Notes under the pieces: model-generated
Databases searched by the model: none
What the model was told of the DNA's origin: nothing
Seen by the model: the letters and a program-made list of their open reading frames with translations, nothing else
Shown: piece after piece, positions 1 through 64,000 of the stretch
How positions within the stretch are numbered: the first letter of the stretch is position 1
Layout: every line of letters begins with the position of its first letter
Assembly (NCBI GenBank): GCA_900498245.1
Contig: LS998015.1
Location: 2,641,648-2,705,647, forward strand
DNA: 64,000 bases
Source: Candidatus Zixiibacteriota bacterium
GTDB taxonomy: Bacteria; Zixibacteria; MSB-5A5; GN15; PGXB01
Direction: 5' to 3'
Position numbers and translations under genes: made by a program

Positions 1-508
1 GCACCCCGCATTTATGACAATATATAATTTTAAGCGCTTTTCCTACAAAAAACATGGTCCCATGGATTCTACTCAATCGGGTGCTTGCCGCGGTCGGCAA
101 TTTACGATAATCAGTTTCTCAATTTATAAGATGAGGCCTTTGAATATATAACCTATGTCCGATTGGAATAAGCGGTACTGATTAACATGGATTTATTGAG
201 TCGAATCTATAACTTGACAGAATAATCTTATGAATTATATTAACATACAATTTTTCATAAACGATTTAACGGGCGATTTAGGGGGTTATAACTCCTTGGT
301 GTGCTCGATGTTATAAATTACGACATAAGACCAATAAGGTGCGAATGAACCGTAAATCGGATAGGGATATATTTAAAGCTCCGAATTTCCAAGGATTCTA
401 ATTTCCAGGGCCGCCGACCTTCCTGGCTGCCCGTAATTGCATCGAACAGAGTCAGAATAGATTCCCGAGCATCTTTTCTCAAAACCATATAACCGAAAGA
501 AGGGCAAT
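1..508. other. Gene-free AT-rich leading region
   Basis: I see no credible coding frame here. The stretch is AT-rich and holds a small hairpin (TTGCCG at 85-90, CGGCAA at 95-100) and a 7-bp inverted repeat (TTATGAA at 228-234, TTCATAA at 254-260) that straddles a possible -10 element. It probably contains the promoter and leader of the cytochrome gene at 509. An incomplete upstream gene cannot be excluded, because the region begins at the window edge. Confidence 0.5.
214..241 (+). promoter_or_regulatory. Possible promoter for the cytochrome gene
   Basis: TTGACA at 214-219, a 16-bp spacer and TATATT at 236-241. It would leave an untranslated leader of about 260 nt before the ATG at 509, so a closer promoter may exist. 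Confidence 0.35.
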
Positions 509-1855
509 ATGAGGATCAAATCATTGTCTGTCTTTATCGGTGTTTTACTTCTGGCAACAGCATTATCGGCTCAGAATCACATTATCATCGGATGGAACGA
601 TCTGGGCATGCACTGCAGTAATCTTGACTTTTCCACCTTCGTGGTCCTTCCCCCCTATAATAATGTCCACGCTCAAGCTATTGTGGTGGGCGACACCAAC
701 AATCTCCCGGTAGTTATCACAACCGGCTTCCGGGTCACCTATGAGATTCCCGGCAACACATATTCTGTCGGCAAAACCAATTTCTGGGACTATGCCTATC
801 AGTTGTTCGGGGTGAATCTCCCCCCTAATATCGGTCTGACCGGCAACGGACTCTCCGGAGATATGGTAATTTCCGCCAATGATTTTGAGATTACCGGCAT
901 ACCTCTCACTCCTTTTACCGATTCCGATTTGTTGCATGAAGATCCCTTTCAACTCGGCCTTTTAAAGTTGTACGACCAATCCGATAACCTTCTGGCTACG
1001 GCCGAGCCGGTGGTCCCGGTATCCAATGAAATAAACTGTGTCAGTGCCGGTTGTCATGCCTCGGTCCAGGCTCTGCTCAATGCTCATGACGCCGAAGGCG
1101 GTTTCGATCCCAATAATACTCCCATCCTATGCGCCACCTGTCATTCTTCAAATGCCCTGGGGACACCCGGCCATCCGGGTGTGCCGTCACTTTCGGAGGC
1201 GATTCATACCAAGCACAGCGAATATACCGATGATTGTTACAAGTGCCATCCCGGGCCGAATACGCAGTGCCTTCGCGATGTCATGAGTACCAGCCATGGT
1301 TTCGTCTGCCAGGATTGTCATGGTCACCTTTTGCAGGTGGGAACCAGCATCAACAATGGCCGCATCCCCTGGCTCCAGGAACCGTCATGCGGAGCCATTC
1401 AGTGCCACGGAGCCACCTTTGCAGAGGAACCGGGAAAATTGTTCCGTCAATCGAAGGGGCATGGCGGTCTATATTGCAGCGCCTGTCATGGTGAGCCGCA
1501 TGCCATTGTCCCCAGCCGGGTGGCGCGGGACAATGTTCAGAACATCGCGCTTCAAGGATATGAGGGAACTCTGAATAAATGCAGCGTCTGTCACGGTATT
1601 ACACCGAGCGGGGCCGGACCTCATGGAATAGTGGCATCTAATTGCTGTATTATGGCGGGTGATGCCAATCACAATAGCACCGTGAATATTCTCGATGTGG
1701 CTTTTGTCATCAATTTTCTCTACAAGGATGGCCCGCAGCCGGCATGCGGACAAGAAGCCGATGCCAATGGAAACGGGGTCGTGAATATTTTGGATATATC
1801 TTTTCTTATAAATTACCTGTATAAACATGGACCGACCCCAATCTGCGGATTATGA
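509..1855 (+). CDS. Secreted multihaem c-type cytochrome-like protein with dockerin tail
   Basis: 448 residues. Residues 1-21 form a signal peptide ending ALSAQ. Five canonical CXXCH haem sites are visible at about 208, 243, 267, 323 and 358, and two CX4CH sites at 177 and 294 may bind further haems. Residues about 384-448 are two dockerin-type EF-hand repeats (GDANHNSTVNILDV..., EADANGNGVVNILDI...), each followed by INxLYK. The first 170 residues have no haem motif and I do not recognise them. The product should be an exported electron-transfer protein; partner and substrate are unknown. AAGAAGGG precedes the ATG. A strong terminator follows, so the gene appears monocistronic. Export and haem attachment are family inference; the motifs are read directly. 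Confidence 0.8.
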   Translation: MRIKSLSVFIGVLLLATALSAQNHIIIGWNDLGMHCSNLDFSTFVVLPPYNNVHAQAIVVGDTNNLPVVITTGFRVTYEIPGNTYSVGKTNFWDYAYQLFGVNLPPNIGLTGNGLSGDMVISANDFEITGIPLTPFTDSDLLHEDPFQLGLLKLYDQSDNLLATAEPVVPVSNEINCVSAGCHASVQALLNAHDAEGGFDPNNTPILCATCHSSNALGTPGHPGVPSLSEAIHTKHSEYTDDCYKCHPGPNTQCLRDVMSTSHGFVCQDCHGHLLQVGTSINNGRIPWLQEPSCGAIQCHGATFAEEPGKLFRQSKGHGGLYCSACHGEPHAIVPSRVARDNVQNIALQGYEGTLNKCSVCHGITPSGAGPHGIVASNCCIMAGDANHNSTVNILDVAFVINFLYKDGPQPACGQEADANGNGVVNILDISFLINYLYKHGPTPICGL

Positions 1856-1875
1856 TAGAACTCGGTTTTTGGCCG

Positions 1876-1907
1876 GAGGGTGGTTTGATTAACCACCCTC
1901 TTTTTTT
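1876..1907 (+). terminator. Intrinsic terminator of the cytochrome gene
   Basis: Perfect 10-bp stem GAGGGTGGTT / AACCACCCTC with a 5-nt loop, followed by seven T. It lies 21 nt after the stop codon. Confidence 0.9.
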
Positions 1908-1999
1908 CAGGGCATTTGTTCTGGAGGCCAAAATCGTTGGTGGGCCATAGGCGTGTTTCAGGGGCTTCGCTCAGTTGCGAGTGTTCGAGAATCGTCGAT

Positions 2000-2028
2000 A
2001 AAAAAGCGTCGGCGGAGGGAGCCGACGC
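2000..2028 (-). terminator. Minus-strand terminator-like hairpin without an obvious gene
   Basis: Arms GCGTCGGC (2006-2013) and GCCGACGC (2021-2028) with a 7-nt loop. Read on the minus strand, the stem is followed by six T (complement of A at 2000-2005). No minus-strand gene ends here, so it may stop a short antisense transcript or be a relic. Confidence 0.5.
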
Positions 2029-2074
2029 CATTCATAATACCCCACATAACCCCGTATATATTTTATTTATCCAA

Positions 2075-2103
2075 TTGACATTTTCTTACCGAAAAGGTAT
2101 ATA
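2075..2103 (+). promoter_or_regulatory. Promoter of prfB
   Basis: TTGACA at 2075-2080, exactly 17 bp, TATATA at 2098-2103. The predicted transcript starts about 20 nt before the prfB ATG. Confidence 0.8.
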
Positions 2104-2129
2104 TTACATATCTTTTTAGGTGAAATGAA

Positions 2130-3237
2130 ATGGCAAGCGAAGTTAAAGAGACCATATCTGATTTAAGGACACGACTTTCCAAACTTGGGAGGTTCCTTTG
2201 ACCTTGAGGGACGTCGTGAAAAAATTAACAAATTAGAGCAACTTACTACTGCCCCGGACTTCTGGAGCGACAATCAGAAGGCCCAGACGATATTAAAAGA
2301 GATCTCCGAACATAAAAAATGGCTGGAAAAGATCGCGCGGTTCGATTCGGAGCTGACGGGGCTCGATGAATTATTGGAGATGGCTGATGGGGACGACGAT
2401 TCCGCCGATGCGAAGGAAATCAAGCAGATGACTGACAAACTGGTGGTTGAAATGGAAGCCCTGGAATTGACCACCCTTCTATCCGGTCCGGACGATGCCC
2501 GCAATGCCATTTTGACCATTCATCCCGGGGCCGGTGGGACGGAATCGCAGGATTGGGCCAGTATGCTTCTCCGAATGTATACCCGTTGGGCCGAAATTCA
2601 TGGATTCAAGGCGGCTCTTCTGGATTATCTCGATGGCGACGAAGCCGGCCTGAAATCGGCCACGGTGGAAATAACGGGCGATTACGCGTTCGGCTATCTT
2701 AAAGCCGAATCGGGGGTTCACCGGCTGGTACGAATTTCCCCGTTCGACGCCAATAACCGCAGACATACCTCGTTCGTCTCCATTTTTGTCTATCCCGAGG
2801 TCGAAGATAATATTCAGGTCGAAATAAAAGACGAGGATCTCAGGATCGACACTTACCGTTCCTCCGGGGCCGGTGGTCAGCATGTAAATAAGACTTCTTC
2901 GGCGGTGCGTATAACCCACTTTCCGACCGGGATCGTGGTCGCCTGCCAGAATGAACGATCCCAGATAAAAAATCGGGAAATGGCCTTCAAGATCCTTCGC
3001 TCCCGACTCTATCAACTACAAATTGAGGAGCAGCGGAAAAAGCAGGCAGAGATCGAAAAGACCAAGAAGAAAATTGAATGGGGGAGCCAGATCAGATCAT
3101 ATGTTTTCCATCCCTACAATCTTGTCAAGGATCATCGCACCGACGTGGAGACATCGAACGTGCAGGCGGTAATGGATGGGAACATAGATATGTTTATTCA
3201 GGCCTTTCTGGCTGACCCCGACTTAAGAGACAATTAA
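2130..3237 (+). CDS. prfB: Peptide chain release factor 2, made by +1 programmed frameshift
   Basis: Class I release factor for UGA and UAA codons. The ATG at 2130 (AGGTGA upstream) opens a short zero frame of 23 codons ending at TGA 2199-2201. A +1 shift at CTT-TGA joins it to the main frame, giving about 368 residues. The peptide-anticodon tripeptide SPF (SPFDANNRRHTSF) and the catalytic GGQ (SSGAGGQHVNKT) are both present, as is the IEWGSQIRSYV segment typical of RF2. A single-frame reading from a TTG at 2185 would miss the N-terminus. Only 37 nt separate the stop from the phosphotransacetylase start, so the two may be co-transcribed. Confidence 0.95.
2187..2202 (+). promoter_or_regulatory. 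RF2 programmed +1 frameshift site
   Basis: The run is GGGAGG (2187-2192), TTC, CTT (2196-2198), TGA (2199-2201), C. An internal Shine-Dalgarno-like GGGAGG sits 3 nt before the slippery CTT and the stop context is UGAC, as in the classical prfB site. Low RF2 slows termination at this UGA and favours the shift, giving autoregulation (known for the family; inferred here). Confidence 0.93.
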
Positions 3238-3274
3238 ACCATATTTTGCAGAATAGATTTTCAGGAGTTGTGAA

Positions 3275-4291
3275 ATGACTAGCAAGAGCGCCAAAAAGGT
3301 CAACATTCTCGATACGATTAAGACCAAGGCGCGTGCCAAGAAAAGAACGGTGGTGCTCCCCGAAGGGATCGAACCCCGCTCGATAATAGCCGCGGGAAAA
3401 ATCACGGCGGAAAAAATCGCCAAGGTTATTCTGCTCGGCAATGCCGATGAAATAGCCAAAATCGCCAAGGCCAACAAGGTCAAACTGGACAATATTCGTA
3501 TCATCGATCCCCAGACCTCGGACCTTCTGACCGATTTTGCCCATGAATTCTACGAAATTCGGAAAGAAAAGGGGATCACCGAAGCGGAAGCCCTGGATAC
3601 GATGAAGCAATATCTCTTTTTCGGGGCGATGATGGTGCGGAAAGATATGGCCGACGGTTCGGTGGCCGGCGCGGTCAACACCACCGGAAATGTCCTCCGG
3701 GCCGGAATTCAGGTCATCGGACTGGCTCCCGGAATCAAAACCGTCTCGGGCGCTTTCATGATGACGGTACCGAAATACCGGGACAAAGTGAACAAAATAT
3801 TCATGTATGCCGATTCCGCCGTGGTGCCCAATCCGGACCCAGAGCAGTTGGCTTCGATTGCAGTTTCGACCTCCCGCACCATGAAATACCTGACGGGAGA
3901 GGCACCATACGTGGCTCTATTATCATTTTCTACTAAGGGGTCGGCGAAACATGAAGATGTCGATAAGGTTGTGGCCGCCTTGGAAATATTGAAAAAGAAT
4001 TATCCCGATTTGAAGGTTGACGGGGAATTGCAGGTCGATGCCGCCATAGTGCCGGAGGTGGCCAAGTCGAAAGCCAAAGGTTCGCTGGTTGCCGGTAAGG
4101 CGAATGTGCTGATATTTCCCGATCTCGACGCCGGCAATATCGCTTATAAATTAACCCAGCGCCTGGCCAACGCCACGGCCACCGGCCCCATAATTCAGGG
4201 ATTGGCGAAACCCTGCAATGACCTCTCGCGCGGCTGTTCCGCCGAAGATATTGTCGATGTTACCGCGATTGCAATGCTGATGAAAGGATAA
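3275..4291 (+). CDS. pta: Phosphate acetyltransferase (short form)
   Basis: 338 residues, the length of stand-alone phosphotransacetylases. The enzyme interconverts acetyl-CoA plus phosphate with acetyl-phosphate plus CoA. The PTA_PTB fold is recognisable from VVLPEGIEPR near the N-terminus, the central GSVAGAVNTTGNVLRA and GIKTVSGAFMM, and the C-terminal VLIFPDLDAGNIAYKL and GPIIQGLAKPCNDLSRG. A phosphobutyryltransferase is the main alternative, but the C-terminal half fits Pta better. AGGAG lies 7 nt before the ATG. No acetate kinase gene is in the window. The aminotransferase gene starts 4 nt after the stop, so these genes form a tight operon. Confidence 0.9.
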   Translation: MTSKSAKKVNILDTIKTKARAKKRTVVLPEGIEPRSIIAAGKITAEKIAKVILLGNADEIAKIAKANKVKLDNIRIIDPQTSDLLTDFAHEFYEIRKEKGITEAEALDTMKQYLFFGAMMVRKDMADGSVAGAVNTTGNVLRAGIQVIGLAPGIKTVSGAFMMTVPKYRDKVNKIFMYADSAVVPNPDPEQLASIAVSTSRTMKYLTGEAPYVALLSFSTKGSAKHEDVDKVVAALEILKKNYPDLKVDGELQVDAAIVPEVAKSKAKGSLVAGKANVLIFPDLDAGNIAYKLTQRLANATATGPIIQGLAKPCNDLSRGCSAEDIVDVTAIAMLMKG

Positions 4292-4295
4292 TCGT

Positions 4296-5513
4296 ATGAC
4301 CATTAGTAAACTTGCCCGCGAAATCAAAGAGTCGCCGACTCTGAAAATGAACGAGCAGGCGGGGAAACTGCGTGAACGGGGTGAACCGGTGATTCATCTC
4401 GGTGCGGGCGAACCGAAAAGCAAGGTCCCCCTGGATGCTATTTTGAGTGCCGCGTCCAAATTGACCACTGCCGATATCCGTTATACTCCCACCGAAGGGA
4501 TTCCCTCGCTGATCAAGGCTGTCATCCGTTATACTGAGGACTACTACGGCCGGTCGGTCGGTCCCAAGAATGTCATCATATCCAACGGCGCCAAGCATGC
4601 CATTTATAATATCATGGTGACCCTGATTGACCCTCAGGATGAAGTTATCATTCTGGCGCCATACTGGGTCAGCTATCCCGAAATCGTCAAAATGTGCTAC
4701 GGTATCCCGGTCGTCGTGACACCGGAGGATGGCCGGTTTGTCCCGACTATGGATGATATTACCGAAGCCGTCAGTTCCTATACCAAAGCCATTATTGTCA
4801 ACAGCCCCAACAATCCTTCCGGCGCGGTCTATCCCCCGGAACTGATTCAGCAATTAGTGGAGTACTGCGAGAAAAAAGGGCTGTACCTGATAATGGACGA
4901 CATCTATCATAAATTGGTCTTCGACAAGAAATATGCCCCTTCCTGCTACAAGTACGCCAAAGCGGACACCGAAAATTCCAAACTGATCGTGGTGAACGGG
5001 GTCTCTAAAATGTATGCCATGACCGGATTTCGAATCGGCTGGGCGGTTGCCAGCGAAAAAATAATTGCCGCGATGATCAATGTTCAGGCCCAGAATATGT
5101 CGTGCCCGTCAGTGGTTCTTCAGGAATCCGCGGCCGGTGCCCTTATGGGGGTTCAGAGCAGTGTCGAGGCCCTGAGACTAACGCTGGAAAATAACCGCAA
5201 TGTCATGGTGAACGAACTGAAGGCCTTCACCGGCATCAAGATTATTCCGCCCGACGGCACTTTCTACTGCCTGCCTGATTTCCGTGCCTACAGCAAGGAT
5301 TCCGTGGCTTTATCGAAAATGCTCCTGGATAAGGCCCTGGTCGTGACCGTTCCGGGCAAGGAATTCGGCATGGAAGGACATCTCCGTCTGAGTTACTGCG
5401 GTTCCATAAAAGAGATTACCGAAGGTATCGCCCGCATAAAATGGGCTCTCGATCCCGAGTCACCGAGTGAAATATTCATTGGCGACAGAAAATATAGGAG
5501 AGATTGGAAATGA
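4296..5513 (+). CDS. Class I PLP-dependent aminotransferase (aspartate aminotransferase-like)
   Basis: 405 residues, cytosolic fold type I aminotransferase. The PLP lysine is K238 in SKMYAMTGFRIGW. The motif NSPNNPSGAVY carries the cofactor-contacting Asn, MDDIYHKL the Asp that pairs with the pyridine nitrogen, and HLRLSYCG the substrate-carboxylate Arg. It fits the prokaryotic subgroup of aspartate/aromatic aminotransferases; exact substrate is not readable. The stop overlaps the next start as ATGA, which implies translational coupling with the PEP carboxykinase gene and would fit oxaloacetate supply (inference). Confidence 0.9.
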   Translation: MTISKLAREIKESPTLKMNEQAGKLRERGEPVIHLGAGEPKSKVPLDAILSAASKLTTADIRYTPTEGIPSLIKAVIRYTEDYYGRSVGPKNVIISNGAKHAIYNIMVTLIDPQDEVIILAPYWVSYPEIVKMCYGIPVVVTPEDGRFVPTMDDITEAVSSYTKAIIVNSPNNPSGAVYPPELIQQLVEYCEKKGLYLIMDDIYHKLVFDKKYAPSCYKYAKADTENSKLIVVNGVSKMYAMTGFRIGWAVASEKIIAAMINVQAQNMSCPSVVLQESAAGALMGVQSSVEALRLTLENNRNVMVNELKAFTGIKIIPPDGTFYCLPDFRAYSKDSVALSKMLLDKALVVTVPGKEFGMEGHLRLSYCGSIKEITEGIARIKWALDPESPSEIFIGDRKYRRDWK

Positions 5514-7168
5514 GCCACTATTTACTCGATATAAAATCGCCGGCCCTTTCCCAGGCACAAAACCTGAAAAGCGATTACGGCCTGGCCAACCACGGTTTCC
5601 GCAATCTGAATAATGTCTATTGGAATCTCCCGACCGAAGCCCTCTATGAAGAAGCCATTTTCCGCGGCGAGGGGAAGATATCATTTCAAGGGCCGTTTAT
5701 TGTCAATACGGGCAAGCATACCGCCCGGGCCGCTAACGATAAATTTATTGTCCGCGAGCCGAATAATGAAGGGAATATTTGGTGGGGACAATACAACCGA
5801 CCCTTCAGCGTAGATAAATTCAACGCCGTTTACCAGCGCCTCCTCGGATTTTTTCAGGGGCGGGACCTTTTTGTTCAGGATTGCTACGGCGGAGCCGATC
5901 CTAACTACCGTCTGCCGGTTAGAATTATTACGGAGCTCGCCTGGCACTCCCATTTTGCCCGCAATATGTTCATCCAGCCGGAAACCAACGACGAACTGCG
6001 AAAATTCGTGCCGGAATTTACGGTCATAGCGGTTCCATCGTTCCAGGGGCTCCCTGAAGTTGACGGGACCCTTTCGCCGACTTTCATCCTGCTCAGTTTC
6101 GATCAAAAACTCTGCATTATCGGCGGCTCCGGATATGGCGGCGAGATCAAGAAATCGATCTTCACCGTTCTCAACTACCTGTTGCCAATGGACGGTATCA
6201 TGACCATGCACTGCTCCGCCAATATCGGCAAGGGCGGCGACGTGGCCCTCTTTTTCGGGCTTTCCGGAACCGGCAAGACAACCCTTTCCGCCGACCCGAA
6301 ACGGCAACTTATCGGGGACGATGAGCACGGTTGGAGCGATGAGGGAATCTTCAATTTCGAAAACGGCTGTTACGCCAAAGTGATTGAACTCTCCCCCACC
6401 GCCGAGCCGCAGATTTATGCCTGCACCCGCAAATTCGGCACTATTCTGGAAAATGTCATTTACGATCCGGTGACCCGGCTTCTGGACCTCGACGACGACA
6501 CCCGGACAGAAAATACCCGGGCCTCGTATCCGCTCAATTTTATCGAAAATGCGGTCCCGAATAAGATGGGCGGACACCCCAAAAATATTCTGATGCTGAC
6601 CTGCGACGCCTCCGGGGTCCTGCCGCCGATCGCCAAACTCAGCCCGGAGCAGGCCATGTATCATTTCATTTCGGGATACACCGCCAAGGTGGCCGGAACC
6701 GAAATCGGCCTGGGGAAAGAGCCGGAAATCACTTTCAGCGCCTGTTTCGGCGCCCCCTTTATGGTACATCACCCATACTATTATGCCGACCTGCTCCGCA
6801 ACAAGATCAACAAGTATGGAGTCAACTGCTGGCTGGTCAATACCGGCTGGTCCGGGGGGCCGTACGGAATCGGGAAACGGATGAGCATTCATCATACGCG
6901 GGCGCTTCTGAATTCGGCGCTCGACGGCAAACTGCTGCATGTCGAATTTTATACCGATCCGGTTTTCGGCTTCCAGGTTCCCAAGAGTTGTGAGGGGGTT
7001 CCGCCGGAAGTGCTGAACCCGATTAACACCTGGGATGACCGCGCCGCGTATAAAGATAAATATCTGCAATTGGGGTCGCTTTTTATCGAGAATTTCAAGA
7101 AATTCCGCGACGGCTGCCCCGATGATATCGTGGAAGCCGGACCGGTTAAAAGAGATTTCCCCATCTAA
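5510..7168 (+). CDS. pckA: Phosphoenolpyruvate carboxykinase (ATP)
   Basis: Converts oxaloacetate and ATP to PEP, CO2 and ADP, or the reverse. 552 residues from the ATG at 5510, close to the usual 530-550. The kinase P-loop GLSGTGKTTLSAD has its lysine at residue 256, almost the E. coli position, followed by LIGDDEHGW with metal-binding Asp. NMFIQP and SGYTAKVAGTE are further family blocks. A TTG at 5504 is in frame, but the ATG is better placed 7 nt after AGGAGA and gives the ATGA overlap with the upstream aminotransferase. A hairpin follows the gene. Confidence 0.96.
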   Translation: MSHYLLDIKSPALSQAQNLKSDYGLANHGFRNLNNVYWNLPTEALYEEAIFRGEGKISFQGPFIVNTGKHTARAANDKFIVREPNNEGNIWWGQYNRPFSVDKFNAVYQRLLGFFQGRDLFVQDCYGGADPNYRLPVRIITELAWHSHFARNMFIQPETNDELRKFVPEFTVIAVPSFQGLPEVDGTLSPTFILLSFDQKLCIIGGSGYGGEIKKSIFTVLNYLLPMDGIMTMHCSANIGKGGDVALFFGLSGTGKTTLSADPKRQLIGDDEHGWSDEGIFNFENGCYAKVIELSPTAEPQIYACTRKFGTILENVIYDPVTRLLDLDDDTRTENTRASYPLNFIENAVPNKMGGHPKNILMLTCDASGVLPPIAKLSPEQAMYHFISGYTAKVAGTEIGLGKEPEITFSACFGAPFMVHHPYYYADLLRNKINKYGVNCWLVNTGWSGGPYGIGKRMSIHHTRALLNSALDGKLLHVEFYTDPVFGFQVPKSCEGVPPEVLNPINTWDDRAAYKDKYLQLGSLFIENFKKFRDGCPDDIVEAGPVKRDFPI

Positions 7169-7190
7169 GCGATAAAATGCCGAAGCATAT

Positions 7191-7218
7191 GGAGAGAAGG
7201 TCAAAAATCCTTCTCTCC
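7191..7218 (+). terminator. Hairpin after pckA, probable terminator
   Basis: Perfect 10-bp stem GGAGAGAAGG / CCTTCTCTCC with an 8-nt loop, 22 nt after the stop codon. The T tract is short (TTT), so termination may be partial. Confidence 0.65.
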
Positions 7219-7318
7219 TTTGCCGCATTTATGGCTGGAACTTACATCCGGGATGATTGTTAAAAATTGCTGAGACAAGAAAAGCAACTTAGACGCTGCT
7301 TTAGGAGCCAGTGAGATT

Positions 7319-7540
7319 ATGCCGACATATCAGTATAAATGCCCCAAATGCGGATACGAATTTGAGGAATTCCAAAAGATCACCGATCCGCCGATTGAAA
7401 CCTGTCCCAATTGTAAAGGAAAGACCCATCGTCTGGTTTCGGCCGGAGCAGGATTTTTATTCAAGGGTTCCGGCTTTTATATAACCGATCACCGGTCGTC
7501 ATCATATAAGGACGCCAGCAAGAAGGATTCCGGTTCCTGA
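7319..7540 (+). CDS. FmdB-family zinc ribbon protein
   Basis: 73 residues beginning MPTYQYKCPKCGYEFE, the hallmark of the FmdB/CxxC_CXXC_SSSS family. The two CPxC pairs (C8/C11 and C29/C32) should bind one zinc ion. Residues after 45 contain GFLFKGSGFYITDH, usual for the family, and a short Ser/Lys-rich tail. The family's biochemical role is poorly defined; it is often called a putative regulator. TAGGAG precedes the ATG. It sits just upstream of the FAD oxidase gene on the same strand. Confidence 0.9.
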   Translation: MPTYQYKCPKCGYEFEEFQKITDPPIETCPNCKGKTHRLVSAGAGFLFKGSGFYITDHRSSSYKDASKKDSGS

Positions 7541-7564
7541 CAAGGATCGGGTGATATTAGAAAA

Positions 7565-8929
7565 ATGCCCGAGATTAATTCGTCGTTTTTCAAATCACTT
7601 TTCGAAAAATTCGGGTCGAAAGTCGTTCTCGATACGGACTCATTGCCGGACTACGCACGAGACGCGTCCGAAATCCGGGTCTCCCCGCCCGCTATTTTTT
7701 TCGCGGAAAATGAAAGCGATGTCATTGAAGCCATTAATCTGTGCCGAGAGGGCCGGGTTCCGATTGTCTTGCGGGGTGCCGGAACTGGATATACCGGAGG
7801 ATGTGTACCAGTGCCGGACGGTTTGGTTCTTTCCCTGCAGCATCTGAAAAAACTTGAAATTGATCCCGTACGAAAATTGGCCTATTGCGGGCCCGGAGTA
7901 ATTACTCTCGATCTGATGAGAGCGGCGGAGGAAAAAGGGCTCTTTTATCCCCCCGATCCGGCCAGCTATGATGAATCGACTCTGGGAGGCAATGTCGCCG
8001 AATGTGCCGGGGGACTGCATTGCAAGAAATACGGGGTGACCAAAGATTATGTGATCGGCCTGAAAGGAGTCACAATCGGAGGCGAAATATTGATGACCGG
8101 AGTTTATGCCGAAAGCGAATTATTTAATCTCGAAGGAATCTTGGTCGGCTCCGAAGGGATGCTCGCCGCCATCACCGAAATTGCGCTTCGCCTGATAGAC
8201 GTTCCGCAAACCGGCCCGACCATTCTGGCGGCTTTTCCCGAACCTGAAGATGCCGCCAAAGCGGTTGCGGAAATTACCCGGAGGGGTCTTGTACCGGCGG
8301 TGATGGAATATATGGACGGAGACGCCGTGGCCTGCTCTATGGAATACGAGAGAGCGGTGGAAATCGCCCGGGCAGCCGCTATCCTCTTATTTGAAACATC
8401 GGGTCATAGAGCCGCTACGGAAGCGGAGGAAATTGAGGCCGTCTGCAGGACCAATAAATCCTCTTTGCTGAAACTCGAATACGACCGCGAAGAGGCCGAA
8501 AAACTCTGGAAAATAAGGCGCAACCTGTCCAAAGCGGTAAAAGCCTCGGCCAGAGAAAAAATTTCCGAAGATGTCGCCGTGCCGCCGTCGAAATTGCCCG
8601 AATTGGTCAATTTTGTGGCGCAGATGGCCCATGAGTACCCGCTTCGGATAAATTCATATGGTCACGCCGGGGATGGTAACCTTCATGTCAATTTCCTTGT
8701 CCGGCAAGAGGATAAAGATGTTCATGCCTATATCGATGAAGGGATCGGCAGACTCTTTCGAAAAACCCTTGAATTGGGAGGAACGCTTACCGGCGAGCAT
8801 GGAATCGGGTTAACTAAAAAGAAGTTTATGCCGCTGGAATTCGATCCTCCGACACTGCGATGGATGAAGGAAATAAAGTCAATCTTCGACCCTGAAAACC
8901 TGCTAAACCCCGGCAAGATGTTTGTATGA
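7565..8929 (+). CDS. FAD-linked 2-hydroxyacid oxidase, GlcD family
   Basis: 454 residues. The N-terminal half is a PCMH-type FAD-binding domain (VLRGAGTGYTGGCVP, then PPDPASYDESTLGGNVAECAGG). The C-terminal half is the FAD-oxidase C domain, with SYGHAGDGNLHVN and GTLTGEHGIGLTKKKFM containing the conserved histidines. The family oxidises glycolate or D-lactate to the 2-oxoacid; which one cannot be read here. No GlcE or GlcF gene is adjacent, although a fused GlcD-GlcF paralogue lies at 17404-20091. The ribosome binding site is weak. No terminator is visible after the stop. Confidence 0.88.
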   Translation: MPEINSSFFKSLFEKFGSKVVLDTDSLPDYARDASEIRVSPPAIFFAENESDVIEAINLCREGRVPIVLRGAGTGYTGGCVPVPDGLVLSLQHLKKLEIDPVRKLAYCGPGVITLDLMRAAEEKGLFYPPDPASYDESTLGGNVAECAGGLHCKKYGVTKDYVIGLKGVTIGGEILMTGVYAESELFNLEGILVGSEGMLAAITEIALRLIDVPQTGPTILAAFPEPEDAAKAVAEITRRGLVPAVMEYMDGDAVACSMEYERAVEIARAAAILLFETSGHRAATEAEEIEAVCRTNKSSLLKLEYDREEAEKLWKIRRNLSKAVKASAREKISEDVAVPPSKLPELVNFVAQMAHEYPLRINSYGHAGDGNLHVNFLVRQEDKDVHAYIDEGIGRLFRKTLELGGTLTGEHGIGLTKKKFMPLEFDPPTLRWMKEIKSIFDPENLLNPGKMFV

Positions 8930-9061
8930 CAACGGCTTCAAGAATATCCACAAAATTTATCCTGAATGTGCGCTTTAATAATCGATTGATACTATCGAGG
9001 CTAAAACACCAAATTACTTCGGCAAAAATCCCCGAAATTAGGAATAAATTAGTTTGAATTA

Positions 9062-9090
9062 TTGACAATCCAATTCGGAGGAAGTATTAT
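9062..9090 (+). promoter_or_regulatory. Promoter of citrate synthase gene
   Basis: TTGACA at 9062-9067, 17 bp, TATTAT at 9085-9090. The leader before the ATG at 9179 would be about 80 nt. Confidence 0.85.
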
Positions 9091-9178
9091 ATATAAAATT
9101 AGAATGTGAATCAGTTCACAAGCAAGAAAAGCGGACTTAGATGCCTTTAATCAATAAATTAATAAAGGAGAGATTTTT

Positions 9179-10474
9179 ATGGCAACCCTGCAGAAGAGAC
9201 TGGCGGAGATAATCCCCGGCCTCAAGGACGAAATCAAGAATATCACCAAGAATCACGGCGACATCAAGATTTCCGACGTTAATATCGCCCAGGCCTACGG
9301 CGGCATGCGCGGAGTCAAAGGAATGATCTGTGATACATCGGTCGTAAATCCCGACACCGGCCTGATCATCCGCGGTATCCCTATCAAGGACCTCACCGAG
9401 AAACTGCCGGAAGAAATTTTCTACCTGCTCATAGCCGGGGAACTGCCCGATAAGGCCGCCCTCAAGGCTCTTCAGAAGGACTTGACCGACCGGGCCAAGG
9501 TCCCGGCCTATGTCTGGAAAGTGCTGGAAGCGATGCCGAAAGATTCGCACCCGATGGCCATGCTGGACACCGCCATATTGGTTATGGAAAAGGAATCGGA
9601 ATTCCGGAAAATGTATGATGCCGGGATGAAAAAAGATGATTACTGGAAACCGGCTCTGGAAGACGCTCTGAATATGCTCGCCCGTATTCCCGTGATTGCG
9701 GCCGGCATTTACCGGATGAGATTCAAAAAAGGGAATCGAATTGCTCCCAAGAAGGACCTGGACTGGGGCGCCAATTATGCTCATATGCTCGGCATCAAGG
9801 ATAAAACCGGCAATTTCGTGAAACTGATGCGCCTCTACCTCACTCTGCATAGTGACCACGAGGGCGGCAATGTGAGCGCTTTCTCCTGCCATACGGTCGG
9901 TTCGGCGCTGTCCGATCCTTACTATGCCGTTTCCGCCGGTCTGAACGGCCTTGCCGGCCCATTGCACGGTCTGGCCAACCAGGAATGCCTGGGCTGGATT
10001 CTGGAAGTGCTGAAGAAATTCAACGGAGTGCCGTCCGATGAGCAGTTGCGCCAGTTCGCCTGGGATACCCTCAATTCCGGTCAGGTAATTCCCGGTTACG
10101 GCCATGCCGTTCTCCGAATCACCGACCCGCGCTTCGATGCTTTCCTGGCTTTTGGCAAGAAATATATTGCCGACGATCCGGTCTTCCAGCTGGTCGCCAA
10201 GGTCTTTGATATTGTCCCCAAGGTCCTGGCAGAACAGGGCAAGGTCAAAGATCCGTGGCCGAATGTCGATGCCGGTTCCGGAGCTCTGCTTTATCATTTC
10301 GGCTTGACCGAATTCCCGTACTACACGGTGCTGTTTGCGGTATCGCGTGCCATGGGAATGCTTTCGCAGTTGGTTATCAACCGGGCCGTGGGTACTGCCA
10401 TCACCCGGCCGAAGTCGGTCAGTACGGCCTGGATCAAGAAACAGATCCCGTCCACGCCGGCTCCGCAGCAATAA
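9179..10474 (+). CDS. gltA: Citrate synthase
   Basis: Condenses acetyl-CoA and oxaloacetate to citrate. 431 residues, similar in architecture to the mitochondrial-type enzyme. The catalytic triad is H263 (GPLHGLANQE), H309 (PGYGHAVLR) and D364 (NVDAGSGALLYHFGL). The spacings of 46 and 55 residues equal those of the pig-heart enzyme (H274, H320, D375). The C-terminus INRAVGTAITRPKSVST is also typical. AAGGAGAG precedes the ATG. A strong promoter and a terminator bracket it as a single-gene unit. It is the only TCA-cycle enzyme in the window. Confidence 0.96.
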   Translation: MATLQKRLAEIIPGLKDEIKNITKNHGDIKISDVNIAQAYGGMRGVKGMICDTSVVNPDTGLIIRGIPIKDLTEKLPEEIFYLLIAGELPDKAALKALQKDLTDRAKVPAYVWKVLEAMPKDSHPMAMLDTAILVMEKESEFRKMYDAGMKKDDYWKPALEDALNMLARIPVIAAGIYRMRFKKGNRIAPKKDLDWGANYAHMLGIKDKTGNFVKLMRLYLTLHSDHEGGNVSAFSCHTVGSALSDPYYAVSAGLNGLAGPLHGLANQECLGWILEVLKKFNGVPSDEQLRQFAWDTLNSGQVIPGYGHAVLRITDPRFDAFLAFGKKYIADDPVFQLVAKVFDIVPKVLAEQGKVKDPWPNVDAGSGALLYHFGLTEFPYYTVLFAVSRAMGMLSQLVINRAVGTAITRPKSVSTAWIKKQIPSTPAPQQ

Positions 10475-10497
10475 CTGCGAAGATATAATGCTTGATA

Positions 10498-10528
10498 AAC
10501 GGCGGCTTATAGTCGCCGTTTTTTTTAT
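10498..10528 (+). terminator. Terminator of citrate synthase gene
   Basis: Stem AACGGCGGC / GTCGCCGTT (one G-U pair) with a TTATA loop, followed by eight T, 24 nt after the gltA stop. The T tract runs into the convergent kinase gene ending at 10525. Confidence 0.88.
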
Positions 10529-12561
10529 TTTGGGAAAATTATGCGGAATTCGGTCCCGCCGGAAGGCGGCGATATAATTTCAATCCGCCCGTGATGTTCC
10601 TCGACAATCTGATGTACAATAGCCAGGCCCAGTCCGGTCCCGGTATTTTTGGTCGTGAAATAAGGATTGAATATCTTGCTTCGCAACTCTTCGGGAATGC
10701 CGGAACCGTTATCGACGATGGTAAGAATCGGTTCGTCATTCTCTTTCCGCAATCCAATGTAAATTCGTCCCGCCCCGGGCCGGCAGGCCTCCAGCGAATT
10801 CCTGATCAGATTAATAATCATCTGCTTGAGCCGATCCGCATTGCCGGAAAGATATATTTCTGGTTCAATTTTGGAATCGAATGAAATGCGCCGCTCATTA
10901 ATATCAAGATTAAAAAGTCGGCAGATATCGTCGACCAGGGCGCTTAAATTGACAGTCGGGAGATCTTTCATCTGTCCCCGGGCCAGGGCCAGGAAGCGAG
11001 TCACGATGTCGTTCAGGCGATTGGCTTCCGCCTTTATCTGACCGGCAAAGGCCCGAAATTCCTCACTTCCCTCCTTCGGTTCGAATTCCGCCAGGAGTCT
11101 TTGCGCCGCGATAGAAATAGCATTCAGCGGGTTCCTTATCTCATGCGCCACCCCCGCCGCGAGGTCCCCCAACTCGGTCAGACGCTCCCGGCGACGGGAG
11201 GTCTCTTCCAGTTCCTTTATCCGGGTATAATCATACACCAGCGCCACGGCCCCGGTATCTCTGCCGTCGGCCTCATGGAGCCGGGCGATATTTATCAGTA
11301 AAAACCTTCGTCCTGAAGGCAGATTCAGAAGCGACTCCATTTCCCCTTGAGATTGACGGCCGGAGAGCGTTTTCTCGAAAGGTATGACATCTTTGAACGG
11401 CATTTCGGACCAGTTACGGGCAATGATATCTTCTTCTTTTATATCAAATATTTCCTGGAATTGACGATTGACCAGTTCCACGGTACCGTCCGCCGATAGT
11501 ACCGCCAGTCCGGAATTGATACTGTCAAAGACCTTTTCGGATAGAGACTTCATTCGCCGGAAGGAGCGATCCAGAAAAACGCGCTTCTGCTTCCCTTGCA
11601 AGTATAGAATGACAAAAATGAGGACGGCGAAGATGACAACGCTCATGGCGATCATCTGACGGTCGAATCCGCCGACAATTTCATTGTATTTTTCCAGAGA
11701 CAGTCCAAGGCGGAAAAGCCCGGCCTTATACTCCACCGATGAAAAGGGTTTGACCAGTTCCAGGACCTTACGGTCCCCCAGCATATAGACCCGGGAGAGG
11801 ACCGTATCCGATTGCAGCGCTCCTTTTAAAAAAGGGTCATTATCAATTTTCAAAATCGGGCCGATACGCCGCGATGAAAAGACGATCCCGTCTTCGTTCT
11901 GAAACAGGATATATTCGATGCCGACTTCCCGAGCGATATTCTGCACCAGGTACCCGATACCGATATCTTTCTTGGCCGAAGAATAGAAGAGGGCGTCGGA
12001 TACCATAGCGATCATGAATTTACGGTCGGCGGTTTTCTTGAGAAAGTACATCGAGGGAGGTTCGATGATTCCGGCCGACGGAATTTCGTAATCGACATCA
12101 TCCAGGGAATCGCCCCAGAGGGAATCGACCTGCGGGGCGATGGAAGAATCAATCTGCGCCAGGCCGACAAATAATCCCCTGGCCCCGGCGGCCCTCACAT
12201 TGAGTTTATTATCGTAAATGAGAATAGCATCGACGCCATACCGGGAAGCCATATCGGCCAGCTCTGCGGAGGAATAATTCATCGCGGGCCGTTCCTCGAT
12301 AAATGACGCCAGATCCGAAAATTTTTCCTGCACCAGAAGATCGAAGAGGGAATTGGCTTTGATGGCGTTATCAGAAGAAAGGGTCAGACTCTCGAGCAGG
12401 GCGGCGCCCTGACGGCGCACCAGTTCGAAACTGTCACTCCGGCTTTTCTGAATACCCAGGTACGTCAGGACAAAAAGAAGGACGCCCAAAAGTGCGATTA
12501 TAATAACAGCAAAACGAAGTTTTAAGCCAGAGATAAGACGGCCGGATCCGGGTTCAGGCAT
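10525..12561 (-). CDS. Membrane sensor histidine kinase with PAS domain
   Basis: 678 residues. A transmembrane helix lies near 14-36 and another near 300-320, with an extracytoplasmic sensor region between them that I cannot assign. A PAS domain follows (VFDSINSGLAVLSADGTVELVN). The dimerisation/phosphoacceptor motif is GVAHEIRNPLNAIS with H473. The ATPase domain shows NLIRNSLEA (N box), VDNGSGIP (G1) and TGTGLGLAIV (G2). It looks like a complete, NtrB/AtoS-like active kinase. It is the second gene of a two-kinase unit, 40 nt after the kinase ending at 12602. No response regulator is adjacent. Confidence 0.92.
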   Translation of the reverse strand: MPEPGSGRLISGLKLRFAVIIIALLGVLLFVLTYLGIQKSRSDSFELVRRQGAALLESLTLSSDNAIKANSLFDLLVQEKFSDLASFIEERPAMNYSSAELADMASRYGVDAILIYDNKLNVRAAGARGLFVGLAQIDSSIAPQVDSLWGDSLDDVDYEIPSAGIIEPPSMYFLKKTADRKFMIAMVSDALFYSSAKKDIGIGYLVQNIAREVGIEYILFQNEDGIVFSSRRIGPILKIDNDPFLKGALQSDTVLSRVYMLGDRKVLELVKPFSSVEYKAGLFRLGLSLEKYNEIVGGFDRQMIAMSVVIFAVLIFVILYLQGKQKRVFLDRSFRRMKSLSEKVFDSINSGLAVLSADGTVELVNRQFQEIFDIKEEDIIARNWSEMPFKDVIPFEKTLSGRQSQGEMESLLNLPSGRRFLLINIARLHEADGRDTGAVALVYDYTRIKELEETSRRRERLTELGDLAAGVAHEIRNPLNAISIAAQRLLAEFEPKEGSEEFRAFAGQIKAEANRLNDIVTRFLALARGQMKDLPTVNLSALVDDICRLFNLDINERRISFDSKIEPEIYLSGNADRLKQMIINLIRNSLEACRPGAGRIYIGLRKENDEPILTIVDNGSGIPEELRSKIFNPYFTTKNTGTGLGLAIVHQIVEEHHGRIEIISPPSGGTEFRIIFPK

Positions 12562-12601
12562 GGCGTTAAATTAGGCTAATCAAGAGGCGGGGTCAATAAA
12601 T

Positions 12602-14536
12602 TTATTTGGCGGCCGAGGCGTTCGCCGGGGCGGATTCTTTTGCTTCCGCCTGATGTTTTACCGGCACCTTGACGACAAAAATCGCTTTTGATTCGTCACC
12701 GGTATGATAAGCGATTTCACCTCGATGGTTCTGAACCACGTTTTTGCATGTAATAAGACCCAGACCGTTGGCCTTGCGCTTGGTACTGAACCGATTAACG
12801 AACAATTTGGGAATATCATCGGGTTCGACTCCGGGACCGCTGTCGGCAACTTTCAAATAAAAACATTCACCGCTGTCATCCAGCGACGTCGAGACGATTA
12901 TCCAGCGGGTCCCATCGAAACTTTCCATCGCCTCGGCGGCATTGTAAATCAGGTTCACCAGAAGCAGTTGGATCTGAGCGGCATCGATTTCCACCAGCGG
13001 CAAACTATCGCCGAGATTGGTCCCGATGAGAATTTCATCAAATTTATTCTGCGGCTTAAGGAACGCCACCAGGTTCTCTACCAGTTGATTAAGATCGGCG
13101 CGGCGGAATTCGCTGTTCTCATCGCTGAATTGTGTCAGTCCATCCGTAAAATTCACGATCTTGGCGACCGTGTCTTTCATGATATTGATTTTCTTCTCGA
13201 TCTTGTCCGTATCGCCCTGGGGCAGAATCATGGACACCAGTTCCAGATTGCCCTGCAGGACAGCCAGGTAATTATTTATTTCGTGGGCGATATCGCGCGC
13301 CATTTTCCCCCGTGAAGCGACCCGATCCAATTTTAGGATCATCTCCTGATAATTGTCGCTTTCCGAGATATTTTTTATGAAATAAAGCATGGCGATCGGA
13401 TTGCATCCTTCCGGCCCGAGGGCGGTATGAATAAGAAGCGCCGGGAAGCGGCTGCCGTCGCGGCGGCGGCAGATGATTTCCTGGGCCTCGGGATGCACCC
13501 CCACCCCCAAGGTATCGTCGAGCGACTTGCGCTCCTTGGGCACGGTCAGGAGGTTGCCTATTTTTTTGCCGAGCATTTCCGTCTGATTGTAACCTAATTC
13601 CTGTCCGGCCTGCTGGTTGTAAATTATGACCTGATCATCGAGATCGGTGACAATAATGGCATCGGGCGAATAATCGACCAGGGCGGTCAGGATCGATTCG
13701 GAGTCGATCAGGGATTTATTGGCCTTAAGGAGCTCCCGGTTGGCCGCCGATAATTTGCGCCGTTTCTCCGATAAACTCTGCGACATTTTATTGAAAGCGT
13801 CTGTCAGCCGCTGAATTTCTTTATCTCCGGCTTTCTCCCCAATATAGTGCTCCTCGCCGTCAGCAGTCTTCTCGAACGCCTCCGTCAAACGGGACAGGGG
13901 TCTTTTGATACCGCGAAAGATAAGATTGATTATCAAGAGTGATATAAGGGCGGAAATGAGAAACAAAACAAACAACAATTCGGCCTGATTATTCTTAACA
14001 TCGCTGGAAAGGTCATTTGGAACCGTGATAATCAAGGCATATTTCTGGTCTGCGTCCTGGGGCTTTATCAAATATGATATATATCTTCCCTCACCGCTGA
14101 TGGTCGTCTGGTAGGGCCGGTCCGAGGCCCGAAGAAGATTGAAAACGGATGATGCTTGAATCTCGGATAAATCGGCCAGCCGGCTATTATCGGTCCCAAA
14201 GGATGCCAGATATACAAGAGTATCTCTGTTCTCACCGATGTCATGCTTCAAAAGACCCACCTCGCCTTTCAAATTATGGGTGCTAAGAAATTGGCGGGCG
14301 GCGAAAGCCTGCGATGTATCGCCGGGTGAGACGGGATAATGGCGATTCAATTCCCGGGCAAGTTCGGTTGAACCGGAATAAATTCTCTGCCCTTGCTGCT
14401 GATAGTGCTGAATCACAGAGCTGTCATCGGTGGCATTGAAAAGCACCAACCCCAGAGCCGCGAAGACGAAAATAATTTGTATGAGAATAAGGTGGGAGAT
14501 TCTTATCAGCAGGCCCGGCCCTTTTATTTTCAGCAT
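12602..14536 (-). CDS. Membrane sensor histidine kinase with HAMP and PAS domains
   Basis: 644 residues. Transmembrane helices near 12-32 and 190-210 flank a periplasmic sensor region. They are followed by HAMP (RGIKRPLSRLTEAFEKTADGE), a coiled linker and a PAS/PAC module (LVDYSPDAIIVTDLDDQVIIYN). The phosphoacceptor is H418 in DIAHEINNYLAVLQG. ATPase boxes are NLIYNAAEAM, VADSGPGVEP and KANGLGLITCK. The tail is Ala-rich (KESAPANASAAK). It is the first gene of the pair and may be preceded by the structured element at 14643-14714. Signal and cognate regulator are unknown. Confidence 0.92.
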   Translation of the reverse strand: MLKIKGPGLLIRISHLILIQIIFVFAALGLVLFNATDDSSVIQHYQQQGQRIYSGSTELARELNRHYPVSPGDTSQAFAARQFLSTHNLKGEVGLLKHDIGENRDTLVYLASFGTDNSRLADLSEIQASSVFNLLRASDRPYQTTISGEGRYISYLIKPQDADQKYALIITVPNDLSSDVKNNQAELLFVLFLISALISLLIINLIFRGIKRPLSRLTEAFEKTADGEEHYIGEKAGDKEIQRLTDAFNKMSQSLSEKRRKLSAANRELLKANKSLIDSESILTALVDYSPDAIIVTDLDDQVIIYNQQAGQELGYNQTEMLGKKIGNLLTVPKERKSLDDTLGVGVHPEAQEIICRRRDGSRFPALLIHTALGPEGCNPIAMLYFIKNISESDNYQEMILKLDRVASRGKMARDIAHEINNYLAVLQGNLELVSMILPQGDTDKIEKKINIMKDTVAKIVNFTDGLTQFSDENSEFRRADLNQLVENLVAFLKPQNKFDEILIGTNLGDSLPLVEIDAAQIQLLLVNLIYNAAEAMESFDGTRWIIVSTSLDDSGECFYLKVADSGPGVEPDDIPKLFVNRFSTKRKANGLGLITCKNVVQNHRGEIAYHTGDESKAIFVVKVPVKHQAEAKESAPANASAAK

Positions 14537-15004
14537 TTCCTGTCTACCCGTAGAAAAAAGGCTATCGTTTCAGTTTTCATACCGGTTATCGGCAGGATAT
14601 GACTTATTGATTAATGGGGAACAAAGAAATAAGACAAAATTATAGGGAGTGGTGGAGGGGGGATGCCCGACTCTAACGTCAGGTGGCTGGATAGCCAGCA
14701 CACACCACTCCCTAAATCTCTAACAACTCAGGGAAGATTCAGGTTCTTAACAATTTTTCAGCAATATATATGCCTATTCTTGAGCAATAAAACCTGTCGT
14801 TCACAATTTATATATCTCTATCCAATTTCGAACCATGGGGTTCGGAGGGTCATATTTCGGCTTCCAGAAAGGCAGGAATAATAAAAGCCCTTATGCAGAC
14901 CTGTTCATATATTGTGCAGTCATATGGCACTGTGGCACATGCCATTAACTACGTATGGCGAAGAAGGTTTTTCTCGTTCTTAAGATATAATAATAAAGAT
15001 TTCC
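14537..15004. other. Gene-free stretch between kinase operon and trxB
   Basis: About 470 nt with no convincing coding frame. It contains the branched inverted repeat at 14643-14714. The rest, 14715-15004, is AT-rich and shows nothing I can name. Both flanking genes read on the minus strand, so this is the region before the kinase operon and after trxB. Confidence 0.6.
14643..14714 (-). ncRNA. Candidate structured RNA or leader element (three-way junction)
   Basis: A perfect 12-bp outer stem (TAGGGAGTGGTG 14643-14654, CACCACTCCCTA 14703-14714) encloses two smaller hairpins: CCCGAC/GTCAGG (14666-14671, 14678-14683, 6-nt loop) and TGGCT/AGCCA (14684-14688, 14693-14697). The fold is a three-way junction on either strand. 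The minus strand is preferred because flanking genes read that way; it would then be a leader element about 107 nt before the kinase start. It matches no riboswitch or tRNA pattern I can recall. It has no U tract, so it is not a plain terminator. Confidence 0.45.
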
Positions 15005-15934
15005 CTAATCGTCAAGTTCCTCGATATATTTTTCGGCGGCCATGGCGGCCGTGGTTCCGTCACCGACGGCGTTAGTTATCTGCCGTACCAATTGACTTCG
15101 GACATCACCGCATGCGAATATTCCCTTTATCGAAGTTTCCATTCGGTCATTGGTGATAATATAACCATTCTTATCTTTTGTCAGCGGCTCGCGGGTAATA
15201 TTGGAATTGGGAACGAAACCGACAAAAATAAAAATGGCGCCTACTTCGAGGGTTGAAGTTGCCCCGGTCTTGACACTTCTTAACGATAGAGATTTGACTC
15301 TATTTTCGCCGTTGATTGATTCGACCACTGTATCCCAGACAAATTCCATCTTGGGATTGGCGAAGGCCCGATTTTGAATCACTTTCTGGGCACGAAGTTC
15401 ATCACGACGGTGAATCAGATAAACTTTGCTTCCATATTTGGTCAGGAACATCGCCTCTTCGACAGCGGCATCTCCTCCACCGACCACGGCGATGACCTGG
15501 TTTTTGAAAAAGGCCCCGTCGCAGATAGCGCAATAAGAGACGCCCCGGCCGGCGAATTCCCGTTCACCGGGGACATTTATATGATTGGGAGAACCGCCGG
15601 TGGAAATAATTACGGCCTTGGCCCTGTAAACATCGCCCGAAGCCGTCATCACCATTCTATATTTCCCCTCGCTGTAAACTTCGGTGACTTCATCAGAGAC
15701 TATTTCCAGTCCGAATTTCTTGGCGTGATCCGCCATCTTTTGCGCCAGTTCTCCTCCCATAATATGTTCGAAACCGGGATAATCCTCAACTTCTTCCGTA
15801 TTGGCAATTTGCCCGCCGGGCTGAAATTTCTCGATCGACACAGTCTTGCGATTGGCTCGGGCCGCATAGAGACCGGCCGTCAGTCCGCCCGGTCCGCCCC
15901 CGATGACGATGATATCATATTCTTTTTCCGACAT
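15005..15934 (-). CDS. trxB: Thioredoxin reductase (NADPH)
   Basis: 309 residues, typical low-molecular-weight TrxB. FAD-binding GGGPGGLTAGLYAARA is near the N-terminus. The redox-active disulfide is in YCAICDGAFF, and the NADPH-binding VVGGGDAAVEEAMFL follows. The C-terminal GIFACGDVR is the second FAD contact. The protein reduces thioredoxin in the cytosol. The start lies 2 nt after the stop of the upstream SDR gene, and its GAGG ribosome binding site is inside that gene, so the genes are coupled. No thioredoxin gene is in the window. Confidence 0.95.
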   Translation of the reverse strand: MSEKEYDIIVIGGGPGGLTAGLYAARANRKTVSIEKFQPGGQIANTEEVEDYPGFEHIMGGELAQKMADHAKKFGLEIVSDEVTEVYSEGKYRMVMTASGDVYRAKAVIISTGGSPNHINVPGEREFAGRGVSYCAICDGAFFKNQVIAVVGGGDAAVEEAMFLTKYGSKVYLIHRRDELRAQKVIQNRAFANPKMEFVWDTVVESINGENRVKSLSLRSVKTGATSTLEVGAIFIFVGFVPNSNITREPLTKDKNGYIITNDRMETSIKGIFACGDVRSQLVRQITNAVGDGTTAAMAAEKYIEELDD

Positions 15935-15936
15935 TT

Positions 15937-16821
15937 CTACCTCAAATATTCTTTCAGATCATTTTCCATTCTGGTCAATTTAATGTCAATAACATTCAGA
16001 AGTTCCCGATTGTCGCAAATATTGTCACGGCTGAGCATCCCGATCTGGTCGCGAGTTAAAGGGGACGGCTTCATAAAGGACTCCAACACTGCCGCGCTCA
16101 ATTTCATCAATCGGAGAGGAATATAAATATTGGGCCGCCTTCTGTTCAATACCTTTTTAATGATGGCAATCATCTGCCGGTATTCAAGGGCCTCCGGCCC
16201 GCCTATTTCCAGCGTTTTCCCCCACGCCCCGGGTGAATCAAGAATCGAAACCAATAAGGCGGTAAGATTTTCTACGTAAATCGGCTGAAGCCGCATTCTG
16301 CCGCTTCCAGGAATCGGCGTAACCGGAAAGTATTTTATCATTCTGGCGAGCATGTTGATAAATCTATCGCCGGGGCCATAGACCACGGAGGGCCTGATTA
16401 TTGCATATTCAAGACCGGAATTTCGTATTTTTTCTTCCGCTTCCCATTTAGATCGGAAATACTTGCCCATCGCATCCGATCCTGTCCCCAGAGCGGAGAG
16501 ATAAATTATTTTGCCGACTCCCGCACTCTTACAAGCCGCAATAATATTCTCCGTTCCAGTCACAACCGTCCCGGTGAAAGTCAGTTCTTTTGTTTCCGCG
16601 ATTATACCAACGAGATGATAGATTACATTTACTTTCTGCAGGGTTCGGGGCAAAGATTCTGCATCATTGATGTCGGCGGCCATATAGCGAACATTCGTCG
16701 GATGACTTTGGATTTTGGAGGTATGACGCGCCAGGCCGATTATTTCGTTGCCGGTCAAGGCGAGAGCGCGGATTAGATTTTGCCCTATAAAGCCTGTAGC
16801 TCCTGTAACGGCAATTCTCAA
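15937..16821 (-). CDS. NAD(P)-binding epimerase-like SDR protein (NDUFA9-like)
   Basis: 294 residues if started at TTG 16821-16819, immediately giving the Rossmann motif RIAVTGATGFIGQNLIRAL. This TTG overlaps the cobO stop as TTGA. A longer frame exists upstream, but it lies wholly inside cobO and encodes a low-complexity charged peptide, so I reject it. YFRSK supplies the SDR Tyr-x3-Lys pair, and RPSVVYGPGDRF is a family block. It resembles atypical SDRs related to complex I NDUFA9 and nucleoside-diphosphate-sugar epimerases. Substrate is unknown. It lies between cobO and trxB in one unit. Confidence 0.82.
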   Translation of the reverse strand: MRIAVTGATGFIGQNLIRALALTGNEIIGLARHTSKIQSHPTNVRYMAADINDAESLPRTLQKVNVIYHLVGIIAETKELTFTGTVVTGTENIIAACKSAGVGKIIYLSALGTGSDAMGKYFRSKWEAEEKIRNSGLEYAIIRPSVVYGPGDRFINMLARMIKYFPVTPIPGSGRMRLQPIYVENLTALLVSILDSPGAWGKTLEIGGPEALEYRQMIAIIKKVLNRRRPNIYIPLRLMKLSAAVLESFMKPSPLTRDQIGMLSRDNICDNRELLNVIDIKLTRMENDLKEYLR

Positions 16822-17366
16822 AAATCGACACCCTTCTGAGCCAGAATCCCTTTCTGGTAGGGATGCTTGATTTCTTTCATTTCGGTCACGAGATCGGCTT
16901 GATCGATAAGCCATTTGATGGCCCCCCTGCCGGTGATAACCAGATGCAATTTTTCCGGCTTCTTTTTTACGATTTCTTCCAGTTCGTCGCGCGTAATCAA
17001 GCCGAGGTTCACCGCCACATTCAATTCGTCCAGAATAACCAATTCATATTTCCCTGAAGCCATCTTTTCCAGCGCGGTTTCGAAGGCTTTGCGGGCGGCG
17101 GCGCGATGAATTTCAATCGACTTCTGATCGTCAATTATCCCGACAAAGCCCTCCCCCATCACGTTCAATTCCACATTGGGAGCCAGTTTTTTGATACCAT
17201 CGAGTTCGCCGTACTTCCAGCTTCCCTTGATGAACTGGATAATACAAACTTTCCAGTCGTAACCGACCGCCCGCACCGTCATCCCGAGGGCGGCGGTGGT
17301 TTTTCCCTTCCCGTCGCCGGTATAGACAACGAGAAGTCCTTTTTCCTTTTTGTTATTTTCAGCCAT
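16818..17366 (-). CDS. cobO: Cob(I)yrinic acid a,c-diamide adenosyltransferase
   Basis: 182 residues, the usual length for CobO/BtuR/CobA. It attaches the adenosyl group from ATP to cob(I)alamin or cobinamide. The P-loop TGDGKGKTTAALG is at the N-terminus. FIKGSWKYGEL and VILDELNVAVNLGL (Walker B-like) are signature blocks, and the tail has HLVITGRGA. It may serve B12 salvage, since no other cobalamin gene is in the window. It is the first gene of the cobO-SDR-trxB unit, with a 4-nt TTGA overlap to the next gene. Confidence 0.95.
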   Translation of the reverse strand: MAENNKKEKGLLVVYTGDGKGKTTAALGMTVRAVGYDWKVCIIQFIKGSWKYGELDGIKKLAPNVELNVMGEGFVGIIDDQKSIEIHRAAARKAFETALEKMASGKYELVILDELNVAVNLGLITRDELEEIVKKKPEKLHLVITGRGAIKWLIDQADLVTEMKEIKHPYQKGILAQKGVDF

Positions 17367-17403
17367 TTTTCAGATCCATTATTAATTTGATGGAAAAATA
17401 GTT

Positions 17404-20091
17404 TTATTTCAACCGCTCGGCAAGGATTTCGACGGGGTGGACGACATTGAATTTATTCCCCATTTCGGCGCGAATCTTCATCTGGCAGGCCGGACACGAG
17501 GTCGCCAGATATTCGGCCTCAATCCCCGCATAATCCTCTTTCTTTTTCGAAAACATCTGTTTCGATTCCTGGAAATGAAGGAACCCATAGGACCCCGCCT
17601 GGGCACAGCATCTGTTCGGATATAGCGGAGCGACAATTTCAAGATTGTTCAGGCGGCGTAAAAGTTTCTGCGGCTCATTATGCAGTCCCGCGGCCCGAAG
17701 ATGACAGGGATTGTGGTAGGTTACACGGGCCAGGCGGTCGGACGAAAATATCTCAAAATCTGGATTGAGATTCAATATATACTGGCTAATATCGAAGCAT
17801 TTTTCGGTCAGCGCTTCGGCCTTTCGATAATACGGGTCATCTTCTTCAAATAATTCCTTATAATCCTTCAATCGCAGAAGACAGGACGCACAGCCGGTAA
17901 TGACAGCTTGAAATCGCTCCAATTTATCGATATTGAATTTTGCTTTTGCCATCAAGTTATCGCGATGCCCGTAAACTTCATAAGGCAAACCGCAACATTT
18001 CTGCTCCGGGATTGAGACTTTTGCTCCGAGCCGGTCAAAGACCTTGAATACCGCCTCGCCGACCCGGGAAACCAGCAAATTGTCGGCACAGCCATGGAAG
18101 AAAGCAACGTCTCCCTTGTCATCAATCCGTTCCGGGAATCGCTGACGAATGCTTTTCGGGGCGATTTTGGGGAAGACAGCGCTTCGGTCCAGACCCGCCA
18201 CCGGTTTTCCCAATATGGCCAGGAGGCTTCTGCCGGCCCCGCTGGATATGAGAGGTTCGGCTACCCGGCTTATTTTTAATGACAGACTGAGGAGCCCTTC
18301 GGTGTTGGCGAAACCGGTGGCCATTTTGGAAACAAATGATGGTTTTACCTCTTTGTATTTGATTATCTCGGAAGCGATATCGACCCCGGCCGGGCAAACA
18401 GTCGCGCAGTTCTTGCAGTTCAAGCAGTATGAAAGATACCGAGTGAGATTCTTTCTTTTCTCTCCCGATTGATTGATCATGCGCAGCCAGCCCCGCGGAG
18501 AAAAATCTTCGCGGTGGAAAATATCATAAGCCGGGCAGTATCCATTGCACTTGCCGCAGGCGGCGCAATACGATCTGATTTTTTCGTAATCGATATTGAC
18601 CGTAAAAGGGGTATCGCTGATGATCACCCCGGGGGCAAAACGATGGTCCGGATCCAGAAGGTCTTTTATTTTGCGGAAGATGTCATAGATTTCCTCGCCG
18701 TACATTTTTCTAACCAGGGCGGCCCGCAGGCGACCGTCGGCATGCTCGGCGGTAGTCGATCCGCCCAGCGAAATCACGCGATCGTACACTTGATAATACA
18801 ACTTCTCCGCCAGGTTTCTGTCGGCGGGATCGTTTAAATCAAAGAGCGGTCTTATGTGAAGATTACCATCGCCGATATGTCCGAAAATGCCGTAGGTCAG
18901 ATGGTGCGCTTCGAATAAATTGACCGCGTAATCGATAAACGACGGGACCTCTTCGGGGGGAATCGAAATATCCTCGATAAGTGCCAGGGGACGCTTTTGG
19001 GGGTGATGACGGTACAGGGTCGGCACAATTGCTTTTCGGGCCTTCCAGAGATCCCCGGCCGATTCAGCGTTTTCAGCGAACTCGGGCGGCGTAACAAGAT
19101 CAAGCCTTGACACCAATCGCGTGAAGATACCTCTTTTGGCCAAAACCTCTTCATCAAATTCCACGAGCAACAGGGCGGCCGCTTCCCCGGGAATATTGAA
19201 TCTCTCTCGCCCGATTAATTTAAGAGTGGAGCCATCCACAATTTCCAGCCCTGACGGCGCCAGAGTGAGAATATCTTTGACCGCCCGCCCGGCCTCCACC
19301 AGCGAATGAAAATAAAGGCGGCAGGTGAGGATTTCCCGGGGAATCGGGAGCAGACGAAGAGTGGCGGAAGCCACGAGGCCCAACGTTCCTTCCGAACCGA
19401 CAATAAGAGCGGGGAAATTAAGAATTCCCCTTGTCAGGTCCTCGGCAATAACCCGCAAATTGTAACCGGCGGAATTTTTTTTGAGCCGGGGCCATCTATC
19501 GAGAATTAATTCCTGGTTTCCTTCAATCAGTTCAAATGCTTTTCGGTATTCAGGATTATAAAGATAGAAATTATTGACTTCACTTGAACCGGCCGGAATC
19601 TTTTTTAAAAGAGTTGTTTTACCATCGGGCTTTACGATGGAAATTTCCTCCACGAAATCGGATGTCAGACCGTATTTAACCGATCGGGGACCCGAAGAAT
19701 TATTGGCAATCATACCGCCAATCTGACAGGAATCACCTGATGACGGATCCGGCGGGAAGAAAAGGTTATATTTTTTGAGTGCCAGATTCAACTCTTCAAA
19801 GATAATTCCGGGCTCCGTTTTTACTTTTCCATTGATCGCGTCAAATTCCAGTATGGATCGTAGATTTCCGAAATCGAGGATTATCCCGGGGCCAATGGCA
19901 CCGCCGGAAAGGCCGGTTCCGCCGCCGCGAGCCGTGACTGAGATACCGGCTTTCTGTGCGGCATATACGGCTGCTGCAATTTCCTCGGCGCTATCGGGAG
20001 ATATTACAGAAATCGGCCGAATGGCATAAATGGAAGCATCCGACGAGTAGGCTGATAGTGTTGCCCTGGCGTTTCTGAATTTCTCGAACAT
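17404..20091 (-). CDS. GlcD-GlcF fusion: FAD and iron-sulfur 2-hydroxyacid dehydrogenase
   Basis: 895 residues. Residues about 20-230 form the FAD-binding PCMH domain (VTARGGGTGLSGGAIGP, PPDPSSGDSCQIGGMIANNSSG), and about 250-500 the FAD-oxidase C domain (GIFGHIGDGNLHIRP, TTAEHADGR). Two [4Fe-4S] ferredoxin motifs follow (CAACGKCNGYCP and CLNCKNCATVCP). Two CCG-type cysteine domains (KCCGLPYEVYGH and RCCAQAGSYGF) end the chain. The layout matches YdiJ and D-lactate dehydrogenase-like proteins that pass electrons to a membrane carrier. D-lactate or glycolate is likely but not proven. The N-terminus looks slightly short compared with relatives. Confidence 0.9.
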   Translation of the reverse strand: MFEKFRNARATLSAYSSDASIYAIRPISVISPDSAEEIAAAVYAAQKAGISVTARGGGTGLSGGAIGPGIILDFGNLRSILEFDAINGKVKTEPGIIFEELNLALKKYNLFFPPDPSSGDSCQIGGMIANNSSGPRSVKYGLTSDFVEEISIVKPDGKTTLLKKIPAGSSEVNNFYLYNPEYRKAFELIEGNQELILDRWPRLKKNSAGYNLRVIAEDLTRGILNFPALIVGSEGTLGLVASATLRLLPIPREILTCRLYFHSLVEAGRAVKDILTLAPSGLEIVDGSTLKLIGRERFNIPGEAAALLLVEFDEEVLAKRGIFTRLVSRLDLVTPPEFAENAESAGDLWKARKAIVPTLYRHHPQKRPLALIEDISIPPEEVPSFIDYAVNLFEAHHLTYGIFGHIGDGNLHIRPLFDLNDPADRNLAEKLYYQVYDRVISLGGSTTAEHADGRLRAALVRKMYGEEIYDIFRKIKDLLDPDHRFAPGVIISDTPFTVNIDYEKIRSYCAACGKCNGYCPAYDIFHREDFSPRGWLRMINQSGEKRKNLTRYLSYCLNCKNCATVCPAGVDIASEIIKYKEVKPSFVSKMATGFANTEGLLSLSLKISRVAEPLISSGAGRSLLAILGKPVAGLDRSAVFPKIAPKSIRQRFPERIDDKGDVAFFHGCADNLLVSRVGEAVFKVFDRLGAKVSIPEQKCCGLPYEVYGHRDNLMAKAKFNIDKLERFQAVITGCASCLLRLKDYKELFEEDDPYYRKAEALTEKCFDISQYILNLNPDFEIFSSDRLARVTYHNPCHLRAAGLHNEPQKLLRRLNNLEIVAPLYPNRCCAQAGSYGFLHFQESKQMFSKKKEDYAGIEAEYLATSCPACQMKIRAEMGNKFNVVHPVEILAERLK

Positions 20092-20261
20092 AAATCTCTG
20101 TCAAACCTTTTCTCTTGGGCCCGTTCCGCACGGCCGAAGCACATATTTTACGGCCAAAGAGGTAATATATCTAAAATTCTTTTTGGAGCAAATCATTATG
20201 TAAGACAAAAGAATACCGATATTAATATCAGGGATATTGTGAAAAAAATAACAATATTTTG

Positions 20262-20290
20262 TTGACAACGACTATGCTTTTGGTTATAAT
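20262..20290 (+). promoter_or_regulatory. Consensus sigma-70 promoter of the Rrf2 regulator
   Basis: TTGACA at 20262-20267, 17 bp, TATAAT at 20285-20290: both hexamers are perfect. Such strength suggests that repression, perhaps by the regulator itself, sets its output. Confidence 0.9.
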
Positions 20291-20320
20291 TTTATTGAAG
20301 ACTGAGAATACCGTTTTTAA

Positions 20321-20358
20321 TCAGTTTGGGCCTGCCATGGAGACCTGAACCAAACTGA
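20321..20358 (+). promoter_or_regulatory. Inverted repeat in Rrf2 leader next to the ribosome binding site
   Basis: TCAGTTTGG (20321-20329) and CCAAACTGA (20350-20358) are perfect 9-bp arms with a 20-nt spacer. The right arm ends inside TGAGGTG, the Shine-Dalgarno before the ATG at 20367. It could be an RNA hairpin that limits translation or a DNA operator downstream of the promoter. Confidence 0.6.
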
Positions 20359-20366
20359 GGTGTAAG

Positions 20367-20789
20367 ATGCAGTTCACTCGAGCAGAAGAATACGGAATTA
20401 TGGGGGTAATCTATCTGGCCGAGCAGGAGCGGGATCGGGTGGTTCCTTTATCGGAAATCGCCCAATCTCAAGATGTCCCCGAGAAGTTTCTCGCCAAAAT
20501 TTTTCAAAACCTGACAAAGGCGGGAGTGGTTCGTTCTCATCGCGGTGTCAAGGGCGGATTTACCTTCGCCAAGAATCCCGATGAAGTCACCATTCGCGAA
20601 ATTGTCGAAATCATTCAGGGTCCTTATCATTTGATTCGATGCCTTCACGAGGTCGACTGTTGCGAAAAATATAAGGAGTGCCCGATTCGATTGGTGCTGG
20701 AGGAAGCCGAAGAGAAACTTCTGGAGATATTTAACAAGTATAATATCGGCCAGATGATTTGCTGGAGAAAAACGCACGCTCCTTCCTGA
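20367..20789 (+). CDS. Rrf2-family transcriptional regulator, IscR-like
   Basis: 140 residues. The N-terminal winged helix ([46 protein letters not shown]) is standard Rrf2. Cysteines at 92, 98, 99 and 105 lie where IscR holds its [2Fe-2S] cluster (C92, C98, C104), so an iron-sulfur or redox sensor is likely. Targets may include nearby oxidoreductase genes such as the pyruvate:ferredoxin oxidoreductase at 21483, but that is inference from position. It has a perfect promoter and an inverted repeat in its leader, both of which suggest autoregulation. Confidence 0.9.
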
Positions 20790-20875
20790 GCGGAGGCGCT
20801 TCTCCAAAAAGTGGTTTACTTGACTGGAAACTGGTAGTATATTGCCCTTTTGATTTTTTGGAATTAGGAGAAGAA

Positions 20876-21430
20876 ATGCCTGTCAAGTCAGACCGCTGGA
20901 TCAAGGAGATGTCGCTCAAGCATGAGATGATTAAGCCCTTCGCCGCCAAACAGATCAAGAAGGGCGTGAGTTACGGTTTGTCATCATACGGTTATGACAT
21001 TCGTGTTGCCGATGAATTCAAGATTTTCACCGACGTCAATTCCGACATAATAGATCCCAAGAATTTTTCCACCGGCTCATTTGTTGATGTTCGTGCCAAG
21101 TCGATTCTGGTTCCCCCGAACTCCTTCGCGCTGGCCCGATCCGTGGAATATTTCAAGATTCCCCGCGAAGTCATCACCATCTGTCTCGGCAAATCGACAT
21201 ACGCCCGCTGCGGCATTATTGTCAATGTAACCCCTTTCGAACCCGAGTGGGAAGGTCACGCCACTCTGGAAATTTCCAACACCACTCCCCTGCCCGCCAA
21301 AATCTACGCCAACGAGGGAATTGCCCAGATTATTTTCCTCGGGGCCGATGAAATTTGCATGACGTCCTACAAGGACAAGAAAGGGAAATACCAGGGCCAG
21401 CGAAATATCACTCTGCCCAAGACGATCTAG
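20876..21430 (+). CDS. dcd: dCTP deaminase
   Basis: 184 residues from the ATG at 20876, which has AGGAG 5 nt upstream. A longer in-frame reading from 20759 overlaps the Rrf2 gene and lacks homology, so it is rejected. The enzyme deaminates dCTP to dUTP for dTMP synthesis. Recognisable blocks are [22 protein letters not shown] (substrate-binding Ser/Arg) and [14 protein letters not shown], which includes the conserved catalytic Glu. Whether it also hydrolyses dUTP cannot be told. It is followed 52 nt later by nifJ on the same strand. Confidence 0.95.
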
Positions 21431-21482
21431 GTGTATAAATTTTAGAAGATTAAATAAGATATAAAAACTGGAGATAGATATT

Positions 21483-24400
21483 ATGCCAAACAAGACAGAA
21501 TTGTCCACGAAAAAGGCGGCCTCCGCGGCCAAATCGGCCAAGAAGAGAAGCATGATTACCCTTGACGGGAACTCGGCCGCCGCCTATGTAGCCCACGCTT
21601 TAAGCGAAGTAATAGCGATATATCCGATCACACCTTCCTCCAATATGGGGGAAATTGCCGATGCCAAATCGGCCGACCTGGAAACCAATATCTGGGGCAC
21701 GATCCCGAACGTGGTGGAGATGCAGTCCGAAGGCGGCGCCTCCGGAGCCGTTCATGGGGCGGCCACGGCCGGCGCTCTGACGACGACCTTCACGGCCTCT
21801 CAGGGTTTGCTTCTGATGATTCCGAATATGTTTAAAATCGCCGGCGAATTGACCCCGACCGTTTTTCATATTTCCGCCCGAACGGTCGCCACGCACGCCC
21901 TTTCCATCTTCGGTGATCATTCCGATGTCATGGCGGCCCGCTCCACCGGATTCGGAATGCTGGCATCGGGATCGGTGCAGGAAGTCATGGATATGGCCCT
22001 TATCGCGCATGCCGCGACTCTGGAAAGCCATGTTCCCTTCATGCACTTTTTCGACGGATTCCGCACCTCCCACGAGGAACAGAAAATCGAGCAGTTTGAT
22101 TTTGACGATATGCGCGCCGTAATAGACGAAAGAGCGGTGGAAAACCACCGCCAGCGCGCCCTGAGTCCGGATCACCCGACTCTTAAGGGCTCCTCGCAGA
22201 ATCCCGATGTATTTTTCCAGGCTCGCGAAACGGTCAATAAATATTACCAGAAGGCCCCCGCCATAGTACAGGATGTAATGAACCGCTTTGCCAAAGTGGT
22301 TGGAAGGAAATATCATCTTTTCGATTATTACGGACATCCGCAGGCCGACCGTGTGGCCGTCATAATGGCCTCCGGCGGCGAAACGATGCATGAAATGATC
22401 GATTATCTCAACGGTAAAGGACAGAAAGTCGGCTTGATCAAGGTTCGTCTGTATCGGCCCTTCTCCGTGGATGCTTTTCTTAAGGCCCTGCCCAAGACCG
22501 TCAAGAAGATTGCCGTCCTCGATCGTACCAAGGAGCCGGGATCGGTCGGCGAACCCCTGTTCACCGATGTACAGGCGGCCATCAGTGAAGGCGTGAAAGG
22601 CGGCACGGCGCCGTTCAAGTCATTCCCGCTGGTTGTCGGGGGTCGCTATGGTTTGAGTTCCAAAGAATTCAATCCCCCTATGGCCAAGGCGGTCTATGAT
22701 AATTTGAAGGCCGCCAAACCGAAAAATCATTTTACGGTCGGCATAACCGACGATGTCACCAAAACCAGTCTCGATGTCGATTACAGTTTCAATATCGAGC
22801 CGGATGAGGTTTTTCGCGGGCTGTTTTACGGACTCGGCTCCGACGGGACGGTCGGCGCCAATAAGAATTCCATCAAAATCATCGGCGAGAATACCTCCAA
22901 TTATGCTCAGGGATATTTCGTTTACGATTCCAAGAAGGCCGGAGCCGTAACCGTCTCGCATATTCGTTTCGGTAAAAAACCGATTCGGAGCCCGTATCAA
23001 ATCAGTTCGGCCAAATTTGTCGCCTGCCACAATTTCTCCTTCCTGGAACGGTATGACATGCTTTCTCCGCTGGTTCCCGGCGGAACCTTCCTCCTGACCA
23101 GCCCCTTCGGGCCCGATGAAGTCTGGGACAATATCCCGATTGAGGTGCAGAAGCAGATTATAGAAAAGAAGGCTAAATTCTATGTTATCGACGCCATCAG
23201 TCTCGCGAAAGAATTGGGCTTGGGCGGACGAATCAACATGATCATGCAGACGGCGTTCTTTGTCATCAGCGGAATCCTGCCCCGTGAGGAAGCCATACAG
23301 GCGATCAAGGATGCCCTGAAAAAGACATACGGCCACAAAGGTGAAAAAGTGGTCCAGATGAATTATGCCTCCGTCGACGCCGCCGTCAGCAATATCCACG
23401 AAGTGAAGTATCCGAATAGGGCCACCAGCAAGATTAAGAAACCCCCGCTGGTTCCCAAAGATGCCCCCGAATTTGTCCGCAAGGTAACCGCCACTATCAT
23501 TGCCGGAAAAGGCGATACGGTCCCGGTCTCGGCCATGCCGGATGATGGGACTTTCATGACCGGCACGACCCGGTACGAGAAGCGGAATATCGCCGTCGAA
23601 ATCCCGGTCTGGGATGAGCAACTTTGTATCCAGTGCGGTATCTGCTCGATTGTCTGCCCCCACGCCGCCATCAGAATGAAATTCTATGACGGTAAAATCC
23701 TGGCCAATGCGCCGGAGACTTTCAAAGCGGTTGACGGAAAGACCAAGCAGTACGAAGGGTACAAGTACACGCTTCAGGTGGCGCCCGAGGATTGTACCGG
23801 ATGCGAGGTCTGTGTTAATGCCTGCCCCGTGGTGGCCAAAGATGCGGAAGGAAATAAGACGAATCACAAGGCGATTAATATGGCCCCGCAATTTCCTCTA
23901 CGCACAGCCGAAGCCAAAAACTTCGAGTTCTTCCTTTCCATTCCCGAAACCAATCCTTCGCTTTACAATATCGAGACCGTAAAGGGCAGTCAGCTGGTTA
24001 AACCGCTTTTTGAATTTTCGGGAGCCTGCGCCGGTTGCGGCGAGACCCCATACATAAAACTGGTATCACAACTCTTCGGCGACCGGGCCCTGATCGGCAA
24101 TGCCACCGGATGCTCTTCAATTTACGGCGGGAATCTTCCGACCACCCCCTATTGCAAACGTTCCGATGGTCTTGGCCCGGCCTGGTCGAATTCGCTTTTT
24201 GAAGATAACGCCGAATTTGCCCTCGGTATGAGGCTGGCGGTCGACAAAATGAGCGAGCACGCTCTCGAACTGGTCCAGAAGATTTTCCCGGAATTGTATG
24301 ACGAATTCAAGAACGCCGATCAGAATTCGCAGGCCGGAATTGAAGCGCAGCGCGCCCGGGTCAAGGATCTTAAGGGCAAACTGGCGCGAATCAACGGCCC

Positions 24401-25109
24401 CGACGCCGCGAATCTTCTGTCTTTAGCCGATTATTTGGTGAAGAAATCGGTCTGGGCCTTCGGCGGCGACGGTTGGGCCTACGATATCGGTTTCGGCGGG
24501 CTGGATCATGTCCTGGCCTCGGGCCGCAATGTCAATGTAATGGTTCTGGATACCGAAGTTTACTCCAACACCGGTGGGCAGATGTCGAAATCGTCGCCGA
24601 TGGGGGCCGTGGCCAAGTTCGCCGCCGCCGGGAAACCGCTTCCGAAAAAAGATCTCGGTATGATTATGATGGCCTATGGCAATGTCTATGTAGCGCAGAT
24701 TGCCATCGGCGCCAGCCAGAATCAGGCCGTTAAGGCGATTGTCGAAGCCGAGAAGTACCAAGGGCCGTCGCTGGTTATCGCCTATTCGCACTGCATCGCC
24801 CATGGTATCGATATGGCTCACGGGCTGGAAGAAGGAAAGAAGGCGGTGGATTCGGGCCACTGGATCCTGTACCGTTTCAATCCGGATCTGGCGAAACAGG
24901 GAAAGAATCCCCTACAGGTCGACAGCAAAGAGCCATCGATCAGTTATCGCGATTATGCTCTCGGCGAAGTTCGTTTCCGAACCCTCTTGACGAGTATGCC
25001 GGAAAGAGCCGAAATGCTTCTAAAACAGGCCCAGGAAGATGCCTATAAGCGATACAACCTGTATAAGCAGTTGGCGGCCATCGACTATAGCCATATGACT
25101 CAGAAATAA
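21483..25109 (+). CDS. nifJ: Pyruvate:ferredoxin (flavodoxin) oxidoreductase, single chain
   Basis: 1208 residues, the normal size of the fused homodimeric enzyme. It converts pyruvate and CoA to acetyl-CoA and CO2 and reduces ferredoxin. Domain I has YPITPSSNMGE. Two [4Fe-4S] motifs lie near 714 and 770 (CIQCGICSIVCP, CTGCEVCVNACP). A further cluster ligand set is near CAGCGETPY, and the TPP domain has GDGWAYDIGFGGLDH and NTGGQMSKSSPMGA. An Ala/Lys-rich extension of about 23 residues precedes the conserved start, and the second Met (SMITLDGN) could be an alternative. GGAG precedes the ATG. Its acetyl-CoA could feed Pta and citrate synthase. Confidence 0.97.
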   Translation: MPNKTELSTKKAASAAKSAKKRSMITLDGNSAAAYVAHALSEVIAIYPITPSSNMGEIADAKSADLETNIWGTIPNVVEMQSEGGASGAVHGAATAGALTTTFTASQGLLLMIPNMFKIAGELTPTVFHISARTVATHALSIFGDHSDVMAARSTGFGMLASGSVQEVMDMALIAHAATLESHVPFMHFFDGFRTSHEEQKIEQFDFDDMRAVIDERAVENHRQRALSPDHPTLKGSSQNPDVFFQARETVNKYYQKAPAIVQDVMNRFAKVVGRKYHLFDYYGHPQADRVAVIMASGGETMHEMIDYLNGKGQKVGLIKVRLYRPFSVDAFLKALPKTVKKIAVLDRTKEPGSVGEPLFTDVQAAISEGVKGGTAPFKSFPLVVGGRYGLSSKEFNPPMAKAVYDNLKAAKPKNHFTVGITDDVTKTSLDVDYSFNIEPDEVFRGLFYGLGSDGTVGANKNSIKIIGENTSNYAQGYFVYDSKKAGAVTVSHIRFGKKPIRSPYQISSAKFVACHNFSFLERYDMLSPLVPGGTFLLTSPFGPDEVWDNIPIEVQKQIIEKKAKFYVIDAISLAKELGLGGRINMIMQTAFFVISGILPREEAIQAIKDALKKTYGHKGEKVVQMNYASVDAAVSNIHEVKYPNRATSKIKKPPLVPKDAPEFVRKVTATIIAGKGDTVPVSAMPDDGTFMTGTTRYEKRNIAVEIPVWDEQLCIQCGICSIVCPHAAIRMKFYDGKILANAPETFKAVDGKTKQYEGYKYTLQVAPEDCTGCEVCVNACPVVAKDAEGNKTNHKAINMAPQFPLRTAEAKNFEFFLSIPETNPSLYNIETVKGSQLVKPLFEFSGACAGCGETPYIKLVSQLFGDRALIGNATGCSSIYGGNLPTTPYCKRSDGLGPAWSNSLFEDNAEFALGMRLAVDKMSEHALELVQKIFPELYDEFKNADQNSQAGIEAQRARVKDLKGKLARINGPDAANLLSLADYLVKKSVWAFGGDGWAYDIGFGGLDHVLASGRNVNVMVLDTEVYSNTGGQMSKSSPMGAVAKFAAAGKPLPKKDLGMIMMAYGNVYVAQIAIGASQNQAVKAIVEAEKYQGPSLVIAYSHCIAHGIDMAHGLEEGKKAVDSGHWILYRFNPDLAKQGKNPLQVDSKEPSISYRDYALGEVRFRTLLTSMPERAEMLLKQAQEDAYKRYNLYKQLAAIDYSHMTQK

Positions 25110-25124
25110 GATCTGATTTTCTGC

Positions 25125-25155
25125 AAAAAGGGCAGGTCTCCCCTGCCCTTTTTTT
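25125..25155 (+). terminator. Terminator of nifJ
   Basis: GC-rich stem GGGCAGG / CCTGCCC preceded by A and followed by seven T, 15 nt after the nifJ stop. A textbook intrinsic terminator. Confidence 0.93.
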
Positions 25156-25287
25156 ATTTTATATCGCCATAATAACATTATAGACAATCACTTACGACTA
25201 TTGTCGTCAGAGCATTTTTTTAAAGAATCTCTATTTATTTCCGATAATTAAAGAGACAATCGAAATCTTTGGTTTTAAGGAGGATCT

Positions 25288-26163
25288 ATGATCAGAAGAG
25301 TCGTATCTCTCTTAGCGGTACTCTTTCTGGTATCGACAGTTGTTTCGGCCTTCGGTCAGACGGAAGACGAAATAGTCGCCAATTACCTTAAGAAGGCGGA
25401 AAAGAAACAGGAGCACGCCCGGAAGAATAAAATCGGCTTTTTCTCGGTTCATTTTGCCTACGGAAAACTGCCGGACAAGAGCCCCAATAACTTATTTGTC
25501 AGTTACTCCAATAGTCGCATTCGTCCACTTGACGCCGGTTCCGGCAAACTCGAAGGCGCTTATCGGTCCGACCAGATTGGCATAAATGCCGGAATGATGG
25601 TGACGCCAAAACTGGCTTTCAAAGTCAACTTCGAATATTGGCTCAAAATGGGCTCGAATACGACCGGCAACTATAATTTTGCCGTGGAGCCGCTTGGGGT
25701 CCAGAATGATTTTAATCTCCGTTCCGAAATGCAGGTTCTTGGTTTCGGCGGCGGTCTCGATTATTACCTCTTGAATCCGCCGGACAAAGACGGCCATATA
25801 AATTCCTTGTCCCTTCGGGTCGGCGGCGGTGGGGGCTATTACATGGCGAAATGGGATATCTGGCAGGGCAGCAGTTCCTTTAATCTCTCCACCCAGACCT
25901 ACGATGCGAATGCTGAGCCGATTAAGGGCAATGCCGGCAGTTTCTACGGCTCGGTCGGTATCGACTACCCGATCCGGTTCTTCGACATGGTTTTGGGCAT
26001 GGAAGGTCAGTACCAGTATCTGAACTTTAAGAATGTCCATTCGTATAATACTGCGGGAGATGAGCTGTATCTAACTTACACTGATAGCTCAAACGACCGC
26101 GTTGACATTGACTTTTCCGGACTTAGGGCCAAGATTGAACTCAGGAAATTTTTCCGCTGGTAA
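25288..26163 (+). CDS. Outer-membrane beta-barrel-like protein, unknown function
   Basis: 291 residues. A signal peptide spans about 1-24 (LLAVLFLVSTVVSAFGQ). A short charged helix follows (IVANYLKKAEKKQEHARKNK). The remainder alternates aromatic, glycine and polar residues (LRVGGGGGYYMAKWDIW, VGIDYPIRFFDMVLGMEGQYQYL) as in outer-membrane barrels, and the last residues are ELRKFFRW, an aromatic end typical of BAM substrates. I do not recognise a family. AAGGAGGATCT before the ATG is a very strong ribosome binding site, so it may be abundant. Confidence 0.75.
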   Translation: MIRRVVSLLAVLFLVSTVVSAFGQTEDEIVANYLKKAEKKQEHARKNKIGFFSVHFAYGKLPDKSPNNLFVSYSNSRIRPLDAGSGKLEGAYRSDQIGINAGMMVTPKLAFKVNFEYWLKMGSNTTGNYNFAVEPLGVQNDFNLRSEMQVLGFGGGLDYYLLNPPDKDGHINSLSLRVGGGGGYYMAKWDIWQGSSSFNLSTQTYDANAEPIKGNAGSFYGSVGIDYPIRFFDMVLGMEGQYQYLNFKNVHSYNTAGDELYLTYTDSSNDRVDIDFSGLRAKIELRKFFRW

Positions 26164-26170
26164 AATGACA

Positions 26171-26198
26171 TTGACAGCCGGCGAATATCTCCTATCTT
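26171..26198 (+). promoter_or_regulatory. Promoter of the propeller protein gene
   Basis: TTGACA at 26171-26176, 16 bp, TATCTT at 26193-26198. It places transcription start downstream of an in-frame ATG at 26197, which supports the later TTG start at 26242. Confidence 0.6.
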
Positions 26199-26241
26199 GC
26201 CCCCGGTACGGAAGTTGGACATTCAGAATGTGAGGAGTAAT

Positions 26242-27246
26242 TTGAGAAAATTGTCTCATTTTTCGTTTCTGGTGCTGTTTTTCAGCTCCGCCCTGATTAT
26301 GGCACAGCCGACATTACCGCCGGATCGTGCCGGGCAAATCGGGGCCCCGCTGGGCAAGATTGCTTTCATTCGCGATGGTGATCTCTGGGTGATGAATTGG
26401 GACGGAAGTAACCAGTTTAAGGTGGTCGCGGCTCAAAATGCCGACGGTCGGATATCGTGGGCTCCCGACAATCGCCGCATCGCTTTCTGTCGGCGCGGGC
26501 AGGTTGATTTGAAGGGGCCGGATAATCTCGGCGGACGGCATAATGTTTATGATATTTTTATAGGGTACCTCGACTCCGCCAAAACCAATACCAATTGGTG
26601 GTTTCGCTTAACCGATGATCTCGGCTCAAGACATCCGGAATGGTCGGCTGACGGCTCCAAAATTATCTTTACCAAGGACCTGAATGCCAATACCATAAAT
26701 GCCCTTATGCCGAACTATCAAACGTGCCTTTCCGATACCACCGGCGGTTCACAGCAGGTTATGGTGCAAAACTGGAAGGATGCCGACCGTTTTGCGGTCA
26801 TGCCGACTCTGGCGCCCGACGGCCGCTACGCTTTCGTGCTTCTGAAAAACTTGAAAGATAGCAAAGCTTCCGGAGTGGTTGTGGCGCCGCCCGGTCTGAC
26901 AAGTTTGTCCGACGAGGAACTGAAGGCCAAAGCCAAGTATCTTCCGGGGGCCACGGCTCCGGCCTGGTCGCCTGATGGAAAATGGATCGCCGTGATTCAG
27001 AATGATGCCTCCGGGCAAGGAATCTTTATCGTGAGTCCCGACCTGACGGAGAAATTTATCGTCTACAGGCCGAACGCAGGGCAAGTGGTTCAGACCTATC
27101 CGCTGTCATGGTCTCCTGATTCCAAATGGCTCACTTTTGCTCTGCAGGACGGAACTGTCTGGATTATCAATATAACAGGTGGAGGGCTAAAACAGATATT
27201 ATCTCCAGGAATGAACCTGGCACCTGCTTGGTCGAAAAAAATATAA
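26242..27246 (+). CDS. Secreted TolB-like beta-propeller (PD40 repeats)
   Basis: 334 residues from TTG 26242, which has GAGGAG just upstream and directly begins a signal peptide (LRKLSHFSFLVLFFSSALIMAQ). An ATG at 26197 would add 15 residues but overlaps the promoter. The body has PD40/TolB-type blades: GKIAFIRDGDLWVMNWDGSN, GRISWAPDNRRIAF, HPEWSADGSKIIF, APAWSPDGKWIAVI and PLSWSPDSKWLTFA. Such propellers act in the periplasm as binding scaffolds. It is not TolB itself, since the TolB N-terminal domain and Pal neighbour are missing. Function is unknown. Confidence 0.82.
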   Translation: MRKLSHFSFLVLFFSSALIMAQPTLPPDRAGQIGAPLGKIAFIRDGDLWVMNWDGSNQFKVVAAQNADGRISWAPDNRRIAFCRRGQVDLKGPDNLGGRHNVYDIFIGYLDSAKTNTNWWFRLTDDLGSRHPEWSADGSKIIFTKDLNANTINALMPNYQTCLSDTTGGSQQVMVQNWKDADRFAVMPTLAPDGRYAFVLLKNLKDSKASGVVVAPPGLTSLSDEELKAKAKYLPGATAPAWSPDGKWIAVIQNDASGQGIFIVSPDLTEKFIVYRPNAGQVVQTYPLSWSPDSKWLTFALQDGTVWIINITGGGLKQILSPGMNLAPAWSKKI

Positions 27247-27265
27247 TTCAGTGATCTTCCTTAAC

Positions 27266-27295
27266 AAAAACCCCCGCCGCGCGGCGGGGGTTTTT
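27266..27295. terminator. Bidirectional terminator between propeller gene and pepA
   Basis: Perfect 10-bp GC stem CCCCCGCCGC / GCGGCGGGGG flanked by A5 and T5. It serves the plus-strand gene ending at 27246 and the minus-strand pepA ending at 27302. Confidence 0.95.
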
Positions 27296-27301
27296 ATTAA
27301 T

Positions 27302-28789
27302 CTATAATTTCTTCCAGTGCATCAGCAAATCTATCAAGAGACGAACGCCGATGCCGGTGGCCCCTTTGGGAATATAGGGCCGTCCCGTTTTTTCGAGATC
27401 CACGGCCGCAATATCAATATGAACCCAGGGCCAATCGCCGATAAAATTCTCCAGAAAAGCCGTGGCGGTCAGGGTTCCTGCCGGACGTCCCCCTGAATTC
27501 TTGATATCCGCGATATTCGATTTTATCTGTTCCCGATATTCATCCCAGAGCGGCATTTCCCAGACTTTCTCCGCGGTGCGCTCCGAGGCCCCCCACAGCG
27601 CACCGATTAATTTCGAATTGTTCCCGATTATCGGTATGGCGGCGTGCCCGAGAACATAGAGGGCCGCCCCGGTTAAAGTGGCCATATCCAAGACCGCCTG
27701 AGGTTTGAACTTGTTGGCATAATCCAGGGCGTCGGCCAGAATCAATCTTCCTTCGGCATCGGTACTAATGATTTCGATCGTTTTTCCCTTCCGGGATTTG
27801 ACGATATCTCCCGGTTTAAGGGCCCGGCCCGACGGCATATTTTCCGCCAGGGGTACAAGCGCCACAATATTCATTGGCAATTTCAGACGGGCCGCCGCCG
27901 CAATGACCGAGAGCATAACTGCGCCGCCGGTCATATCGCCTTTCATCTCATCCATTTCTGCCGACGGCTTCAGGGATATCCCGCCGGAATCGAAAGTAAT
28001 TCCTTTTCCGATGAGGACAACCGGTTTTGAAGTCCCACCTCGACGATGCTCGAGAATGATGAAACGGGGGGGCTGATCCGAACCCTGGCCGACCGCCATG
28101 AGAGCCCCCATCTTCTCCGCCTTGATTCTCTTCTCATCGAGGACAGTGCATTTCAGCCCGTACTTCCGCGCCGCTGCTTTTGCTTCGAGCGCGAAAGAAT
28201 TCGGCGTTATCACATTGCCCGGATGCATGGCCAATCGACGGGCCATTATGACGCTTTCGGCGATGATTTCGCCCCTCTTTATCGCTTTTTCGAATCCTGA
28301 GATTTGCCCTGCCGATGCCCCATAAATGCTGACTGTGGCCAATTTGCTTTTGCCATTATTATTGTCTGTCTTGTAATCGAGCATGTTGAATCGGCCCAGT
28401 TGAAAACCTTCAATGATGGCCTGGGCCACATCGTCCTTTTCTCCTTGCCCGAGATAAAAAGCGACATCTTTCGATTTTTTTACCGCCGTCAGCCGCGAGG
28501 CCGTTCCGGCGGCCTGGCGAAAGCTGTCACTATTCACCTTTTTGTCTTCGCCCAACCCCACCAAAATTACTCTTGCGGAAAGTGCCGGTTTGCCCGGATA
28601 CAAGATAAACGTCTGATTGGATTTCCCGGTAAATTCCTCGGACGAGGCCGCATTTTTTATTACTCCTCCCAGAACTCTATCGAGTGATTTTAAGAGATCA
28701 TCCTTCCCGTAGCCATTTTCCCGGCAGAAGACAATCAGGGCGTCGGCCTTGATCTTCACTATATTTGATGCACGCGCCTGAAATTTCAT
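27302..28789 (-). CDS. pepA: Leucyl aminopeptidase (M17)
   Basis: 495 residues, full length for family M17. The C-terminal catalytic domain has GKGITFDSGGISLKPS, MKGDMTGGA and STDAEGRLILADAL, which supply the two-metal site and the catalytic Lys and Arg. The N-terminal domain (about 1-160) is the usual divergent half. The enzyme removes N-terminal residues from peptides in the cytosol. AAGGA precedes the ATG. It is the last gene of a minus-strand run miaB, pseudokinase, HDOD protein, pepA, with 98 nt between it and the HDOD gene. Confidence 0.95.
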   Translation of the reverse strand: MKFQARASNIVKIKADALIVFCRENGYGKDDLLKSLDRVLGGVIKNAASSEEFTGKSNQTFILYPGKPALSARVILVGLGEDKKVNSDSFRQAAGTASRLTAVKKSKDVAFYLGQGEKDDVAQAIIEGFQLGRFNMLDYKTDNNNGKSKLATVSIYGASAGQISGFEKAIKRGEIIAESVIMARRLAMHPGNVITPNSFALEAKAAARKYGLKCTVLDEKRIKAEKMGALMAVGQGSDQPPRFIILEHRRGGTSKPVVLIGKGITFDSGGISLKPSAEMDEMKGDMTGGAVMLSVIAAAARLKLPMNIVALVPLAENMPSGRALKPGDIVKSRKGKTIEIISTDAEGRLILADALDYANKFKPQAVLDMATLTGAALYVLGHAAIPIIGNNSKLIGALWGASERTAEKVWEMPLWDEYREQIKSNIADIKNSGGRPAGTLTATAFLENFIGDWPWVHIDIAAVDLEKTGRPYIPKGATGIGVRLLIDLLMHWKKL

Positions 28790-28887
28790 AGACTATCCTT
28801 TCCGCTTGAATTGAAATTCAAATTCATCACGAGTCAGGATAGGGGAATTTGGCGCTAATTACAAGGCAATTATCGCGGCACGAATCT

Positions 28888-30228
28888 TTACGAGGCCAGG
28901 TCTTTAATTCCCTTTTCGGCCTCAGCCGGAAGCACGATACCGGAGTCCTTCTGAAGCCGGGCCAGGCGCCGCTCCAGACGGTCATCGATATTCAGAATTT
29001 TGGATTGATCGTAAAATTCTATGGAATCGAGTGAATTTAAATCGGAGATCTCTTCCAGGACCGCCACAATCTTGTGCACCGAATGATCGATAATATCAAG
29101 CATTCGGGGAAGCATTTCCGCCAGTTCGGCGGGTGTCTTATGCTTGAGCGACATCCGTATCACCTGGGCATTTCCCGATATGGCCATGGAAGCGTTATTG
29201 ATATAGTGCGAAAGGGTCGATATCGCCACCTGCTTCGCCTCGAGCAATCCCCGTTCCCGTTCTTCGTCGAGGATTTTCCGGGTCAACTCCTGCCGTTCTT
29301 TGAACAGCCGTTGAATTGATATAAAGGTGGCAAATAATTCCTGATTGGCGCGGGCCAGGACCGTTTCGATATTTTCGACTTCGATGTCGGTGGAGCGGGC
29401 AAAAGCGGATACTTCTTTCGGGATACTCTGTGCGATATCGTTCAAGTGGTCGTCGCTGATATTCAGTTTCTTTGAAAGAACACTGATTTTGGCAATTTTG
29501 TCCTCTATATAACTTTGCCCGACCGGTAGAATTTCGTGGTTCAAAGCGACCGCCAGAAGAAGGATTTCGTCTAATCGGCTTATTTCCTGACGGCCGGGGA
29601 AGTGATGATGGCCTATGGCCGAGGCGATTTCATTGGGGAGGCGCCATCTTGCGGCAATGAGCGACCCTGCTTCAGGATGAGTGGCGCCGAAGACCTTCTT
29701 TTCTGCTTCCAGAATCGAGCCGGTTTTGGACGCCTCGGCAAGAGCCATACGATACTCCGCGGGATGATGATGCAGAAAATACAAAAGGCCTATTTCATGA
29801 AGAAGACCGCAGGTAAAGGCATTTTCCGGCGCTTTGTAATTGCAGGCCATGGCCAGCTTCCGGCAGGTTACCGCCACCGATATCAAGTTGCTGTATAGAG
29901 CCGGCACATCAATGCCGACGCTGTTTTTCGGATTATCCTTTGAAAAAAGCGCCGCCGAGAGGGCCAGGCATTTGACCGTTGTAAGGCCCAGGAGCATCAC
30001 GGCCTGATTAATGCTGTTGACTTTGTGACTCAAGCCATAGAAAGGGGAGTTGGCAATTTTTAAAAGACGGCCCGTCAGGGCCGGATCTTCGCCGATTATG
30101 TCGGATATGGAATCAATGCTGATTTCGTCTTTGGCCGCTGACTCGAGGACTCTCATAACTGCCTGAGGCAGGGCCATCAGTTCATTATTCCGCGTAATTT
30201 CACCGGCAACATCTATCTTTGGAGGCAA
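28888..30228 (-). CDS. HDOD-domain protein with histidine-kinase-like dimerisation helix
   Basis: 446 residues from a TTG start with AGGAG 9 nt upstream. Residues 15-215 form an HDOD domain (LTGRLLKIANSPFYGL, GLLHEIGLLYF). The phosphodiesterase metal motif is not intact, as is normal for HDOD. Residues about 285-335 are probably coiled coil. Residues 335-385 read STLSHYINNASMAISGNAQVI and resemble a kinase phosphoacceptor helix with H341, but no ATPase domain follows. HDOD proteins are signalling scaffolds of unclear chemistry. The upstream neighbour is the GAF/receiver pseudokinase, so the pair may form one signalling unit (inference). Confidence 0.85.
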   Translation of the reverse strand: MPPKIDVAGEITRNNELMALPQAVMRVLESAAKDEISIDSISDIIGEDPALTGRLLKIANSPFYGLSHKVNSINQAVMLLGLTTVKCLALSAALFSKDNPKNSVGIDVPALYSNLISVAVTCRKLAMACNYKAPENAFTCGLLHEIGLLYFLHHHPAEYRMALAEASKTGSILEAEKKVFGATHPEAGSLIAARWRLPNEIASAIGHHHFPGRQEISRLDEILLLAVALNHEILPVGQSYIEDKIAKISVLSKKLNISDDHLNDIAQSIPKEVSAFARSTDIEVENIETVLARANQELFATFISIQRLFKERQELTRKILDEERERGLLEAKQVAISTLSHYINNASMAISGNAQVIRMSLKHKTPAELAEMLPRMLDIIDHSVHKIVAVLEEISDLNSLDSIEFYDQSKILNIDDRLERRLARLQKDSGIVLPAEAEKGIKDLAS

Positions 30229-30299
30229 GGCAGTATTCTCCTATCTTTGGCTGTATTATCGGAAACTGGTGTGAAAACTGAATGATTGGGGAAAGGGAA

Positions 30300-33209
30300 T
30301 TATGCCTTGGAAGCTTTTATTTGCTCAATTAGGTCCGACAACTGCTCCAGGCGAAAGGGCTTGTTTAAAAGATATTTGACCCCGGCCTCTTCCAGTTTCC
30401 TGCCGTCAACCGTTACCCCCCAGCCGGTAATGATTATAATTGGAGTATCCGGAGATATTTTCTTTATCCGGCCGGACAGTTCCAGACCGGACATACCGGG
30501 CATAACGAGGTCGGCAATAACAATATCGGGCCGGTGTGCTTCAAACACTACCAGTCCATCCGTCCCATTGCGAGCCGTCAATATCCGGTATCCGATCGAT
30601 TGGCACATTGCCGCCAGAAGTTCCAAAATGACTACTTGATCATCGACAGCCAGAATTGTCAACGCTCTTTCGCCATTTAACCTGTCGTCTGCGGTGGCGG
30701 TGCCCGAAGACAAACGGAACCGAAAGGAATAATAGGATGGCGTTTGACTGAACTTATCGAAAGCGAATTCGCCGTTAAACAAAATCAGTTGGGTCATAAA
30801 GGCGGCATTTTTCAAGTCCCCCTCGACATCACGGGGAGCCAGAAATCGTCCGAACCCCGCGACCGCCTCGACCGGGGGAAAATTTTTGCGATGGCGGGAA
30901 ATATCCAGATAAAGGTAATCGGCTTTTTGATAGGTATTGAAAGTGATGATTTCATCTTCCCCGGTGCCGGCTGTAAAGGCCCGGCTGAAACTTTCCAGAA
31001 AGCGGTCGAATATTTCTCGGTCAAAGGGTATCGGCGCGGCATCATTCAGATTCAGATGCACCTCGAAGGGGCGCCCGGAAATCATGTATAGATCGCCCGA
31101 TATCCTGTTTCGGGTCAGGTGCTCTTTAATCGCCGTGCCGATGTCGGTCCGGCTCTTTTCCGCCGCCGGGATTTCCCCGGTTTCCGGGACGGAAGATCTT
31201 ATCCTATCGGCCATTTTCCGTGATGATTTCAAAATGGCGTCCAGAGCCGCGCCGGTTTCGCCGGACATGTTGGGATCGCGCCGCGCCAGTTGACAAAAGC
31301 CGCTTATCGCCGCCAGGTCGTTATTCAAATCGTTAATTATATCGTTCGTTAATAATGATTCCCCTGATGACACCGCCCTTTGGCCGATAGTTCGGGTCTT
31401 CAATATTTCAAGGCGGAGATTCAAAAGACCGACCAGGACCGAAATAAGTCGATGCCATTCGATGTTTTCCGAGGGACTATCATCAAAACCGAAAACTTCC
31501 ATAAAATACTCCGCCTGCTCACCCATGAATATTGGGTAACCGGCATGCATGGCGGGCCGCCGTCGTTCGCCAAAAAGCCCGAACAGGATATTCCGATTAT
31601 CCTCATCGTATCTCCCCAGACTCTCCGCAACCGCCTCTACCCCAATATGAATCTCGCCGTTCTTTATGATGGCCGCCTGTCCCGGGAGCCCCTCGCCCAG
31701 AGCCACCGATAAGTCATTCAATCCTTCGCCGGAAGCGTTGGAATAGACGGCCCGGTAACTCTCCTGCTGTTTTCTGTAAAGTATAAATATCGACTGCGGT
31801 AGGGCAGTTCGGGTCGCCTCACTGACGAACTCTTTTAAATCTTTCTCTATTTCGACTTCTGAAAGTTTCATCCGCAGGACGCGGCTGATTATCTCATAAC
31901 TCCGGCCGCGGGTTTCGTCGGCCGATTTTATAATTGCATTTCCGGCCGCCATGCCGGCCATACCGGCGACCAGCTCCAGCAACTTGAGGTCATCTTCCCC
32001 GGGATGCATCGCTCCGCCGCCGTTGCGCAATAAGAGAGCCGGCCCCTTCGATCCGCAGGGGAATAGGAGTGAAGATCGTGCAATATAGGGATGGCCCGAT
32101 TCGTCGGTGGCCTCCTGATTGAGGATGACCGGCTTGCTTTTCGCGATTGCACCAAGCAGAGCCGCCTGGAAACTCTCGGAAAATCCGTCAACCGTAGCGG
32201 TCCCGCCAAACACCTGAAGATGACCGTTTATCAATCCGAGGAGCCACACCTCTTCGGCGTCAAGCAATCCCAGACAACGCTCGGCAAATTTCTCGGGGGT
32301 CGGAATCTCGGTCCCCGGTTTTATAATCTTGTGCAGTTTTTCGTAAAATCCCTCGAGGCGAAAACGGCGCTGTTCCAATTCGCGCTGGCTCTTACCAAGA
32401 TCCCGCCCCAGTCTATTTACTTCAATTTTTTCCGATAGCCAGTTGACAATCGGCCCCAGTATTGTCAGGTATTCTCGGGAAAATCGCCCCTCATCCTCCG
32501 CAAATAGAAGGAGGGCGCCGAGTTTGTTCCGCCCCGAAATCAGAGGCATGACCAAAATAGAATGGAAACGGGAGGCCGCCAATTGGGCTTTACCTCCAAG
32601 GCGGCGAAAATCGGCGGAGAGGGCCGGCGCTTCTTCCTCTACCGCCTCGCTCACCAGATTGCGCCCGTAGGGATAATATTCAAGAAGGGAGACTTCATCT
32701 TTGGAAAGCCCCGAAGCCGTGGTCAGGACGAATTGCCTTTGCGTCCGATTCAATAAAAAGATCGCCCCGGCATCCTCGCCCAATCCGCCGAGAAGCGTCT
32801 TTAGTACTCTTTCCAGGAGTTCGGCCATTGGAAACGGTTCCCGGCTGTCCTGCTGAAGATTATCTAGTAAGCGATATTTTTCCAGTTGATTGGCCACTTC
32901 CAGGTCACGGTCCCCGAAATAGCTGAAATGCAAGGCCAGGCCGACAGTTGTCAAGACTGCGCCGAGGATCAGCAAAATAAATTTGGCGATTTCGATCGCT
33001 TGATAAATATTTTGAAGGAACCAATTCGGATAGCCGGAAAAATGCTGAAGAAAATTGACCCCCGCCGCCAGTGACAGCAGGGACAGGCCGATCAACAGGT
33101 ATCCCCGGCCCGCGGCTTGAGATACCAGAACCTTCAGTCGATAGACCAAAAATAGGGAAAGCCCAACCACCGTCAGTAATCCCAATGCTGACAACATTAA
33201 CCCGGCCAT
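30300..33209 (-). CDS. Membrane multi-GAF pseudo-histidine kinase with C-terminal receiver domain
   Basis: 969 residues from ATG 33209, 2 nt after the miaB stop. Three transmembrane helices lie in residues 1-97, followed by a GAF domain at about 125-260 and two GAF-like regions at about 300-430 and 440-600. A phosphoacceptor-like helix reads NDIINDLNNDLAAISG, where the expected His is N626. The following ATPase-like region (about 685-835) lacks clear N, G1 and G2 boxes. Residues 850-969 form an intact receiver domain with D900, the Thr in IIIITGW and K950. It probably senses small ligands or redox and receives phosphate rather than autophosphorylating. Confidence 0.87.
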   Translation of the reverse strand: MAGLMLSALGLLTVVGLSLFLVYRLKVLVSQAAGRGYLLIGLSLLSLAAGVNFLQHFSGYPNWFLQNIYQAIEIAKFILLILGAVLTTVGLALHFSYFGDRDLEVANQLEKYRLLDNLQQDSREPFPMAELLERVLKTLLGGLGEDAGAIFLLNRTQRQFVLTTASGLSKDEVSLLEYYPYGRNLVSEAVEEEAPALSADFRRLGGKAQLAASRFHSILVMPLISGRNKLGALLLFAEDEGRFSREYLTILGPIVNWLSEKIEVNRLGRDLGKSQRELEQRRFRLEGFYEKLHKIIKPGTEIPTPEKFAERCLGLLDAEEVWLLGLINGHLQVFGGTATVDGFSESFQAALLGAIAKSKPVILNQEATDESGHPYIARSSLLFPCGSKGPALLLRNGGGAMHPGEDDLKLLELVAGMAGMAAGNAIIKSADETRGRSYEIISRVLRMKLSEVEIEKDLKEFVSEATRTALPQSIFILYRKQQESYRAVYSNASGEGLNDLSVALGEGLPGQAAIIKNGEIHIGVEAVAESLGRYDEDNRNILFGLFGERRRPAMHAGYPIFMGEQAEYFMEVFGFDDSPSENIEWHRLISVLVGLLNLRLEILKTRTIGQRAVSSGESLLTNDIINDLNNDLAAISGFCQLARRDPNMSGETGAALDAILKSSRKMADRIRSSVPETGEIPAAEKSRTDIGTAIKEHLTRNRISGDLYMISGRPFEVHLNLNDAAPIPFDREIFDRFLESFSRAFTAGTGEDEIITFNTYQKADYLYLDISRHRKNFPPVEAVAGFGRFLAPRDVEGDLKNAAFMTQLILFNGEFAFDKFSQTPSYYSFRFRLSSGTATADDRLNGERALTILAVDDQVVILELLAAMCQSIGYRILTARNGTDGLVVFEAHRPDIVIADLVMPGMSGLELSGRIKKISPDTPIIIITGWGVTVDGRKLEEAGVKYLLNKPFRLEQLSDLIEQIKASKA

Positions 33210-33211
33210 AA

Positions 33212-34513
33212 TCAGATTTCTTTCTCCCCATGGAGGGTCCAACTGTCCGCTTCGGTGATGCGGATATTTTGAATCGTACCTATCATCGCGGCCTCGCCTA
33301 CAAAGAGAACCGTCTTAAATCCCTCAGTTTTCCCCTTCAGCAGGGTATCGCTCCTTCGGGAGAATCCATCGACGAGCACTTGTCGCGTCCGACCGATTTC
33401 TTCCTGATTTTTCTCATAGGAGATCTTTTTCTGGAGATTTATTAATTTTGTCAGGCGTCGGATTTTCTCTTGTTCCGGAACATCATCATCGAACCGATAT
33501 GCCGCTGTCCCCTCCCTCGGAGAGTAACGGAACATGAACGCCGAATCGAAACGTATTTTCTCCGCCGCCTCCAGAGTCATCTGAAACTCCTCTTCGGTTT
33601 CCGACGGAAAACCGACAATCAGATCGGTCGTCAGGGAAATATCGGGGACGGCGCCTCGCAATTTCGAAACCAGACTGGAATAATGATCAAATGTATAGCG
33701 GCGCCCCATTCGCTTAAGAATTCGATCCGAACCGGACTGAAGCGGTAAGTGAAGGTGTGCCATCATCTTCGGCTCGGAGGCAAGGACCGAAATTAATTCC
33801 TCGGATAAATCCTTCGGGTGCGATGTCATGAATCGGATTCTTTTAATTCCCGTTTCCCCTGCGATCTTTTTCAAAAGACCCGCAAATGAGAGGTCGTCGC
33901 TCCTGTAAGAATTGACATTCTGTCCCAAAAGCATGATTTCAAGAACACCGTCGGAAACAAGGCCCTTAATCTGGCTCACGATTTCATCGGCCGGATAGGA
34001 TCGTTCTTCGCCGCGAACGTATGGCACGATGCAATAGGTGCAGAAGTTCCCGCAACCCCGCGAAATGGTCACATAGGCCGTATATCGGCTGTCCCGGACC
34101 GGCGTGATACTCTCAATTTCCTCGTGGCCGAATTCGGTATAGACCTGTGGGGTTCCATTGCTATTCTCAAGAATCCTGGGAAGATTGAACATCTGATCTG
34201 TTCCCAGGACAATATCGACATAAGGGGCCTGCGCCACTATGCGGTCCCCCAACCTCTGGGCCATGCATCCGACAACGGCGATTTTTTTGTGCGGCTCGCG
34301 GTTTTTCAGGCCACAGAGTTCTCCAAGGCGGCCAAAGACTCGTTCTTCGGCTTTTTCCCGCACGGAACAGGTATTAAGGATGATTATATCCGCTTCGACC
34401 TCATTTTCGGCCGGCCGATAGCCCCGGGCATTGAGGACGGCCGCCAGAACGCCGGAATCGGCCAGATTCATCTGACAGCCGAATGTCACGATCTTATAAC
34501 TTTTATCGTTCAT
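33212..34513 (-). CDS. miaB: tRNA-2-methylthio-N6-dimethylallyladenosine synthase
   Basis: 433 residues from ATG 34513. A longer upstream frame adds 48 residues without family similarity. The N-terminal MTTase domain carries C13, C49 and C83 for one [4Fe-4S] cluster. The radical-SAM motif is C154, C158 and C161 (GCGNFCTYCIVPYVRGEE), nearly the E. coli positions. RFMTSHPKD and a C-terminal TRAM region (about 370-430) complete the family layout. The enzyme adds methylthio to i6A37 in tRNAs. It leads a minus-strand operon and has a weak ribosome binding site. Confidence 0.95.
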   Translation of the reverse strand: MNDKSYKIVTFGCQMNLADSGVLAAVLNARGYRPAENEVEADIIILNTCSVREKAEERVFGRLGELCGLKNREPHKKIAVVGCMAQRLGDRIVAQAPYVDIVLGTDQMFNLPRILENSNGTPQVYTEFGHEEIESITPVRDSRYTAYVTISRGCGNFCTYCIVPYVRGEERSYPADEIVSQIKGLVSDGVLEIMLLGQNVNSYRSDDLSFAGLLKKIAGETGIKRIRFMTSHPKDLSEELISVLASEPKMMAHLHLPLQSGSDRILKRMGRRYTFDHYSSLVSKLRGAVPDISLTTDLIVGFPSETEEEFQMTLEAAEKIRFDSAFMFRYSPREGTAAYRFDDDVPEQEKIRRLTKLINLQKKISYEKNQEEIGRTRQVLVDGFSRRSDTLLKGKTEGFKTVLFVGEAAMIGTIQNIRITEADSWTLHGEKEI

Positions 34514-34628
34514 TCCAATTTTACCGAACGCTGCTGTTTTCGGCGAGTAAATTATCCGCAAAGGATAAAATAAGAATTCTCGTCGCCTTGGCAATGTAAA
34601 TATTCGATCGGGTCGTAGGGAAACCATT

Positions 34629-34655
34629 AAAAAAGGCGGCCCGGAAGGACCGCCC
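34629..34655 (-). terminator. Terminator of the M1 peptidase gene
   Basis: On the minus strand GGCGGTCC / GGGCCGCC with a TTCC loop is followed by six T (complement of A 34629-34634), 27 nt after the stop at 34682. Confidence 0.88.
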
Positions 34656-34681
34656 AAGAAGATTCCTATCCAAGGAAGCCA

Positions 34682-36913
34682 TTAAGAGACACAGCCCAGA
34701 AGCGGCACCGGACCACTCTTGTAAAGATAATTTATCAGATAACTTACATCCAAAATATTGATTGTACAATTCCGATCGGGATCGGCCTGATTCATTATTG
34801 CGGGAGCCGCCCCCGATTTATAAAGATAATTAATAAGAAATGCGACATCCAGAATATTGATGATCCCGTTGTTGTCGGCATCGCCGGCAGTAAAAGGAGA
34901 TTTGGCGATGGTCATGGAAAAGTCAATCGAATCGGCGTAAGAACTGTACTGATCCTTGGCCTTAATTTTGAAACTGAATGTGCCGTAGTTGGTCGGCGTT
35001 CCGAAAATCACCCCGGTATTGGCGTCAAGCAATAATCCGCTCGGAAATGTTCCCGATAACAGTGAATAAGTGTTGGTCCCGGAACCGCCGCGCGAAACGA
35101 TAGAATCCTCGTAACTTTGATACTGCTCTCCCGAATCGAGAGGGAAAGGAATAATATGCATGGTCCAATTCGATTTGGTGGCCGCTTTAAGAATCCAAAC
35201 CTCCGGATCAAGTGTAATATCGGTGGCGGCCTTATCGGTTTTCACTATGTATGTTGTCCGTTTGGAGTCGTTGAAAAGATTTTGAGTGGCGGTGTCGCCC
35301 GGTCCGTAAGTAAAGAGAAAATCAACCGGCATGGAAAAAACCGAAGGGGGAGTGGTCTGGCCCTGTTCCACGTACAGAAAATTCCAGTATTTATTATCCG
35401 TGGGATCAAGCTCGCTCATGAAGGTATAAACGTATCGCGGACGATAGGTCCCGTAAATCCATTCCTGAAAGAAATAATCCAGATCTTTTCCCGATATGCT
35501 TTCGCACAGATTCTTGAACTGCTCAGTCGTGACATCTTTATACTGATAGGCGCTGCTGTAATAGTCCCGCAAAATATTGAAGAAGGTGTCGTCGCCGACG
35601 ATATGCCTTAACATATGGAGGACCCAGGCCGCTTTGTCGTATACAATATTGCCGAAGATGTTATCGACATTAGTGGTATCGTAGATATAGATGGATCCTC
35701 CGCCGGTGAAGTCCATCCCCGTCATATAACTGTGGTAGGCGGCATCGCCGTTCTTCACCTCATAATAAAGGGCCTCGCAATATGACGCGAATCCTTCGTT
35801 CAACCAGATCTCGTGCCAGTTATTGCAGGTTATCATATCGCCCCACCACTGATGGGATAATTCGTGCACCACGACCGGTTCGTAAAAGCCGAACCAACCT
35901 CCCGAAAGAGATGTGCAGGTCTGATGCTCCATGCCGCCGCCCCATTGAAAATTGGCGTGACCATATTTCTCGCGGACAAAGGGATACTGACCGAAGAGAC
36001 CGGAGTAAACGCTCAAGGCATAAGGTGTTATTCCCTGCCAATTGGTCAAAGCCGTGGCATATTGATCGGGATAAACATGATATACGATCGGCATGGAATC
36101 GCTTGGTCCATAGTGATACCATTCCTCGAACACCGTGTATTTCGACATGGCCACCGAGAATAAATAGGTGGCAATCGGATACCGCACCTGATAATTAAAG
36201 GTCCATGTACCGTCGCCGTGTCTCGTGGTATCGATTAGAGTTCCATTGGAGGCGCAATAAAGAGCCGTATCACAGGTCACAAAAATATCGAGCGAGTCGG
36301 CCTTGTCATCGGAGCGATCCTTGCACGGCCACCAGGTATGAGCCAGGTACGGTTCTGACAGAGAAGTAACCACGGGGATGCCGTTTCTTGATGTAAAGAA
36401 GAATCCCTGAAATCCCCCGGTTTGAGGTGTTCCGTGATAGCGCACTGTAAATTCAAATGTCTCATCAAGATTGTATGTTTTATCCAACTGCACAGTTAAA
36501 GAATACCCCGTAAAGGAGTAATTTAGTCTTTGTCCCGACGGCAGATAGACAGAATCAATGGTCAGAGTGGCGTCGAAATCGACGCCCACTGTATCCAGGC
36601 CATTTACTAGAGACTTGGCTGCCATACTCACGTTACCGTATAAAATTTGACTCGGGACATTAACTTTAAGTTCAATTCGGTAATAATTCACATCGTAGTC
36701 AGTCTGATTATAAAGCATGGGTGTTGCCATCGACATAGCCTGCCGAAACTTGGTTACCTGTTCAGCTTTGGCCTGACCCATAATTGTGTGAAGTTGGGCC
36801 GGGGTCAGCCCGGGGGGCGGTTCCGAGCCGGAGTCCGGGATTTGGGCAAAAAGAGGCGATGACGTTAAAGTGAGGATTAATAAAATGACGGACACAGATG
36901 CGCTTAATTTCAT
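34682..36913 (-). CDS. Secreted M1-family aminopeptidase with putative-Ig and dockerin domains
   Basis: 743 residues. Residues 1-23 form a signal peptide (VILLILTLTSSPLFAQ). The gluzincin site is H350-E-L-S-H354 with the third zinc ligand E373 (LNEGFASYCE). GGMEH at 326-330 replaces the usual GAMEN exopeptidase motif. Residues about 600-670 resemble a putative-Ig repeat (YSLLSGTFPSGLLLDANTGVIFGTPTNYG). The last 70 residues are two dockerin-type repeats (GDADNNGIINILDVAFLINYLYK). It should cleave N-terminal residues of extracellular peptides. It has its own terminator and no close co-transcribed neighbour. Confidence 0.92.
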   Translation of the reverse strand: MKLSASVSVILLILTLTSSPLFAQIPDSGSEPPPGLTPAQLHTIMGQAKAEQVTKFRQAMSMATPMLYNQTDYDVNYYRIELKVNVPSQILYGNVSMAAKSLVNGLDTVGVDFDATLTIDSVYLPSGQRLNYSFTGYSLTVQLDKTYNLDETFEFTVRYHGTPQTGGFQGFFFTSRNGIPVVTSLSEPYLAHTWWPCKDRSDDKADSLDIFVTCDTALYCASNGTLIDTTRHGDGTWTFNYQVRYPIATYLFSVAMSKYTVFEEWYHYGPSDSMPIVYHVYPDQYATALTNWQGITPYALSVYSGLFGQYPFVREKYGHANFQWGGGMEHQTCTSLSGGWFGFYEPVVVHELSHQWWGDMITCNNWHEIWLNEGFASYCEALYYEVKNGDAAYHSYMTGMDFTGGGSIYIYDTTNVDNIFGNIVYDKAAWVLHMLRHIVGDDTFFNILRDYYSSAYQYKDVTTEQFKNLCESISGKDLDYFFQEWIYGTYRPRYVYTFMSELDPTDNKYWNFLYVEQGQTTPPSVFSMPVDFLFTYGPGDTATQNLFNDSKRTTYIVKTDKAATDITLDPEVWILKAATKSNWTMHIIPFPLDSGEQYQSYEDSIVSRGGSGTNTYSLLSGTFPSGLLLDANTGVIFGTPTNYGTFSFKIKAKDQYSSYADSIDFSMTIAKSPFTAGDADNNGIINILDVAFLINYLYKSGAAPAIMNQADPDRNCTINILDVSYLINYLYKSGPVPLLGCVS

Positions 36914-36975
36914 AATGGGCCTTTACTTATGAGTTGTTCACATTTTTCTGCCGCAAGTAAATGTAGTAACAATAT

Positions 36976-37003
36976 AACATACTCCCAATTATCGGATTGT
37001 CAA
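36976..37003 (-). promoter_or_regulatory. Possible promoter of the M1 peptidase gene
   Basis: On the minus strand TTGACA (36998-37003), 16 bp, TATGTT (36976-36981). The -10 is weak. Confidence 0.5.
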
Positions 37004-37078
37004 GGACTTCTATTAGCGAAGCGGGCCGTTCGCCTCCAATTTGTCCGCCAAAGGGGACTACCTTTGTCCCACTTATTA

Positions 37079-37107
37079 AAAATGCCGTCCTTTTGAGACG
37101 GCATTTT
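37079..37107 (-). terminator. Terminator of the BACON/dockerin protein gene
   Basis: 11-bp stem AAAATGCCGTC / GACGGCATTTT with a 7-nt loop. On the minus strand the stem is followed by further T before AATAAG. It lies 26 nt after the stop at 37133. Confidence 0.8.
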
Positions 37108-37132
37108 ATTAAATTAGCGTGGTTTGCCACGG

Positions 37133-39421
37133 CTAAATGGGATTGCCGCAGATAGGATTAAGGTCCTTGTACAAGTAATCGACTATAACCGCAATATCAA
37201 GCAAATTCACGGCAAAATCACAATTGCAGTCGCCAACTGCCTTCTCAGGGATCGGTGCCGCTCCACCCTTATAAAGGTATTTTACAATATAAACAATATC
37301 CAAAATATTGATGATCCCGTCATTATTAGCGTCGCCATGGAATCTCCACACATCAAGGGCAAAATTGAGCGGATAGGGGGAATTGGACGCATCGTCCGAC
37401 AATATCGATGCTGTTCCAACATAATGACCCATTGTAAGACCGGTTGCATCCGGAATGAATCCAATGGCCCAGGGATAGGTCGTTCCGAAAGTGGTGTCCA
37501 TTTCTGGTGTTACCCAGGGGATATCTTCGTTCAGGCTCCAATTCATGCAGCCAGGATTGGCATTGTTGACGGATATATAGCTGTATCTTCCCTTACGATC
37601 CACTTGTGCCGTCATTTTTATGGTATCCGGGGCATCGGTATAGATGAGCGGCGTCTGACTTGTTTGCAGGACAATCATTTTCACTGGAACTTTCAGCGGG
37701 TTGTTAATCGCGATTTCGGATGACACTACAATCGTATCAAAATAAGTGCCGGGGGAATATCCCTTCGAATTAAATTGCAGCCTAAGTGTCAAGGGGCTCG
37801 CTCCCGAGTTTGGAGTAACTCTGAGCCAGGGCGCATTATGAGCCACTTGAAACGTCAGAGGATCGCCTCCGTCAGCATAAAGAAGGAGTGATGTCGGCGG
37901 CGGCAGCGGATAATTGCCTGGCCCGCACTCGACATAACTTGCGCTGATTGAATCGCTGTTGGCCGCAATACGAGAGGCCAGCCAGACAAAATGAAAATGA
38001 AAAACCACCGGCAACGGCGAATTAATAGCCTCCGGCGATGATACCCAGACCGTGTCGTAGAAATCATGTCCTGGGTCGCCTCCAACTGTCTTCAGGCTGG
38101 CCGTAACCTGCAGGGGTGCGGTTCCCGATGACGGCGTCAGCGATAGTATTCTGGTGGAATTTTCAGTCGCGGAAAAAGTCATCGTTCCGCCGCCGGCATT
38201 ATATACCAGGAAACTACGATCCGGAGCGTTTTGAATGGTGGTGTCGACAATTACCGTTATCAGGGGTGAATCGACCGCCAGGACCGGGAGACCCGAGGCG
38301 ATCTCCAGGCGCACTGGCGCCTTTCGCGGGCTATTGGACGCGGCCGGGTCGGAAATCGTAATTGTGTCATAATATATCCCATAGGGCAATCCGGTAATAT
38401 CGACTGCGACCGTCACCGCGCCGGAGCCGGTTCCCGATGTCGGCGAGAGCTGCAGCCAGGAGCCGGCGTTGCTCACTTGCCATTGCAGGGTCCCCTGACC
38501 AATGTTGCTTATATTCAGCGTCTGATTAGGGGGATTGGCCGAGTCGGCAATGGCGTTGAAATTGAAATTGGGCGGCGAAAAAGAGATGATGGGAGGAGGT
38601 AAGGCAATATGCAACGTCACCGGAACCAGAACCGGATTATTAGTGGCGCCGGTGCAGGACACCGTTATTGTATCGTAATAATCGCCAACGTCCAATCCGG
38701 CTGTATTGGCATAAACCTGGATATTCGAAGGCGCCGTCCCGGTGGATGGCGCAAGATTGAGCCACAACGACTTCTTGGTTGCGCTCCACTGAAGAGTTCC
38801 TCCCCCCGTGTTGGTAATATGGAGTATTGAGGGATCGGGGCTGCTGCCGCCCAGCAGGGCCGAAAAATTAAATGACGCGGGACTGACACCGATCGTGGGG
38901 GGTTCCACCGGGTTGCCAATAATAATCTTTCCCTTTTTCAAAACAGGATAAATTACCTGCTGGAGGGTATCGACCAACCATAATTCGGTATTTCCAAAAA
39001 TGGTCATGGAATCGATAATCACCTTTTGATCGGGTATTCCGTTGGGAATATTGAAATAGATTTTACAGAACAGCCCGTCTCCCGTGGGGATATATGATTC
39101 GAAAAAAACCACGGAGGCAATCAGCACTTGCTGTGAGGCCGACTCAATCGTAACAAATTTGTTATTTATATAATTTACTCGGGATCCCGCAAAGGACACG
39201 GAATCGATTGAAATATCGGGACTGCTAAAATGCAGAGGTACTTGCACAACGGACAACATCTCATCATTGAAAAAATTGACATTGACAACTGCTTGGCTTC
39301 CCTGATTGACTTTTACCGAATCAATGCGAAGTGTGTCAGGAACACCGGAATCCTGAGCCAGAACACTTCCGACGGAGAGCACGAGCAGAAGGGTCATGAA
39401 GGTAATGATCCATTTACCCAT
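37133..39421 (-). CDS. Secreted protein: cohesin-like, five BACON-like repeats, dockerin
   Basis: 762 residues from ATG 39421, chosen because AGGAG lies 7 nt upstream and the peptide then begins with a clean signal sequence (MGKWIITFMTLLLVLSVGSVLAQ). Residues about 25-150 resemble a cohesin fold (VNQGSQAVVNVNFFNDEMLS ... VQVPLHFSS). Then come five repeats of about 95 residues, each with a GTLQWxxxxxxxWLxLxPxSGT-like core and a GxYYDTITV end, as in BACON/Ig-like surface domains. The last 65 residues are dockerin-type repeats (HGDANNDGIINILDIVYIVKYLYK). No catalytic motif is visible, so it is probably an adhesin or scaffold. Confidence 0.83.
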   Translation of the reverse strand: MGKWIITFMTLLLVLSVGSVLAQDSGVPDTLRIDSVKVNQGSQAVVNVNFFNDEMLSVVQVPLHFSSPDISIDSVSFAGSRVNYINNKFVTIESASQQVLIASVVFFESYIPTGDGLFCKIYFNIPNGIPDQKVIIDSMTIFGNTELWLVDTLQQVIYPVLKKGKIIIGNPVEPPTIGVSPASFNFSALLGGSSPDPSILHITNTGGGTLQWSATKKSLWLNLAPSTGTAPSNIQVYANTAGLDVGDYYDTITVSCTGATNNPVLVPVTLHIALPPPIISFSPPNFNFNAIADSANPPNQTLNISNIGQGTLQWQVSNAGSWLQLSPTSGTGSGAVTVAVDITGLPYGIYYDTITISDPAASNSPRKAPVRLEIASGLPVLAVDSPLITVIVDTTIQNAPDRSFLVYNAGGGTMTFSATENSTRILSLTPSSGTAPLQVTASLKTVGGDPGHDFYDTVWVSSPEAINSPLPVVFHFHFVWLASRIAANSDSISASYVECGPGNYPLPPPTSLLLYADGGDPLTFQVAHNAPWLRVTPNSGASPLTLRLQFNSKGYSPGTYFDTIVVSSEIAINNPLKVPVKMIVLQTSQTPLIYTDAPDTIKMTAQVDRKGRYSYISVNNANPGCMNWSLNEDIPWVTPEMDTTFGTTYPWAIGFIPDATGLTMGHYVGTASILSDDASNSPYPLNFALDVWRFHGDANNDGIINILDIVYIVKYLYKGGAAPIPEKAVGDCNCDFAVNLLDIAVIVDYLYKDLNPICGNPI

Positions 39422-39464
39422 AGTGTAACTCCTATTAGATTTTTTATATTCGCCCGAAAAGTAT

Positions 39465-39493
39465 ATTGTAAGAAACCTTTTACCTGTTGACAA
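39465..39493 (-). promoter_or_regulatory. Promoter of the BACON/dockerin protein gene
   Basis: On the minus strand TTGTCA (39488-39493), 17 bp, TACAAT (39465-39470), about 40 nt before the ATG. Confidence 0.7.
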
Positions 39494-39611
39494 CCCCACT
39501 CAGGATTATCATCCATTTCCAGTAGGGAAATAGTTGTAACTATTTATAATAATATATCCCCATAAGGCGATTTCTGTCAAGCTAAAATTGAATAAAAGAC
39601 TTTCCCGTGAA

Positions 39612-42080
39612 TTATTTACGGGCGGATCGAGCGGCAATTTTTTTGCCCGGGGCAGGGGTTTTGCGATTCTTGGCTTTCTCTATTTCCTCGGCAAAAATCT
39701 TCTCAAGAGTATAACTTGATGGGACAAAGTCGAGAAGCGCCTTCTCAAAGAGATCATCGACTGAATCTATAAAGATAAATTTAGTCTTTTTTAATATATC
39801 GGCCGGCAGATCCTTAAGATCCTTTTTGTTTTCCCTGGGGATGAATATCTTGGGAACCCCCGCCCTATAGGCGGCTGATATTTTTTCCTTAATGCCGCCC
39901 ACCGGCAAAACCTTGCCCCGCAGAGTAACTTCGCCGGTCATAGCGATATCAGGACGAATCGGCCGTTCCGACATCACCGATGCAATTACCAGGGAAACCG
40001 TCACGCCGGCGGAGGGACCATCCTTGGGTATGGCCCCCGACGGAAAATGGATATGAATATCGAAATTATCAAAATCGTTATGATCAATCCCCAGAATGTC
40101 AGCGCGGGCCCGCACATAGCTGTGAGCCGCCTGAATTGATTCTTTCATCACTTCCCCCAGGGAGCCGGTGGTGATAACTTCCCCGTTCCCTTTCATTTTC
40201 AGGCCCTCAATAATCATCAAATCGCCGCCGGTTCCGGTCCAGGCCAAACCGGTCGCCACCCCAATTTCCGCCTTCTTTTCCGGCTTTTCGGGAATGTAAA
40301 GGGGTGTTCCCAGAAAATTCTCGGCGGTTTTTTCGTTGACCGTCCAGACCCGATGAACATGCGCCGCCTTTTCCCTGGCGACATGGCGGCAGATCCGTTC
40401 TATCTGACGCCGAAAATTCAAAAGTCCCGCCTCCATCGTATAACTTCGAATTATTTTTTTCAATCCCTTCTCGGTGAATTTTATATCCCGCTTCAGCAGC
40501 GCATGTTTTTTAAGCACGGCCGGAATTATATAGCGATGCGCGATATAAATTTTCTCCCGCTCGATATAACCGGGCAGTTCGATGATTTCGAAACGATGCG
40601 CCAGCATCTCCGGAATGCCCTCAATCGATTTGACGGCGCAAATGAAAATGGCGCGACTCAAATCGATGGGGAGGCCGATATAACTATCCAGAAATCGCTT
40701 ATTCAGGCGCGGATCGATGGCTTCGAGAAGCGACATCGGCAAAGCCGTGTTGGCATCCTCCGCAAAATATTCGATATCTTCAATGAATACCACCGGATCG
40801 CAGGTCCCGGCATCGCGAAGGGTTCTGATTACGATACCCGGCACCGCGCCCCAGAAGGTTCGCGCCGATCCCTTGATATCCCCAATATCGACCATACCCC
40901 CGACAGAAATCCGTATGAATTTCTTATGCAGGGCCCCGGCGATGGCCCGTGCCAGAGATGCCTTTCCTGTCCCCGGCACCCCGGCCAGGCACAGCACCGA
41001 ACCTTCATCGATCCCGCCCGACAGTTGCCTGACCGCAATCCGCTCCAGAATCTGTTTCTTTATTTGAGGCGAGCCATAATATTCCTCGGCGATATCCTCT
41101 TCAACCTGTTTTATGTTGAATTTTTCCTTGGTGCAGACATTCCATGGAATATGCATCAGCCAATCAAGATACAGCTTGGTCGCGCCGTATTCGGCCGACG
41201 CGGTTGTGAGATGACCCAGACGTTCCACTTCGATCAGAGCCCGGTCGCGCACCTCTTCGGGAAGAAGCCGATTCTTTTTAATTTCATTCTTAAGATTAAT
41301 CGCCTCTTTGTCTTCGATAAATTCGTCACCCAGTTCTCGCTTTATCTCATACAGTTGCTGCCTTAAGAAAGACTTGCGTTGTTCCTCGGCGCTCTTTTCC
41401 TCGACCTTCTTCCTGATTTCGAACGATAGAGCCGCTTCGTCCAATTCGTCCTTCAAAAATTTGAGCAGTTTTTGCAGACGCAAGCCGATGCGAAAACTCT
41501 GTAAAATCTCCTGCCGGGCAATCAGGGGAAAATCGAATTGAGAGGCGATCTTGTCGGCAAAAGCACCGGGATTGCTGGTTCCATAACGGGCGGCAGTCGC
41601 CAGACGATCGGCATACATCGGGTTGACACGAGCAATTTGCTCGATGATGGTAATAATTTCTTTTGTCATGCGGGAGGCTTCGGAAAGCGAGGGTGGCATT
41701 TCCGAGATAAAACCGATACGGGCCGTTATATAAGGGGCACTTCTGCGCATCGACAGCAGAGCAATGCGCCGAACCCCCTCCAGAGTGACGAATTTGGAGT
41801 CCGAGGGGCCATCCTTTATGGAGATAATTTTGGCCGCGGTTCCGATTTGATAGAGGTCGATTTCCTTGGCGGCTCCGTCACTGGTGGGCGAATATGTGAC
41901 TCCCACCAGTCGGCCATGACCGGTATTTTCTGAAATCAAATCCAGATTCTCCGGACGCCCTATCTGCAGGGTCACTGTCTCGCCGGGAAAGAGAATCAGG
42001 GTTCGGGCCGGAATAATGGGCAATAGCGGCTCATCGTCGGCCGCCATAAGCGGAATATGCGATCCGGTCTTGATAATCAT
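39612..42080 (-). CDS. lon: Lon-family protease with altered ATPase motifs
   Basis: 822 residues with the LonA layout: LON substrate domain (about 18-205), coiled linker, AAA+ module (about 320-590) and C-terminal protease domain. The proteolytic dyad is intact: S690 in PKDGPSAG and the Lys of GGIKEK near 731. The ATPase site deviates. Walker A reads GVPGTGKAS (367-375), where the canonical Thr is A374. Walker B reads VFIEDIEY instead of LLDEIDK, so the DE pair is swapped to E434-D435. The sensor-1 Asn appears as K484. The arginine after the lid is kept (R496). It may be a divergent paralogue with weak or no ATP hydrolysis. The promoter carries a strong dyad. Confidence 0.9.
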
Positions 42081-42102
42081 ACTCTTATCCCTTTCCTATC
42101 GT

Positions 42103-42133
42103 ATCGGTTTAATTTATATATACTTAAACCGAT
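42103..42133. promoter_or_regulatory. Operator-like dyad over the lon promoter
   Basis: Perfect 10-bp inverted repeat ATCGGTTTAA (42103-42112) and TTAAACCGAT (42124-42133) with an 11-nt AT spacer. It covers the -10 element and transcription start side. It matches neither CIRCE nor HAIR heat-shock operators as I know them. Confidence 0.65.
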
Positions 42134-42144
42134 CTACAAGTCAA
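42117..42144 (-). promoter_or_regulatory. Promoter of lon
   Basis: On the minus strand TTGACT (42139-42144), 16 bp, TATATA (42117-42122), about 35 nt before the ATG at 42080. Confidence 0.7.
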
Positions 42145-42206
42145 TGTCACCGGCCCTTTTTAATATCTAAAACCGCACATCCCGATATGGCGTTCCGCCG
42201 CAGAAA

Positions 42207-44900
42207 TCAACTTACCAAACGAGGGGCCAATTCCCCGGCTATTCGCTGTAACTCATAGTCCGGGTGAGTCTTAAGATTTTCAAGGTTAAGCGTTATTTTC
42301 GACGGCTCCAGATCCAGGCGATAGTACCCGAGACGGTTATTCTCGAAAATCGTCCAGGGACACCCGCCATCCCGGTTAATCTCCTGCTTAAGCCGATAGA
42401 GATACCGGGCCTGGTTGAATCCGGCCTCGATTTCGTCCTTATATATCCAGCCCTCATGGCTGATTAGACGGGCGTGCGCCAATTTGACCAGATACTTGAA
42501 AGACTTCCCCGTCAGGCGAACCGGGAAGCCGTCGATTTTTATCAGATACCGCTCCCCTTCGTAGCATCCGTCGAGATCGAGCGACGACGGATGCGCCCCG
42601 AAGACCGGCAGGGCGGTCCCAGCCGGAGCGCTCTGGTGCGGCCGCAGTTGCGCCCGGTTAATGGTTGACATGAATCGTCCCATATTATCCTCCTCTTGCA
42701 GGGTTTTTATTTCATCGAGAAAATGGTTCAATTTTGCCTCCGGCTGTATCAGAGCCGATAGTTTTTCCCGGGGCATAGAAATAATCTCCCCGGGGAATTT
42801 CAGATTATTTTCCCGCAGGATACGATAGTCGTTCCGATTGAGAGTATTTCCGGCGAGGGAGTGCAGAAAGCGCATCTCGGACGGAACGCCGAACTGCACG
42901 GCAAAAGAGTAATCGTCGAGTTCCCGGGGCAACACCGAGCCGGCGTCACCGGCGCGGACAATCTTTCCCGCCGCCGCCAGAAGCCAGGCGGCGTTTTCCG
43001 CCAGATGCACAATCTGGCCATGATGCAGTTGATATCGCTGTTCCAGTTCTTCTACCCCTCTACCCTCGGCCCACTCGGAAAGGAGAACAACCGCCTTCAA
43101 TACGGCGGCCGTACGAAAATCGACCGGCTCGCGGCCGATTCTTGCATCGCAATAAAGATTGGCCTCTCCCAGGAATTCCGAAAATTCCTGGAGAAACAAC
43201 CTCTCATATTGACGTCCCCGATATTCGGAGGCCGTAAGAGAGGCCAGCGCCGTATTGAAATCACCGCCGGCCAGCGTCGCTGTCAGCCAACCGATAAGAT
43301 TCCGCGGCATGCCGTTATTAAGGCGGATCTTAAGACGGGAATAACTCTCGCTGGAAAGACCGCTTTGCGCCACCGCTTCACCCGCCGGTCCGGGGGTAAT
43401 TTCACCGTGCAGAAGATTGCTTTTCCGCAATGATGCCACAGCCCGGTCCAGCGCTTCCGGGTCAATCGCTTTGACCCGATACCCGAAAGTACCACCTAAC
43501 GCTTTCTGGAGCGTTTCCCGATCGGCCGCAATACCGCTGACCGCAAAATCCAGAATGATATCTTCAAGTCTATAGTTGCCGAGAGCCGAAACAACCGGGC
43601 CGCTGCGGCGGGTTTCGATATAACTCGACCAGAGCACCTCATGCTCGAATTCCGAGCCCGCCAGAATAATGGCCCGCCCCGGGCAATCCCGATCGCTCAG
43701 GCCGAATCGTCCCGCCCGACCGGTGATATTTTGAAATTCCGACGGGGTAATCGGGACCAGCGACGGTTTACCTCCGAAATTCCCCGATACATATTTCATC
43801 GTCTCCAGAAGGACCATCTCCGCCGGAAGATTAACCCCCATCGCCAAAGTCGTGGTCGAGAAGATCACTTTTATCTCCCCGCGCATATATCCCTGCTCGA
43901 CGGCCCGGCGCTGCGACGGGGTCAAATCGGCGTTATGAAACGCCACCCCGCGCGACAGGACCTGCCGGAGAGAGCGGATCAGAAAACTCTTTTCCTCATA
44001 TTCCAGCTGGCCCAAGGTCACTCCGGCTTCGCTCCAATCGACCGCGGCCGCCAGCCGGAACGCCGCCGCGATGGTGTCGCGGCGCGATTTGAGAAAAATC
44101 AGCTTGCGGGCGCTATCATTTTTGAGAAACTCTATCAGACTTTCGGTCAGATCCCTATTATTGCCGTACAATTCGAAATTCTCTCTTCCCTCGATGCCGC
44201 TATTGAAACTCCGAAAATGAAAACAACCCTCGGAAACAATACCCTGCATCAGATCGACCGGACGCACCGTTTCCCGAATGATTCGGCAGGAGAGCCATCG
44301 CGCCAGATCATCGGCCTCGTCGATTACCGCCGAAAGGGCGATTAAACGCGGGCCATAGTTGGAAGTAATAATCTTGGTGAGAGCCATCTCGAGTTCCGGT
44401 CCCCGCTCGGGATCTCCGACCATCTGGAATTCATCGATAACAACCAATCCGATCTGCTGCAGGACATCGACATTGACCGTCAGCAGACGATTGAATTTTT
44501 CATATATCACGAGCGCCAGATCGAAATTCCCCAGTTCAAAATCGATATCGTTCTCGGGGTGGTCGCCGGTAACAATAATAATTCGGATGCCGATGTTCTT
44601 ATAGCAGGTCCGAAAATGCTCATACTTCTCTTCGGCAATCGACTTCAACGGCAGGAGCATCACCGCCTTCTTCCGCTTCAGAAGGGTCGCCATCGCGGCC
44701 ATCTCCCCGCAGAATGATTTCCCGGCCGAGGTCGGCGCGGAGATAAGAAGATTTTCAGCCATGCCATATCTATCATGCGGCAGAAGTCCGGCCCGGATCG
44801 CCTTTTCCTGTAGCGGGAGAAGGTATTCTCCCTGGCGGTTCTTCCAGGCATCGAGAATCATCTCCGGTATATCATATTTGGCCAGTTCTTTCAGCCGCAT
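42207..44900 (-). CDS. Ski2/Hel308-like superfamily 2 helicase with C-terminal winged helix
   Basis: 897 residues. Motif I is SAPTSAGKS (K61) and motif II is DEFQ (156-159), unlike the DEAD or DEAH forms. FSTTTLAMGVNLPAEM and FQNITGRAGRFG are motifs V and VI of the Ski2-like group. After an all-helical middle, residues about 785-866 resemble an OmpR/PhoB-type winged helix (GFPVRLTGKSFKYLVKL ... RYLYRLKQEIN ... NNRLGYYRLDL), probably for DNA binding. It is probably a DNA repair or processing helicase. It lies 27 nt downstream of a small zinc-ribbon gene, with GAGGAGG before the ATG. Both would be read from the promoter at 45160-45188, which contains a LexA-like box. Confidence 0.88.
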   Translation of the reverse strand: MRLKELAKYDIPEMILDAWKNRQGEYLLPLQEKAIRAGLLPHDRYGMAENLLISAPTSAGKSFCGEMAAMATLLKRKKAVMLLPLKSIAEEKYEHFRTCYKNIGIRIIIVTGDHPENDIDFELGNFDLALVIYEKFNRLLTVNVDVLQQIGLVVIDEFQMVGDPERGPELEMALTKIITSNYGPRLIALSAVIDEADDLARWLSCRIIRETVRPVDLMQGIVSEGCFHFRSFNSGIEGRENFELYGNNRDLTESLIEFLKNDSARKLIFLKSRRDTIAAAFRLAAAVDWSEAGVTLGQLEYEEKSFLIRSLRQVLSRGVAFHNADLTPSQRRAVEQGYMRGEIKVIFSTTTLAMGVNLPAEMVLLETMKYVSGNFGGKPSLVPITPSEFQNITGRAGRFGLSDRDCPGRAIILAGSEFEHEVLWSSYIETRRSGPVVSALGNYRLEDIILDFAVSGIAADRETLQKALGGTFGYRVKAIDPEALDRAVASLRKSNLLHGEITPGPAGEAVAQSGLSSESYSRLKIRLNNGMPRNLIGWLTATLAGGDFNTALASLTASEYRGRQYERLFLQEFSEFLGEANLYCDARIGREPVDFRTAAVLKAVVLLSEWAEGRGVEELEQRYQLHHGQIVHLAENAAWLLAAAGKIVRAGDAGSVLPRELDDYSFAVQFGVPSEMRFLHSLAGNTLNRNDYRILRENNLKFPGEIISMPREKLSALIQPEAKLNHFLDEIKTLQEEDNMGRFMSTINRAQLRPHQSAPAGTALPVFGAHPSSLDLDGCYEGERYLIKIDGFPVRLTGKSFKYLVKLAHARLISHEGWIYKDEIEAGFNQARYLYRLKQEINRDGGCPWTIFENNRLGYYRLDLEPSKITLNLENLKTHPDYELQRIAGELAPRLVS

Positions 44901-44927
44901 AGCATCCTCCTCTCTAAATTCGATCTC

Positions 44928-45119
44928 TCAACCGCAACTTCCGAAACCACAAACCGGGCAGGAAAAACAGCCGCCGAGGCGAATCAATGTCACTCCGCAG
45001 TCGGGGCAATTGACATTGGGGCCGGCCGCGATTGCCGCACCGGCTATCAGTCCGGCCGTCTCCATTCCCCGGGAAACGGCAATCGGAACCAAATCGGTAT
45101 GATTGTCATGGTTTGTCAT
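44928..45119 (-). CDS. Small zinc-ribbon protein resembling the NrdJ C-terminal tail
   Basis: 63 residues from ATG 45119, 9 nt after AGGAG; a TTG at 45128 is a less likely start. The C-terminal half has C38/C41, C51/C54/C57 and C62 in the order CPDCG...GGCFSCPVCGFGSCG. This resembles the zinc-ribbon end of B12-dependent ribonucleotide reductase NrdJ, but here it stands alone. A hydrophobic Ala/Gly-rich stretch (TAGLIAGAAIAAGP) precedes it and could be a short membrane or packing helix. It is the first gene before the helicase, under the same probable SOS promoter. Function is unknown; a nucleic-acid or protein-binding accessory is plausible. Confidence 0.75.
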   Translation of the reverse strand: MTNHDNHTDLVPIAVSRGMETAGLIAGAAIAAGPNVNCPDCGVTLIRLGGCFSCPVCGFGSCG

Positions 45120-45159
45120 AATATTCAACTCCTTCTTGAATCTTTATCGACGCAAAAGC

Positions 45160-45188
45160 AAAATACTGCACATTTGTGCAGTTGTCAA
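45160..45188 (-). promoter_or_regulatory. Promoter of the zinc-ribbon/helicase operon
   Basis: On the minus strand TTGACA (45183-45188), 17 bp, TATTTT (45160-45165). The whole spacer is filled by the palindrome at 45165-45182. Confidence 0.75.
45165..45182. promoter_or_regulatory. LexA-like SOS box
   Basis: ACTGCACATTTGTGCAGT: 8-bp perfect arms around a TT centre. The core TGCACATTTGTGCA fits TGCNC-N4-GTGCA, the LexA box I recall for Fibrobacter succinogenes, another FCB bacterium. It sits exactly between -35 and -10, where a bound repressor blocks RNA polymerase. Match is seen; LexA identity is inferred. Confidence 0.7.
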
Positions 45189-45318
45189 GCGATTTCTTCA
45201 TTGTGGATTAAAAATTTTACCTATCTATATATAGACAATATCGGGACAACATCACAATATATGGTATTTTAAAAAATAAATAGAAGATCGCAAGCCACAA
45301 AATATTCCATAAATGTCC

Positions 45319-45346
45319 AAAGGCAGGGCGTTTTGACCCTGCCTTT
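45319..45346 (-). terminator. Hairpin after the first sorting-tail protein gene
   Basis: 10-bp stem AAAGGCAGGG / CCCTGCCTTT with an 8-nt loop, 26 nt after the stop at 45372. The T tract on the minus strand is short, so it may also stabilise the mRNA end. Confidence 0.65.
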
Positions 45347-45371
45347 GTTTTGTGCTCAATGTATGTGAGGC

Positions 45372-48032
45372 CTACTTGAGCAGGAGCATCTTTTTCGACG
45401 CCGTAAAATCGCCGGCAGTCAAGCGATAAAAATAAATCCCGGTCGGTAAAATGCGACCCGAATTATCCGTTCCATCCCAACGCACAATCTTGTATCCAGC
45501 ACCATCACTTCCCGAAAATGCCCGCACTTTCTGACCTACAATACTGTAAATGCCCAATTCCCAGTCAGTCCGGATCGGCAAAGCAAAGCGGATATCTGTT
45601 GCCGGGTTAAACGGATTCGGATAATTCTGATATAAGGCAAAAGCCCGTGGCAATGAAAGCGCGGAACCCTCATCAAGGCCGGTCGGATAATCGTTGACAA
45701 CATCAAGGTTAATCACTTCACCCAAATATCCGGCCGCGAGGCTGTAAGATAATTGCGGCGCAGTACCGGAAAAAACAATCTCCAGAAGTTTCTGCTCTTC
45801 TGTTCCGATACTATCATCGACAAGAATTCGCAGAGAATCATCCGCCAGATTATATCCCATTAAATCTATTCCGTCGCCGGGTATAATCTGATATGAGCCC
45901 AGATTCGGCGCGTGGAGATTCAAAAATATGGCCCCTATCGGGATATCGAATTTGCCGTAGACGGTCAACGAAGTATCACCCAGAACCAAATTCAGCGAAC
46001 CGCTGGAGGAGGAATTCTGTTTGGGAAAGGGCGGAATGACGCCGTCAATTATACGATCCAGATAAGTATAATCCTCTATTGTCAAAACTATGCCGTCTGC
46101 ATTAATATCGGTTGCCGCAATTTGACCTTCTCTATTTATGGTAAAGGCGCTCATCCCCTGAAGGAACCAATTGGCGAACGTGATCAGGTCGGCGATCTCG
46201 TTACTGATTCCGTTTAAGTTGATATCACCGCGTGAATCAATCGTATCGGCGCATATGATATCTATCTGCCCGTCAATAAAATCGACATAGCGGATTGTGC
46301 TGAAACCCCAGACGCTATCATCCAAACAGAATTGCGGGGCGCCGTTGAAAGTGGGAAAAGAATCGTACAAATTTGTGATTTCCCGGCTTTGATCAAACAC
46401 CCGGGATGATATGGCGCTCTCCACAAACCTTCCGCTGGTATCGGAATGCCTGCGCATCAGAATCGCATTATCCATGCAATCATCCCAGAAAAACCGCAAT
46501 GGAAGAGTCTGGCATTCCCAGATACGGTCGTTGGTCACATTGAAGTCGACGGAGAACAATATTGTACCATCGGGAATCTCCACCCGAGACGGAGGCGGGG
46601 TCAGACTGCTTGAGGCATATCCCACGACACTCACTGCGCCCGGGGGGCAGGACAGGCAGCGGGGCGCAGGATTGTAAGTATATGAGAAATATTCCCATTC
46701 ATATGGACCCGGACTTTCAAATATTACTCCCGGGGTCGCGCTGGATAGTGAGAGGGCCACCAAATCAAAGGCGATCCTGAAATGAAACGCCCAGAGTTCT
46801 TCACTCCCCTTGACCTTAATCACCGGGACTATCGCATGATGGCCCTGAAGAACTTTTTCCAATTTTCCGATTTCAAACGCGAAAGGAACGACTTCCGCTA
46901 CATTGAATCTCACTGAGCACTCATCAAAAAGGCCTCCGCAATCGGTAACCCGGGCTGTGAAATTTATGATTTTCCCCTGGTCTTCGGGTAACTGCGCTTG
47001 GTAGGTAAGGATACCCAATGAGTCAATTCTATAGGGGCCGGACGGGACCGGATCAACAGCAGTAATACTCCAGGAAAGATGATCCCCTGAATCGGGGTCG
47101 CCGGCGGCGAAATATGCGTGAGACGGGTAGTCGCCCGCAATTACTTCCGTATCGCATCCCCGCGAGATTTCCGGCGCCGAATTCCCAATGATCAAATTAG
47201 ACAGGCAGTGTTCAACTTCTGACCCCGTCAAAGAATGGAATCTGTCGGTGGCAGCGATATCCAGCGCCAGGCTCTTCCCAAAATCACTGCACTCTGGAGA
47301 ATACGTCCATCTCCCCGTCAAAGAGTCAATCGTTCCGGGACCGGAAGCGATGCTGTACAAGACAGTATCATTCTCCCAATCAAGGGCGACAACGTCATAG
47401 GTCATCAATTGTCCCGCTTCGCCGACTATGGATGACGGGCAATTGTCGAAAATGGGAGAACGATTGGGGTTATTTCGGATGGTCCAGCACTGTTTTGTGA
47501 ACGATGGAACGGGGTCTTCAAAAAGCCAGCCATAAACATAATTTTCATTTCCGCCGCTGTCGATACATATCGTCCCTATCGTGTCCGGCACGGTCAGCGA
47601 TATTGACAGGGCCCTAAATTCTCCCGTCTCGGAGGGCAATCCTGCGAAAGTGGCGATTCCGACAAAACAGTACATATTCGGCAATATGGAATCCCAACTT
47701 TCGGTGTAGGAAGTATAAAAATTATCCCAATAACTTAAAAAGTCGTTCCGAGGGAATTCATCCGGATTCCCGAAGTAAACTTTGGAGGCCCCGTCTTCTT
47801 CGTTTATCGTAAAGGGGCTTGACCAAACGTTTCGGGAAAACTGGGAAACACCACAAGATGCGTATATATCAATTGAAAATGGAATATTGGGAGAGATATA
47901 CTTGACGCCGTCGTGGGTATAAGCCCCCACGCCGGAAATATCGGCACGGATGACTATTTCGCCCTGTCCGAAAACAGTTCCTCCTAATAGCATTAAGGAT
48001 ATTAATATCCCCATCAGTTTCAACGAATTCAT
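45372..48032 (-). CDS. Large secreted protein with cohesin-like, dockerin-like and C-terminal sorting domains
   Basis: 886 residues from ATG 48032, preceded by AGGAGG and starting a signal peptide (LKLMGILISLMLLGGTVFGQ). Two cadherin/Ig-like segments contain NRSPIFDNCPSS and LTGRWTYSPECSDFGK. A cohesin-like module (IGKLEKVLQGHHAIVPVIKV ... WAFHFRIAFD) is followed by an EF-hand pair (GDINLNGIS..., ATDINADGIVLTIEDYTYL). The last 80 residues are a FlgD/T9SS type A-like tail (YQNYPNPFNPATDIRFALP ... GIYFYRLTAGDFTASKKMLLLK). It is probably exported and attached at the surface. The neighbour at 48291 is a close paralogue. No T9SS machinery gene is in the window. Confidence 0.82.
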   Translation of the reverse strand: MNSLKLMGILISLMLLGGTVFGQGEIVIRADISGVGAYTHDGVKYISPNIPFSIDIYASCGVSQFSRNVWSSPFTINEEDGASKVYFGNPDEFPRNDFLSYWDNFYTSYTESWDSILPNMYCFVGIATFAGLPSETGEFRALSISLTVPDTIGTICIDSGGNENYVYGWLFEDPVPSFTKQCWTIRNNPNRSPIFDNCPSSIVGEAGQLMTYDVVALDWENDTVLYSIASGPGTIDSLTGRWTYSPECSDFGKSLALDIAATDRFHSLTGSEVEHCLSNLIIGNSAPEISRGCDTEVIAGDYPSHAYFAAGDPDSGDHLSWSITAVDPVPSGPYRIDSLGILTYQAQLPEDQGKIINFTARVTDCGGLFDECSVRFNVAEVVPFAFEIGKLEKVLQGHHAIVPVIKVKGSEELWAFHFRIAFDLVALSLSSATPGVIFESPGPYEWEYFSYTYNPAPRCLSCPPGAVSVVGYASSSLTPPPSRVEIPDGTILFSVDFNVTNDRIWECQTLPLRFFWDDCMDNAILMRRHSDTSGRFVESAISSRVFDQSREITNLYDSFPTFNGAPQFCLDDSVWGFSTIRYVDFIDGQIDIICADTIDSRGDINLNGISNEIADLITFANWFLQGMSAFTINREGQIAATDINADGIVLTIEDYTYLDRIIDGVIPPFPKQNSSSSGSLNLVLGDTSLTVYGKFDIPIGAIFLNLHAPNLGSYQIIPGDGIDLMGYNLADDSLRILVDDSIGTEEQKLLEIVFSGTAPQLSYSLAAGYLGEVINLDVVNDYPTGLDEGSALSLPRAFALYQNYPNPFNPATDIRFALPIRTDWELGIYSIVGQKVRAFSGSDGAGYKIVRWDGTDNSGRILPTGIYFYRLTAGDFTASKKMLLLK

Positions 48033-48141
48033 CACGCCTCCTGGTAAAACATTGACCTCAGGATTGGAGCTTGCACTCATGATCAGGGACGGCGGGCGGG
48101 ACCTGATAAATTTTATTTATTAAAAACAACCTTACAGGTAC

Positions 48142-48169
48142 ATTATAATGGGAAAGCAATATTTGTCAA
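48142..48169 (-). promoter_or_regulatory. Promoter of the first sorting-tail protein gene
   Basis: On the minus strand TTGACA (48164-48169), 16 bp, TATAAT (48142-48147): both hexamers perfect, leaving a leader of about 100 nt. Confidence 0.82.
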
Positions 48170-48232
48170 TCAATTTCAAACACTGAAATTTGAATTTATG
48201 TCTTTTATCGACGATCCAATCCACAATTAATT

Positions 48233-48271
48233 AAAGATAAAGGCAGGGCTTTTAACCCTGCCTTTATCTTT
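48233..48271 (-). terminator. Terminator hairpin after the second sorting-tail protein gene
   Basis: Perfect 16-bp stem AAAGATAAAGGCAGGG / CCCTGCCTTTATCTTT with a 7-nt loop, 20 nt after the stop at 48291. Its core equals the hairpin at 45319-45346, so the duplication included the 3' end. Confidence 0.8.
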
Positions 48272-48290
48272 GTGCCCATGTATGTGAGGC

Positions 48291-50942
48291 CTACTTGAGC
48301 AGGAGCATTTTTTTCGAGGCCGTAAAATCACCGGCCGTCAAGCGATAAAAATAAATCCCGGTCGGCAGAGTCGTACCGTTATCATCGGTGCCATCCCACC
48401 GGATTGTCTTGTACCCGGCGCCGTCACTGCCGGAAAAGCCCTGTACCTTCTGGCCCGCAATATTATAAATATCCAGTCGCCAGTCGGTTCTTGTCGGAAG
48501 AGCAAATCTGATTTCGGTCACAGGATTGAACGGATTGGGACGATTCTGCTCCAGGGCAAAGGAAATCGGCAAGGGAGAATCGCCCGTCACCGGAATATCG
48601 GTGGGGTGTTCAAATAATTTGGCCACCGTTACCTTTTCGCCAAAATACCCCGCCGCCGCACAATAGGCCAGCTCCGGAAGGGGCCCTTTGCAGGCGATCT
48701 CGAACAGGGTCCGTTCCGCTGTGCCGATACTATCGGTCAGCAAAACTTTAAGACTGTCATGCGAAAGAGCGCTTTTGACATCACCGCCGATATCATAATT
48801 TTGCAGCTCCGGTGCGTAGAAGCAAAGATGGACCGCTCCCACGGGCAAATCGAATTTGGAACGTACGATTATGGAGGAATCTGTTTCCACAAATGTTAGA
48901 GTTCCCGTAAACGCGGGATCTATCGGCGCTCCGGGAGACATGGTCCCGAATATGATTCTCAGCATATAAACGTAATCTTCGAGCGTAAGTGCTTCGCCGT
49001 CCAGATTGATGTCCGACTGGGCGGCCTGCATCTCGGGGTTAATGGCCAGAGCCTGACGCCCGTAGATAAAGAAGTTGGTAAATATGACGGCATCGGCGAC
49101 TTCGTACGCGATCCCATTGAGATTAATATCCCCGACCGTCACGGTGCTATCCGGGCAGATAATGCCGATACCACCATTGTGAAAATCAATGAAACGAAGC
49201 GGCGGCGGCCCGGAAGTGCCCCCTTGAAGGCATTCATTTAGAGCCCCGGTATATGTGGGGAAAGTGCCCTGCGGATTGGTTATTTCACCGTCAAAATCAA
49301 AAACACGCGATGACAGGGCGGTGCCGATATTGAAAGCCAGAGTGTCACCGCGATTTCGGAACGCCAGCAGATTGTCGCCGCAATCGGCCCAATAGAATTG
49401 AATCGGCAAATACATGCATTCCCAGACGGGACTTTCCGAAACCATGAAATTCATGTTGAAGATTACAGTATTATCCGGGACGAGTTTTGTTAGCGGATGG
49501 TGAATACCGTCATTCATATCGGCGATTCCGGCTACTCGTATCAGGCCCGACGGGCAGTTGTCGCCGCAATTTACAGATGGGCCGAAACGGGCGCTGAAAT
49601 ACTCCCATTCATACGGCCCCGGATTCTGATACAACACGCCCGGCTCCGCCCCGGAGAAGGAAAGCGCCAGGGCATTATAGGCAATCAGAAAATCGAATCC
49701 CCATATTTCTTCGGTCCCCGAGTTTTTAATTACCGGAACCTGGACATTCCTGCCCTGATGCATCACTTCCAGAAACCCGATATTTATGCCGAAAGGCAGG
49801 CGGTCGGTGACAGCGAAGGTTACTTCGCAACTGGAACTATCCCCGGCGCAGTCGCTGACTCGTACTGTAAAATCAAAATCTATCCCCTGATCCGCCGGCA
49901 GTTGCGGCGTAAACGACAAATGCCCCGTGGAATCGATGAAATATGTCCCGGCCGGGGACGGATTGACATCCGCTATTTCCCAGTTAAAAATATCACCCGG
50001 ATTGGAATCGTTGACAATAAAATTGGCCTGGGCCGTATACCCTCCGGCCTGAAGCGTTGCCCCGCACGGTCCCGAAATGACCGGTGCACTGTTATATACG
50101 TTGATATCTGGGGTGCAATGCTCCGTCATCGGCCCGGTGGCGCTGTGGAACCTGTCGGTGGCGGCAATATCGAGACTTATGGTTTGACCGACCTCAGAGC
50201 AATGGGGAACATAGCTCCATAATCCGCTTAAAGAATCTATCGTGCCCGGCCCGGAAACGATCTGATATTTAATCGTGTCGTTTTCCAAATCGGCGGCCTG
50301 GAATGTATATGTCATAAGATGGCCATGCGAACCCGACAGGGAGCGAATGCAATTGGTGAAGGTTGGCGCCTGATTGGGATTATTCTTCACCGGCCAGCAG
50401 GTCTTGGTAAAACCGGGCACCGGGTCATCAAACAGCCAGGAATAGACGATGTCCTGATTGCCGCCGCTGTCAATGCAAAGATTACCCAGGGTATCGTTGA
50501 TAACGATATCGATGGAAAGCATTTTGATTTCGCCGGAATTTATCGGAAATCCATGACTTACCCCGACCCCGACGTAGCAGTACATATTGGGCAAATTTCC
50601 ATCCCAACTCTCAACATGGCCGAGACTGAAAAGATCCCAATAGGCCTTGAAGACCGGCTGGGGATAAAGGGATGTATCTCCGAAAATGGCATGCGCAACT
50701 CCCCCGGAACCGCTGAATGTAAACGGCATCGATAAGGCGGTCCGCTCAATGCCTCCCGGTCCGTTGGTGGCGTAAATATCGACAAATATATGGGCCCCGG
50801 GATTAATCGTCTTGATGGATCCGTCGAGGTAAACACCCGGACCGGAAATATCGGCCCGAATCGTAAAGGGATTTTGCGCCAGCGCCGCGCCGCCGAGAAC
50901 TACACAAAATAACAGCCACAGGAATCCGCCTTGAATTTTCAT
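48291..50942 (-). CDS. Large secreted protein, paralogue of the adjacent sorting-tail protein
   Basis: 883 residues with the same architecture as the product at 45372-48032. It has a signal peptide (FLWLLFCVVLGGAALAQ), Ig-like segments (NQAPTFTNCIRSLSG, LSGLWSYVPHCSEVGQ), a cohesin-like module (VMHQGRNVQVPVIKNSGTEE) and an EF-hand pair (GDINLNGIAYEVAD, QSDINLDGEALTLEDYVYML). The same FlgD/T9SS-like tail (QNRPNPFNPVTEIRFALP) ends in an identical KKMLLLK. GGAGG precedes the ATG. The two genes form a tandem duplication, each with its own promoter. Ligand and function are unknown. Confidence 0.82.
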   Translation of the reverse strand: MKIQGGFLWLLFCVVLGGAALAQNPFTIRADISGPGVYLDGSIKTINPGAHIFVDIYATNGPGGIERTALSMPFTFSGSGGVAHAIFGDTSLYPQPVFKAYWDLFSLGHVESWDGNLPNMYCYVGVGVSHGFPINSGEIKMLSIDIVINDTLGNLCIDSGGNQDIVYSWLFDDPVPGFTKTCWPVKNNPNQAPTFTNCIRSLSGSHGHLMTYTFQAADLENDTIKYQIVSGPGTIDSLSGLWSYVPHCSEVGQTISLDIAATDRFHSATGPMTEHCTPDINVYNSAPVISGPCGATLQAGGYTAQANFIVNDSNPGDIFNWEIADVNPSPAGTYFIDSTGHLSFTPQLPADQGIDFDFTVRVSDCAGDSSSCEVTFAVTDRLPFGINIGFLEVMHQGRNVQVPVIKNSGTEEIWGFDFLIAYNALALSFSGAEPGVLYQNPGPYEWEYFSARFGPSVNCGDNCPSGLIRVAGIADMNDGIHHPLTKLVPDNTVIFNMNFMVSESPVWECMYLPIQFYWADCGDNLLAFRNRGDTLAFNIGTALSSRVFDFDGEITNPQGTFPTYTGALNECLQGGTSGPPPLRFIDFHNGGIGIICPDSTVTVGDINLNGIAYEVADAVIFTNFFIYGRQALAINPEMQAAQSDINLDGEALTLEDYVYMLRIIFGTMSPGAPIDPAFTGTLTFVETDSSIIVRSKFDLPVGAVHLCFYAPELQNYDIGGDVKSALSHDSLKVLLTDSIGTAERTLFEIACKGPLPELAYCAAAGYFGEKVTVAKLFEHPTDIPVTGDSPLPISFALEQNRPNPFNPVTEIRFALPTRTDWRLDIYNIAGQKVQGFSGSDGAGYKTIRWDGTDDNGTTLPTGIYFYRLTAGDFTASKKMLLLK

Positions 50943-51047
50943 ATGCCCTCCTTCTTTCCCGGATCGGGAGAAGACGAAAAATTAGGATTTACGCAAGGTA
51001 TGGTTCTACATATGTTTATTTGTGGACAAAACAAATCCTTACTATTT

Positions 51048-51075
51048 ATAATAGGGGCAATTGCGGATTTGTCAA
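51048..51075 (-). promoter_or_regulatory. Promoter of the second sorting-tail protein gene
   Basis: On the minus strand TTGACA (51070-51075), 16 bp, TATTAT (51048-51053). Leader of about 100 nt, like that of the paralogue. Confidence 0.78.
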
Positions 51076-51141
51076 TCGATTTTAACATTTGGGAAGACTG
51101 AGCGGGAACCGAGACGTTACAAAAATGTTGACCGTTAAAGA

Positions 51142-51597
51142 ATGAATGCTCCTGCCGCAAAGAGAGAAGTATTGGTTTTAACCGCGGGACTGATTTGGTC
51201 AGCCGTCGGATTGGCGTTGCTCATTGTCTCATTTGGCTGGCTCAGATCCGGTATGACGGCAATAGCGGTGGATGTAACAGCCGGAATTATCGGCGGTTAC
51301 CTTATTTACCGTGTCGGTTTTTCCCGGCTGGCGCGCAAAAATCTAAAGCGGATTTATGAACAGTCGCCGGGGAAAGAGAAAGTCTGCTTTTTTGCCTTTC
51401 AAAATGTCCGCAGTTACTTCATCGTCATCATCATGATTGCCCTGGGATATACTCTGCGACATTCGCCTCTGCCGAAAGTATATCTGGCCCCGATATATAT
51501 GACAATCGGGCTGGCCCTTCTTCTGTCCAGTCTGCTGTACTTCGGCCATATCCGGCAACGGAGCCGGCTAATCCAGCGCAAAATTGACCGGCAATGA
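51142..51597 (+). CDS. Four-helix membrane protein, unknown
   Basis: 151 residues with four hydrophobic segments (about 11-33, 37-57, 88-105 and 113-132) and a basic loop between the second and third (GFSRLARKNLKRIYEQSPGKEK). I do not recognise a family. No strong ribosome binding site precedes the ATG. Its last 30 nt overlap the 3' end of the convergent second tonB gene. It is the only plus-strand gene between 27.3 and 61.2 kb, so it may be an independent small unit. Confidence 0.65.
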   Translation: MNAPAAKREVLVLTAGLIWSAVGLALLIVSFGWLRSGMTAIAVDVTAGIIGGYLIYRVGFSRLARKNLKRIYEQSPGKEKVCFFAFQNVRSYFIVIIMIALGYTLRHSPLPKVYLAPIYMTIGLALLLSSLLYFGHIRQRSRLIQRKIDRQ

Positions 51598-52149
51598 CAC
51601 CCAGCAATTCACCCGATCCCCATTTTTGAGCGCCGGGACAAACAGGGCCTCCTGGGCCGATTTTACCGCCGCCGGTCCGAAACCGTACCCCTGCGGCGTT
51701 TCCGAAGCAATTAATATCCGCATCGGCTCCCCTTCCCTATCTACCAGGATTTTAAGCATGACATTGCCGCCGATTTTATTTTCCTGTGCCTTGACCGGAT
51801 AATCCGGCAACTTCATCCAGAGAAATTGCGGCAATTTATCGGGGGCAATTTGACTGTCATAAACAACCGTATCACCGTCGCCAATAATGCGGCGGGCCGA
51901 CAGATCTTCATCGACACCCGGAATAGCCGGAGGAATGAAACTATCCCGAAACGCCAGAGACATCTCCTCATCGTTGTCGGGGGTAGCAAAACCTGGTCTG
52001 ACGACCAATTGCGTTTGCTCCCCGCCGGGTGGCGAATAGTAAGAAGCAAAAAGCAAGGTGGTCGTCAAGCCGAACAGAAAAATAAACCAATAATATAAAT
52101 GCGGTGTGAGGGCTCTTGTGTGAGGTAAGCAATACCTCTCCGAAGGCAT
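51568..52149 (-). CDS. TonB-like energy transducer, second copy
   Basis: 193 residues. A single transmembrane helix lies near 17-37 (LYYWFIFLFGLTTTLLFASYY), followed by a linker with few prolines. The C-terminal TonB domain (about 105-193) has GGNVMLKILVDREGEP and LFVPALKNGDRVNCWVSLPVNF. It would bridge the inner membrane to outer-membrane receptors. Its AAAGGAGG ribosome binding site lies within a 12-bp hairpin just before the ATG, so translation may be restricted. Last gene of the Exb/Ton operon. Confidence 0.86.
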   Translation of the reverse strand: MPSERYCLPHTRALTPHLYYWFIFLFGLTTTLLFASYYSPPGGEQTQLVVRPGFATPDNDEEMSLAFRDSFIPPAIPGVDEDLSARRIIGDGDTVVYDSQIAPDKLPQFLWMKLPDYPVKAQENKIGGNVMLKILVDREGEPMRILIASETPQGYGFGPAAVKSAQEALFVPALKNGDRVNCWVSLPVNFALD

Positions 52150-52151
52150 CA

Positions 52152-52177
52152 GGCACCTCCTTTTTAAAGAAGGTGCC
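52152..52177 (-). promoter_or_regulatory. Hairpin sequestering the ribosome binding site of the second tonB
   Basis: On the minus strand GGCACCTTCTTT, AA, AAAGGAGGTGCC, then TG and the ATG. As minus-strand RNA all 12 positions can pair (one U-G), whereas plus-strand RNA would have a C-A mismatch. The Shine-Dalgarno AAAGGAGG is wholly inside the 3' arm. Confidence 0.7.
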
Positions 52178-52200
52178 CGTAAACTTGCCAGACTAAACTG

Positions 52201-52947
52201 CTACCGGCTCCCGGTCAGGGTAAATTCGACTTGGTACGCTACCCAAACCGCTACCGGTCGTCCATTCTGAATAGCCGGTTTGAACCTGCATTTGTAGGCC
52301 GCGGCCACCGCCGCTTCATCAAACCCGGCCTTGGAACCGGACGACTTATAAACCATCGCCTGTTTCACCGTTCCGTCCTTCGTGACCAGGGCCTTGACCC
52401 AAACCACGCCTTCCAGACCGGCCTGTTTGGCCAGACGCGGATATTCGGGCGGTTCTTCGTAAATCATTTCCGCCGGAATTTCCGTGGGAACGAATTCGTC
52501 AGGCGCCGGCAAATATTCCTCATCCGGAATATCCACCACGATTTTCTGCCCTTTGGCCGCCGTATCCACACTTACATCGGGAGCGACGATCTGCGCCAAT
52601 TCATCTTTGGATGCAATCGTTACATCCATATCAGGCGCTTCATCATCGGCCACCGGTTTCGGGATACCGACCTTGGGGGCGGCCGCCTTGGGTTGCGCAA
52701 TATCGATCCGCGGCGGTTTCTTGGCCACGGTCGGAGGCGGACCCAAATCGGCAATCGTCTTGATGATTTGAACGTTTCCGGTGACCATTTCTTCCGCGGT
52801 CAAAGCCCGATAGATATAGGTCCCGGCGACAAACAGAACCACCAGCAACAACGCAAACATCGTTCCCATAAACATGTTGCGCTGGTATTTCTGTTTGAGC
52901 TCAAAGGCTCCGTAGGGCGAGAATGGCATACTCATGGATTTCGCCAT
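52201..52947 (-). CDS. tonB: TonB energy transducer
   Basis: 248 residues. A transmembrane helix spans about 27-47 (FMGTMFALLLVVLFVAGTYIY). A long periplasmic linker has Pro/Lys-rich stretches (GPPPTVAKKPPRIDIAQPKAA). The C-terminal TonB domain (about 165-248) has YEEPPEYPRLAKQAGLEGVVWV and CRFKPAIQNGRPVAVWVAYQVEF. It transmits proton-motive energy from ExbB/ExbD to outer-membrane transporters. It follows the second exbD by 2 nt, so it is translationally linked to it. No TonB-dependent receptor gene is in the window. Confidence 0.92.
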   Translation of the reverse strand: MAKSMSMPFSPYGAFELKQKYQRNMFMGTMFALLLVVLFVAGTYIYRALTAEEMVTGNVQIIKTIADLGPPPTVAKKPPRIDIAQPKAAAPKVGIPKPVADDEAPDMDVTIASKDELAQIVAPDVSVDTAAKGQKIVVDIPDEEYLPAPDEFVPTEIPAEMIYEEPPEYPRLAKQAGLEGVVWVKALVTKDGTVKQAMVYKSSGSKAGFDEAAVAAAYKCRFKPAIQNGRPVAVWVAYQVEFTLTGSR

Positions 52948-52949
52948 AT

Positions 52950-53588
52950 TTAATTCGCACCTCCTCTCGCCTGTAATGCCGCCTCGACAATGCGGTCATC
53001 ACTATCCTCCCAGTCTCCAATAGCATAACGATAGGAGAACTTCTCTTCCGGAGTCAACTGATCCGCTTTCTTGCCCAGCTGTTTCGCTTTCTCGGCGTTC
53101 CAGGAACGTTCCAGAAGGTCGATTTCGTCGAGGATATCGACCATGGAGTTGTACCGGGCATCTTTTCTGATTAGAATTAAAGTGTTCAGTTTGGGATTCT
53201 CGAAATTGAGATTTTTAAGAACCATTCTAAGGGAATCGTCGTTAACGATATATTTACCACCCGTTGTCCCCGCTTTGGCCGGGATCATCTGCGGTAAATT
53301 CTTTGCGGGATTCCCGATGTTCCAGAAGAAATGATTCTCCCCGTCAATTCTAAGCGTCAAAAGATTCGATTCGGCCACCTCAACCTGGTCCTCCTGCTCC
53401 TTGGGAGGTAAATTGATTTCCATCGCCTGCGGCATGGAAAACACCGTTGATACCATATAAAATATCAGAAGCAGGAAGGCGATATCGACCATCGGAGTCA
53501 TATCGATACGAATCGCTATTCTCCGTTTCGGTCTGCGGTGACCTTTTCCTTTACCGGCCTTTTGTCGTTCTACTACTTCACCGGCCAT
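52950..53588 (-). CDS. exbD: ExbD/TolR-family protein, second copy
   Basis: 212 residues. A basic N-terminal extension (MAGEVVERQKAGKGKGHRRPKRR) precedes the transmembrane segment RIDMTPMVDIAFLLLIFYM, whose Asp at 35 is the family's proton-handling residue. The periplasmic domain (about 60-212) is longer than usual and ends with a charged helix set. It forms the ion-driven motor with ExbB. It differs from the first ExbD mainly by its longer periplasmic region, so the two may form hetero-dimers or serve different TonB proteins. Confidence 0.9.
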   Translation of the reverse strand: MAGEVVERQKAGKGKGHRRPKRRIAIRIDMTPMVDIAFLLLIFYMVSTVFSMPQAMEINLPPKEQEDQVEVAESNLLTLRIDGENHFFWNIGNPAKNLPQMIPAKAGTTGGKYIVNDDSLRMVLKNLNFENPKLNTLILIRKDARYNSMVDILDEIDLLERSWNAEKAKQLGKKADQLTPEEKFSYRYAIGDWEDSDDRIVEAALQARGGAN

Positions 53589-53613
53589 TTAAAATCACTC
53601 CTTTCAATCACCG

Positions 53614-54108
53614 CTACTGCCTCGCCGGGGTGGCTGACGCCAATTCCCGTTCATTATCGGTAATGATCAGGAAACGCGTCAACTCGTTTTCTTTCATCGA
53701 ATTCATTAAATCATTCATGGCCCCGAAACTGGCATCCTTATCGGCCTTGATAACAATCAAGGCGCGCGGATTGACCGCCCGGGCCCTGTTTATAACCGAA
53801 CTTACATTGGCAATATTGACCTCGGAGTACTTGCGCACCGTGGTGGTCACTTCTTTGCCTTCAACAACCATCTTCTCCTTTTGCAGGAAGTCCACGTACA
53901 TCGAGTCGAGTTTCGTGACCGTAATATTAATCACATCCTTATCCGGTAATTCGATCTGGGAATGCGACTTTGGCAGGGTCACTTTTTTCGCCTCCGGTGG
54001 CTTGAACTGCGTCGTTGACATATAGAAGATAAGCAGCAGAAAGGCAATATCCACCATCGGGGTCATATCGATCCTAATGCTGATCCGCCGTTTCTTCTTA
54101 ATCGACAT
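53614..54108 (-). CDS. exbD: ExbD/TolR-family protein, first copy
   Basis: 164 residues. After MSIKKKRRIS the transmembrane segment RIDMTPMVDIAFLLLIFYM carries the conserved Asp at residue 20. The periplasmic domain has the usual ExbD fold length (about 120 residues; NPRALIVIKADKDASFGAMNDLMNSM). It begins 3 nt after the exbB stop and is 25 nt upstream of the second exbD. The transmembrane core is identical to that of the second copy over 19 residues, suggesting duplication. Confidence 0.92.
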   Translation of the reverse strand: MSIKKKRRISIRIDMTPMVDIAFLLLIFYMSTTQFKPPEAKKVTLPKSHSQIELPDKDVINITVTKLDSMYVDFLQKEKMVVEGKEVTTTVRKYSEVNIANVSSVINRARAVNPRALIVIKADKDASFGAMNDLMNSMKENELTRFLIITDNERELASATPARQ

Positions 54109-54111
54109 AAG

Positions 54112-54870
54112 TTATTTACCTTCTTTATCCTTCAACAACTGCAAAACTTCAAAGGTGGCTTCATCGGTCGTATAGTTAAAAGCATCCACTTTATTAACAA
54201 AAAAATTGTAGAAAAGGATTCCAAGAATACCGGAAATGAGCCCGCCGGCAGTATTCACAAGGGCTTCCGAAATACCGATAGCGAGCTGCTGAGCGTCAAT
54301 AACACCGCCCTCGACATTACCGGTCGCGGCAAACGCACGAATCATACCGATGGTCGTTCCCAGAAGTCCCACCATGGTGGCAATAGAGGCGATAGTCGAA
54401 AGGGCGATCAGGTTTCTTTCAAGAAGCGGCCCTTCAAGAGCGTTGGCTTCATCGATAGCCGTCTGGGTTAACGTGATTCTCTTTTCGGCGTCAACCGACT
54501 TGTCATCTTTCAACTGGCGATATCTTTCGATACCGGCCCGGAGCACGTTAGCGGTTGTTCCACGCTGCTTGTCGCAGGCCGCCAGGGCGCCGTCAAAATC
54601 GTTGGCCTGAAGCAGGGAAATCAGCTTTTTAAAGAAAACCTGGACGGAACTGGTCCCTTTGGCTACACGATAGAGGGAAATGAAGCGTTCGACAATAAAG
54701 GCCACCAGCATCAGGAAGATAGTAATCAGAACGACTACCAGCGGCCCGCCCTGATAGACCGAATGGGCGATTGTGCCGACCGGCTGGGACTTGAAAACCA
54801 CGCCCCACATGACATATCCGATGGCAAATGCAATCAGAAAATTAAGAGTGATGAATAATGACTGTTTCAC
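54112..54870 (-). CDS. exbB: ExbB/MotA/TolQ-family proton channel protein
   Basis: 252 residues with three or more membrane segments: about 5-26, 44-68 and a C-terminal pair within LIALSTIASIATMVGLLGTTIGMIRAF (about 155-182) and LVNTAGGLISGILGILFYNFFV (about 208-230). The GLLGTTIGM and TAGGLISGI blocks are the MotA/TolQ/ExbB hallmark. It forms the inner-membrane pentamer that powers ExbD and TonB. It lies between a four-helix membrane protein gene and the first exbD. Confidence 0.93.
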   Translation of the reverse strand: MKQSLFITLNFLIAFAIGYVMWGVVFKSQPVGTIAHSVYQGGPLVVVLITIFLMLVAFIVERFISLYRVAKGTSSVQVFFKKLISLLQANDFDGALAACDKQRGTTANVLRAGIERYRQLKDDKSVDAEKRITLTQTAIDEANALEGPLLERNLIALSTIASIATMVGLLGTTIGMIRAFAATGNVEGGVIDAQQLAIGISEALVNTAGGLISGILGILFYNFFVNKVDAFNYTTDEATFEVLQLLKDKEGK

Positions 54871-54913
54871 CTTTTCAAAACCTCCAATATTGGTTTAACT
54901 TATTGTTTTTTTC

Positions 54914-55759
54914 CTATATCTCACTGGCCTTGACGGCATTCATAATACCTGCCGCCAACGCCAGATAAAATCCGTAACCCAATATCCCGATATATGTCCC
55001 GATACCGTAACTCTTGCCCAGTTGGGCCAGGCCGCCGGCCGGATTGAAGGAGTAATCCGCCCCAAAGGAAGACAATATCAGGCAAAAACCCCAAATGGCC
55101 ACCAGTATCCAGTTCCACTTGAGTATCTTTTTCAGATTGAGCGCAAAACTATCCGGATCCCCTTTGAAACCATACAGCGCTTTCAGGGTCATTACTGCCA
55201 GCCCGATGCACGCCAACATATAAATCAGGATAAAAAGTCCGGTGAGCATCAGGGCAAATCCCGATGAAAACACCTTCCCGCCGACATCCCCGAATGAAAT
55301 CAGTGCCCCGAGAGCCGACATGGAGTAGTATTCTCTCCGGATTTCCTGGCGTTTCTGCACGGCACTGATCGAACTGAAACCATGTTCATCCGTCGTACCG
55401 GCCTCGGTTCCGGTACCGCCAGTCACTTCCTGGGTGGTCGGCTTCGATTCGATTACAATTTCTTTATATCCGGAAAACCACGGCAGAAACAGCGAAAGGA
55501 CCAAGATTATCGAAGTGATAGTCAGGACAATCTTCTCATATGATGCCACCCGCGGAACCTCGAGCGAGTTGTGCTCACGGAGCTTTGCCCCCTGTTTCCG
55601 CTTGTCAAGCATCCTCTTAATCCAACTCTCCTTTTCCGAGTCGGACTTGAAAAGATCGCCGATCTTGCCGGGTTTTACCTCAAAGCCGAGATATTTGTAC
55701 CTATAATCAGGGTCAGCCGACGGCTGTTTGACTGTCCCTTTTTCCTCGTTTTCGGCCAT
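54914..55759 (-). CDS. Membrane protein of the Exb/Ton operon, unknown
   Basis: 281 residues. About 75 hydrophilic residues at the N-terminus (YKYLGFEVKPGKIGDLFKS) are followed by four hydrophobic segments (about 78-95, 168-192, 213-235 and 248-270). A Gly/Thr-rich loop with EVTGGTGTEAGTTDEHG sits between the first and second. No family recognised. Its place between the TPR gene and exbB, with short gaps of 24 and 43 nt, suggests an accessory role in the same envelope machine. Confidence 0.72.
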   Translation of the reverse strand: MAENEEKGTVKQPSADPDYRYKYLGFEVKPGKIGDLFKSDSEKESWIKRMLDKRKQGAKLREHNSLEVPRVASYEKIVLTITSIILVLSLFLPWFSGYKEIVIESKPTTQEVTGGTGTEAGTTDEHGFSSISAVQKRQEIRREYYSMSALGALISFGDVGGKVFSSGFALMLTGLFILIYMLACIGLAVMTLKALYGFKGDPDSFALNLKKILKWNWILVAIWGFCLILSSFGADYSFNPAGGLAQLGKSYGIGTYIGILGYGFYLALAAGIMNAVKASEI

Positions 55760-55783
55760 AGATTCTCCTATATATCCAAAAGT

Positions 55784-57685
55784 CTAATATTCGAATTTAA
55801 CCCGATCGATTCCGTCTTTGGCGGCTTTGTTGCCCGGGTCGCATTTCAGAACCTTGTTGTACCAGTCGAACGCCGCCTTATAGTCTTTCTTGGCTATAGC
55901 TTTATCGGAAGCGCGCGTGTCGGAAGCCCGGAATTCGTAGACCTGGCCGATCCAGAGAAGCAAATTAGGGTCACTGCATTCCGAGTTGCCTTTCTTCACC
56001 GAACAATTCAGGGCTTTATTGAGATAATCAAGCGAGCGCGAGTAGTTTTTGGAACAGATTCCCGAAAAGTCCGCATATCCTAACGACTTCAACGCATCGC
56101 AGTTGTCCGGCTCCGCCGCCAGCACTTTCTGAAAAAGATCGACTGCCTTGGAGCACTCCGACAATTGATATAGGTCGATCGATGCCAGCATCGAGGCCGC
56201 CTTCATGTTGTCGGGTTTGAATTCCATCACTTTCTCCAAATAGGAAGCCGCCAGCTTGGTCAGGTCAATCCCCGCCAACGGATCCGGACCCGCGGTCGAA
56301 TCGTCGGCTGTTCCGCCCGCGGGCTGGCCCTGCGACGATTTCTCGGCGAGATACAGGGCCGATGTGGCGGCATTGTAATAAATGCTCCAGCCCCGCTCAT
56401 CCACCCCCATGGCAATCCGTTTCATATAGTAAATCAAGGCACTGCGGTAATCGCCGAGATAATTGTATGATATGGCAATGCCGTAATAAAGCCGGTCCTG
56501 GGTGGAATCGATAGCCAGCGATTTCTTAAAATAATCAATAGTATTCTGATAATCCTTCAAGCTTTCGTAGCACTCCCCCATCCGGCGGTAGAGTTCATCT
56601 TCCCCGATTCCGGATTTGAAATCTGCTCCCTGCTTTTTCACCCATTCAATATGCTTGTTATAGAAGTACAGGGCGGAGTCAAATTCGTTGTTTCCCTGAA
56701 ATGCCCGAGCGTCATAAAAATATATGTCTTTCGGCTCCACCGGAATCGACAAAACCTTCGCAAAATCCTCTTTGGCCTCGACATAGCCGCCCAGCAGTAA
56801 ATAGGCCATTCCGGCCTCATAGTAGGCCCGGCCGCTGGTGCTGTCGGCCCGGCCCCCAATCAAATCGATATATTTTTTATAGGAGCCGATCGCCTCCATA
56901 TAGCGCTGCTTGGCTTCTTCGCTGGTTCGCGAGGAACGGGCGGCCTTGTAATAAATACTTCCGGCCCTAAGCCACGCCGTCGCCAGCGTGGAATCCTTGG
57001 TCAGGACTATTTTCAATTTTTCCAGGGCGCAATTGTAGTCTTTCATTTCCAGGCAGGCCTCCGCCAGGTGGAAATAAACTTCAGTCGAGCCGGTATCCAT
57101 CGCCAGAGCCTTTTCATATTCACTCACCGCGATCGGGTAGAACTTGAGATAATAGTTGGCGTCACCCAGATTGATATGGTAATCGGCTTTGGTGGAATCG
57201 AGCACTATGGCCTGATAAAGGACATTGGCCGCGCTGTCGTATTTGGCCCGGGAGATATAAGCCAGCCCCATACCGTTGTAGAAGGCCGCTTTCATATCCT
57301 TCGCTTTCTTTATCCCCTCACTGAAATTTTTGGTGGCTTCGTCTTTCTTGCCTTCTTTCAACTGCACCAGACCGAGAGCATATAATCCTTCGTAAAATCG
57401 GCTGTTCTTGTCATAGGAAAGCTGATATTGCTCCTCCGCCTCCTTCAATTTCCCCTGATTTTCATAAATCTGGCCGAGAACATAATAATTGGCGGAGAAA
57501 CTCGGGTCCAGTTTGATATCTTTTTGCAGTAAGTCTATCGCGGTTGTCGTATCCCCGGAATTAAGGGCGGTGCTGATTTCACCTTTGATTTCCCCCTGCG
57601 AGAACAACAGCACAGGGAGGGTCATTAAAATCAACAGGGCGGTCAGAACGGCCCTGTTGGCCGTGGCGAACTTGAATTTTTCCAA
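55784..57685 (-). CDS. TPR-repeat periplasmic or secreted protein, first gene of Exb/Ton operon
   Basis: About 633 residues if started at TTG 57685, with GAGAGG just upstream. The peptide then begins LEKFKFATANRAVLTALLILMTLPVLLFSQGE, a signal sequence. A TTG 6 nt earlier is also possible, and longer frames run into the promoter. The body has at least ten TPR-like repeats (for example ANYYVLGQIYENQGKLKEAEEQY and ADYHINLGDANYYLKFYPIAVSEYEKAL). Such proteins act as assembly scaffolds. It may recruit envelope partners for the Exb/Ton motor (inference). Confidence 0.83.
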   Translation of the reverse strand: MEKFKFATANRAVLTALLILMTLPVLLFSQGEIKGEISTALNSGDTTTAIDLLQKDIKLDPSFSANYYVLGQIYENQGKLKEAEEQYQLSYDKNSRFYEGLYALGLVQLKEGKKDEATKNFSEGIKKAKDMKAAFYNGMGLAYISRAKYDSAANVLYQAIVLDSTKADYHINLGDANYYLKFYPIAVSEYEKALAMDTGSTEVYFHLAEACLEMKDYNCALEKLKIVLTKDSTLATAWLRAGSIYYKAARSSRTSEEAKQRYMEAIGSYKKYIDLIGGRADSTSGRAYYEAGMAYLLLGGYVEAKEDFAKVLSIPVEPKDIYFYDARAFQGNNEFDSALYFYNKHIEWVKKQGADFKSGIGEDELYRRMGECYESLKDYQNTIDYFKKSLAIDSTQDRLYYGIAISYNYLGDYRSALIYYMKRIAMGVDERGWSIYYNAATSALYLAEKSSQGQPAGGTADDSTAGPDPLAGIDLTKLAASYLEKVMEFKPDNMKAASMLASIDLYQLSECSKAVDLFQKVLAAEPDNCDALKSLGYADFSGICSKNYSRSLDYLNKALNCSVKKGNSECSDPNLLLWIGQVYEFRASDTRASDKAIAKKDYKAAFDWYNKVLKCDPGNKAAKDGIDRVKFEY

Positions 57686-57725
57686 CCTCAATACCTCTCT
57701 AAAGGCCCAAAAAAATTTAGAACGG

Positions 57726-57754
57726 TATATTACCTTAATTCTGGCCATTGTCAA
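57726..57754 (-). promoter_or_regulatory. Promoter of the TPR/Exb/Ton operon
   Basis: On the minus strand TTGACA (57749-57754), 17 bp, AATATA (57726-57731); a 16-bp spacing gives TAATAT. The -35 lies inside the 3' end of the small upstream gene. Confidence 0.6.
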
Positions 57755-57974
57755 GAATTTTATTGTGGTCATGCCGGTCTATATCCCCTTTCGCTTCGTG
57801 ATATTTCCTAAGGAATAATTTCATCCGGAATAAAAAGTATAGAATCAAAAGGCCGCCGATCAGGACTTTCATCATCGTGGAGATTGCCAGCGGAACAAAC
57901 AGGATGGCATAAAACCCGACCAGCAATACCAGTATGGCAGAAATCAGATTGACTGCCAATTCCGGACGACTCAT
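57735..57974 (-). CDS. Small two-helix membrane protein
   Basis: 79 residues from ATG 57974, preceded by AAGGAG. Two hydrophobic segments (about 8-28 and 32-51; LAVNLISAILVLLVGFYAILF and MMKVLIGGLLILYFLFRMKLF) are followed by a basic and polar tail (RKYHEAKGDIDRHDHNK). No family recognised. The gene is in the same direction as the TPR/Exb operon and its end overlaps that operon's promoter, so it may be an upstream member or a separate gene. Confidence 0.6.
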   Translation of the reverse strand: MSRPELAVNLISAILVLLVGFYAILFVPLAISTMMKVLIGGLLILYFLFRMKLFLRKYHEAKGDIDRHDHNKILDNGQN

Positions 57975-58219
57975 TGCTACTTTCTCCTTTCCTCTTTTTA
58001 TACATGCGGAAGGGACATTTCTTCCCACAACTCCGTCTGCCGCCATAAATTATATCAAACTGTATGCCACAAACTTCCGCCACGTGATATATTTAATCAT
58101 ATGAGATACAAGAGAATAACTTAACTCCTCCGGGACTTTTAATATCCTTTCCATAAACGCAACAACTGCGCCGCCTCTTCCCCCCATGACATTTGCCACT
58201 TATCATAATAATATGAATA

Positions 58220-59452
58220 TCAATAAGTTAACATAGTCCGTGGCTGGGCCTCAGGCGGCCACCACAAAGTCTCAATTCGTATGATTTCACTAAATCTAAA
58301 TCTGAGGCGCAATTCACCATTAAATGCCACTCGAGCGCCCCAAATATCCCGCGCCGGCGTAAAAACCAATTTAGCCAGTAGCGAATCTAACTCCGATTTC
58401 ATATCCGGATACATGGGATAGGCGGGATTGCTGGAAATTATCTTTCCCAGGGTATCAATTCTGACCAACACTCTTATCGAGTCAGCAATGGAGAAAATCT
58501 TTTTCCTCCAGAAAAGCCCTCCCGGTGCATTCTCAGGAATGGGCGGATTTAATATTGAATCCGGGAAAAGGAGATTGTCGATTCGCAAGTATTCAAAGGG
58601 GAATAGCCGCGTCGAATCAAATGTGTCCGGTGGCCAGCCGAAAGTCGGATATCTCAGGTTTTCGAAAAAACGGAACAAAATATAAAAGCGCGAGGGTATT
58701 TTTTTGCCCATATAGGTCGCCGGGGAAAATTCGGCATTAAGCATAACCCGGGATATGGTCGACGAGAAGTTACGATGCGTCCGGCAGTACTCGATGACAT
58801 TGGAGGGGTGGCCACTGCTGTCAAGGGCGATCTCAAAAACGGCATATGGGTAATCGCCCAAACGCTCCTTCAGATTGAACATACAAAAATAGGGAGGAAA
58901 GTACTTCACACCCGGTAGCGTGAAACCGTTTTCTCTCAAGCCCTCTTCGACCAGCCGACGGTTTCGATAGGATATTCGCGGATCATAGGGAAAAGTCAGA
59001 ATGGCCGGAAAGCCGCCCCGCGGCGGCTTGATGAGCAGATGAGCCGGCAAAATAAAAGGAATTCTCTCTCCCCTGTAAACCGCCGGTTGAAATTTCAATT
59101 TCGCCAACGAATTTTTAAAGCGAGAAATGAAATCTCTCATACCGGCCCTGACGACCTTCAGGGAATCAACCTGCCCGGAGTCGGACAGATAAAAAAGCAA
59201 ATCCCCTTCGACAGGAAAGACGGTATAGGGAAGCGAATCAGTCGGCTGAAGCCAGAGCCACGACTTAATACCCCCGTTTTCATAGACGGCATTGCGCATC
59301 AGCAAATCGGGAAGACTGTCCGTCAGAATCTCCCGGACATAGGGAAACTCGACTCCGAGCCAAACATTCTCCGAATCGATTACGGCCGCACCCAAATTAC
59401 CTGCAACAATGAAAATGATTAAGATTAGAGTGAAACCGGTCCTGATAAACAT
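58220..59452 (-). CDS. Secreted protein with three TonB-C-like repeats
   Basis: 410 residues. A signal peptide spans about 1-22 (FTLILIIFIVAGNLGAA). Three regions, about 82-140, 203-262 and 325-388, each end in a FxPA block after a beta-strand: FQPAVYRGERIPF (121), FSPATYMGKKIP (242) and FTPARDIWGARVAF (364). The same block occurs in the two TonB proteins of this window (FKPAIQNG, FVPALKNG). There is no proline-rich linker and no clear membrane helix after the signal. It might bind TonB boxes or peptidoglycan in the periplasm. It lies upstream of the Exb/Ton cluster. Confidence 0.7.
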   Translation of the reverse strand: MFIRTGFTLILIIFIVAGNLGAAVIDSENVWLGVEFPYVREILTDSLPDLLMRNAVYENGGIKSWLWLQPTDSLPYTVFPVEGDLLFYLSDSGQVDSLKVVRAGMRDFISRFKNSLAKLKFQPAVYRGERIPFILPAHLLIKPPRGGFPAILTFPYDPRISYRNRRLVEEGLRENGFTLPGVKYFPPYFCMFNLKERLGDYPYAVFEIALDSSGHPSNVIEYCRTHRNFSSTISRVMLNAEFSPATYMGKKIPSRFYILFRFFENLRYPTFGWPPDTFDSTRLFPFEYLRIDNLLFPDSILNPPIPENAPGGLFWRKKIFSIADSIRVLVRIDTLGKIISSNPAYPMYPDMKSELDSLLAKLVFTPARDIWGARVAFNGELRLRFRFSEIIRIETLWWPPEAQPRTMLTY

Positions 59453-59556
59453 CCTCGTCCTAATACGATTCCTCTGAACGAATTATCACCATCAAGAACA
59501 TCTGCATCATATTATACAAATTGAGCGGTTAATTTGCGAGGATTTTTTGCGCCTTT

Positions 59557-61059
59557 TCAGGACAGAATCTTCTCTCGAATCAGACTCATCTCCCGGCGGT
59601 CGGCCAGATAATATCCGGCCGCCAGGGCACCTCCCGCTGACAGAGCGACAATGACAAAGAAATAGATCCAGTTGTCGGGAACGAGGATAAGGCGACCCGC
59701 CGATGCCAATCCAAACGTCAGTAAGGCGGCCGAGGCTGACGCCCTAATAATCGAATAATAGTATCGCCCCGGCTTGACACCGAGGATCGGACAAATCAGA
59801 AGCGGCATCACAAACAAATAGATGACGATCTGGGAGATCAGTGTTCCATAGGCCACCCCGATAATTCCGATTTTCTGTACCAGATAAATAGTAAGTCCCA
59901 AATTGATTATTCCCTCGCCCAAATTAATATATAGTATTGTCCGGTGCCTTTCGATAGCATAAAGGACCGAGTTGCCGATGGCATTGGGCAGATAAACCGC
60001 CGCCGGCACAATCAGCAATTTCAAAATCGCCGCCGATTCGTCATACCCCGGTCCCATCCAGAGACGGATAAAATCCGGGGCCAGTACCAGCACTCCTGCG
60101 GCCGCCGCGAAAGTCAGGAAGTAGAGATATTTCGTACCCACAAGAAAAATCCGCCCGATTTTCTCATCGCCTCCGGTAGCGTCATAATGGCTCACGAGCG
60201 GTCTCAGCGGAAAGGAAACGGCGTGAATGATATTACGCATCGCAATGATCACGGCGGTGGCGACGGCATAAACGGTCACAGCCGAGGTATCCAGAAAATA
60301 TCCTATGACAACGCTATCCGTATTGGCTATCAAGAGCCACGCGATCGAAATAAAGAAACTTATCAGCCCGTAATTGAAAAGCATCCGAATCGTATCGCTC
60401 CGAACAAAGGAGCGTCCGAATTTAATCGGGGGATGCAATTTCCTTAAGAGCGCGGCCGAAACCACCAGACGAAAAATCGTGAAGAGCAGGAAAGCCCCGG
60501 CCAGCGAGACAATTCCGTGACCGGTCTTGAGTAGAAGCACGACGAGCGCCGTCCGTGAAATATCTTCCGCCACCGCAATGATGTTGGCGATATCATAGCG
60601 ATGAAAGGCCCCGAGCGTGCCCCCCCATGGGAGCATGATGAAGGTCAGGGCCGTATTGATTCCGATTATGAACAGCGCCCCTTTCCCGTCATCGATATAC
60701 TCCGGCGGTATATTGAACCAGTGGAGCGAAAAATATGAAAGAACGAAAGTAATAATGATTACGGCCGCCCCGATTATAGAGTAAATCAGGAAACTGCTGT
60801 TGAGAATCGAATTGACCCGATCATAATCTTTCAAGCCGAGAAATTTGGAGATATACCGCACCAGTGCCTGTTGCAGGCCGAGATCGAGGACGGTCATATA
60901 ATTGATGAGGGCGAAAACCAGCACCCAGACCCCGTAGAGTTGATTTCCGAGTGAATGTATGATGAACGGATTGACAAAGAAAACCAGTCCCATCCGGACA
61001 AGCAGACTTATCCAGGAGGTCACTACATTTTTCCCGAACTGACGGAGGAGATTGGGCAT
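59557..61059 (-). CDS. Polysaccharide flippase-like membrane protein (MOP superfamily)
   Basis: 500 residues with about 12-14 hydrophobic segments spread over the whole length. The N-terminal block (GKNVVTSWISLLVRMGLVFFVNPFIIHSLGNQLYGVWVLVFALINY ... LDLGLQQALVRYISKF) is typical of Wzx/RfbX-type exporters of lipid-linked oligosaccharides. Substrate is unknown because no glycosyltransferase gene is adjacent. It is divergent from the S9 peptidase gene at 61196. The ribosome binding site is weak. Confidence 0.88.
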   Translation of the reverse strand: MPNLLRQFGKNVVTSWISLLVRMGLVFFVNPFIIHSLGNQLYGVWVLVFALINYMTVLDLGLQQALVRYISKFLGLKDYDRVNSILNSSFLIYSIIGAAVIIITFVLSYFSLHWFNIPPEYIDDGKGALFIIGINTALTFIMLPWGGTLGAFHRYDIANIIAVAEDISRTALVVLLLKTGHGIVSLAGAFLLFTIFRLVVSAALLRKLHPPIKFGRSFVRSDTIRMLFNYGLISFFISIAWLLIANTDSVVIGYFLDTSAVTVYAVATAVIIAMRNIIHAVSFPLRPLVSHYDATGGDEKIGRIFLVGTKYLYFLTFAAAAGVLVLAPDFIRLWMGPGYDESAAILKLLIVPAAVYLPNAIGNSVLYAIERHRTILYINLGEGIINLGLTIYLVQKIGIIGVAYGTLISQIVIYLFVMPLLICPILGVKPGRYYYSIIRASASAALLTFGLASAGRLILVPDNWIYFFVIVALSAGGALAAGYYLADRREMSLIREKILS

Positions 61060-61138
61060 AATGAGGCGAATATAAAGGAATTAATAAATTCTGGTCAAAG
61101 GCAATTTGAAATTAATCTCCGGTCGAAATCTTTTTTTG

Positions 61139-61167
61139 TTGTCAATCAAAGTTTTATCCGTTAAATA
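61139..61167 (+). promoter_or_regulatory. Promoter of the S9 peptidase gene
   Basis: TTGTCA (61139-61144), 17 bp, TAAATA (61162-61167), about 30 nt before the ATG. Confidence 0.55.
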
Positions 61168-61195
61168 GAAATAATCTTTCACTGATGAGGTATAA

Positions 61196-63202
61196 ATGAA
61201 AAAGACTAATAAAAAGCGGCTTCTTACGGCCGAGGACCTCTGCCGCCTGAATATTCTCGGCGGCGTCGCCATCTCCCCCGATGAATCCAAAATCGCCTAC
61301 ACCGTGGAGACGATATCCGAAGATAAAAAGAAATATTTCTCCCATACTTATGTTTTGGACACCAAAGACGGCCTGCCGCACCAATTTACTTTCGGCGAAA
61401 TCAGCGATCATGCCCTGTCCTGGTCGCCCGACGGCCGACATATCGCTTTCATCTCGACCCGCGAAAAAAAGACCGGGATTTACATTATCCCGTCCGAAGG
61501 GGGCGCCGAGAAGAAAATTATCGAAGAAGACGGCGCTTTCAGCAAACCGGTCTGGACGCCGGATGGAAAGAGCCTCGTCTTTGCCTTCCGCTACAATGAT
61601 TCTCATACCGAAAAAGACGAGAAAAAGAAAAAAGAGGCCCCGGTCTTCCGGCACATCACGCGGCTGTTCTATCGTCTCGACGGCCTCGGCTTTTTGCCCC
61701 TGGATCGGTTTCATATCTGGAAACTTGATATCGCTTCGGGCCTAATGAATCAACTGACCAAAGGGAAATACGACGAGACTCAGCCGGCGGTCACTCCCGA
61801 CGGCAAAGCCATCGTTTTTGTTTCCAACAGGTCCAAGGACCCGGATCTTTACCCGCTTCGTGAGGACCTGTTCATTATGCCGATTAACGGCGGGAGGGAA
61901 AAACGGATCCCGACTCCGGCCGGTCCGGTGGCGTCCCCTTCGGTTTCACCTGACGGCAAAAAAGTCGCTTATCTCGGGCATACCAATCCCGATGATACCT
62001 GGGGAGCGACCAATTTTCATCTTTGGACAGTCGGTACCACCGGCAAACCTTCAGCGAAAGACCTCGTCCCGAAATTCGATCGCCCCTGCTTCGACCTGAC
62101 CATCGGCGATATGGGCGAAGGACACGATATGCCCCCTCTATACTGGTCGCCGGACAGCCGCAGGATTTACTTTGCCGCCTCCGATACCGGGACAACTCAT
62201 ATTTTCTATGTCACTGCCCGCGGCGGCCTGCCGACCCGTATTACCAAAAAACCGTGCCATGTGAAATCATTCAGCATGGCGGGAAAGAAGAAATTGATTG
62301 CCGCCACGATATCCGACCTCAGCCATCCCGGCGATCTTTTCATATTTCCGCCCAATTATGACGGTGATCGCAGGGCCTTCCGATTGACCGAATTGAATCG
62401 TCCCTTGTTTACGGAGATGAATTTGCCGAAAGTCCGGGAATTGTGGTTTAAAGGATTCGACGGCACCGACCTGCAGGGCTGGCTGGTGACTCCGCCCAAT
62501 TTCAATCGCAATAGAAAATATCCGGCCATCCTGGAAATTCACGGCGGTCCGAGAGTGCAATACGGCTTCACGTTCTATTATGAGATGCTCTTTCTGGCCA
62601 GTCGGGGATATGTCGTTTTCTATACCAATCCTCGCGGCGGCGGGGGCCGAGGCGAAATGTGGGCCGAAGCAAATGTCGGGGACTGGGGCGGTATCGACTA
62701 TATGGATTGCATGGCCGCCGCCGATTTTATGGAATCATTCCCGTTCGTGAACAAAAACCGAACCGGCGTTACCGGCGGGTCGTATGGCGGGTATATGACC
62801 AATTGGATTGTCGGCCACACACCCCGCTTCAAGGCCGCCGTCACCCAGCGCTCCGTTGTTTCCCTGGAATCTTTCTGCGGTTCCTCCGATTTCGGTTTCC
62901 TCGACAGAGGCGAATTCGGCGGCTACCCGTGGGAAAATCCCGAAGGTTACATAAAAATGTCGCCCTTGACTTATGCCAAAAATGTCAGGACACCGCTTTT
63001 GATTCTTCACAATGAAAATGATTTACGCTGCGCCATCGAACAGGCGGAACGGCTCTTTGCGACTTTGAAATTGATGAAGAAAAAAGTGGAATTTGTCCGC
63101 TTCCCGGAGGAACCGCACGGATTGTCGCGCCATGGGCGGCCCGACCGGCGCTTGGCCCGCCTCGGTTGGATCGTTCGCTGGTTCGACCGCTACCTCAAAT
63201 AA
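61196..63202 (+). CDS. S9-family prolyl oligopeptidase/acylaminoacyl peptidase
   Basis: 668 residues without a signal peptide, so probably cytosolic. The N-terminal two thirds form a beta-propeller with TolB-like blades (ALSWSPDGRHIAFIS, KPVWTPDGKSLVFAF, QPAVTPDGKAIVFVS). The C-terminal alpha/beta hydrolase has the triad S529 (GGSYGGYMTNW), D609 (LHNENDLRC) and H641 (EEPHGLSRHG). The enzyme cleaves short peptides. GAGG lies 6 nt before the ATG. It converges with the small gene at 63210, with a 7-nt gap. Confidence 0.93.
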   Translation: MKKTNKKRLLTAEDLCRLNILGGVAISPDESKIAYTVETISEDKKKYFSHTYVLDTKDGLPHQFTFGEISDHALSWSPDGRHIAFISTREKKTGIYIIPSEGGAEKKIIEEDGAFSKPVWTPDGKSLVFAFRYNDSHTEKDEKKKKEAPVFRHITRLFYRLDGLGFLPLDRFHIWKLDIASGLMNQLTKGKYDETQPAVTPDGKAIVFVSNRSKDPDLYPLREDLFIMPINGGREKRIPTPAGPVASPSVSPDGKKVAYLGHTNPDDTWGATNFHLWTVGTTGKPSAKDLVPKFDRPCFDLTIGDMGEGHDMPPLYWSPDSRRIYFAASDTGTTHIFYVTARGGLPTRITKKPCHVKSFSMAGKKKLIAATISDLSHPGDLFIFPPNYDGDRRAFRLTELNRPLFTEMNLPKVRELWFKGFDGTDLQGWLVTPPNFNRNRKYPAILEIHGGPRVQYGFTFYYEMLFLASRGYVVFYTNPRGGGGRGEMWAEANVGDWGGIDYMDCMAAADFMESFPFVNKNRTGVTGGSYGGYMTNWIVGHTPRFKAAVTQRSVVSLESFCGSSDFGFLDRGEFGGYPWENPEGYIKMSPLTYAKNVRTPLLILHNENDLRCAIEQAERLFATLKLMKKKVEFVRFPEEPHGLSRHGRPDRRLARLGWIVRWFDRYLK

Positions 63203-63209
63203 TGGGGGG

Positions 63210-63599
63210 CTAAAACCCCTTCTCTTTCAGAAAGCGGTCGGCTTCGGAGACGGATGCAAAAATTTTGCACTCTTCGGGATAATCGCTGTGGGCGATCATC
63301 CGTTTCAACTGGTTCCGCGTAATGGGATTATCGACAACATAAATGGAATACACGGCATTATGAGTGTGGCACCAGTTGATATGCTCGCCAATTACCGCGA
63401 CCATCTCCGGGTACGATGTCTTCCAGTTGAGAAGATTGATTAATTTAACCCACTTTTCGGTCAAAAGCGGCTGGACTACTTTCATGAATTCATCGTGATA
63501 TTCATGCGCCGTCTCTTCTTTCCAAATGCCGTAAATTTTGGAAAAAATGACTCTCCGCTCCTGGTCGGCATCGATCGTGAAATTCATGCTGAATGACAT
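63210..63599 (-). CDS. Small protein, paralogue of the next gene
   Basis: 129 residues. The chain reads as alternating strands and helices (NFTIDADQERRVIFSKIYGIWKEETAHEYHDEFMKVVQPL, then NPITRNQLKRM, SVSEADRFLKEKGF). It may be related to STAS/SpoIIAA-like single-domain proteins, but this is a weak guess from pattern alone. The adjacent gene at 63672 is about half identical over their shared length. No operon partner is known because the window ends nearby. Confidence 0.72.
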   Translation of the reverse strand: MSFSMNFTIDADQERRVIFSKIYGIWKEETAHEYHDEFMKVVQPLLTEKWVKLINLLNWKTSYPEMVAVIGEHINWCHTHNAVYSIYVVDNPITRNQLKRMIAHSDYPEECKIFASVSEADRFLKEKGF

Positions 63600-63671
63600 G
63601 AAACCCTCACCTTAATATATTAAGGTCTCTTTATGCCTTACCATCGGGATTGAGCCCCGCCCGGGAATTTT

Positions 63672-64000
63672 CTAGAATCCATTCTCGCGAAGAAATTTGT
63701 CGCCTTCGGCAATCGTTCGAAACATCCGGCTGATCTCTTCGGTCCCCCCCTGAACAAACATCTTCTTCAACTGGTTCGAAGTCACCGGATTCTCTATTAT
63801 ATTTACGGAAAGAATCATACCGTTGTCCATACACCAGCGCAGGTGGTCGCCGATAATATCAATTGTCTCCGGATATGAGGAGCGCCAATTGTTCAAGTCG
63901 ATTAATTTTGCCCATTTGCCCCGGATAAGGGGCTCAGCGACCTTAATAAACTCGGCATGATACAACTGAGCCGTCTCATCTTTCCAGATGCCATAAATCT
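63672..64000 (-). CDS. Small paralogue of the 63210 protein, 5' end outside the window
   Basis: At least 109 residues are visible; the start lies beyond position 64000. The sequence (YGIWKDETAQLYHAEFIKVAEPLIRGKWAKLIDLNNW ... NPVTSNQLKKM ... EGDKFLRENGF) aligns along its length with the product at 63210-63599. The in-window TTG at 63965 is internal, because homology to YGIWKEETA continues upstream of it. Together they are a tandem duplication with 72 nt between them. Function unknown. Confidence 0.7.
   Translation of the reverse strand, partial: IYGIWKDETAQLYHAEFIKVAEPLIRGKWAKLIDLNNWRSSYPETIDIIGDHLRWCMDNGMILSVNIIENPVTSNQLKKMFVQGGTEEISRMFRTIAEGDKFLRENGF

Follow-up and report, generated by a model that had tools for sequence, protein, structure and literature searches.

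In a Candidatus Zixibacteriota genome, a palindrome that is very probably a LexA operator fills the gap between the -35 and -10 hexamers of the sigma-70-type promoter of a zinc-ribbon/helicase operon and recurs in the lexA promoter, so placed that LexA would repress both promoters and DNA damage would derepress the two. The operon lies in the window analysed here, a 64-kb stretch of a genome assembled as one contig of 3,508,505 bases (3.5 Mb). Direct reading of the window gives AAAATACTGCACATTTGTGCAGTTGTCAA for the plus strand at 45160-45188, and CTTGACA-ACTGCACAAATGTGCAG-TATTTT for the minus strand at 45188-45160. On that strand a -35 hexamer TTGACA (45183-45188) is separated by the 17-bp spacer ACTGCACAAATGTGCAG from a -10 hexamer TATTTT (45160-45165), in exact agreement with the first-pass annotation, which had described a palindrome filling the space between these two hexamers. 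The predicted operator, ACTGCACAAATGTGCAGT (45165-45182, minus strand; core CTGCACAAATGTGCAG at 45166-45181), has perfect arms, ACTGCACA and TGTGCAGT, and only its two central bases break the symmetry. A promoter scan scores the helicase promoter 10/12 with a spacer of 17. Since operator and promoter overlap, LexA binding there would block RNA polymerase, and the same overlap is found before lexA. TGCNCNNNNGTGCA, the pattern first proposed for the site, occurs once in the 64-kb window, against 0.16 occurrences expected in shuffles.

The genome-wide distribution of the box is narrow. Without mismatches CTGMACANNTGTKCAG is found at only two genome sites, the helicase promoter and the promoter of the sole canonical lexA, and no site anywhere in the genome differs from it by exactly one mismatch. 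The lexA box, CTGAACATCTGTGCAG, stands immediately behind TTGACA, within an upstream sequence (TTGACA-TCTGAACATCTGTGCAG-TAGTTT) laid out identically to the helicase promoter. A wider pattern including TTGAC returns the same two promoters at zero mismatches and noise only at two to three, while two mismatches in CTGMACANNTGTKCAG admit 11 further sites, all coding except one AT-rich intergenic site; these were rejected as additional regulon members because nearly all fall within coding frames. The core suggested originally, TGCNC-N4-GTGCA, holds for the helicase site but not for the lexA site, TGAACATCTGTGCA, which carries one mismatch, and CTGMACA-NN-TGTGCAG fits both promoters better. In the genome TGCACNNNNGTGCA occurs at two places, the second within a coding frame, and the literal TGCAC-N4-GTGCA was discarded as a genome signature since it hits that coding frame and misses lexA. 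The first-pass annotation had also proposed looking for a box before lexA in the same genome, and one is present there as well as across the phylum.

The product of this lexA is the one canonical LexA among the S24 search matches of the whole genome, scoring 217.6 bits with TIGR00498 (cut-off 111) and containing LexA_DNA_bind and S24 domains. Inspection of the sequence by eye found the Ala-Gly, Ser and Lys cleavage residues all present, so that domains and residues together provide the HTH, the Ala-Gly site and the Ser/Lys dyad of a cleavage-competent LexA. The palindrome might instead serve another regulator of both lexA and the helicase, either an extra S24/LexA-like protein or an unrelated dimeric repressor, given that the host genome has further S24 repressors and that the helicase box persists in three relatives (G116, G118 and G122) in which LexA is not matched at E 1e-30. 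Divergence, a frameshift or incompleteness may account for these missing LexA proteins. The extra repressors of the host, however, sit in an island, and only one of them is closely LexA-like (36% identical), whereas the box and canonical lexA occur phylum-wide. Given autoregulation, LexA is the natural owner of a box in the lexA promoter, and ownership by a different repressor appears very unlikely. Two S24/LexA-like repressors (L005 1465-2100 and L004 1471-2289, at about 167-180 kb of G000:C1) lie in the island, which adjoins a SMODS nucleotidyltransferase and a TIR-domain protein, and LexA-like control of this SMODS/TIR defence island is possible.

Comparative evidence strongly supports the prediction of a LexA operator at the helicase promoter. 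A first set of 30 helicase loci from the order included 26 with upstream sequence, four being cut by contig ends, and all 26 have the box, with no more than two mismatches. With ten further genomes, in two of which helicase and box lie on the ends of separate contigs, the total reaches 36, and the promoter-plus-palindrome precedes the helicase operon in 36/36 testable genomes of the order. The same arrangement is found before lexA in 31/31 tested order genomes (30 loci and G005), with a weaker right half (GGGCAG) in the lexA boxes of family f4, and relatives retain TTGACA at both boxes. When a matrix trained solely on sequences of the order was applied to genomes beyond it, 34 of 38 helicases and 36 of 40 lexA genes proved to have the box upstream, compared with 6/760 and 7/800 shuffles, respectively (<1% each). 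In 40 genomes CTGNACANNTGNGCAG falls almost exclusively in helicase and lexA promoters, with three matches for the reversed control. The letters of the box also vary jointly at the two promoters (Fisher p 0.007, in a test that ignores relatedness): family f8 has TGAACATCCGTTCAGT at both, and in families f18/f19 both boxes drift toward GTTCAG. A comparison of LexA recognition-helix residues with this shift singled out no clear residue. Two f7 genomes, G047 and G048, have neither a LexA match nor a helicase box.

Conservation also bears on whether the inverted repeat, instead of serving as a protein operator, might function in RNA or end transcription of the upstream unit as an intrinsic terminator. 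Nearly all relatives have it placed between -35 and -10, and it recurs in the lexA promoter. The promoter scan does list ACTGCACAAATGTGCAGT-ATTTTGCTTT as terminator-like, but relatives do not keep the T tract, having TATATT, TATCTT or TATAAT in its place. On this variation the terminator reading was rejected, and a role at the RNA level is barely conceivable. With the palindrome best taken as a LexA operator, its presence in the lexA promoter and its retention at both places throughout the phylum make it very probable that DNA damage induces the helicase. Some boxes lie in other settings. In one genome (G009, L101 3661-4283) the box is followed by only the last 170 helicase residues and then by lon, reflecting a deletion or a misassembly, and perfect boxes that do not precede a known SOS gene occur in G018 (L097 2086), where the box precedes a row of small related genes, and in G009 (L102 708).

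In the host genome lexA, a DUF6504 gene and dinB (L226 472-2652) run in one direction at close spacing, the latter two overlapping, and this order recurs in families f1-f3 of the order where the contig reaches. In a further genome (G033, L099 1-2977) a box lies upstream of imuA-imuB, encoding a RecA-like ImuA and a Y-family ImuB. A box before recA, which the first-pass annotation had likewise expected of a LexA site, was found neither in the host genome (G000) nor in 30 recA upstream regions of the order, where the best score was 5.6 compared with at least 18 for true sites. As a LexA target recA was consequently rejected, and with recA lacking the box the regulon departs from the textbook SOS scheme. 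Whether the Zixibacteria SOS response amounts to a very small circuit of few promoters, with recA outside and the Hel308/PolQ-like helicase with its winged helix as the most constant target apart from lexA, we consider an evenly balanced question; if it does, the helicase would represent a damage-controlled equivalent of HELQ/PolQ in bacteria.

Profiles, AF2 and Foldseek broadly bear out the earlier description of the operon as coding for a zinc ribbon and a helicase with a C-terminal winged helix. The zinc-ribbon protein (44928-45119, minus strand; CPDC-x9-C-x2-CPVC-GFGSC) is conserved in most relatives, its start being likelier the ATG at 45119 behind AAGGAG than the TTG at 45128, and this standalone protein is similar (E 1.3e-6) to the cysteine tail at the C-terminus of vitamin B12-dependent ribonucleotide reductase. 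Most families have the ribbon gene between box and helicase; none was found in families f8, f12-f14 and f17, which leaves the helicase as the constant part. The latter, a Hel308/PolQ-like SF2 protein of 897 aa (42207-44900, minus strand), begins 27 bp past the zinc-ribbon stop and is 78% identical to that of its closest named record, from an uncultured candidate division Zixibacteria bacterium. Its profile aligns over residues 8-722 with the Hel308 structures 2va8, 2zj2 and 2p6r (E about 1e-99) and over residues 6-751 with the PolQ helicase domain. Taken with a match to the archaeal domain 4 PF21280 (30 bits, cut-off 27), the 8-722 alignment spans the SF2 core, winged-helix and ratchet domains of the Hel308 architecture. 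The NCBIfam Hel308 equivalog is nonetheless well under its cut-off (205 vs 1200 bits). Motif II reads DEFQ, and the motif IVa of Hel308/HELQ, F/YHHAGL (PMC10484726), is absent, with AFHNADL in its stead; F321, H322, D325 and L326 are invariant in a 30-sequence alignment. The last 130 residues (42207-42599, minus strand) are modelled by AF2 at pLDDT 84, with OmpR-family DNA-binding domains as the top Foldseek matches (E 0.04, probability up to 0.99), and they probably form an OmpR/PhoB-type winged helix, albeit of weak likeness. A full-length AF2 model built from 3 sequences was discarded (pLDDT 39).

Hel308-type function rests on homology, and a LexA-controlled helicase could also have RNA as its substrate or serve anti-phage defence instead of DNA repair. 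HamB (Hachiman) profiles match the protein, to E 5.5e-36, as do the RNA helicases Ski2 and Mtr4. The HamB and Ski2 matches are mainly confined to the motor domains, however, whereas that to archaeal Hel308 extends over nearly the whole length (8-722) and that to the PolQ helicase domain over residues 6-751. No HamA-like nuclease adjoins the gene, whose neighbours are the zinc ribbon, a Lon-like protease and secreted proteins, and the helicase is near-universal in the phylum (orthologues in 39/40 relatives and 123/133 phylum genomes), unlike a mobile defence gene. A role outside DNA repair is therefore rather unlikely. The Lon-like protease gene (39612-42080, minus strand) lies downstream of the helicase across a 126-bp gap and follows it in most of the order. 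The secreted proteins, encoded at 45372-50942 of the window, are two long paralogues of 902 and 883 aa with a common tail resembling a sorting signal.

From these data, and from established knowledge of LexA and of Hel308-type helicases, on which damage induction and a repair role depend, we infer LexA occupancy, LexA cleavage, induction, and the substrate and role of the helicase as follows. In the undamaged cell a LexA dimer on CTGMACA-NN-TGTGCAG would block RNA polymerase at the lexA and zinc-ribbon/helicase promoters, repression of the former being autoregulation, in the host genome possibly of the whole row lexA-DUF6504-dinB. Upon damage, RecA filaments would trigger LexA self-cleavage and both promoters would open, yielding the Hel308/PolQ-like ATP-dependent helicase and, probably, a translesion polymerase. 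The likely task of the helicase would be to unwind or remodel intermediates of stalled forks or of recombination, to which its own C-terminal winged helix may direct it. For an uncultured phylum this would supply a LexA motif and add to the core SOS targets a gene not commonly counted among them, while recA, lying outside, would mark a clear departure from the usual pattern. A Hel308/PolQ-like helicase, of a type known mainly from archaea and animals, would be tied to a bacterial damage response, making its repair role directly testable. In the literature searched, which took in a minority of subscription journals, nothing was found on a Zixibacteria LexA regulon or a LexA-controlled Hel308.

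Among known systems, the LexA box that the first-pass annotation ascribes to Fibrobacter succinogenes, TGCNC-N4-GTGCA, is a pattern that the helicase site fits and from which the lexA site is one base off. The LexA/SOS regulons of E. coli, B. subtilis and the Bacteroidetes (PMC8565304) share with the Zixibacteria a canonical LexA, predicted in the latter to be autoregulated, a palindromic operator overlapping the promoter and, probably, translesion polymerase genes in the network; the passages of PMC8565304 consulted name no motif like that of the Zixibacteria, CTGMACANNTGTGCAG. They differ in that the Zixibacteria recA lies outside and that, after lexA, a Hel308-like helicase is the target retained most constantly. 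Bdellovibrio bacteriovorus, to judge from a title (Campoy 2005, cited in PMC12288472 and PMC8565304), has an SOS system without canonical targets and so resembles the Zixibacteria in leaving canonical SOS genes outside LexA control, but its motif, given as TTAC-N3-GTAA in PMC8565304, is different. In Hachiman, HamB is partnered by the HamA nuclease, which the Zixibacteria helicase does not have alongside. The likeness to archaeal Hel308, metazoan HELQ and the PolQ helicase domain is carried by the two long profile matches (8-722 and 6-751) and PF21280, and the Zixibacteria protein is set apart from them by its DEFQ and AFHNADL motifs and its extra C-terminal winged-helix-like domain.
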